Below are positions 1 to 36,863 of a DNA stretch of 36,863 nt, piece by piece (the stretch's first letter is position 1; every line of letters starts with the position of its first letter). The notes under the pieces were generated by a model. That model was not told where the DNA came from. It saw only the letters and a list, made by a program, of their open reading frames with translations, and did not search any database. This stretch comes from Flavobacteriaceae bacterium (lineage in GTDB: Bacteria; Bacteroidota; Bacteroidia; Flavobacteriales; Flavobacteriaceae), in the NCBI GenBank assembly GCA_947444255.1, contig CANEZU010000003.1, positions 1 through 36,863 of the forward strand, in the 5' to 3' direction. The position numbers and the translations under genes were made by a program.

Positions 1-1056
1 AATATATTCACTAGAAATAGCGCAATTGCAAGTCTAAGTCCAAGTGTTGCTGGTGGAACCGTTATCAGTTATTCTGCGAGTCCCGATTTACCAAATGGAT
101 TAACTTTAAATACTGAAACCGGAACAATTTCTGGAACACCAATAGGAATTAGTACCGATGCAACTTATACTATCACGGCTACTAATTCTGGCGGAAATAC
201 CTCTTTTGGAATTTCTATCACCGTAAATGATATCGCGCCCTCTGCTTTGTCGTATTCGAATGCTAATATATTCACTCGAAATAGCGCAATTGCAAGTCTA
301 AGTCCAAGTGTTGGTGGTGGAACCGTTATCAGTTATTCTGCGAGTCCTACTTTGCCCTCAGGATTAACTTTAAATACTACATCGGGAATAATTTCTGGAA
401 CGCCAATAGGAATTAGTACCGATGCAACTTATACTATCACGGCTACTAATTCTGGTGGAAATACCTCTTTTGGAATTTCTATCACCGTAAATGATATCGC
501 GCCCTCCGCTTTGTCTTATTCGAATTCAAACATATTCACTAGAAATAGCGCAATTGTAAGTCTAAGTCCAAGTGTTGGTGGTGGAACCGTTATCAGTTAT
601 TCTGCGAGTCCCGATTTACCAAATGGATTAACTTTAAATACTGAAACCGGAACAATTTCTGGAACGCCAATAGGAATTAGTTCAGATGCAACTTATACTA
701 TCACGGCTACTAATTCTGGTGGAAATACCTCTTTTGGAATTTCTATCACTGTAAATGATATCGCGCCCTCTGCATTATCATACTATGATTCAAATATTTT
801 TAAACTGAATAGCCCTATTTCAAATTTAAATCCAAGTAGTACTGGCGGAACAGTAATCGGGTATTACATTAGTCCAACTTTGCCAACAGGCTTGATATTG
901 AACACAGCAACCGGAATAATTTCAGGAACGCCAACAGTAATTAGTGCTTTAACTACTTACACAATTACTGCTACAAATTCTGGTGGAAATAGTTCTTTTG
1001 TTCTAATGATTACAGTAGAAAATTCTTTAAATAATAATACTCTTAATCTTTCCAAA
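1..1056 (+). repeat. Four tandem 264-bp (88-aa) coding repeat units starting near 1, 265, 529 and 793; the first three are near-identical in nucleotide sequence
   Basis: The landmark aatatattcact(a/c)gaaatagc recurs at 1, 265 and 529 with a diverged copy at 793, giving exact 264-nt spacing. Confidence 0.93.
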
Positions 1057-1275
1057 TTTAAAGTCTATCCAAATCCTTTTAACAGTCTAATAAATGTATC
1101 TAGTGATATTGAGAAAGTTAACTTCAAAATATTTTCAACAGATGGAAAATTAATACAAGAAGGCCAACTTCAAAATTATCAAATAGATTTTCACAGTCTG
1201 ACCGATGGTATTTATACGCTTAAATTATTCTCGGAAGATAGAATAGAAACCAAAAAAATAATAAAACAGAACTAA
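1..1275 (+). CDS. T9SS type A sorting domain-containing protein with tandem putative Ig (He_PIG-like) repeats; N-terminus lies outside the window
   Basis: Frame 1 is open from base 1 (NIFTRNSAIASLSPSVAGG...), so the 247 start is not the true start. Four 88-aa repeats contain GLTLNT..GTISGTP..TYTITATNSGGN. The C-terminal KVYPNPFNSLINV...DGIYTLKLFSE...KKIIKQ is typical of a Por secretion (T9SS) sorting domain. Confidence 0.9.
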   Translation, partial: NIFTRNSAIASLSPSVAGGTVISYSASPDLPNGLTLNTETGTISGTPIGISTDATYTITATNSGGNTSFGISITVNDIAPSALSYSNANIFTRNSAIASLSPSVGGGTVISYSASPTLPSGLTLNTTSGIISGTPIGISTDATYTITATNSGGNTSFGISITVNDIAPSALSYSNSNIFTRNSAIVSLSPSVGGGTVISYSASPDLPNGLTLNTETGTISGTPIGISSDATYTITATNSGGNTSFGISITVNDIAPSALSYYDSNIFKLNSPISNLNPSSTGGTVIGYYISPTLPTGLILNTATGIISGTPTVISALTTYTITATNSGGNSSFVLMITVENSLNNNTLNLSKFKVYPNPFNSLINVSSDIEKVNFKIFSTDGKLIQEGQLQNYQIDFHSLTDGIYTLKLFSEDRIETKKIIKQN

Positions 1276-1280
1276 TATTA

Positions 1281-1323
1281 TTCAAATAAAACAGGAGCTA
1301 GTTTAGCTCCTGTTTTATTTGAA
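1281..1323. terminator. Bidirectional terminator-like perfect hairpin between convergent genes
   Basis: ttcaaataaaacaggagcta-gtt-tagctcctgttttatttgaa: 20-bp perfect arms and a 3-nt loop between the T9SS gene and rfbD. Confidence 0.88.
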
Positions 1324-1324
1324 T

Positions 1325-2161
1325 TTATTTGCGTTCCAGAGATTCATCCCAATTATTGATATGAATTTTAAACTCCTTTTTAATTTTAGATTTATCTAAA
1401 ACACTATATTTTGGTCGCTTAGCCGGTGTTGGGAATTCAGAACTTGGAATTGATTTTAAATCAATACTAACTTTATTTATTTCAAATATTTTCTTGGCAA
1501 ATTCAAACCAACTAGCAGATCCTTCATTACTGAAGTGATATATGCCGTAGTTTTTACTTTCACTTAAAATAACTTCAACTATAACTTCGGCTAAATCTAC
1601 CGCATGAGTTGGCGTGCCGATTTGATCATTTACAACACTTAGAGAGCTTCTATCCTCAGCCAATCGCAACATTGTTTTCATAAAATTATTCCCAAATTGA
1701 GAATATAACCATGACGTTCTGATAATAAAGTGCTCTTCTAATATTGATTGTACTGCTTGCTCACCTTCCCTCTTTGTTCTTCCATAAATTCCTTGAGGAT
1801 TTGTGATATCTTCTTCTGTGTAAGGAATGTTTTTATCACCATCAAAAACAAAATCAGTTGAAATATGGATTAGTTTAGTTTTGAATACCAAACAAATTTC
1901 TGCAAGATATTTAACTCCTAAAACATTTATTAAAGTTGCTTTGTCCTGCTCTGTTTCTGCTTTATCGACAGCCGTATATGCCGCTGCATTAATACAAAAA
2001 TCCGGTTTTATGCTATTAAAAACCTGTTCGATCTTTTGCCTATCTGTAATATCTAAATCGGAAGAAGAAAAGAAGTTAAATTGAATATCAGGATAATTCA
2101 CCGAAATGAATTCTAATGACTTTCCGAGCTGTCCATTTGCACCTGTTACTAGTACTACCAT
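1325..2161 (-). CDS. rfbD: dTDP-4-dehydrorhamnose reductase
   Basis: MVVLVTGANGQLGKSLE Rossmann start, STDFVFDG, YGRTKREGE; SDR-extended RmlD-like; adjacent to rfbC and rfbA. Confidence 0.95.
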   Translation of the reverse strand: MVVLVTGANGQLGKSLEFISVNYPDIQFNFFSSSDLDITDRQKIEQVFNSIKPDFCINAAAYTAVDKAETEQDKATLINVLGVKYLAEICLVFKTKLIHISTDFVFDGDKNIPYTEEDITNPQGIYGRTKREGEQAVQSILEEHFIIRTSWLYSQFGNNFMKTMLRLAEDRSSLSVVNDQIGTPTHAVDLAEVIVEVILSESKNYGIYHFSNEGSASWFEFAKKIFEINKVSIDLKSIPSSEFPTPAKRPKYSVLDKSKIKKEFKIHINNWDESLERK

Positions 2162-2706
2162 GCTTTTTTAGCTTTATCCAAAGTGGGAAGGATGCTGTCT
2201 TTTTCAGATATCAGAAGTTCCTTTTCATCCAAAATCCAGTCAATATTTAAGGAATGATCGTTATAAATAATTCCGCCTTCAGATGCTTTATTATAAAAAT
2301 TATCACATTTATAAAAAAAAGTGGCTGTTTCACTAAGCACCAAAAACCCATGAGCAAAACCTCTTGGAACAAAAAATTGTTTTTGATTATCACCAGAAAG
2401 TAAAATAGAAACGTATTCACCGAAAGTTTTTGAATAAGGGCGTATATCAACTGCCACATCCAAAACTTCACCCGATAAAACCCGAACTAATTTGGCCTGA
2501 CCGTGATCTCCAACCTGATAATGCAAGCCTCTCAAAACGCCCTTTGTTGAAAAAGATTGATTGTCTTGGATAAAATGAACGGCTTTCCCTATTCCTTTTT
2601 CGAAAGTTTTTTCATTAAAACTTTCCATAAAATAACCTCGTTCATCTTTTATAATTTTGGGCTCAATAATAAAGCAACCTTCAAGTTGTGTTGGTAAAAA
2701 AATCAT
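2155..2706 (-). CDS. rfbC: dTDP-4-dehydrorhamnose 3,5-epimerase
   Basis: DERGYFMESFNEK, GVLRGLHYQ, VPRGFAHGFLVLSETATFFYKCDN motifs. Confidence 0.96.
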   Translation of the reverse strand: MIFLPTQLEGCFIIEPKIIKDERGYFMESFNEKTFEKGIGKAVHFIQDNQSFSTKGVLRGLHYQVGDHGQAKLVRVLSGEVLDVAVDIRPYSKTFGEYVSILLSGDNQKQFFVPRGFAHGFLVLSETATFFYKCDNFYNKASEGGIIYNDHSLNIDWILDEKELLISEKDSILPTLDKAKKAW

Positions 2707-2713
2707 AAATTAT

Positions 2714-3571
2714 TTAAATTATATCTAAAAGATGCGTTCCGTATCCGCTTTTTAATAATGGTTCTGCAATTGTTCTAAGTTGATCGGAATCAATATATCC
2801 CATTTTAAATGCGGCTTCCTCGATAGATCCTATTTTTAATCCTTGTCTTTCCTCTATAACTTGAACAAATTGTGAAGCTTGTAACAAAGAATTGAAAGTT
2901 CCTGTATCGAACCAGGCTGTTCCTCGATCCAGAATACTAACTTTTAATTTTCCTCTTCTAAGATACTCTTTATTAACATCTGTAATTTCAATTTCTCCAC
3001 GATGGCTTGGCTTGATATTAGATGCTATTTCTACAACATCATTATCATAAAAATAGATTCCCGGAACAGCAAAATTTGATTTTGGTACTACTGGCTTTTC
3101 TTCAATAGAAAGAACATTTCCTTCAGTATCAAAATCAACTACACCATATCGCTCGGGATCATTAACGTGATAGGCATAAATAATTCCTCCTTCTGGATCG
3201 TTATTCTCCTGTAATAAATTTGACAATCCTGTTCCGTAAAAAATATTATCTCCAAGAACCAAAGCAACTTTATCCGTTCCAATAAATTCTTTTCCAATAA
3301 TAAAAGCTTCTGCTAACCCATTTGGGTTTTCTTGAACCGCATATTCAAAATGACAACCCAGTTTTGCACCATCACCCAATAATTGTCTGAATAAAGGTAA
3401 ATCATGTGGTGTAGAAATAATCAAAATTTCTCTTATTCCTGACCACATTAAAGTTGATAATGGATAATAAATCATCGGTTTATCATAAATTGGCATCAAC
3501 TGCTTACTAACCGCTAATGTTAGTGGATGCAATCTTGTGCCGGAACCTCCCGCTAATATTATTCCTTTCAT
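2714..3571 (-). CDS. rfbA: Glucose-1-phosphate thymidylyltransferase
   Basis: [65 protein letters not shown]. Confidence 0.97.
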
Positions 3572-3601
3572 TTTACTTATTTTAAATTTAAATCTATCTT
3601 T

Positions 3602-4579
3602 TTATCCTTCAATTTTTGAAGCTTGCTTTTTATAAAATCGCATGAATAAGTAAAGAAAAACGTACAGAAAAACAAAAATTAAAGGGAATATAAATTTTAG
3701 TTTCCCATTTACAGCCTCCTTGTTTTCTTTGTTTAACGTATTACTGGTTTCTTTTATTATTTTGTCAAAACCAACTAATGTAATCCTAAAATATCCCTGT
3801 TCACTAATTAACTTATCTTTTGTTTTTATAACATCATTTAAAGGAGAGTTTTCATTATAATAAACCAATTTTTCACTTTTTAAATTAGTATCAGAATTTG
3901 TAAAACCATTCAAAAAACCATCTATTTGCGAAATTATAACATCATTTGCTTTTATTTTAATTCGAATATTATTAACCTCTTCTTTTTGAATTTTTTTATA
4001 AAATTCACTGTTATTAAGAAAGTTTATTAATGGTATTATGGTCTTTGAATAGCTAGTTTCCCTTTTTGTTGAAAACGAAATTAAATGATGCTTATAATTT
4101 TTACTAGTTGCTTTTTCTTCAATTATTTTTTTTAAATCATTGTCTTCCGACATTAATTTTAACAGCTCAAAGTTTTTTTCGTTGTCATTTATAAACTTAT
4201 AAATATCAACTATCGGTTCAATTTTAATTTGTGATAATTTTGAAGGTTCTTGAATTCCTATTGAAGCTAAAAAAACGGTGTCCTTTTCTTGTATTTTGGA
4301 TTGTAATAAATCGATTTTAGAATACAAATAATCAGTACTTCCAAAATTAGGCTGAACCACTATTTGATGGTTGTAGGTTTTATTAGTCTGATCTAAATAG
4401 ATTCCCAAGCCAAATCCAAGAATAAATAGAATTCCTATTACTATTTTATTTTTTATTAAAAATTGTAATCCTCTAAAAATTGAAGTATTCAAATTTTCAA
4501 AAAATTTACCGATTTTCCCTGAAATCATGGATAAATCAATTTCTTGATCTACTGAGTTTTTTTGGTCGATTTTACTCAT
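3602..4579 (-). CDS. Probable Wzz/chain-length-determinant-like LPS biosynthesis membrane protein
   Basis: N-terminal TM (IGILFILGFGLGIYL), long periplasmic region, C-terminal TM (FIFPLIFVFLYVFLYLFM); directly upstream of the rfb genes in the same orientation. Family assignment rests on topology and context. Confidence 0.6.
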   Translation of the reverse strand: MSKIDQKNSVDQEIDLSMISGKIGKFFENLNTSIFRGLQFLIKNKIVIGILFILGFGLGIYLDQTNKTYNHQIVVQPNFGSTDYLYSKIDLLQSKIQEKDTVFLASIGIQEPSKLSQIKIEPIVDIYKFINDNEKNFELLKLMSEDNDLKKIIEEKATSKNYKHHLISFSTKRETSYSKTIIPLINFLNNSEFYKKIQKEEVNNIRIKIKANDVIISQIDGFLNGFTNSDTNLKSEKLVYYNENSPLNDVIKTKDKLISEQGYFRITLVGFDKIIKETSNTLNKENKEAVNGKLKFIFPLIFVFLYVFLYLFMRFYKKQASKIEG

Positions 4580-4588
4580 TGTATTCTG

Positions 4589-6280
4589 CTATTTAAGGTT
4601 AAAAATTTGTTCTAATATCTTAATTGTAATTAAATAAGTAGGTTTAACTCCGGTTGTTCCTAACCCTCCCGAAGCTAGTGTACTTCCCGTTTCTAGTGGA
4701 TTATCCGAAGCATAATAGGCGTATCGAACTTTGACATCTGGATGAATACTTTTTCTGATTTTTGAGGCTGACTGAATCGCTTTTTGATAATAAGCCCCTT
4801 CCATTTCTAATCCAATAACTCCCCAAGTGGAATCATGGAAAAACTTTAATAAATCTTTATTTTGTAAGGAAGTTCCTAGAACTGTTATCATTGGACCTTC
4901 AAAAACAGCGATATCATTTCCTTCTAACATTTCTGCCGATAATTCATTATGAAAGAAATAATTATCTCCTGTTCCTTCATTTATGTGAGCAGATGGAATC
5001 ATGATATCTCCTTTTCCTCCTTGAAGTATTCCTGCTTTTCCCATAATCGAAACCGATTCTACATTGAGTAAAACCTTGTTATCGATTGCTTCTTGAAAAG
5101 GTTTCAACAACTCATCAATGGTTTCATAAGCTTGTTCTCCAAACGCATAATCCATTACTATTAGTACTGGTTTGGTTTCATCTAAATTTGAAATTGGAAA
5201 GGCTGATTTTTTTAAATCAATTTTCGCAGTATCAAATATTTGAACATCTATATTAGTTCCAGAAGTATCCGGAAGTGAAATCATCCCATTTTGTTTAGCA
5301 ATTTCTTCTACTTTATTTCTCAAATCATCAGCGCCCGATTTACTTAATTCTTCATAAATAAAGAAATCCGTTTGTTCTTTGAATTTTGATCTTAAAATAG
5401 GAGTCGCAAAAATCGAATTCATAACACTGTGCATATTTGCACTTATTATATGAATTGGACGGTCTAGAAGTTGGTTTTCCTTAAGCACTTCTTTAATATT
5501 ATTTGCCCATATTTCTCCATGAATATGATGTCCTAATCGCTCTCTCAAAATAGGACTAAAAGTGATGGTTCTTTTATTATTATCTAACACTTCTTCAATT
5601 GCTAATTTGCCCAGCCAATAAATTATATGCAAAAAACGATCCGGTTTTTCTGTAGTTCCAAAAGAATCATAGATCGATATTACTTCGGCAAAAGTTCTAC
5701 CTAAAATATTTGCTACGTGTGAAATTGCTTTTTCTTTATCAACTAAATTTAGTTTCTTATTAAGCAAAACGGTTTGTTCTAATTTCTGCCAATCCCTTGT
5801 CAATTCACCACTTTCATCAACTAAAACACGGTTTTTTATTTTGTGTGATTCAATAAAAATAAAGGTCAAATGGGTCAAAATATCATAAATGTCCGAGCGT
5901 CCTCGGGTAATTTCAATGTTTATTTGCTCTTCGTCAATTCGATAACAATTTCTACGTCGTTTTGGAGGTACAATAGCTTTAAAATGAGATTGAGAGTAGC
6001 CTTCATCAGAAGTTAGATTAATAAAACGACATTCTTCAATTCCGATAGGCAATCTTTCTATAACATATAAAAGTCCGTTAAGTTCTACTTTTTCCTCTGC
6101 TATAGAACCATAAATTTCTGGTCTTAATGACAGCAAGGCTTCTCTTAAGGTTTCGCCCGAAATTCCCATCGGTTTATAAAACCCACGGTTAAATAAATGT
6201 CTAATCGTAATGTACAATCGTTCAATAGCAGCTGACGATTCTTGCGCTCTGGAGCGCGAAATATTTTTAATTTCTTTCAT
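4589..6280 (-). CDS. Uncharacterised conserved protein, probably DUF6909 family
   Basis: 563-aa ORF with Bacteroidetes-type composition; C-terminal GVIGLEMEGAYYQKAIQ...RYAYYASDNP..TGSTLA. Family name is from recall and was not searched. Confidence 0.6.
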   Translation of the reverse strand: MKEIKNISRSRAQESSAAIERLYITIRHLFNRGFYKPMGISGETLREALLSLRPEIYGSIAEEKVELNGLLYVIERLPIGIEECRFINLTSDEGYSQSHFKAIVPPKRRRNCYRIDEEQINIEITRGRSDIYDILTHLTFIFIESHKIKNRVLVDESGELTRDWQKLEQTVLLNKKLNLVDKEKAISHVANILGRTFAEVISIYDSFGTTEKPDRFLHIIYWLGKLAIEEVLDNNKRTITFSPILRERLGHHIHGEIWANNIKEVLKENQLLDRPIHIISANMHSVMNSIFATPILRSKFKEQTDFFIYEELSKSGADDLRNKVEEIAKQNGMISLPDTSGTNIDVQIFDTAKIDLKKSAFPISNLDETKPVLIVMDYAFGEQAYETIDELLKPFQEAIDNKVLLNVESVSIMGKAGILQGGKGDIMIPSAHINEGTGDNYFFHNELSAEMLEGNDIAVFEGPMITVLGTSLQNKDLLKFFHDSTWGVIGLEMEGAYYQKAIQSASKIRKSIHPDVKVRYAYYASDNPLETGSTLASGGLGTTGVKPTYLITIKILEQIFNLK

Positions 6281-6415
6281 TAAATATTTTATATAACCTA
6301 CAAATATAGGTTTTTATATTTGGAGTTAATTATGGCTGTGTTATCAATAGATTAAACATTGTATTGTTTAACAATAAAATTTTTTTGTTCATTTAACTGA
6401 TCTTAATTAATCTTA

Positions 6416-7909
6416 TCAAATAAGTTTATCTGCAATTATTCGATCGTTGCTAAGTCTCGGAATTTTATTCTGTCCTCCTAATTTTCCTATTGATTTCATA
6501 TAGTCTTGAAAAGCATTTTTTTGAACTTTCGTAATAACTGCTTTTTGTAATACTTTGCCTATAATCAAATCGTCATAATACATGTTTTGTTTTCTCATTT
6601 CGGCATCAATAGCTGCAGCAAATACAGCGAAATCTTCTGGCTCATTTTCAAATTCGATAAACCATTCGTGATACGGTAATCCTTCTTTCGGATTTATTTG
6701 TGGAGCCACCGTAAATTCACTAATCCTGATATTTGTGTTTTCTAATGCTTTTTGCAAAGTTGCTTCAACCTCTTTTCCGATAACATGTTCTCCAAAAGCA
6801 GATATAAAATGTTTTATTCTTCCTGAAACTATTATTCTATAAGGTTGTAAACTTGTAAACTGAACTGTATCTCCAATATTATAGGCCCAAAGTCCGGCAT
6901 TTGACGAAATAATTAAAGCATAATTTACTCCGAGTTCTACCTCACCAATAGTATATCGTTTGGGCTGATCATTAAAAATTTCTTCTGCTTTAACAAATTC
7001 ATAAAAAATCCCTGCTTTTAAAAGTAGCAACATTCCCTTAGCTTTCTGTGAATCTTGATAAGCAAAAAATCCTTCTGAAGCTGGAAATAATTCAATGCTA
7101 TCTACTTTTCTTCCTATTAAATTTTCCATTTTGGATCGATAAGGCTCATAATTAACACCCCCGTAAATGAATAAATTAAAGTTTTTGAATAGTTCTCCAA
7201 TAGGCTTATTCCCTTTTTGATGTAATTTTTCAAAATACATTTGTACCCAAGCCGGTATTCCAGAAATTACCCGCATGTCTTCCTCTATTGTTTCACCAAC
7301 TATAGCGTCAATTTTAGTTTCCCAATCTTCTATACAATTAGTTTGCCATGAAGGCATTCTATTTTTTTGCAAATAATTGGGAACAAAATGAGCGACAATT
7401 CCAGACAAACGACCAAATTTTATTCCGTGTTTTTCTTCTAAAATTGGACTTCCCTGTAAAAAAATCATTTTTCCGTCTACAAGTGATGCGTTTCCAGTTT
7501 CATGAATATAATGCAAAATGGCATTTCGCGCAGCCTCAATATGAAAAGGCATGGATTCTTTGGTCAATGGGATGTATTTTGCACCAGAAGTCGTGCCTGA
7601 GGTTTTGGCAAAATATAATGGTTTCCCTTTCCAAAGTATATTTTCCTCACCTTCTACCGTTCGGTCCACATAGGGTTTGAGCTCTTCATAATCCCTAATA
7701 GGGACATTTTTTACGAAATCAGAAAAACTTTTTATTTTATTGAAATCATGATCTTTACCAAATTGCGTGTTTTGTGCCTGAAGTATTAAATCATTAAAAA
7801 CTTTTTGCTGAGCTTCAATTGGATTATTGGCCCACTTTTGAGTTTTAGTATAGATTTTTTTTGCAAATATTTTTGCTGCTATTTTTTTTACTGACATATC
7901 TTTATTCAA
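6416..7909 (-). CDS. GH3 auxin-responsive promoter family protein (ANL-superfamily acyl-adenylase-like)
   Basis: FAKTSGTTSGAKYIPLTKES, FPASEGFFAYQD, YNIGDTVQFTSLQPYRIIVSGRIKHFISAFGEHV motifs. Confidence 0.92.
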   Translation of the reverse strand: MNKDMSVKKIAAKIFAKKIYTKTQKWANNPIEAQQKVFNDLILQAQNTQFGKDHDFNKIKSFSDFVKNVPIRDYEELKPYVDRTVEGEENILWKGKPLYFAKTSGTTSGAKYIPLTKESMPFHIEAARNAILHYIHETGNASLVDGKMIFLQGSPILEEKHGIKFGRLSGIVAHFVPNYLQKNRMPSWQTNCIEDWETKIDAIVGETIEEDMRVISGIPAWVQMYFEKLHQKGNKPIGELFKNFNLFIYGGVNYEPYRSKMENLIGRKVDSIELFPASEGFFAYQDSQKAKGMLLLLKAGIFYEFVKAEEIFNDQPKRYTIGEVELGVNYALIISSNAGLWAYNIGDTVQFTSLQPYRIIVSGRIKHFISAFGEHVIGKEVEATLQKALENTNIRISEFTVAPQINPKEGLPYHEWFIEFENEPEDFAVFAAAIDAEMRKQNMYYDDLIIGKVLQKAVITKVQKNAFQDYMKSIGKLGGQNKIPRLSNDRIIADKLI

Positions 7910-8771
7910 ATTCTATGAATTGTGTTGGATCAATAGGATAGCCGTCTTTCCAAAGTTCAAAATGCAAATGAACTCCTGTAGATTCTTGTCCTGAAGATCC
8001 TGCTAATGCTATTACTTCACCAGTTCTAACAATATCTCCTTGTGATTTAGTAAGTGAAACTGCATGTTTATAAATAGAAATAAATCCATTATTGTGACGC
8101 AAAATGATAACGTTTCCGGTTGAAGGAGTCCAATCAGCGAATAGAATTGTTCCGTTTAAAATTGCTTTAATTGGAGTATTTTTTGCTAAAGCAACATCCA
8201 CAGCAAAATGTTTATTTTTAATATTAAATCCTTCTGTTATAGGGCCTTTTGCCGGAGCAAATAAAACTACACTCACTTTTGATTTCGCTTTTTCAAAAAG
8301 ATTGTATTTGTCATCGTGTTCAACTTCCTCTCTTAGTTTTAAATCTTCTTCTGATGGTTTTAAATCTTCTTCTGATGTCGCTACCGTTTTTGAAGACAGG
8401 ATAGAATCCTTGTTGTATTTAGCATAGTCTAAATCGCCTGTAAGAACCTTTTTTATGGATGAAATATAGGCTTCATTTTTGGACAATGCAAAAGATAGTG
8501 AATCTGATTTAAGTGCTAATTCAGTAGCATCTTTTTTTAATCTCGTTGAAGCATAACCGGGAATATACTCTCTTAGCGGAGTAAATGCTATTATATAAGA
8601 AGTGATTGTTATTATTAGAATAGTACTTATTGTGACAACTACAAAAACATTCATTAATGTTAATTTTAAAGAGAATATTTCTTCAAATGTATCCTCGTTT
8701 AAAATTATCAAACGGTTCTTAGTGAATAATTTTTTTGCTAGCTCCTTTCTTTTTAATCTCTTTTCGGTCAT
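7902..8771 (-). CDS. M23 family metallopeptidase (LytM domain)
   Basis: N-terminal TM; KHFAVDVALAKNTPIKAILNGTILFADWTPSTGNVIILRHNNGFISIYKH...GVHLHFELWKDGYPIDP. Confidence 0.93.
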   Translation of the reverse strand: MTEKRLKRKELAKKLFTKNRLIILNEDTFEEIFSLKLTLMNVFVVVTISTILIITITSYIIAFTPLREYIPGYASTRLKKDATELALKSDSLSFALSKNEAYISSIKKVLTGDLDYAKYNKDSILSSKTVATSEEDLKPSEEDLKLREEVEHDDKYNLFEKAKSKVSVVLFAPAKGPITEGFNIKNKHFAVDVALAKNTPIKAILNGTILFADWTPSTGNVIILRHNNGFISIYKHAVSLTKSQGDIVRTGEVIALAGSSGQESTGVHLHFELWKDGYPIDPTQFIEFE

Positions 8772-8979
8772 ACCGTAATTTTATAGTTACAAATATAAGT
8801 ATTTATGTTTCGAATTAAGTCCACCTAAGAGTTCCAAAAATGATTTGTCTTTTTTGATACAACAAAAAAGACCTTCAAATCATAAATATTTATTAATTAT
8901 GGAAATCAATAACCATTTTTTATATTTATCTTTGTTGGAGATATATTTTATAATTTGCTTAGGCATAAATGATTCAATC

Positions 8980-9156
8980 ATGGGAAGATTAGGTGTTACA
9001 GAAATCCTTGTTATACTTGCAGTTGTTTTGTTACTTTTTGGAGGTAAAAAAATTCCGGAATTAATGAAAGGTCTTGGAAGTGGGATAAAAGAATTTAAAA
9101 ATGCAGCCAAAGACGATCAGTCAACTGTAAAAAAAGAAGAAGAAGAAATAAAATAA
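8980..9156 (+). CDS. tatA: Sec-independent protein translocase TatA/E family protein
   Basis: [46 protein letters not shown] is a classic TatA N-terminus. The track start at 8845 adds a 45-aa non-TatA extension, so the start is moved to 8980. Confidence 0.93.
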
Positions 9157-9186
9157 AAAATGTCCCATATAAATGGGACATTTTTT
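9155..9186. terminator. Terminator hairpin between convergent tatA and tex
   Basis: aaaaaatgtcccat-ataa-atgggacatttttt. Confidence 0.9.
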
Positions 9187-9187
9187 G

Positions 9188-11314
9188 TTAATCAATTATC
9201 ATAGAAAGTTGAATCCGTTTACGTTCTTCGTCAACTTCAGTTACTTTAACTTGAACTTGCTGGTGCATTTTTACTACTTCATTCACATTTGAAACAAAAC
9301 CTGCTTTGAGTTGTGATATATGAACCAATCCGCTTTCTTTGGTTCCAATGTCTACAAAACAACCAAAATTAGTAATATTATTTACGATTCCAGGCAATAT
9401 CATTCCCGTTTTCAAATCTTTAATCGTTTTTACGTTTGGATCAAATTCAAAAACTTTAGCTGATTTTCGAGGGTCTAATCCTGGCTTTTCTAATTCTTTA
9501 ATAATATCTTTCAATCCCAATAATCCAACCTCTGGTGTAATATAATTTTCAGGTTTTATCAGTGCTGTTTTATCTTTATTTGCAATTAAATCATTCACCG
9601 TAAGTTTCAAATCTTTAGCCATTTTTTCAACAATTCCATATGCTTCCGGATGAACAGCCGAATTATCTAATGGATTTTGTGCATTAGAAATCCGAATAAA
9701 AGCAGCGCCTTGTTGATAGGCTTTTTCGCCCAAGCGAGGGACTTTTTTTAGTTGTTTTCGATCTTCAAAAGGGCCGTTTAGAGCCCTATAATTTACTATG
9801 TTTTCGGCCAGCTTCTCTCCTATTCCACTCACATAAGCCAATAAATGTTTACTCGCCGTATTGATGTTCACTCCAACGGAATTCACACATCGAATCACGG
9901 TATTGTCTAATTCCTCTTTTAATTTATTTTGATCTACATCATGTTGATATTGGCCAACTCCAATCGCTTTTGGGTCAATTTTTACTAACTCTGCCAATGG
10001 ATCTGATAGTCGTCTTCCTATTGATACCGAACCTCGAACGGTAACATCAAAATTTGGAAATTCTTCCCTAGCTATTTTAGAAGCCGAATATACTGATGCT
10101 CCTGCTTCGCTAACAATAAAGACCTGAACGGGCTTGTCAAAAACAATTTTCTTGATAAAAAATTCCGTTTCTCTTGAAGCTGTTCCGTTTCCAATAGAAA
10201 TGGCGTCAATTTTATAAGCATTCACCATCGAACGGATTTTTTTCATCGCAATAACTTCTTCTTTTTGTGGCGCATGTGGATATATCGTTTCATTGTACAA
10301 TAAATCCCCTTTTTCATCCAAACAAACTATTTTACATCCACTTCTAAAACCTGGATCTATTGCTAAAATCCTTTTTTCTCCCAAGGGCGGAGCAAGCAAC
10401 AACTGGCTCAAATTAGAAGCGAAAACCTGTATAGAATTTGCATCTGCTTTCGATTTGGCTTCTTGTAAAGTTTCATTAGAAATGGCTGGATTTAACAATC
10501 GTTTATAACTATCTTCTATCGCTAATTGTACGTGAGTCGTTGCATTATTTTGACTTTTTAAGATTAATTCATCAATTATATCGTAAGCTTCATCTATATC
10601 AATTTCAATTCTTATTTTAATAAATCCCTCATTTTCAGCACGAAGCATCGCTAATAATCGGTGAGATGGAGTTTTAGTTAACGCTTCTGTCCAATCAAAA
10701 TATTGATTGAATTTTTGAGCAGCCTCTTCCTCTTTTTTAGTTTTTACAACCTTTGTCTTTATATTTGCTTTTCGTTCGTATAATCTCCGCAATTGCTTTC
10801 TAACGGATATATTTTCATTAATCCATTCGGCAATAATATCTCTGGCACCTTGCAAAGCTGCGTCTTCATTGATCACGATTTTATTTAAATATTGACTTGA
10901 AATAAAATCAACATTATCATTATTTTGCATCATAATAATTTTAGCCAACGGTTCAAGTCCATTTTCTCTAGCAACATCTGCTTTTGTTTTTTTCTTCTTT
11001 TTAAAAGGTAAATAAAAATCTTCTAATTCCTGTAAATCATAACTATCCTGTATTTTTTTTTCTAATTCGGGACTTAATACATTTTGTTCCTGAATCGATT
11101 TTAAAATAGCTTCTTTTCGTTTGACAAGGACTTCAAATTCTTTTTGAAACTTTGCAATTTGTTCGATGAAAACTTCATCCAGATTACCTGTTTTATCTTT
11201 TCGGTATCTGGAAATAAACGGAATTGTACAATCCTCCTGCAGTAATTGAACTGTATTCTGAATATTCGTTGCACTTGTAGCAACTTTTTTGGATATAAAT
11301 TGGATGTTATTCAT
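9188..11314 (-). CDS. tex: Tex-family RNA-binding transcriptional accessory protein (S1 domain)
   Basis: IPFISRYRKDKTGNLDE, RILAIDPGFRSGCKIVCLD, YQHDVDQNKL, C-terminal S1 domain GMILPGIVNNITNFGCFVDIGTKESGLVHISQL. Confidence 0.96.
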   Translation of the reverse strand: MNNIQFISKKVATSATNIQNTVQLLQEDCTIPFISRYRKDKTGNLDEVFIEQIAKFQKEFEVLVKRKEAILKSIQEQNVLSPELEKKIQDSYDLQELEDFYLPFKKKKKTKADVARENGLEPLAKIIMMQNNDNVDFISSQYLNKIVINEDAALQGARDIIAEWINENISVRKQLRRLYERKANIKTKVVKTKKEEEAAQKFNQYFDWTEALTKTPSHRLLAMLRAENEGFIKIRIEIDIDEAYDIIDELILKSQNNATTHVQLAIEDSYKRLLNPAISNETLQEAKSKADANSIQVFASNLSQLLLAPPLGEKRILAIDPGFRSGCKIVCLDEKGDLLYNETIYPHAPQKEEVIAMKKIRSMVNAYKIDAISIGNGTASRETEFFIKKIVFDKPVQVFIVSEAGASVYSASKIAREEFPNFDVTVRGSVSIGRRLSDPLAELVKIDPKAIGVGQYQHDVDQNKLKEELDNTVIRCVNSVGVNINTASKHLLAYVSGIGEKLAENIVNYRALNGPFEDRKQLKKVPRLGEKAYQQGAAFIRISNAQNPLDNSAVHPEAYGIVEKMAKDLKLTVNDLIANKDKTALIKPENYITPEVGLLGLKDIIKELEKPGLDPRKSAKVFEFDPNVKTIKDLKTGMILPGIVNNITNFGCFVDIGTKESGLVHISQLKAGFVSNVNEVVKMHQQVQVKVTEVDEERKRIQLSMIID

Positions 11315-11337
11315 TTAACGGAATTAAAGTCTAAAAT

Positions 11338-12261
11338 TTAATGCTGAACTATATATTCTTTCTCACATTTTTTGTTAAATTCAGGCTGAATTGTACAATG
11401 ATTAATGTGATATTGATGGTGTAAAACTTCTTCTATAGTATTGACTAAAATATTGAATTGTAAAATTGAAATATTTTCCTTGCAATCTATATGGGCCTCG
11501 AAATGAATTTCAGTGTCGTTTAGATGCCACAAATGAATGTGGTGTAATTGGTGAGTACCAATAACTTGTTCTAAACTTTTTATAATTTCTTTAAGGTCAA
11601 TATTTTCAGGAGTAAAAAGCAATAATATTTTTGAAGAAGACTTTAAAATATCAAAACTCATGTAAATGAGATAAATGGCAATTCCAAAAGTGATCAAACT
11701 ATCAACCCAATACCATTGGAAATATTTCATCAGTAATCCGCCAACTAAAACAGCAATTGAAGCAATCATATCTGAAAAAAGGTGCAAATAAGCTGATTTC
11801 ATATTTAAATTATGAGCCGCATCTTTTTTAAGTAAAACTGCCGAAAAACCATTAAAAGCAATTCCTAATATTGATAACCAAATCACTAAATCAGAACTAA
11901 TTGTCACTGGATTATAAAATCGGGTTATCGATTCAGAAATTAAAAAAAGAGCGACAATTACCAATGCTATCGAATTTATAAAAGCTGCAATTATTTCGAC
12001 TCTTTTATATCCAAAAGTGTGTTTTTCGTTTGCTTTCTTTTGGGATATTTTATTAGCTATATAACTTAAAAGTAAACCAATTACATCACTAAAATTATGC
12101 AATGCATCTGATAATAAAGACAAACTACCTGAAATAAAACCACCAATAATTTGGGCAATCGTAATTGCTATATTTAAAAAAATAGAAATGGAAAGATTAC
12201 CGTTATTTACCTCCTGATGATGATGTCCGTGATTGTGACTGTGTCCCATTTTTACTGGCAA
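11338..12261 (-). CDS. Cation diffusion facilitator family transporter
   Basis: His-rich N-terminus HSHNHGHHH, SLSLLSDALHNFSDVIGLLLSY, HLFSDMIASIAVLVGGLL, DSLITFGIAIYL. Confidence 0.94.
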   Translation of the reverse strand: MPVKMGHSHNHGHHHQEVNNGNLSISIFLNIAITIAQIIGGFISGSLSLLSDALHNFSDVIGLLLSYIANKISQKKANEKHTFGYKRVEIIAAFINSIALVIVALFLISESITRFYNPVTISSDLVIWLSILGIAFNGFSAVLLKKDAAHNLNMKSAYLHLFSDMIASIAVLVGGLLMKYFQWYWVDSLITFGIAIYLIYMSFDILKSSSKILLLFTPENIDLKEIIKSLEQVIGTHQLHHIHLWHLNDTEIHFEAHIDCKENISILQFNILVNTIEEVLHHQYHINHCTIQPEFNKKCEKEYIVQH

Positions 12262-12683
12262 GCAATTTTATTGACTCGGGTTTGATGCCTTCCTCCTTCG
12301 AAAGAAGTGTTTAAAAAATGATCAACCATATCAACTGCTTGCGGTATCGAAGTATATCTCGCAGGAATACTTATAATATTAGCATCATTATGTTCCCTTG
12401 CTAAAATGGCAATTTCTTTTATCCAACATAAAGCAGCACGAACTTTTGGATGCTTATTTACGGTCATCGATATTCCATTTCCACTACCACAGATTACAAT
12501 TCCAAAATCAGCTTTTTCTTCTGAAACGTCTTTTGCTACAAGATGACCAAAATCTGGATAATCTACACTATCTAAAGTATCTGTTCCGTAATTTGTAACT
12601 TCATGTCCTTTTGCAATTAACATTTCTACGATGGCTTTTTTATATTCTGGCCCTGCATGATCGTTCCCAATAGAGATTTTCAT
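12252..12683 (-). CDS. rpiB: Ribose 5-phosphate isomerase B
   Basis: MKISIGNDHAGPEYKKAI, YGTDTLDSVDYPDFG, GIVICGSGNGISMTVNKHPKVRAALCW. Confidence 0.95.
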   Translation of the reverse strand: MKISIGNDHAGPEYKKAIVEMLIAKGHEVTNYGTDTLDSVDYPDFGHLVAKDVSEEKADFGIVICGSGNGISMTVNKHPKVRAALCWIKEIAILAREHNDANIISIPARYTSIPQAVDMVDHFLNTSFEGGRHQTRVNKIACQ

Positions 12684-13342
12684 TTTATTGTTTTTAAAGT
12701 TGTATTGTGCAAATTTAGTTAAAGATTTGACGCTATATTACTAGCTGTTTTTATTATTTATTAAAATAAAATAAAAAAATTCTAATAATCTGAATTCTAA
12801 TACTCTAAGATAGCTTTATTTTTTAATTAACTGTATATCAGTTTAAAAGACGTAATTTAATTGTTATCTAATTGTATTGTTAATAGCTTTTTTTAAGTTA
12901 TTGTAAATCAGTTAACTTAAAATTAACAATAAATGTTTATAAGTTAATGTAAAAAAGAAGAACTATTTTTAGTTTATATATAATTAATTTGTAATCCAAA
13001 ACGCACTTGAAATAAACTAATTTAATTAGCTTAAATTATAGATTACTTATCCCTATAATTTATCCTCTTATTAACAAAAAGTATTGATTGAACTTATTTA
13101 CAAAACCAATACTAAGTGGATTATTAATAGTTGTTAATAGCTTTTTAAAAAGTGTTTAAAATTAAACCTTTAAGTAAAAATAGAGCTGTTGATAAGTCTA
13201 TATAAATTTAAATAAGTTATAAAATCTACTTTTATAAATAAAGTTATAGTAGCTATTAACACGCTATAATAACCATTAAAAAATATTTTAAATTTCCTTT
13301 TTCTTTTTGTTGTTTTTAATATATGTTGACAACTTTACTCAT
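12684..13342. other. Candidate chromosomal replication origin (oriC) region
   Basis: ~660-bp non-coding, extremely AT-rich gap. TGTTAATAGCT occurs at 12878-12888 and 13132-13142 on + and at 13251-13261 on -. DnaA-box-like 9-mers are TGTTGATAA (13187-13195) and TTATTAACA (13068-13076). Gene orientation switches from mostly - on the left to mostly + on the right. Confidence 0.55.
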
Positions 13343-13582
13343 TTAAACTATATTTAAATTGGAATCGTTATTCAATTTATCTAAAATGATTCTTACCGTT
13401 TTAAAATCATTAGGATGAATTTTTAATTTAATTCCTCCTAAAGCATTTGAATAAAAAGGAACAATAGAAGACATGGTTTCATTTTCAAAATAATATAAAA
13501 TACCTTGCCGTTGTAATAGATGTTTAAGTACAACTATTTCGTGTGTATAATTAAATATTGCAATCGTTTCAAAATCTTCCAT
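13343..13582 (-). CDS. DUF2007 domain-containing protein
   Basis: 79 aa, FETIAIFNYTHEIVVLKHLLQRQGILYYFENETM...GGIKLKIHPNDFKTVRIIL matches the small DUF2007-type fold. Confidence 0.75.
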   Translation of the reverse strand: MEDFETIAIFNYTHEIVVLKHLLQRQGILYYFENETMSSIVPFYSNALGGIKLKIHPNDFKTVRIILDKLNNDSNLNIV

Positions 13583-13700
13583 TTTTATATATTTTTATAA
13601 AGATACGCAGTTTTTAAAAGTTATATTTTCTTTAAATCTGTTAATTGAAAATTGAAAACTGTTAACTATTTTGTAATTTTAGACTTTTAAGAAAAGAAAT

Positions 13701-15881
13701 ATGAATAAGAAGCCAAAAAAATTTGGAAAAAAAGAGAAGGATTTCTCCGATAAAATAATTAAAATTTTATCACAAAATGCAAATAAAGCTTACAACTACA
13801 AACAAATAGCCGGAATTTTAGAATTAGATGATACTCAAAGTCGAAATGAGATTATTAAAGATCTAAAAATTTTAGCATCACAAAATAAAATCATAGAAAC
13901 GGAACCTGGTAAATATTTAGTCAAAGCAATTAGCCAAGATTACTATGAAGGTACAATTGATATGACCAGTAGAAAAACGGCTTATTTTGTAAGTAAAGAT
14001 CTGGAGGAAGATGTTTTTATTCCTACAAATAATCTGAATCACGCATTAGACAAAGACACTGTAAAAGTTTATGTTTATAACCGAAGAAGAGGTAAAAAAC
14101 CAGAAGGAGAAGTTATTGAAATAATAGAAAGAAAAAAATCAGAATTTGTTGGAGTTATTGACATCCAAAAGAATTTTGCTTTTGTTACTACTGCAAATCC
14201 AAAAATGTATACCGATATTTTTATTCCAAAAGATAAAATAGGTGAAGCACAACAAGGTGATGTAGTTATTGCAAAAATTGAAGACTGGCCTAAAAAAGCC
14301 GATAGTCCCTTTGGTTCTATTATAAAAGTTCTTGGAAAACAAGGAGAACATGATACCGAAATTCACGCTATTCTTGCTGAATATGGTTTACCTTATGATT
14401 TTCCAATAGAAGTTGAAGTTTTTGCTCAAAAAATAGATACCAGTATTCAAGAAAGTGAAATAGCAAATCGACGAGATATGCGTGATACTTTAACTTTTAC
14501 TATCGATCCAAAAGATGCAAAAGATTTTGATGATGCACTATCTTTCAAAAAATTAGAGAATGGAAATTACGAAATTGGGATTCACATTGCCGATGTTTCC
14601 TATTATTTACAAGAAGGGACTATTTTAGATGATGAAGCTTATAAAAGAGCTACTTCGGTTTATTTAGTAGATAGAGTTGTACCCATGTTGCCAGAAGTTT
14701 TATCAAATTTTGCTTGTTCACTTCGTCCGCAAGAAGAAAAATATACTTTTTCTGCTGTATTTGAAATTAACGAAAAAGCACAAATGATTAATCAATGGTT
14801 TGGAAGAACTGTAATCTATTCCGATCAACGTTTTGCTTATGAAGAAGCGCAATATATTATTGAAAATAAAGACAATACAATTCCAGAAGAAATATCAATT
14901 ACAGGACAATCATATGAAGTGTCGGATGAAATTGTAAACGCAACTTTAAAATTAGATGAATTAGCTAAAATCTTAAGAGCTAAAAGAATGTATGATGGCG
15001 CAATATCATTTGATAAAGTAGAAGTAAAATTTAATTTAAACGAACAAGGAGAACCAGAAGGAGTTTATTTTAAAGTTTCAAAAGAAGCCAATCATCTTAT
15101 CGAAGAATTTATGCTTTTAGCTAATAAAAAAGTGGCTGAATTCATTGGAAAACAAAAGAAAACTTACGTTTATAGAATTCATGATGAGCCTAATGTTGAT
15201 AAGTTAATCAGTTTACAAACAGTAATATCTAAATTTGGTTATAGTATTAATCTAAAATCGAAAGGAGAAATATCTCAGTCTTTAAATACTTTATTACAAA
15301 GTGTAGTTGGAAAAAAAGAACAAAATCTAATAGATACTTTGACTATTAGAACCATGAGTAAAGCCAAATATTCTACCGAGAATATTGGTCATTACGGCTT
15401 GGCTTTTGATTATTATTCGCACTTCACTTCTCCAATTCGTCGTTATCCAGATGTTATGGCGCATCGTTTGTTACAACATTACATAGATGGAGGAAAGTCT
15501 GCAGATGCTGATTTATATGAAGAAAAATGTATTCATTCCTCTAACATGGAAAGTTTAGCGACAAACGCCGAACGAGATAGCATTAAATACATGCAAATTA
15601 AATATATGCAAGATCATAAAGATCAAGAGTTTTTGGGTGTTATTTCCGGAGTTACTGAATGGGGAATTTATGTAGAAATTATTGCAAATAAATGTGAAGG
15701 AATGTGTAGAATTCGTGAAATAAAAGATGATTATTACACCTTTGATGACAAACAATATGCACTTGTAGGAGAAGTTTCTAAAAAGGTATTACAATTAGGA
15801 GACGAAGTTTTCGTTAAAGTTAAGAATGCTGATTTAGTGAAGAAACAATTAGATTTTCACTTTATTAGAAAAAACGAATAA
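13701..15881 (+). CDS. rnr: Ribonuclease R
   Basis: RNB catalytic core TIDPKDAKDFDDALSFKK, HIADVSYYLQEGTILDDEAYKRATSVYLVDRVVPMLPE, HYGLAFDYYSHFTSPIRRYPDVMAHRLLQ, C-terminal S1 domain. Confidence 0.97.
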   Translation: MNKKPKKFGKKEKDFSDKIIKILSQNANKAYNYKQIAGILELDDTQSRNEIIKDLKILASQNKIIETEPGKYLVKAISQDYYEGTIDMTSRKTAYFVSKDLEEDVFIPTNNLNHALDKDTVKVYVYNRRRGKKPEGEVIEIIERKKSEFVGVIDIQKNFAFVTTANPKMYTDIFIPKDKIGEAQQGDVVIAKIEDWPKKADSPFGSIIKVLGKQGEHDTEIHAILAEYGLPYDFPIEVEVFAQKIDTSIQESEIANRRDMRDTLTFTIDPKDAKDFDDALSFKKLENGNYEIGIHIADVSYYLQEGTILDDEAYKRATSVYLVDRVVPMLPEVLSNFACSLRPQEEKYTFSAVFEINEKAQMINQWFGRTVIYSDQRFAYEEAQYIIENKDNTIPEEISITGQSYEVSDEIVNATLKLDELAKILRAKRMYDGAISFDKVEVKFNLNEQGEPEGVYFKVSKEANHLIEEFMLLANKKVAEFIGKQKKTYVYRIHDEPNVDKLISLQTVISKFGYSINLKSKGEISQSLNTLLQSVVGKKEQNLIDTLTIRTMSKAKYSTENIGHYGLAFDYYSHFTSPIRRYPDVMAHRLLQHYIDGGKSADADLYEEKCIHSSNMESLATNAERDSIKYMQIKYMQDHKDQEFLGVISGVTEWGIYVEIIANKCEGMCRIREIKDDYYTFDDKQYALVGEVSKKVLQLGDEVFVKVKNADLVKKQLDFHFIRKNE

Positions 15882-15892
15882 AAAAAATTAAA

Positions 15893-16564
15893 ATGAAAAA
15901 AGTAGTAGTAGCAGCCTTATTAATTATTAGCCAGTTAGGTTTTTCACAAGATGAAATATCAAAAAATGTAGGAGATTTTAACCAAATAAGTTCTTTCGAT
16001 AAAATTAGTGTTTTCTTAGTCTCGGCTAATGAGAATAAAATAATTCTAAAAGGAGAAGGTTCGAGTGATGTTGAATTAATTAATAATAATGGAGAATTAA
16101 AAATTAGAATGCCTTTAAATAAATTATTAAAAGGAGATAATGTAATTGCAACAGTTTATTATAAAAACATTGATGAAGTAGAAGCAAGCGAAGGCTCAAA
16201 AATTTCAAGTGATGAGATTTTAAAAGGTACTAATTTTGATATCAATGCGAAACAAGGATCAGAAGTTAAACTAAATTTAGAAGTAGATCGGGTTTCAATC
16301 AAAGCTTCTGCTGGATCTAAAATATATTTAAACGGAAAAACAAAAACACAAGATGTTTTAATTAATTCTGGAGCTATTTTAGAGGCCGAAAATTTTATTT
16401 CAAACCAGACTATAATAACTGCAAATGCTGGCGGAGAAGCGACTATTTTTGCTACAGACTTCGTAGATGCAAAAATTAGAGCTGGTGGCAATATTGATAT
16501 ATATGGAAAACCAAAACAAATTAAACAAAAAGTGATTGCTGGAGGAACAATTACAGAAAAATAA
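15893..16564 (+). CDS. Head GIN domain-containing protein (DUF2807)
   Basis: Signal peptide followed by a repetitive beta-solenoid-like sequence (VEASEGSKISSDEI...VSIKASAGSKIYLNGKT). Confidence 0.82.
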   Translation: MKKVVVAALLIISQLGFSQDEISKNVGDFNQISSFDKISVFLVSANENKIILKGEGSSDVELINNNGELKIRMPLNKLLKGDNVIATVYYKNIDEVEASEGSKISSDEILKGTNFDINAKQGSEVKLNLEVDRVSIKASAGSKIYLNGKTKTQDVLINSGAILEAENFISNQTIITANAGGEATIFATDFVDAKIRAGGNIDIYGKPKQIKQKVIAGGTITEK

Positions 16565-16576
16565 GAATAATTTTAT

Positions 16577-16584
16577 TATTTTTG
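16577..16584 (+). promoter_or_regulatory. TAnnTTTG -7-type box (TATTTTTG) upstream of the LysE gene
   Basis: Matches the Bacteroidetes -7 consensus TAnnTTTG 24 nt upstream of the ATG. Confidence 0.5.
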
Positions 16585-16607
16585 ATGCTATTCTCACAAA
16601 CTAATCA

Positions 16608-17282
16608 ATGATTCAAGATATTATTTCAGGAATACCTTTAGGAATTTTTTTAAGTTTCATGATTGGTCCTGTCTTTTTTGTTCTGTTAGAAACCAGTGCT
16701 GTAAAAGGATTTAGAGCTGCAATTGTTTTTGATCTAGGTGTTGTTATAGCTGATATTGTTTTCATTAGCATCGCTTATTTTAGTAGTTATCGTTTAATTC
16801 AAACCATTAAAAACGATCCTGCAATCTATATTTTTGGAGGCATCCTAATGCTTACTTATGGAATGATAACTTTTATAAAAACCAATAAAGCAACCCGAAA
16901 TTTAGATGAAACTATAGTAGTAGAAATTACCAAAAATAATTATTTTGGTCTTTTTATTAAAGGTTTTTTACTCAACTTTATTAACGTTGGAGTTCTATTA
17001 TTTTGGTTCCTTATTATTATTACAATTGGTCCAAAACTACAATTGGAAACATCAAGAATGATCGTTTTCTTTTCTGCAGTTATTGGTACTTATTTATTAG
17101 TTGATATTTGTAAAATAATATTAGCCAAACAGTTAAAAAGCAAAATGACCCCTTCTAATATTTTAAAAATTAAAAAAGGAATCAGTATTTTGTTAATTAT
17201 TTTTGGATTTATTTTAATGTTTCAAGGTTGGTTTCCAAATAATCAAAAACTAGCCAAACAAGTTTTAGAAAAAATAGATTAA
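16608..17282 (+). CDS. LysE family translocator
   Basis: GIPLGIFLSFMIGPVFFVLLETSAVKGFRAA and several TM segments. Confidence 0.88.
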   Translation: MIQDIISGIPLGIFLSFMIGPVFFVLLETSAVKGFRAAIVFDLGVVIADIVFISIAYFSSYRLIQTIKNDPAIYIFGGILMLTYGMITFIKTNKATRNLDETIVVEITKNNYFGLFIKGFLLNFINVGVLLFWFLIIITIGPKLQLETSRMIVFFSAVIGTYLLVDICKIILAKQLKSKMTPSNILKIKKGISILLIIFGFILMFQGWFPNNQKLAKQVLEKID

Positions 17283-17315
17283 GTTTAAGTAGTAAATTTT
17301 ATTTCGTTTAATAGC

Positions 17316-17350
17316 AAAAAAAAACCTCTCAATATTGAGAGGTTTTTTTT
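17316..17350. terminator. Bidirectional terminator between lysE-like gene and tRNA-Cys
   Basis: aaaaaaaaacctctcaatattgagaggtttttttt. Confidence 0.92.
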
Positions 17351-17351
17351 G

Positions 17352-17422
17352 AGGCATCGTGCGGATTCGAACCGCAGTAGGAGCTTTTGCAGAGCCCAGC
17401 CTAGCCACTCGGCCACGACGCC
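17352..17422 (-). tRNA. tRNA-Cys (GCA)
   Basis: Reverse complement GGCGTCGTGGCCGAGTGGCTAGGCTGGGCTCTGCAAAAGCTCCTACTGCGGTTCGAATCCGCACGATGCCT folds as a cloverleaf. The anticodon loop is CTGCAAA, the discriminator is U73, and CCA is not encoded. Confidence 0.95.
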
Positions 17423-17505
17423 ATTATTGAATGGATGGCAAATGTAAATAAATTATTTCGATTTTTAAATTATAAATTTTGAATAATTCGTTAAAATTAG
17501 AATTC

Positions 17506-17865
17506 TTAAGTTCTATATTCTTCCATTTCGATGGTAACCGCTTCAACATCACCACCAATAGGAGGATTTAGCTTAGAAACCCCCAATATAATTCTTGAAA
17601 TAGAAGGAATTTCTGAGAATATCCGACTTATAATTCGATGTGCAACATGTTCCAATAAGTGAGAACGAATCGCCATTTCTTCTTCTACAATTTTATTCAG
17701 TAGAACATAATCTACCGTATCCTTTAAATCATCGGATATAGATGATTTTCTTAGGTCTGTTTTTACCTCTAAGTCCACCGAATAATCAGATCCTATTTTT
17801 CCTTCTTCAAGTAAACATCCGTGATAAGAGAAAGTTCGGATGTTTTTTAGTTTAATAATTCCCAT
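17506..17865 (-). CDS. folB: Dihydroneopterin aldolase
   Basis: KLKNIRTFSYHGCLLEEGKIGSDYSVDLEV, LLEHVAHRI, KLNPPIGGDVEAVTIEM. Confidence 0.94.
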   Translation of the reverse strand: MGIIKLKNIRTFSYHGCLLEEGKIGSDYSVDLEVKTDLRKSSISDDLKDTVDYVLLNKIVEEEMAIRSHLLEHVAHRIISRIFSEIPSISRIILGVSKLNPPIGGDVEAVTIEMEEYRT

Positions 17866-17945
17866 AATTTAAGTTTAAAAGTTTAAAATTTAGGTTTAAA
17901 AGTGAACTCCTTCCACTTTAAACGATAAACTTTAAACCATTTATT

Positions 17946-17953
17946 TATCTTTG
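17946..17953 (+). promoter_or_regulatory. TAnnTTTG -7-type box (TATCTTTG) upstream of glnS
   Basis: Overlaps the track's TTG start at 17951, which supports the downstream ATG at 17972. Confidence 0.6.
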
Positions 17954-17971
17954 CTAAAATTAAACAAAATT

Positions 17972-20074
17972 ATGTCAACCGAAGAGAAATCACTTCATTT
18001 TATAGAACAAATCATTGAAGACAGTTTGTCAAACGGTTTTCCACAAAAAAGCCTTCGTTTTCGTTTTCCACCAGAGCCTAATGGATATTTACACATTGGC
18101 CATGCCAAATCTATTTGTTTAAATTTTGGTTTGGGTTTACGATATAACGCACCTGTAAATCTTCGTTTTGATGATACAAATCCTGCAAAAGAAGAACAGG
18201 AATATGTTGATGCTATAAAAGAAGATCTTAAATGGCTAGGTTTTGAATGGGCTGAAGAAAGATATGCATCCGATTATTTTCAACAATTATACGATTGGGC
18301 GGTTTTGATGATTAAGAACGGCAAAGCTTATATTGACAGTCAATCCTCGGAAGAGATGGCAATTCAAAAGGGGAGTCCAACCCAATCCGGCGTTGATGGA
18401 CCTTATAGAAATCGATCCATCGAAGATAATTTGTCTTTATTTCAAGGAATGAAAAATGGTGATTTTCAGGAGGGAAGCCATGTTTTGAGGGCTAAAATTG
18501 ATATGACTTCGACTAATATGTTAATGCGTGATCCTTTGATGTATCGTATTTTGCATCGTCATCATCATCGAACTGCCAACGATTGGAAAATCTATCCAAT
18601 GTATGATTTCGCTCATGGCGAAAGTGACTATATCGAACAGATTTCCCACTCCATATGTACCTTGGAATTTGTCATGCATCGGGAACTTTATAACTGGTTC
18701 ATCGAACAGATTTCGGATGAAAATAAAGTTAAACCTAATCAATTCGAGTTTGCCAGATTGAATCTGAATTATACGGTAATGAGTAAAAGAAAACTCTTAC
18801 AATTGGTTCAAGAAAACATCGTAAATGGTTGGGACGATCCAAGAATGCCAACGATCTCCGGATTAAGAAGAAGAGGTTATACGGCTAATTCTATTCGAAA
18901 GTTCTGTGAGATTATTGGAATAGCAAAACGAGAAAATATTATTGATGTTTCCCTTTTGGAATTTTGTTTAAGAGAAGATTTAAATAAAATAGCACCTAGG
19001 GTTATGGCTGTTTTGGATCCAATAAAACTTATTATTATAAATTATCCTGAAGGTAAAGAAGAGTGGTTAGACGCCGAAAACAATCAGGAAGATGAAAGTG
19101 CAGGTTATAGAAAAGTACCATTTTCAAGAGAACTTTATATTGAAAAAGAGGATTTTTTAGAAGAAGCTACCAACAAGTTTTTCCGCCTATCTCTTGGAAA
19201 GGAAGTGCGTTTAAAAAATGCTTACATAATCAAAGGGGAAAATGTCGTTAAAGATGCAGAAGGCAATATTACTGAAATTCACGTAAGTTATGATGAAGAC
19301 AGTCAAAGTGGAAGTGGGAGCGAAGCTTCACAAAGAAAAGTAGCAGGAACATTGCACTGGGTTTCTATTTTACATGCCATCGAAGCGGAAATTCGGCTCT
19401 ATGACCGTTTGTTTATTGATGAAGCTCCTGACAGTCATAAAGAGAAAAATTTTCTCGATTTCATGAATCCTAATTCGCTTGAGATTATAAAAGGTTTTGT
19501 AGAACCAAGTCTTAAAGATATTAAATCCGGAGAACAGTTTCAATTTCAACGATTGGGATATTTTAGTGTGGATAAAGATTCTAATGCTGACAAATTGGTC
19601 TTTAACAAAACAGTTGGTTTGAAAGATGCTTGGGAAGAAAAAGGTAAAAAAGAAGCTAATTTGCTAATGTCAATGCAAAAGGAAATTAACAAATTCGTTA
19701 AGGAAAAAGACGAGCTTGCGGCAAATGTAATCCTTACTAATATTATTTCAAGTATTCAAAGTATTGATAATTATAGCCTTATTAATCAATCGATTGTTAA
19801 AAACATTAAGAATGATAACAATGCTTTGTTGTTTGCCAATTTAATTTTAAATCTTTCAGACAAAGTCGAGGCTAAAGATATCGAAATAGAATCTTTGACA
19901 AAATTGTACAACATGTCACTAAAAAGTCAGTTACCGCATGTCCGGTTTTATGCACTTGATAATTTGAAAAAGGATTCGGATAATGCGATTCTTTTTAAAT
20001 CACAAATCTCAGATTTAAAGCAATCAGAAAAGAACGAGAAAGTAGTAGTTGCTTTAAATAATTTTGAATTTTAG
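17972..20074 (+). CDS. glnS: Glutaminyl-tRNA synthetase
   Basis: RFRFPPEPNGYLHIGHAKSICLNFGLG (HIGH), VMSKRKLLQLV (KMSKS-like), GWDDPRMPTISGLRRRGYT. ATG at 17972 is preferred over TTG at 17951. Confidence 0.97.
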   Translation: MSTEEKSLHFIEQIIEDSLSNGFPQKSLRFRFPPEPNGYLHIGHAKSICLNFGLGLRYNAPVNLRFDDTNPAKEEQEYVDAIKEDLKWLGFEWAEERYASDYFQQLYDWAVLMIKNGKAYIDSQSSEEMAIQKGSPTQSGVDGPYRNRSIEDNLSLFQGMKNGDFQEGSHVLRAKIDMTSTNMLMRDPLMYRILHRHHHRTANDWKIYPMYDFAHGESDYIEQISHSICTLEFVMHRELYNWFIEQISDENKVKPNQFEFARLNLNYTVMSKRKLLQLVQENIVNGWDDPRMPTISGLRRRGYTANSIRKFCEIIGIAKRENIIDVSLLEFCLREDLNKIAPRVMAVLDPIKLIIINYPEGKEEWLDAENNQEDESAGYRKVPFSRELYIEKEDFLEEATNKFFRLSLGKEVRLKNAYIIKGENVVKDAEGNITEIHVSYDEDSQSGSGSEASQRKVAGTLHWVSILHAIEAEIRLYDRLFIDEAPDSHKEKNFLDFMNPNSLEIIKGFVEPSLKDIKSGEQFQFQRLGYFSVDKDSNADKLVFNKTVGLKDAWEEKGKKEANLLMSMQKEINKFVKEKDELAANVILTNIISSIQSIDNYSLINQSIVKNIKNDNNALLFANLILNLSDKVEAKDIEIESLTKLYNMSLKSQLPHVRFYALDNLKKDSDNAILFKSQISDLKQSEKNEKVVVALNNFEF

Positions 20075-20107
20075 CAATAATAATATTTTATTGGAATTTA
20101 TTAAGGG

Positions 20108-20132
20108 AGCGCTCTAATACGGCGCTTTTTTG
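20108..20132 (+). terminator. Probable terminator downstream of glnS
   Basis: AGCGC...GCGCT short stem followed by a T-tract. Confidence 0.55.
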
Positions 20133-20357
20133 TTTTATCTTTATAATTGTAACTACCTTCTTATCTATCCAAATAAAATATAAAACAAATAATTTGTAAG
20201 GTCATTTATAGTTAAGTTTGCATCATCTTAATTCGCACCATTTATAAAACCTATCTAATAGATTATGAACTATTTACGTTTTTTTTAACGCTGTATTAAC
20301 AATCTGGTTTTACTATTTTTTGTAACTTTAATTATTAATAACTTAAAAATTAAAATC

Positions 20358-20711
20358 ATGTCAAATAGCACAGGAAATACAGTATTAGCCCTTTTAACAG
20401 GAGCAGCAGTTGGAGCAGGAATAGGAATTTTATTTGCTCCGGACAAAGGATCAAAAACAAGAGAGAAAATTAAAGATGGTTATCAAGATGCAAGGAAAGA
20501 TTTAGTTCATAAATTTAAAAACGCATCAGAAGAGTTGAAAAGTAGGTTTTCATCTACTAGAAATGACTTAGAAGAAACGTATGAAGAGTTAGTTACTAAC
20601 ATGAGTCACAAAACCGAAGATGTTATTTCCTTTTTAGAAACTAAATTATCCGATTTAAAAGCACAAAATATCAAACTTCAAAAAGAAAAAGAAGCTAAAC
20701 TTCAAAAATAA
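20358..20711 (+). CDS. YtxH domain-containing protein
   Basis: TVLALLTGAAVGAGIGILFAPDKGSKTREKIKDGYQDARKDL. Confidence 0.9.
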   Translation: MSNSTGNTVLALLTGAAVGAGIGILFAPDKGSKTREKIKDGYQDARKDLVHKFKNASEELKSRFSSTRNDLEETYEELVTNMSHKTEDVISFLETKLSDLKAQNIKLQKEKEAKLQK

Positions 20712-20739
20712 TAACAAAAGATTGCAAAAAAAATAAAAT

Positions 20740-21090
20740 ATGGCTTTCGAAGAACTTAAAGAACAAGCTGAAAATATTCAGGATCAATCTCAGAAATATA
20801 TAGAATCTAGTATTGATTATTATAAATTGCGAGCTTTTAAACTAGCTATGAAATCAACAACCTTGATTTTGAAATTTACTTTGATTGGCTTGTGTCTGAT
20901 AATGGTTTTGTTGTTCTGTTCTGTCGCTGGAGCACTAGCAATTGGAAAAGAATTAGATAATTATGCTTTTGGATTTTTAATTGTTGGAGGAATTTATTTA
21001 GTGTTAACCGGCCTTTTACTTTTGGTTAAAGATAAAATAATCGAAGGACCAATTTTGGAGAAATTTTCTGAAATCTTTTTTAACGACTAA
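20740..21090 (+). CDS. Phage holin family (Phage_holin_3_6/YqjE-like) membrane protein
   Basis: Two central TM helices in a 116-aa protein; follows a YtxH gene. Confidence 0.65.
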   Translation: MAFEELKEQAENIQDQSQKYIESSIDYYKLRAFKLAMKSTTLILKFTLIGLCLIMVLLFCSVAGALAIGKELDNYAFGFLIVGGIYLVLTGLLLLVKDKIIEGPILEKFSEIFFND

Positions 21091-21095
21091 ATAGT

Positions 21096-21350
21096 ATGGC
21101 AGTAAAAAAATATTCCTCTTATTCACAAATAGAATTTGATCTTGAGGTACTCAAATTACAAAAGGAAATACACTATCAAAAACTGCTTCTAAGCGGTCAA
21201 ATCATAAAAGATAGTTTAACGCCTAGCAGTCTTGTTTCAAGCGTTCTGGGGTCTTTTAAAGAGGTTTTGATTAATCCAAAAAACGCAATTATTAAATTAG
21301 CAATTCCATTTATAATTAAATTGATATTAAAAATAAAAAGAGGCATTTAG
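21096..21350 (+). CDS. Small conserved hypothetical protein with hydrophobic/basic C-terminus
   Basis: 84 aa, 5 bp downstream of the holin-like ORF, ending in a terminator. Confidence 0.7.
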   Translation: MAVKKYSSYSQIEFDLEVLKLQKEIHYQKLLLSGQIIKDSLTPSSLVSSVLGSFKEVLINPKNAIIKLAIPFIIKLILKIKRGI

Positions 21351-21362
21351 CCTCTTTTTTTA
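21335..21362. terminator. Terminator between the YtxH cluster and the SPFH gene
   Basis: aaaagaggcatttagcctcttttttt. Confidence 0.88.
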
Positions 21363-21375
21363 TTGAATTTTATGA

Positions 21376-22371
21376 TTATTCCTCCTCGTCTTTTTCTTCT
21401 TCAATTTGTGGAGATTGATAATCAGATTTATATTCATCCGTTTTTATCCCTGGATTTTTATTCTTCTTTTTCATCATTTCGCCAACTTGGTTTGAAGCAC
21501 TAAACGAAGCAATCATATTGTTTAGCATATCGCTTCCTGCTTGTGGAGAATTTGGAAGTAAAATCAAATTGGAATTACTTTCTGCTCCAATAGCTTGTAA
21601 AGTGTCATAATGTTGGGTTACAACAATTAAAGCCGATGCTTCCTGTGAGTTAATTCCAACGCGGTTTAAAACATCTACACTTTCTACTAAACCTCTTGCG
21701 ATTTCTCTTCTTTGATCGGCTATACCCTGGCCTTGCAGACGTTTACTTTCTGCTTCAGCTTTGGCTTTAGCCACAATTCTAATTCTGGAAGCTTCAGCTT
21801 CAAATTCGGCTACTGTTTTCTCTCTATCAGCAGCATTTATTCGGTTCATTGCATTTTTAACTTGAATATCGGGGTCTATATCAGTAACTAAGGTATTGAT
21901 AATTGTATACCCATAAGTCGTCATCGCCTCGTTCAATTCTCTTTTTACAGCAATTGCAATGTCGTCTTTTCTTTCAAAAACATCATCTAATTTTAATTTT
22001 GGAACTTCAGCACGTACTACATCAAAAACATAAGAGGTAATTTGATCGTGTGGATATTCCAGTTTATAAAAAGCATCGTATACAGTTTCTTTTACAACCA
22101 TAAACTGAACGGAAACTTTCAATTTCACAAAAACATTATCTTTTGTTTTGGTTTCAATAATAACATCCAATTGTTGAATCTTTAAGTTGATTTTTCCTGC
22201 AATTTTGTCCATGATTGGAATTTTTAAATGCAAGCCAGATTGCCGGATACTTAAAAATCGTCCAAAGCGTTCCACGATAACCGCAGTCTGCTGTTTTACT
22301 GTAAAAAAGGAGGATAATAAAATGAATAATCCGAAGATTAAAATGGTAATTAATGGAATGTTCATGTTCAT
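21376..22371 (-). CDS. SPFH domain/band 7 (stomatin-like) protein
   Basis: VKQQTAVIVERFGRFLSIRQSGLHLKIPIMDKI, EAEASRIRIVAKAKAEAESKRLQGQGIADQRREIARG. Confidence 0.95.
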   Translation of the reverse strand: MNMNIPLITILIFGLFILLSSFFTVKQQTAVIVERFGRFLSIRQSGLHLKIPIMDKIAGKINLKIQQLDVIIETKTKDNVFVKLKVSVQFMVVKETVYDAFYKLEYPHDQITSYVFDVVRAEVPKLKLDDVFERKDDIAIAVKRELNEAMTTYGYTIINTLVTDIDPDIQVKNAMNRINAADREKTVAEFEAEASRIRIVAKAKAEAESKRLQGQGIADQRREIARGLVESVDVLNRVGINSQEASALIVVTQHYDTLQAIGAESNSNLILLPNSPQAGSDMLNNMIASFSASNQVGEMMKKKNKNPGIKTDEYKSDYQSPQIEEEKDEEE

Positions 22372-22448
22372 AGCCAGTATATTTAGTTTTAATTAATTGT
22401 CAAATTACAATAATAAATCCTAGGTTTAGGATTGATTAACATTATTAT

Positions 22449-23087
22449 ATGAAAAAGATTATCCTTTTTACCCTTCTTATTTTCAGCTTTTTTTCCGCAT
22501 TTGCTCAATATGGATATAGAGATTCTAACAGAATTGGGGTCTTTTTTGGTTTAAACCAATTTTCATTAAAAACGAATAACTTTTATTCTAAATCTGATTT
22601 AGGATGGAATGCTGGTCTTTCTTTAAGAGGTAATTTCTACAACAATTGGGATATGGTTTATGGTATGCAATTCTCTCAAAATAATTTTTCGGTTCAAACT
22701 AAGAATTTAATTTCGGAACCTGAAAACGTCAAATATAAATTATCATCAGCTCAATTATCCTTGCAATTGAGTTATATAATAGTCGAAAATTATTTGAGTG
22801 TAGAATTTGGTTCCATACTTCAATTTAACGGAAAGTTCAGTTTGGATTCACTTAAGGAAAATAACAGCATCTCAGGAACTTCTTTGCAAGCTAAAGATAT
22901 TCAGGAAATTTCCAAATTAAATTTTTATCCAGCTATTGGAATTACTGCAGGTATAAAATATTTACGTTTTAATTTTCAATACCAATATGGACTAAATAAT
23001 TTTCTTGAAATTAAAAACAATTCTGAAACTCAAAATTTTAAAGGTCATGTTGGAATCTTGAGCGCAAATATGATTGTTTATCTATAA
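22449..23087 (+). CDS. Outer membrane beta-barrel protein (PorT-like)
   Basis: Signal peptide MKKIILFTLLIFSFFSAFAQ and alternating amphipathic strands. Confidence 0.75.
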   Translation: MKKIILFTLLIFSFFSAFAQYGYRDSNRIGVFFGLNQFSLKTNNFYSKSDLGWNAGLSLRGNFYNNWDMVYGMQFSQNNFSVQTKNLISEPENVKYKLSSAQLSLQLSYIIVENYLSVEFGSILQFNGKFSLDSLKENNSISGTSLQAKDIQEISKLNFYPAIGITAGIKYLRFNFQYQYGLNNFLEIKNNSETQNFKGHVGILSANMIVYL

Positions 23088-23115
23088 AAAAAGCTTCCAA
23101 ATTTAGGAAGCTTTT
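23086..23115. terminator. Terminator between convergent OMP gene and gltX
   Basis: aaaaaagcttccaaatttaggaagctttt. Confidence 0.88.
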
Positions 23116-23119
23116 AATT

Positions 23120-24625
23120 TTATAAAGTTACAATTGCTTTTTCAATTCGTTTAATGGTTTCGTCCTTTCCAATCAATTCAACGATATCAAATAGGTGAGG
23201 ACCTTTTAAAGCTCCAACTAAACTCAATCGGAATGCTTGCATGACTTTTCCCATTCCTATTTCATTTTTTGTCATCCAATCTTTAACGATTGTTTCAATA
23301 TTTATAGATGAAAAATCAGTTATAGCAACCAACACAGTAATCAATTCTTTCATCAAATTTGGAGTTTCTTCTTTCCAATTTTTTCTTGCTTTTTCATCGT
23401 AAGTTTCTGGTGCAACAAAGAAAAAATCGCTTAATTCCCAGAAATCAGAAACAAAATGAGCTCTTTCTTTTATAAGAGAAACAACTTTTAACAAAACAGA
23501 ATCAGCTATTGATAATCCTTTTGATATTAAAATAGGAGCGAAGGCTTTCGCCAAAAGAGCTTCGTCTTGTTTAATTAAATAGTGATGGTTAAACCATTTA
23601 TTTTTCTCAGGATCAAATTTAGCCCCGGCTTTATGAACTCTTTTCAAATCAAATGCTTCTATCAATTCTTCTAGAGAAAATAATTCCTTATCTGTTCCGT
23701 CATTCCAGCCTAGTAAAGCTAAAAAGTTAATAACTGCTTCTGGAAAAAAACCATTTTCTCTATATCCTGATGAAATACCTTCTTCTGTTTTCCACTCTAA
23801 AGGGAATACTGGGAATCCCATTTTGTCACCATCTCTTTTAGATAATTTTCCGTTGCCAATTGGTTTCAGAATTAAAGGTAAATGCGCAAATTCTGGCGCA
23901 TCCCAACCAAAAGCACGATACAATAAAATATGTATTGGCATAGATGGCAACCATTCTTCACCTCGAATTACATGAGATGTTTCCATCAAATGATCGTCGA
24001 CAATATTGGCTAAATGATAAGTGGGCATTCCGTCTCCTTTAAATAAAACTTTATCGTCTAGTAGATTGGTTTCAAACTTTATAGCCCCTCGAATTAAATC
24101 TTCTAAATGTAAAGTTTCGTCAACAGGAGTTTTGAAACGGATTACATATTCTTCGCCATTTTTAATTCTATTAGTAGCTTCTTCATCAGAAATTACCAAA
24201 GATGTATCTAACTTCTCCCTATTATGGTGGTTGTATATAAACGTCTTTCCTTGTTCCTCATGCTGTTTCCTATGAAAATCTAATGCTTCTGGGGTATCAA
24301 AAGCATAATAAGCCCAACCCGTTTTTATCAATTGATCTGCATATTCTTTGTATAGTGGTTTTCTTTCACTTTGACGATAAGGGCCAAATTTCTCATTCTT
24401 CCCTATAGTTTCATCTGGTGAAATTCCCAACCACTCCAAAGCCTCTAAAATGTATGCTTCTGCTCCGGGAACAAATCGATTTTGATCGGTATCTTCAATT
24501 CTTAAATAGAAAACACCATTGTTTTTTTTGGCAAATAAATAATTGAATAAGGCAGTACGAACACCTCCAATATGTAAAGGTCCAGTTGGACTTGGTGCAA
24601 AACGCACACGAACTTGCTTTGACAT
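23120..24625 (-). CDS. gltX: Glutamyl-tRNA synthetase
   Basis: VRVRFAPSPTGPLHIGGVRTALFNYLFAKK (HIGH), LSKRDGDKMGFPVFPLEW (KLSKR). The track start at 24721 is a TTG with a non-homologous 32-aa extension; the ATG near 24625 is preferred. Confidence 0.96.
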   Translation of the reverse strand: MSKQVRVRFAPSPTGPLHIGGVRTALFNYLFAKKNNGVFYLRIEDTDQNRFVPGAEAYILEALEWLGISPDETIGKNEKFGPYRQSERKPLYKEYADQLIKTGWAYYAFDTPEALDFHRKQHEEQGKTFIYNHHNREKLDTSLVISDEEATNRIKNGEEYVIRFKTPVDETLHLEDLIRGAIKFETNLLDDKVLFKGDGMPTYHLANIVDDHLMETSHVIRGEEWLPSMPIHILLYRAFGWDAPEFAHLPLILKPIGNGKLSKRDGDKMGFPVFPLEWKTEEGISSGYRENGFFPEAVINFLALLGWNDGTDKELFSLEELIEAFDLKRVHKAGAKFDPEKNKWFNHHYLIKQDEALLAKAFAPILISKGLSIADSVLLKVVSLIKERAHFVSDFWELSDFFFVAPETYDEKARKNWKEETPNLMKELITVLVAITDFSSINIETIVKDWMTKNEIGMGKVMQAFRLSLVGALKGPHLFDIVELIGKDETIKRIEKAIVTL

Positions 24626-24644
24626 TTTTAGTAAATTTTGATGC

Positions 24645-24652
24645 AAATATAC
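24645..24652 (-). promoter_or_regulatory. TAnnTTTG -7-type box (TATATTTG) upstream of gltX
   Basis: On the minus strand ~20 nt upstream of the corrected ATG and inside the track's N-terminal extension. Confidence 0.55.
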
Positions 24653-24821
24653 GTTTTTCAATTTTGGATTATTTATATCGTATAATTTGATCAACTGGAA
24701 TTTAAAATAATAGTATTGCAAGATAAATACCCTGTTTTATTCCATTTTTTTATTCTGTTTTTTTAACCTTTTCTATTTCAGATAAATTTGTACTTTTATA
24801 GGTTTAAAAAAAGACTAAATA

Positions 24822-27800
24822 TTGAATTTATCTAACACCATTTATACCAAACTTGAAGCTTTTATCAAGAAGTTTTATTATAATGAACTAATCCGTGGAG
24901 GAATTCTTTTCATCGGTTTTGGATTGTTGTATTTCTTGTTGACATTATTTATTGAGTATTTTCTTTGGCTCAAGCCAATGGGTAGAACTTTTCTTTTTTG
25001 GACTTTTATAGCAGTTGAAGCATACTTACTGATTCGGTTTATTTTATTTCCCGTTTTCCAATTACTAAAATTTAAAAAAGGTATTGATTTCAGAGAGGCT
25101 TCTGTGATTATTGGGAATCATTTTCCAGATGTCAGTGATAAACTTACTAATTTTCTTCAGCTTTTTGACGACACCAATAAGTCAGAATTACTAATGGCTT
25201 CTATAGAACAAAAAGCAAATTCCCTTCAGCCGATTCCTTTTGGTAATGCAGTGGACTTTAAAAACAATACAAAATATTTACCGTTAGCTATTTTACCGAT
25301 TCTAGTTTTTATATTTTTTTATGTTTCAGGGAATAGTATTTTTATTTCTCAAAGTTTGGATAGAGTAGTTCATTTCAATTTAGCTTATTCTCCCCCGGCA
25401 CCTTTTGAATTTGTTGTTTTAAATTCTAATCTTCAAACAAATCAGAATCAAGATTTTATTCTTCGGATTAAATCCGATGGTAAAATTATACCAGAAAATG
25501 CAATGATTTTTATAGATGACCAGAGTTATTTTATGGAATCCGACAAACCGGGTGAATTTCAGTTTAAGATAATTAAACCATCTGCAACTATTAATTTTCA
25601 TATTGAGGCGAACACTGTTTCTTCTAATAAATTTGAATTGAAAGTGATTAAAGTTCCAACGATAGCTAATTTTGAAATGCAACTTTTCTTTCCGTCTTAT
25701 TTGAATAGAAAATCAGAAATTATTAAAGGTACTGGGAATGCAATTATTCCTGAAGGAACTCGTGTGAATTGGATAATGAATACAGAAGCTACAGAATCTG
25801 TTAATTTGGTTAATTCTGAAACGATAATTCCTTTTCATAGAAAAGAAGCTAGTTTTAATCTTACTAAAAATATTTTTGACAATGTGGACTATGAAATTCG
25901 TACTTCGAATACCGTCGTTAAAGATTATGAAAAATTAGCCTATCAGATTTCAATGATAAGAGATCAGTTTCCTTCAATTATCGTTAATTCGACACCGGAT
26001 AGTTTGAAAATTCAAAACCCGCAAAACAAGTATCTTTTAGGTCAAATTTCTGATGATTATGGATTGACAAAGCTAAATATAGTCTATTATCCAAAAAATA
26101 ATTCAAAAGCCCTTAAACGAGCTATAATTGCGATAAAGAAGGCTGTTTTTGATCAATTTGTTTTTTCTTTTCCTTCAAATCTTCCGGTTGACAAGGGAAC
26201 TTCTTACGAATATTATTTCGAAGTTTTTGATAACGATGCGCTCCATAATTTTAAAAGTAGCAAATCCTCTGTTTTCTCCAGTACGATATTAACGGATCTT
26301 GAAAAAGAGGAATTGTCTTTGAAACAACAAAATGAAAACATCAATAGTCTTGAAAAGTCATTACGGAATCAAGACACACAATTTTCAGAATTGGATAAAA
26401 TCCAAAAAACAGGAAAAGAAAAAGTTAATCTGGAATCTAAAGACCAGCAAAAAATTAATGATTTTATCGAACGCCAAAAACTTCAGGATGAAATGATGAA
26501 GGAGTTTTCAAAAAAAATGGTTGATAATTTAGATAAATTCAAATCGGATAATAAAGATGAGTTTAAAGAAGAACTTCAAAAACGATTAGAAAAAGTCGAT
26601 AAGGATTTGGACAAGAACCAAAAATTATTGGATGAACTTAAATCATTAAATGATAAAATAAAAGACGAAGATTTATTAGATAAGTTGGATAAATTTAAAC
26701 AAAACAGTAAAAATCAAACTAAGAATTTAGAGCAATTAGTTGAGCTTACAAAAAAATATTATGTAGAGAAAAAAGCGGAACAACTTACGGATCAATTAGA
26801 CCAATTATCCGAAAATCAAAATATTTTATCTTCTCAGGATAAACAGAACACAACTTCTAAACAAGAGGAGATTAACAAATCGTTTGATAAAATTCAATCA
26901 GATTTGAAAGATTTGGAAAAGCAAAACAGTGAATTAAAAGAACCAATAGATATTCCCAACGATGCACAGAAAGAAAAAAGTATAGAAGAAGATTTACATA
27001 AAGCTTCCGAAGAATTGCTAAAGAACAAGAAAGAATCTGCAAAACCCAAACAAAAAAGTGCTGCAAAAAAAATGAAAGAAATGGCACAGAAAATGTTGGA
27101 GAGTATGGAATCAAGTGAAATGGAGCAGATGGAAGAAGATGTAAAAATGTTACGTCAAATATTAGATAATTTATTAGCCTTTTCATTCTCGCAAGAGGAA
27201 TTATTATCTGATTTTAAGGTACTTAACAACGGATCGCCATCTTTTAATAAAAAACTTAAAATCCAACAAGACTTAAAACAGCAGTTTAAACACGTAGATG
27301 ATAGTTTATTTGCAATGTCGCTACGGAATCCCAAAATAGCCGAGGACATTACTAAGGAAATTGGAAATGTTCACTACAATATTGATAAGTCTTTGGAGAG
27401 TTTTGTCGACGCCCAAATACCTAAAGGGCTTTCACATCAGCAATACACCATTACATCCTCTAATAAATTATCTGATTTTTTAAGTGATCTTCTCAACAAT
27501 ATGCAAATGTCAATGTCTGGTAAAGGTTCAGGTAAACCCAACCCAGGAAAAGGACAAGGAATGCAATTGCCAGATATTATCAAAAAACAAAATCAAATAG
27601 GAGAGCAGCTCAAAGAAGGAATGAAAAAAGGGGATAAGCCTGGTAGTGATCAAAAGGATAATTCTGGTAAACCCAACAAAACTCAAAACGGAAAAGGTCA
27701 AGAAGGCGAAGATGGCGCAAATGCAATTATGCAAATTTACAAGGAACAGCAATTAATCAGGGAAGCTTTAGAATCGGAATTAAAAAAACGAGGGTTAAGC

Positions 27801-28121
27801 GGAAATGGTCAAAATGCTTTAGACCAAATGAAACAAATCGAAAAGCAACTACTCAATAAAGGATTTAATAATCAGCTTCTGCAAAAGGTTTTAAATCTTA
27901 AATACGAACTTCTTAAATTAGAGAATGCAAGTCAACAACAAGGAGAAGATAGTAAACGCCAATCGGAAAGTAATAACAAAAACTTTGGCAATCAAGCTGA
28001 ACCACTTCCGGTACAGTTACAAGATTATATCAAGAGTATAGAGATTTTAAACAGACAAAGCTTACCTTTGCGCTCCAATTTTAACCATAAGGTCGAAGAA
28101 TATTTTAATAAAAATGATTAG
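24822..28121 (+). CDS. DUF4175 family large membrane/coiled-coil protein
   Basis: N-terminal TM helices, beta-rich extracytoplasmic part, very long K/E/Q/D-rich coiled coil, Q/G/K-rich low-complexity tail. TTG start at 24822 with a TAAATTTG box at 24783-24790. Confidence 0.8.
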   Translation: MNLSNTIYTKLEAFIKKFYYNELIRGGILFIGFGLLYFLLTLFIEYFLWLKPMGRTFLFWTFIAVEAYLLIRFILFPVFQLLKFKKGIDFREASVIIGNHFPDVSDKLTNFLQLFDDTNKSELLMASIEQKANSLQPIPFGNAVDFKNNTKYLPLAILPILVFIFFYVSGNSIFISQSLDRVVHFNLAYSPPAPFEFVVLNSNLQTNQNQDFILRIKSDGKIIPENAMIFIDDQSYFMESDKPGEFQFKIIKPSATINFHIEANTVSSNKFELKVIKVPTIANFEMQLFFPSYLNRKSEIIKGTGNAIIPEGTRVNWIMNTEATESVNLVNSETIIPFHRKEASFNLTKNIFDNVDYEIRTSNTVVKDYEKLAYQISMIRDQFPSIIVNSTPDSLKIQNPQNKYLLGQISDDYGLTKLNIVYYPKNNSKALKRAIIAIKKAVFDQFVFSFPSNLPVDKGTSYEYYFEVFDNDALHNFKSSKSSVFSSTILTDLEKEELSLKQQNENINSLEKSLRNQDTQFSELDKIQKTGKEKVNLESKDQQKINDFIERQKLQDEMMKEFSKKMVDNLDKFKSDNKDEFKEELQKRLEKVDKDLDKNQKLLDELKSLNDKIKDEDLLDKLDKFKQNSKNQTKNLEQLVELTKKYYVEKKAEQLTDQLDQLSENQNILSSQDKQNTTSKQEEINKSFDKIQSDLKDLEKQNSELKEPIDIPNDAQKEKSIEEDLHKASEELLKNKKESAKPKQKSAAKKMKEMAQKMLESMESSEMEQMEEDVKMLRQILDNLLAFSFSQEELLSDFKVLNNGSPSFNKKLKIQQDLKQQFKHVDDSLFAMSLRNPKIAEDITKEIGNVHYNIDKSLESFVDAQIPKGLSHQQYTITSSNKLSDFLSDLLNNMQMSMSGKGSGKPNPGKGQGMQLPDIIKKQNQIGEQLKEGMKKGDKPGSDQKDNSGKPNKTQNGKGQEGEDGANAIMQIYKEQQLIREALESELKKRGLSGNGQNALDQMKQIEKQLLNKGFNNQLLQKVLNLKYELLKLENASQQQGEDSKRQSESNNKNFGNQAEPLPVQLQDYIKSIEILNRQSLPLRSNFNHKVEEYFNKND

Positions 28122-28533
28122 TTTTAATTACGAAACCGAATTTGAATTAGCCAACGAAGCACAAATTTCTGAATGGCTATCAAATGTTATTCTTTCAGAA
28201 AACAAAAAAGAAGGAGATGTCAATTATATCTTTTGCGATGATGCCTATTTACTTGAAATTAACCAGCAATACCTAGAACATGATACGCTTACTGATATTA
28301 TAAGTTTCGATTATTCTGTAGGAAATGAATTACACGGAGATATATTTATCTCTGTTGAACGAGTGGCCGAGAATGCAACAGATTACAATGTCACTTTTGA
28401 AGAAGAGTTAAAAAGAGTTTTCGTTCACGGCTTGTTGCACTATTGTGGCTATAAGGATAAGACAGATGAAGACACTCTTGTTATGCGGACAAAAGAAAAT
28501 GAAAAAATCGCAATGTTTCACGTGGAACAATAA
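28114..28533 (+). CDS. ybeY: Endoribonuclease / rRNA maturation factor YbeY
   Basis: LEHDTLTDIISFDYS, GDIFISVERV, ELKRVFVHGLLHYCGYKDKTDED (HGxLHxxGYDH-like zinc motif). Confidence 0.95.
   Translation: MISFNYETEFELANEAQISEWLSNVILSENKKEGDVNYIFCDDAYLLEINQQYLEHDTLTDIISFDYSVGNELHGDIFISVERVAENATDYNVTFEEELKRVFVHGLLHYCGYKDKTDEDTLVMRTKENEKIAMFHVEQ
28514..28529. other. parS-like ParB-binding site, copy 1
   Basis: TGTTTCACGTGGAACA, one mismatch to the generic parS consensus TGTTTCACGTGAAACA. It overlaps the 3' end of ybeY, encoding MFHVEQ-stop. Confidence 0.85.
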
Positions 28534-28615
28534 TTGACAATTTGATTTCTAAAATAACGTTTTAAGTTTATAAATCAACTTGATTAATAAGTGGGATTAT
28601 TGCTAATTTCTAATT

Positions 28616-28631
28616 TGTTTCACGTGGAACA
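28616..28631. other. parS-like ParB-binding site, copy 2
   Basis: TGTTTCACGTGGAACA in the ybeY-mnmG intergenic region. Confidence 0.87.
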
Positions 28632-28697
28632 ATAGATACAGATTTTTTAAAGTTTAGAATCTTTTTAAACTTTCAAATTATATTAAAAATAAATACA

Positions 28698-30569
28698 ATG
28701 TTTCAAGAAGAATACGATGTTATAGTGGTTGGTGCAGGACATGCCGGATCAGAAGCGGCGGCTGCGGCGGCCAACATGGGTTCCAAAACCTTGTTAGTCA
28801 CTATGAGTCTGCAAAACATAGCTCAAATGTCATGTAATCCTGCTATGGGCGGAATTGCAAAAGGTCAAATCGTTAGAGAGATTGATGCGTTAGGGGGTTA
28901 CTCCGGTATTGTTTCTGACAGAACGGCTATTCAGTTTAAGATGTTGAATAAGTCAAAAGGACCCGCAATGTGGTCGCCTAGAGTTCAAAGTGATCGTATG
29001 CGATTTGCTGAAGAGTGGCGATTAATGTTAGAGCAAACTCCAAATCTTGATTTTTATCAAGAGATGGTAAAAGGATTGGTTATTGAAAACGGAAAAATCC
29101 GAGGAATTAAAACATCTTTGGGTATAGAAATTAAAGCAAAATCAGTTGTTCTAACTAACGGAACTTTTCTAAATGGTTTAATTCACATTGGAGAAAAACA
29201 ATTTGGTGGAGGTAGAGCAGGAGAAAGTGCAGCTTACGGAATAACCGAAGATCTAGTTAATGCTGGTTTTGAATCGGGTAGAATGAAAACAGGAACGCCC
29301 CCAAGAGTAGATGGTCGCTCTTTGGATTACTCCAAAATGAACGAAGAAAAAGGGGATGCCAAGCCGGATAAATTTTCTTATTCGGATATAACCAAACCTT
29401 TAATTCATCAAAGATCATGTCATATGACCTATACTTCTTTGGATGTACACGATATTTTGAGGGAAGGTTTTGATCGTTCTCCTATGTTTAATGGAAGAAT
29501 TAAAAGTCTTGGCCCAAGATATTGTCCTTCTATTGAAGATAAAATTAATCGTTTTGCAGATAAGGAAAGACATCAATTGTTCGTAGAACCCGAAGGTTGG
29601 AATACCGTAGAAGTATACGTAAATGGTTTTTCAACTTCTTTACCGGAAGACATACAATTCAAAGCGCTACGTTCGGTTGTCGGTTTTGAAAAGGTTAAAT
29701 TTTTCCGTCCTGGTTATGCTATTGAATACGATTATTTTCCACCTACGCAATTAAAACATACACTAGAAACTAAGTTAGTGGAAGGTTTATATTTTGCTGG
29801 ACAAATTAATGGAACAACAGGATATGAAGAAGCAGCTTCCCAAGGTTTGATGGCGGGTATTAATGCAGCACTAAAAGTTCAGGAGCGAGCCCCTTTAATT
29901 CTAAAAAGAGACGAAGCTTATATTGGAGTTTTAATTGACGATTTAATTACAAAAGGAACTGAAGAGCCTTATAGAATGTTTACTTCCAGAGCAGAATACA
30001 GAACCCTTTTACGCCAAGATAATGCTGATTTCAGATTGACACCAATGTCATTTGAATTGGGTTTAGCTTCAGAGAAAAGGTTGCGTAGAATGGAACATAA
30101 ACTCAAGGAATCCGAAAAGATGGTTGCTTTCTTTAAAGAGACCAGTGTTACAGCCGCAGAGATGAATCCGATTTTAGAATCAAAAGAAACGGCTTTAGTT
30201 AATCAATCGGATAAGATGTTTAAGATTTTTTCTCGTCCCCAAATTGATTTGGAAGACATGAAAAAGTTTGATAAAGTTGCCGAATATATTGCTTCAAATG
30301 ACTTAGATCAGGAGATATTAGAACAAGCCGAAATCCAAGTTAAGTATTCAGGATACATTGAAAAGGAACGTAACAATGCCGATAAATTGACCCGTTTAGA
30401 AGACGTGAAAATTCCGGAATCCTTTGATTACAATAAAATTAAATCAATGTCAATCGAAGCGAAACAGAAGTTAACTAAGATTAGACCGATTACAATTTCA
30501 CAAGCTTCTAGAATCAGTGGAGTTTCACCTAGCGACATTTCGGTGTTGTTAATTTATATGGGACGATAG
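28698..30569 (+). CDS. mnmG: tRNA uridine-5-carboxymethylaminomethyl(34) synthesis enzyme MnmG
   Basis: YDVIVVGAGHAGSEAAAAAANMGSKTLLVTM, CNPAMGGIAKGQIVREIDALGG, GQINGTTGYEEAASQGLMAGINAA, MFTSRAEYRTLLRQDNADFRLT. Confidence 0.98.
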   Translation: MFQEEYDVIVVGAGHAGSEAAAAAANMGSKTLLVTMSLQNIAQMSCNPAMGGIAKGQIVREIDALGGYSGIVSDRTAIQFKMLNKSKGPAMWSPRVQSDRMRFAEEWRLMLEQTPNLDFYQEMVKGLVIENGKIRGIKTSLGIEIKAKSVVLTNGTFLNGLIHIGEKQFGGGRAGESAAYGITEDLVNAGFESGRMKTGTPPRVDGRSLDYSKMNEEKGDAKPDKFSYSDITKPLIHQRSCHMTYTSLDVHDILREGFDRSPMFNGRIKSLGPRYCPSIEDKINRFADKERHQLFVEPEGWNTVEVYVNGFSTSLPEDIQFKALRSVVGFEKVKFFRPGYAIEYDYFPPTQLKHTLETKLVEGLYFAGQINGTTGYEEAASQGLMAGINAALKVQERAPLILKRDEAYIGVLIDDLITKGTEEPYRMFTSRAEYRTLLRQDNADFRLTPMSFELGLASEKRLRRMEHKLKESEKMVAFFKETSVTAAEMNPILESKETALVNQSDKMFKIFSRPQIDLEDMKKFDKVAEYIASNDLDQEILEQAEIQVKYSGYIEKERNNADKLTRLEDVKIPESFDYNKIKSMSIEAKQKLTKIRPITISQASRISGVSPSDISVLLIYMGR

Positions 30570-31088
30570 ATGTTTCACGTGGAACGAAGTTCGGCAAGTG
30601 CTATTTACAAAGGAAAAGTAGGATTATTAATTACTTTTTTATTGTTTACCAGTTGTATTGGAACAAGGCAGACTATCCAGATTCCGGATTATCTTTTAGT
30701 CCTAAATGGAAAAGAAATTATTGGGAATAAAGGTTTGACGGCTTTTGTTTTTGAAAACAATAGTAGGAAAATGCCTTTTGAACAGTATCTCGCTTTTAAG
30801 TTCAAAGCCGATAATTATTCGCAAAAAGAGTTTTGGGTAAACTTCGATAATAGTAAGTTCAAAATCATTGTTTATGATTATGCCGAATTCGAAAAATATT
30901 TTATCAGTGCTAATTATTCGCCAATAAATTTAGAACCTGAGAATTCACAATCCACCGATAAAAGAAAATTCATTGCCTTGTCAATGATTAATTCTTTTAA
31001 TGAAGATTGTTTAGCCGAAGGTTCCTTATATAAAAATAATGCTACAAACTATTTAAAAAAATTAAAAGACGAATACAATAATCAGTAA
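30570..31088 (+). CDS. Hypothetical lipoprotein
   Basis: Hydrophobic stretch VGLLITFLLFTSC resembles a lipobox. ATG immediately follows the mnmG TAG; start codon uncertain. Confidence 0.7.
   Translation: MFHVERSSASAIYKGKVGLLITFLLFTSCIGTRQTIQIPDYLLVLNGKEIIGNKGLTAFVFENNSRKMPFEQYLAFKFKADNYSQKEFWVNFDNSKFKIIVYDYAEFEKYFISANYSPINLEPENSQSTDKRKFIALSMINSFNEDCLAEGSLYKNNATNYLKKLKDEYNNQ
30571..30586. other. parS-like ParB-binding site, copy 3
   Basis: TGTTTCACGTGGAACG one base after the mnmG stop codon, forming codons 1-6 (MFHVER) of the next ORF. Confidence 0.82.
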
Positions 31089-31957
31089 TGGATATTTCAA
31101 AAACTAAAATGTTTCTAGCAGTAAAAGACCATTCCGTTTCAAAGGAAAATTTCGAATTGTTTAGAGAGGAATCGCTAGATCTTCTAATTACTCATCCGCA
31201 GCCTGAGGAGAAAAATTTAGCCAAATATTACGAAAGCGATGATTATATTTCACATACGGATGGAAAACGATCCTTGTTTGAAAAGGCCTATCATTTTGTA
31301 AAGTCAATTGCATTAAACAGCAAACTTAACTTAATAAATAATTTGCAACCTTCAAAAGGGAAGCTGTTGGATATTGGAGCAGGAACTGGAGATTTTCTTT
31401 TAGTAGCAAAACAAAATGGTTGGAGTATAACGGGAGTTGAGCCAAGTGAAAAAGCAAAATCAATTGCAATTAAAAAAGGGGTTTCATTTGTAGAAAACAC
31501 CAATTCATTAGACGACCATTCATTTGATTTAATTAGTATGTGGCATGTATTGGAACACGTGCCAAATCTAGAAGATCAGATTAAAGAATTGAAAAGGTTG
31601 TTAAAACCAAACGGAACCATTTTAATTGCAGTTCCAAATTTTAATTCTTTCGATGCAAAACATTATGGTGCTTTCTGGGCAGCATATGATGTACCAAGAC
31701 ATTTGTGGCATTTTTCGAAAACAGCAATTCGGAAACTTTTTCAAAAAGAAGATTTAGAACTTCAAAAAGTAATGCCAATGAAATTTGATGCGTTTTATGT
31801 TTCATTGCTATCTGAAAAATACAAATCTGGAAAAATGAATTTCATCAATGCTTTTGTCATAGGATTACGATCTAATTTAAAAGCAAAGCAATCTTTAGAG
31901 TTTTCGTCTCATATATACGTGATAAAAAACGCTAAAAACGGAATTAAAAAGCCATAA
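31088..31957 (+). CDS. Class I SAM-dependent methyltransferase
   Basis: GKLLDIGAGTGDFLLVAKQNGWSITGVEPSEKA, DLISMWHVLEHVPNLEDQIKELKRLLKPNGTILIAVPN. Start overlaps the previous stop (TAATG). Confidence 0.93.
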   Translation: MDISKTKMFLAVKDHSVSKENFELFREESLDLLITHPQPEEKNLAKYYESDDYISHTDGKRSLFEKAYHFVKSIALNSKLNLINNLQPSKGKLLDIGAGTGDFLLVAKQNGWSITGVEPSEKAKSIAIKKGVSFVENTNSLDDHSFDLISMWHVLEHVPNLEDQIKELKRLLKPNGTILIAVPNFNSFDAKHYGAFWAAYDVPRHLWHFSKTAIRKLFQKEDLELQKVMPMKFDAFYVSLLSEKYKSGKMNFINAFVIGLRSNLKAKQSLEFSSHIYVIKNAKNGIKKP

Positions 31958-32148
31958 TGAATGATTTCTGCTTTAAATAAGAAATCCCTGCAATTTTCTT
32001 TATATGCTTTTAAACAGCTTTATTTGAATCCAAAAATCATAACACATTGCTATATTAAATCTAAACTCAATAACATTTCCTTATAGTGAACAAAATCACT
32101 TGAATTAATTAAAGTTTTCAAGAATAAAGTTTTTAAACTAAATTTTTA

Positions 32149-32156
32149 TACTTTTG
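32149..32156 (+). promoter_or_regulatory. TAnnTTTG -7-type box (TACTTTTG) upstream of the OmpH-like gene
   Basis: 33 nt upstream of the ATG at 32189. Confidence 0.5.
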
Positions 32157-32188
32157 AAATCAATTAAAAAAACAAATAAAATTTTATA

Positions 32189-32788
32189 ATGAAAAAATCC
32201 ATTTTAATTATTGCAATAGCATTTTCAATTATTTCTTGCAACAAAACTGCAGAAGTTAAAGAATCAAAAACAGCTTATGTTGACACTTCAAAATTATTAG
32301 AAGAATACACAGAAGCAAAAGATATTCAAGCGAAATACAAAACCAAATCGGAAGAGATGGGAAAAGAATTAGAAGCTGAAGTGAATCGTTTCAAATCAGA
32401 TGCTGCTAATTTTCAAAAAAATGCACAAGCAAACGGTCAAGCATGGGCGCAACAAAATGGAGCTGAATTGCAAAAAAGAGAACAACAATTAAGTTATGCT
32501 CAACAAGGAATGCTACAACAATTGCAACAAGAAAGTGGTGTCGAAATGGATTCATTAGTAGTTAACGTGAAAAAATTTATAAAAGATTACGGCAAACAAA
32601 AAGGATATTCCTACATTTTTGGAACTGGAGAAGCAGCTTCAATTTTATATGCAGAAGATAAATATGATATCACAAAAGAGATCACTCAGCTTTTAAATGA
32701 CAAATATAAATCAGCACCAAAAGATGGCTCAACTGACGTAAAAGCGGATGCGAAAAAAGAAATTCAAGCTTTAGAAAAAAAGAAATAA
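32189..32788 (+). CDS. OmpH/Skp family protein with lipoprotein signal
   Basis: MKKSILIIAIAFSIISCNK lipobox; TAYVDTSKLLEEYTEAKDIQ...; C-terminal KGYSYIFGTGEAASILYAEDKYDIT typical of Skp. Confidence 0.88.
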   Translation: MKKSILIIAIAFSIISCNKTAEVKESKTAYVDTSKLLEEYTEAKDIQAKYKTKSEEMGKELEAEVNRFKSDAANFQKNAQANGQAWAQQNGAELQKREQQLSYAQQGMLQQLQQESGVEMDSLVVNVKKFIKDYGKQKGYSYIFGTGEAASILYAEDKYDITKEITQLLNDKYKSAPKDGSTDVKADAKKEIQALEKKK

Positions 32789-32811
32789 TCAGGTAAATTA
32801 CCTTTAGTAAT

Positions 32812-32847
32812 AAACCTTCATCTTATTTGAGATTGAAGGTTTTTTTA
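32812..32847 (+). terminator. Probable terminator downstream of the OmpH-like gene
   Basis: aaaccttca-tcttatttgagat-tgaaggttttttt. Confidence 0.75.
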
Positions 32848-33040
32848 TGCCTAAAATTTAAACGAAATGCATCCTTAATATAAAATAAATAGTACGTAAT
32901 TTGTTCAAAATCAATACTTATAATTTAAAAATTAATACCTTGAATTTAAATGTAACTTCTGTTTTTTCAAAATAATAATGATAATAATCATTTTAAGACT
33001 CAAGATTTTCTTTACATTTAAGCTTTAATTTATACGCCAA

Positions 33041-35317
33041 ATGGAAAATATATCAGAAGAAGCAAAATACACACTTCAATTTATCAATCAAACACAACGT
33101 TCCATTTTTTTAACAGGAAAAGCGGGTACGGGCAAAACTACACTCCTAAAAGAAATAATTCGTTCGACACATAAGAATGTTGTTGTTGTTGCTCCAACTG
33201 GAATTGCAGCTTTAAATGCTTCGGGTGTAACTATTCATTCTTTGTTTCAATTGCCTTTCGGAGGATTCGTACCCGATACTATTGCTCCAGATTTTTCTGA
33301 TTCTGTAAAATTTGAATCTAAAAATACCTTAGTAAGACATTTTAAAATGAGTGGTTCTAAAAAATCAGTTATTCGAAATATGGAATTATTGATTATTGAT
33401 GAAGTAAGTATGCTTCGTGCTGATTTATTGGATGCAATTGATTTTATGCTCCAATCAGTTCGTAAAAAGAAACTTCCTTATGGTGGTGTCCAGATTTTAT
33501 TTATTGGTGATTTGTTGCAATTACCCCCTGTTATAAGGGAGGAGGAATGGAGAACTTTGAAAAACTATTACAAAGGGAAATTCTTCTTTCATTCTCATGT
33601 TATTCAACAAAATCCACCTTTATACATTGAACTTTCTAAAATTTTTAGGCAAACAGATGGTGCTTTTATTTCCATTTTAAATAATTTGCGTAACAATCAG
33701 ATTTCAAAAGAAGATATCCAAAATCTTAACGAGTATGTAAAACCTAATTTTGATTTCAAATCAAATAAAGGGTACATCACTCTAACGACGCACAATGCTA
33801 AAGCGGATGCAATGAATGCAAAAGCGCTTGATAATCTAGAAGGAAAATCAGTTCATTATAAGCCGGAAGTCGTTGGTGATTTTCCGGATAAAATATTTCC
33901 TGTCGATGAAAATTTAGAATTAAAAATAGGAGCACAGGTCATGTTTGTTAAAAATGATTTATCTCTTGAAAAAAATTATTTCAATGGGAAAATGGGAATA
34001 ATCAAATCACTTTCCAGTCAGGAAATATTAGTCCATTTTCCAGAGGAAAACAAAACGATCGAAGTCGATAAATACGAATGGCAAAATATTCGCTACAAAG
34101 TGAATGAAATGACGAAGGAAATTGATGAAGATGTTTTAGGGACATTTGTTCATTATCCACTCAAATTAGCTTGGGCAATAACAGTCCATAAAAGTCAAGG
34201 TTTGACTTTTGATAAAGCAGCGCTTGATGTTTCACAAGTTTTTCTTCCGGGGCAAGCATATGTTGCTTTATCGCGTTTAAGATCATTAGAAGGCCTTGTT
34301 TTGTTGTCTCCTTTGCGAATGAACGGTATTTCAAACGATCAGGACGTAATGAATTATTCCTTGAACAAAGCAACAGAGGAAGTTTTAAAAACAACCTTAA
34401 AACAAGAAACGAAAAACTTCATTCATAATTATCTTAAAAATGCTTTTGATTGGACAGAATTAGCACAAGAATGGCGGAACCACCAATTTAGTTATAATGA
34501 AAAATCGGAAATTTCCGAAAAATCAAAACAGGCAGCTTGGGCAAGAAATAATTCGGAAAGAGTTGGAAATTTGGTAGATCCAGCTAGAAAGTTCCTGTCT
34601 CAACTGAACCAACTTTTTTCTTCAGACGATTTTGATATCCACTTTATTTCAGATAGAATCCATGCTGCTTATAATTACTTTTTTGTCCCAATGGATAAAT
34701 TAGTGGAGGAAATTCTTTGGAAAATTGAAGAAGTTAAACGAACCAAAAAAGTAAAAGCCTTTTATGAAGAATTAATGGTTTTAGAAGATTTGCAAACCAG
34801 GGCGATTCTGCGACTTATGAAAGCACAATTGTTAATTGAAACAATTGCTTCCGGTATAAGTATTTCAAAAGAAAATTTAAACTCCGAAACAATTAAAACA
34901 TACAGAATCAATAAAATTTCTGAAATTCAAACGAAGTTTAAATCAGTTAATGTGATTCTAATTGAGGACGAATTGGATTTAGAGCGTTATGCTTCCAAAA
35001 AATCATCCAAAATAAAAGAACCCAAAAAATCAACCGTTCAGGAAACATATGAATTGTGGCTTGATAAAAACACCGTTAAAGAAATTGCAAGAATTAGAAA
35101 ACTAACCCAACAAACTATTTGGGGACATTTTGCCAAATTAATTGAAGCACAAAAAATAAATATTTCGGATGTTTTACCCGAAAATAAAAGACAAGAATTG
35201 ACCCAACTTTTTGATAATTACAAGGAAGATTCTTTAAATAATTTAAAAGAACAAGTTGGAAATGCCTTCAGTTGGGACGAATTAAAAATGTTTAAAGCGA
35301 GCAGAACCATTTCTTAG
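33041..35317 (+). CDS. Pif1-like SF1 DNA helicase with C-terminal helicase-associated HTH (HTH_40-like)
   Basis: Walker A FLTGKAGTGKTTLLKEI, Walker B LLIIDEVSMLRADLLD, LLQLPPVI, AITVHKSQGLTFDKAALDVSQVF..GQAYVALSRLRSLEGL; C-terminal VQETYELWLDKNTVKEIARIRKLTQQTIWGHFAKLIEAQKI. Confidence 0.9.
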   Translation: MENISEEAKYTLQFINQTQRSIFLTGKAGTGKTTLLKEIIRSTHKNVVVVAPTGIAALNASGVTIHSLFQLPFGGFVPDTIAPDFSDSVKFESKNTLVRHFKMSGSKKSVIRNMELLIIDEVSMLRADLLDAIDFMLQSVRKKKLPYGGVQILFIGDLLQLPPVIREEEWRTLKNYYKGKFFFHSHVIQQNPPLYIELSKIFRQTDGAFISILNNLRNNQISKEDIQNLNEYVKPNFDFKSNKGYITLTTHNAKADAMNAKALDNLEGKSVHYKPEVVGDFPDKIFPVDENLELKIGAQVMFVKNDLSLEKNYFNGKMGIIKSLSSQEILVHFPEENKTIEVDKYEWQNIRYKVNEMTKEIDEDVLGTFVHYPLKLAWAITVHKSQGLTFDKAALDVSQVFLPGQAYVALSRLRSLEGLVLLSPLRMNGISNDQDVMNYSLNKATEEVLKTTLKQETKNFIHNYLKNAFDWTELAQEWRNHQFSYNEKSEISEKSKQAAWARNNSERVGNLVDPARKFLSQLNQLFSSDDFDIHFISDRIHAAYNYFFVPMDKLVEEILWKIEEVKRTKKVKAFYEELMVLEDLQTRAILRLMKAQLLIETIASGISISKENLNSETIKTYRINKISEIQTKFKSVNVILIEDELDLERYASKKSSKIKEPKKSTVQETYELWLDKNTVKEIARIRKLTQQTIWGHFAKLIEAQKINISDVLPENKRQELTQLFDNYKEDSLNNLKEQVGNAFSWDELKMFKASRTIS

Positions 35318-35697
35318 CTCAGCCAATAAACCACTAAAATTGCTGGAATAAAATAAATAACTATCGTTCTTGCTCCATCATAATCTTTGGCTAAGCGTTG
35401 GCCAAAAAGCAGCATGATAAGTGTTATACAAGAAAAAATACCGCCATATAAACCATAGGTTCTTTCGTTGTTGATTATTAATTGGATGATACCCACAACA
35501 CACAGAATTCCAGAAATTAATTCTAAAATTAATACGTGAATAAGTGCTAAAGGAACAAGATTTCGGAGTCTTGTTTTTTCAAAATGACCTTTGAGCCAGG
35601 CTACATTTCCGTTCCAATCCATTACTTTGTCGTAACCGGATTGAATAAAAGTTACTGCTAATAAAGCTAAAATTAAAATAGAGGCGATGTTGAACAT
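35314..35697 (-). CDS. DoxX family membrane protein
   Basis: 127 aa, four hydrophobic segments, N-terminal FIQSGYDKVMDWNGNVAWLKGHF. Confidence 0.75.
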   Translation of the reverse strand: MFNIASILILALLAVTFIQSGYDKVMDWNGNVAWLKGHFEKTRLRNLVPLALIHVLILELISGILCVVGIIQLIINNERTYGLYGGIFSCITLIMLLFGQRLAKDYDGARTIVIYFIPAILVVYWLS

Positions 35698-35701
35698 AGG
35701 A

Positions 35702-36850
35702 TTATTTTTTATGGATTAAACGAGTCAATTTTATAGATAAATCGGTCAATATTATTTTAGCACTTCCATTGCGTTCAATATGATATATTGCATCCGAAAG
35801 TTCTTTAAAAATTTCATGGATATTATTTCCATTTACAAAAGGCGCGAAATTCTCCAGTTTGAATTTTTCAACTCGAGGTTCCATATAAACTAAACTTGTT
35901 GTTTGATAATTCAGCAATAAAGCTTGTCGAAACATATCTATGCAAAAATGCAGAAATTTCTTTTGAGTTTCTCTTCCCAAACCGGCAATTTGATCACTCC
36001 AATTAATTAAATCCTGAATGGCAGCAGCATTACCTTTTGCTCTAAAAGCAGCCCGAACCCAATCTACAAACCATTTTTCGAAAAACAAATCTTCACTTTT
36101 TTCCTCTAATAATTGTAAAGCTTTATTATAATTTCCTTGAGATTGATGCGCTATTTTAGTCGCTTTTCGGGCTTCAATATTTTCACGTGAAACTAAAGCT
36201 TCCGCAATTACTTTCTCAGGTAAAGCATTAAAATTTAGCAATTGACAACGCGATCGAATGGTTTGAATCAAGTCCTCTTCGTTCTCAGTAATAAGGATAA
36301 ATAGGGTTTTATCGGTTGGTTCTTCAAGTAATTTCAAGAGTTTATTCGAAGCAGGAATATTCAATTTATCAGCCATCCAAATAATCATAATTTTATATCC
36401 GCCTTCATACGATTTCAAAGCAAGAGACTTCAATATTTCCTGAGCATCTTCTACACGAATTTCTCCTTGCTTATTTTGAACACCCATAATCCGATACCAA
36501 TCGAACAATCCACCGTAAGGATTTTCAGAAAGAAAATGTCGCCAGTCAATAATGAAATCCAAACTTTTTGGTTTGGTTTTTACCTCTTCCGTTGTTACTG
36601 TTGGATAAATAAAATGCAAATCAGGGTGAGAAAAAGCTTCGAATTTCAAATTACAAGATTCATTTCCACCCGAATTCTCATTACCAATATTGGAACATAA
36701 TATATATTGCGCATAAGCCATCGCCATCGCCAGAGTTCCACTTCCTTCGGGTCCAACAAACAATTGCGCATGAGGAATTCTTCCCAAACTTGCGCTTTGT
36801 GTAAGATGATTCTTAATATGTTCCTGACCTAAAATTTCTGAAAATAGCAT
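35702..36850 (-). CDS. holB: DNA polymerase III subunit delta'
   Basis: LGQEHIKNHLTQSASLGRIPHAQLFVGPEGSGTLAMAMAYAQYILC, KIMIIWMADKLNIPASNKLLKLLEEPTDKTLFILITENEEDLIQTIRSRCQ. Confidence 0.93.
   Translation of the reverse strand: MLFSEILGQEHIKNHLTQSASLGRIPHAQLFVGPEGSGTLAMAMAYAQYILCSNIGNENSGGNESCNLKFEAFSHPDLHFIYPTVTTEEVKTKPKSLDFIIDWRHFLSENPYGGLFDWYRIMGVQNKQGEIRVEDAQEILKSLALKSYEGGYKIMIIWMADKLNIPASNKLLKLLEEPTDKTLFILITENEEDLIQTIRSRCQLLNFNALPEKVIAEALVSRENIEARKATKIAHQSQGNYNKALQLLEEKSEDLFFEKWFVDWVRAAFRAKGNAAAIQDLINWSDQIAGLGRETQKKFLHFCIDMFRQALLLNYQTTSLVYMEPRVEKFKLENFAPFVNGNNIHEIFKELSDAIYHIERNGSAKIILTDLSIKLTRLIHKK
36181..36192. other. Weak parS-like palindrome inside holB
   Basis: TTTCACGTGAAA perfect 12-bp palindrome; extended ATTTTCACGTGAAACT matches 13 of 16 positions of TGTTTCACGTGAAACA. 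Confidence 0.4.
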
Positions 36851-36863
36851 AAAGCAAATATAG

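Follow-up and report, generated by a model that had tools for sequence, protein, structure and literature searches.

A candidate chromosomal replication origin beside rpiB in a Flavobacteriaceae genome

Gene context and DnaA boxes of the gap

The window, by which we mean the whole stretch of 36,863 nucleotides that was analyzed, is one contig of a metagenome-assembled genome (312 contigs, 2.56 Mb, 74% complete) whose closest named relatives belong to Flavobacterium. It carries rpiB at 12252-12683 (- strand; PF02502, E 1.7e-55), transcribed away from an intergenic gap of 659 bp at 12684-13342 that is syntenic in 72 relatives. On its right the gap is bordered by a DUF2007-like gene (13343-13582, - strand), which matches PF09413 with 15.4 bits, below the cut-off of 25.7 bits, and has a homolog at the same position in most Flavobacterium loci. 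This gene lies between the gap and rnr, encoding RNase R (13701-15881, + strand; RNB domain, E 4.2e-108). The preliminary description of this DNA had characterized the gap as AT-rich and free of credible ORFs, and this is borne out by an AT content of 81.5% and by the finding that no ORF of at least 80 amino acids overlaps it. Rfam and tRNA scans returned nothing in the gap, their sole result being a tRNA-Cys gene at 17351-17422.

The same description had reported three copies of TGTTAATAGCT, two of them extended to the 16-mer TTGTTAATAGCTTTTT. The copies are located at 12878-12888 (+), 13132-13142 (+) and 13251-13261 (-) and are absent from the remainder of the window, and the 16-mer occupies 12877-12892 and 13131-13146, as claimed. 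When the gap was shuffled 2000 times with its dinucleotides preserved, a triple 11-mer arose in 34 shuffles, a repeated 16-mer in 11, and both together in none. The inverted repeat TTAACTTA/TAAGTTAA was likewise found where it had been placed (12912/12940), but it is at chance level, an 8-bp inverted repeat being present in 288 of 300 shuffles, and it was dropped as a meaningful feature.

The k-mers enriched across 72 syntenic gaps, that of the window among them, turned out to be variants of one word, and from these k-mers the seed pattern TTNTNAACA was picked for a DnaA-box profile. The profile, comprising 13 columns and trained on the relatives with the window left out, centers on TT[AG]T[TC]AACA, in most cases with AG in front of it. 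Positions 5 and 6 of this family form deviate from TTATCCACA. With a score of at least 7 as the definition of a site, the gap contains nine sites against 1.15 expected in shuffles (none of 1000 shuffles reached nine), and the density of 13.7 sites per kb is 10.8 times that in the other parts of the window (1.3 per kb).

The strongest sites are those at 13187-13195, 13324-13332 and 13131-13139. They correspond to TTATCAACA (- strand, score 15.4), to the opposed box TTGTCAACA (- strand, score 15.2), the TGTTG of which is conserved in the core alignment A1 described below, and to the pair TTGTTAATA(+)/CTATTAACA(-) that lies inside the second TGTTAATAGCT copy (13131-13140; scores 14.6 and 7.5). 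Further boxes are TTATTAACA (13068-13076, + strand, score 10.1), which reads TTTTTCAACA in most relatives, TTATTTACA (13094-13102, + strand, score 9.2), which is conserved in the gap alignment, TTGTTAATA inside the first TGTTAATAGCT copy (12877-12885, + strand, score 8.3), where ATTGTTAATAG is conserved, and the weaker TTATAAACA (12934-12942, - strand, score 7.7). The box CTATTAACA at 13253-13261 (+ strand), which holds the third TGTTAATAGCT copy on the - strand, scores under the threshold because its first base is C; its TA.TAACA part is (nearly) invariant in A1. The initial list of DnaA-like words, with TGTTGATAA at 13187, TTATTAACA at 13068 and TTATCC at 13047 and 13060, was correct in its positions and partly so in substance: the word at 13187-13195 is among the strongest boxes, the two TTATCC words have no box-level score in the profile and lack support as boxes, and the strong box at 13324-13332 had been overlooked.

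A conserved core and its distribution

An alignment of 52 gaps revealed blocks of near-identity, the best of which, aligned as A1, covers about 100 bp at 13238-13338 (+ strand). Within this core a box (NTATTAACA) is followed by CGC and by a stretch with a three-base rhythm (TATAATAACCATCAT); next come an AT-rich spacer and TTTTTGTTGTTTTTAATAGA, and last an opposed box (TGTTGAAAAC/TGTTGACAAC). R1, a profile built from the core sequence, was used to search other genomes with a match threshold of E <= 1e-4. Exactly one match was obtained in 104 of 120 same-genus genomes, including that of the window, although some of these genomes may have supplied training sequences for R1. The distance to rpiB was at most 2.2 kb in 94 of the 104 and 4-16 kb in 6, whereas in the remaining 4 rpiB was missing or on a different contig. 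Considering the possible overlap with the training set, the matches from outside the genus (G126, 8e-10; G137, 3e-7; G110, 5e-6; and more), nearly all of which adjoin rpiB, constitute the better independent support. A distant match in G116 (23.7 bits) was discounted as an origin, as there is no box cluster there. In G159, G161, G191, G221 and G230 the match lies 12-16 kb from rpiB, as in G208 (see below), and judging from these positions, displacement of the origin could be frequent among these bacteria of the same genus.

Conservation of the syntenic gap and of DnaA-like words in related species, the absence of which would have spoken against the initial proposal, was observed across the family. 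When 29 family loci (one of the same genus and 28 of other genera) were inspected, 27 proved to have at least four boxes within 700 bp on the side of rpiB that faces the gap, and 4 had them on the other side. Among 28 loci outside the family, at least four boxes were found in 7, of which 4 have at least six, and rnr is beside rpiB in 2. The loci L263, L271, L277 and L279, all from outside the family, carry 6-9 box-like sites in the 700 bp upstream of rpiB, where rnr is not found. Given that box clusters thus occur at rpiB outside the family while rnr is rarely adjacent, the link between rpiB and the origin may be older than the link with rnr, and older than the family.

Strand asymmetry and displaced clusters

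The cumulative GC skew of the window has its minimum at 13438 and the purine and AT disparities have theirs at 13688, so that all three turn within around 350 bp of the gap; the GC skew averages -0.113 on the left side and +0.058 on the right. Between 21000 and 25000 the GC skew is negative again over - strand genes, opposite to what is expected for a right arm. As the genome of the window is divided over 312 contigs, these values describe the local scale only, and a local skew could stem from divergent genes. For this reason 20-kb stretches were sampled across complete genomes of relatives. The chromosome-scale skew reverses its sign at rpiB in two genomes of the same genus, G160 and G253, and in one of the same family, G126. 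For the negative and the positive side of rpiB, stretches of the respective sign number 8 of 10 and 9 of 10 in G160 and 10 of 10 and 9 of 10 in G126, and in G253 there is more noise far from rpiB. The switch is not at dnaA, which is located 1.0-1.2 Mb from rpiB in these three genomes, and the cluster at rpiB is the densest box cluster among all sampled stretches of each. A skew minimum elsewhere, which would have spoken against the origin proposed initially, was not encountered: the minima in the window are at the gap and the chromosome-scale switch in these complete relatives is at the gap beside rpiB.

The interval from rpiB to rnr lacks a box cluster in three complete same-genus genomes (G172, G208 and G225). 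In G208 a full-length core match and nine boxes are found at around 1,434,740-1,435,190, 15 kb from rpiB, where the GC skew changes from -0.175 to +0.162; it returns to negative values at 1440-1447 kb and is positive thereafter. In G225 a core match at 1,960,840 is accompanied by nine boxes, 50 kb from rpiB, and the skew is negative in all sampled stretches to the left of this cluster, also in those that separate it from rpiB, and positive in all those to the right. The relocated cores of both genomes have diverged and match R1 weakly (17.6 bits, E about 0.01); such a match is weak by itself, yet it is credible here because it coincides with a box cluster and a skew switch. The strand asymmetry therefore accompanies the boxes rather than rpiB; either the origin or the rpiB block may have moved. 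Both G208 and G225 have, in the interval from rpiB to rnr (loci L186 and L187), an ORF of 537 amino acids that by eye is apparently an acyl-CoA synthetase. In G172 (L182) the rpiB-rnr gap is 218 bp, and the sampled stretches yielded no box cluster and a weak skew throughout. G208 also contains a second dense cluster of nine box-like sites, several of them TTATCAACA, at around 1,768,050-1,768,270 (L206, 18047-18267), at a distance of over 300 kb from the skew switch; it is possibly a DnaA-titrating or regulatory site.

These data bear on two other explanations of the gap. It could be just a long divergent regulatory region serving rpiB and the DUF2007-like and rnr genes, as AT-rich as promoters elsewhere, with the local skew produced by divergent transcription. 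The genes do diverge from the gap, and elsewhere in the window the skew tracks the gene strand, as in the dip over the - strand genes at 21-25 kb. We nevertheless regard this explanation as very improbable, given that a box cluster is unexpected for a promoter, that the skew switch of the relatives persists over hundreds of kb, and that G225 keeps its rpiB-rnr flanks while its boxes and switch are 50 kb away. Alternatively, the boxes could titrate DnaA or be regulated by it, in the vicinity of the true origin but distinct from it, and the second cluster of G208, remote from the switch, is an instance in this group of a box cluster away from the origin. The cluster in the window, however, lies within a few hundred bp of the skew minima, the switch of G160, G253 and G126 is also where their densest sampled cluster lies, and cluster and switch remain together where they are displaced, leaving a titrating site an equally slim chance.

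Proposed function and relation to known systems

We conclude that the gap is very probably the chromosomal oriC of this Flavobacteriaceae genome, as had been proposed at the outset. It combines a box cluster beyond chance directly upstream of rpiB with the position of the skew switch, a conserved core in single copy and an AT-rich, meltable segment, and in two relatives cluster and switch are found together away from rpiB. Over 60 bp, stability in the window is lowest at 13199-13258, and its three least stable 100-bp stretches also lie inside the gap. In the mechanism we propose, DnaA, encoded elsewhere, would bind about 8-10 boxes of the form TT[AG]T[TC]AACA, and the resulting oligomer would open the very AT-rich DNA around 13238-13338. 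Opening would presumably start within a putative unwinding region at 13192-13322, which includes 13199-13258 and most of the core, after which two forks would depart in opposite directions. The DnaA protein of G160 is ordinary in sequence, with a top match to a solved DnaA structure (E 5.5e-100). The DnaA signature reads DHATV in G160 (L115) and G172 (L215); that of E. coli DnaA is DHTTV. This difference occurs alongside the divergent box form, to which it may be linked.

More tentatively, Flavobacteriaceae origins might have a compact initiation core of their own, consisting of opposed boxes, an AT-rich spacer, a GC step and a non-classical three-base rhythm, which in some Flavobacterium lineages lies 12-50 kb from rpiB and would have moved as a unit with the skew switch; we consider this generalization possible, though not the likelier outcome. 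The putative displaced origins of G208 and G225 represent a natural experiment on origin movement. Four of the six complete same-genus chromosomes checked for dnaA (G160, G172, G195 and G222) begin at dnaA, with rpiB 0.88-1.07 Mb off. Recognition of oriC at the sequence level is thus of use in a family where dnaA gives no guidance, and a reliable origin position serves coverage-based estimates of growth rate and the construction of replicating plasmids.

Whether the core works as a basal unwinding system (BUS) with classical DnaA-trios beside its box seems doubtful. The published order is box, GC-rich spacer and trios (PMC8287927), and the core resembles it in having a box, a short GC-rich step (CGC) and a three-base rhythm, which in L043 takes the form of a perfect (ATC)4. 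The search rule, however, asks for a DnaA box with three or more 3'-NAN-5' trios in a row no farther than 16 bp away (PMC8287927), and the core box at 13253-13261 is followed by just two, and then by TGG. Other boxes of the gap do have runs of at least three, but such runs are equally common at random positions of the gap, where about half show one; the gap is so AT-rich that the rule is uninformative here.

Predictions already exist for origins adjacent to rpiB and, separately, for Bacteroidetes origins remote from dnaA. In the literature searched we found no experimentally determined Flavobacterium origin, nor any mention of this family box form, of the core profile or of displaced origins, which is no proof of novelty; another paper on a member of the Flavobacteriaceae puts the origin at mnmG (PMC12843772). 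According to the parts of the report considered here, Ori-Finder places oriC adjacent to rpiB in six of seven circular Tenacibaculum chromosomes (PMC9864904), an arrangement that shares both the family and the rpiB neighbor with the window. In those parts the Tenacibaculum origin appears as predictor output, with no box form, core or test found. In Prevotella intermedia OMA14 an oriC remote from dnaA has been predicted for the Bacteroidetes, with a box cluster at the skew switch (PMC4755523). The two loci come from different orders, and in both a box cluster marks the skew switch with dnaA not nearby.
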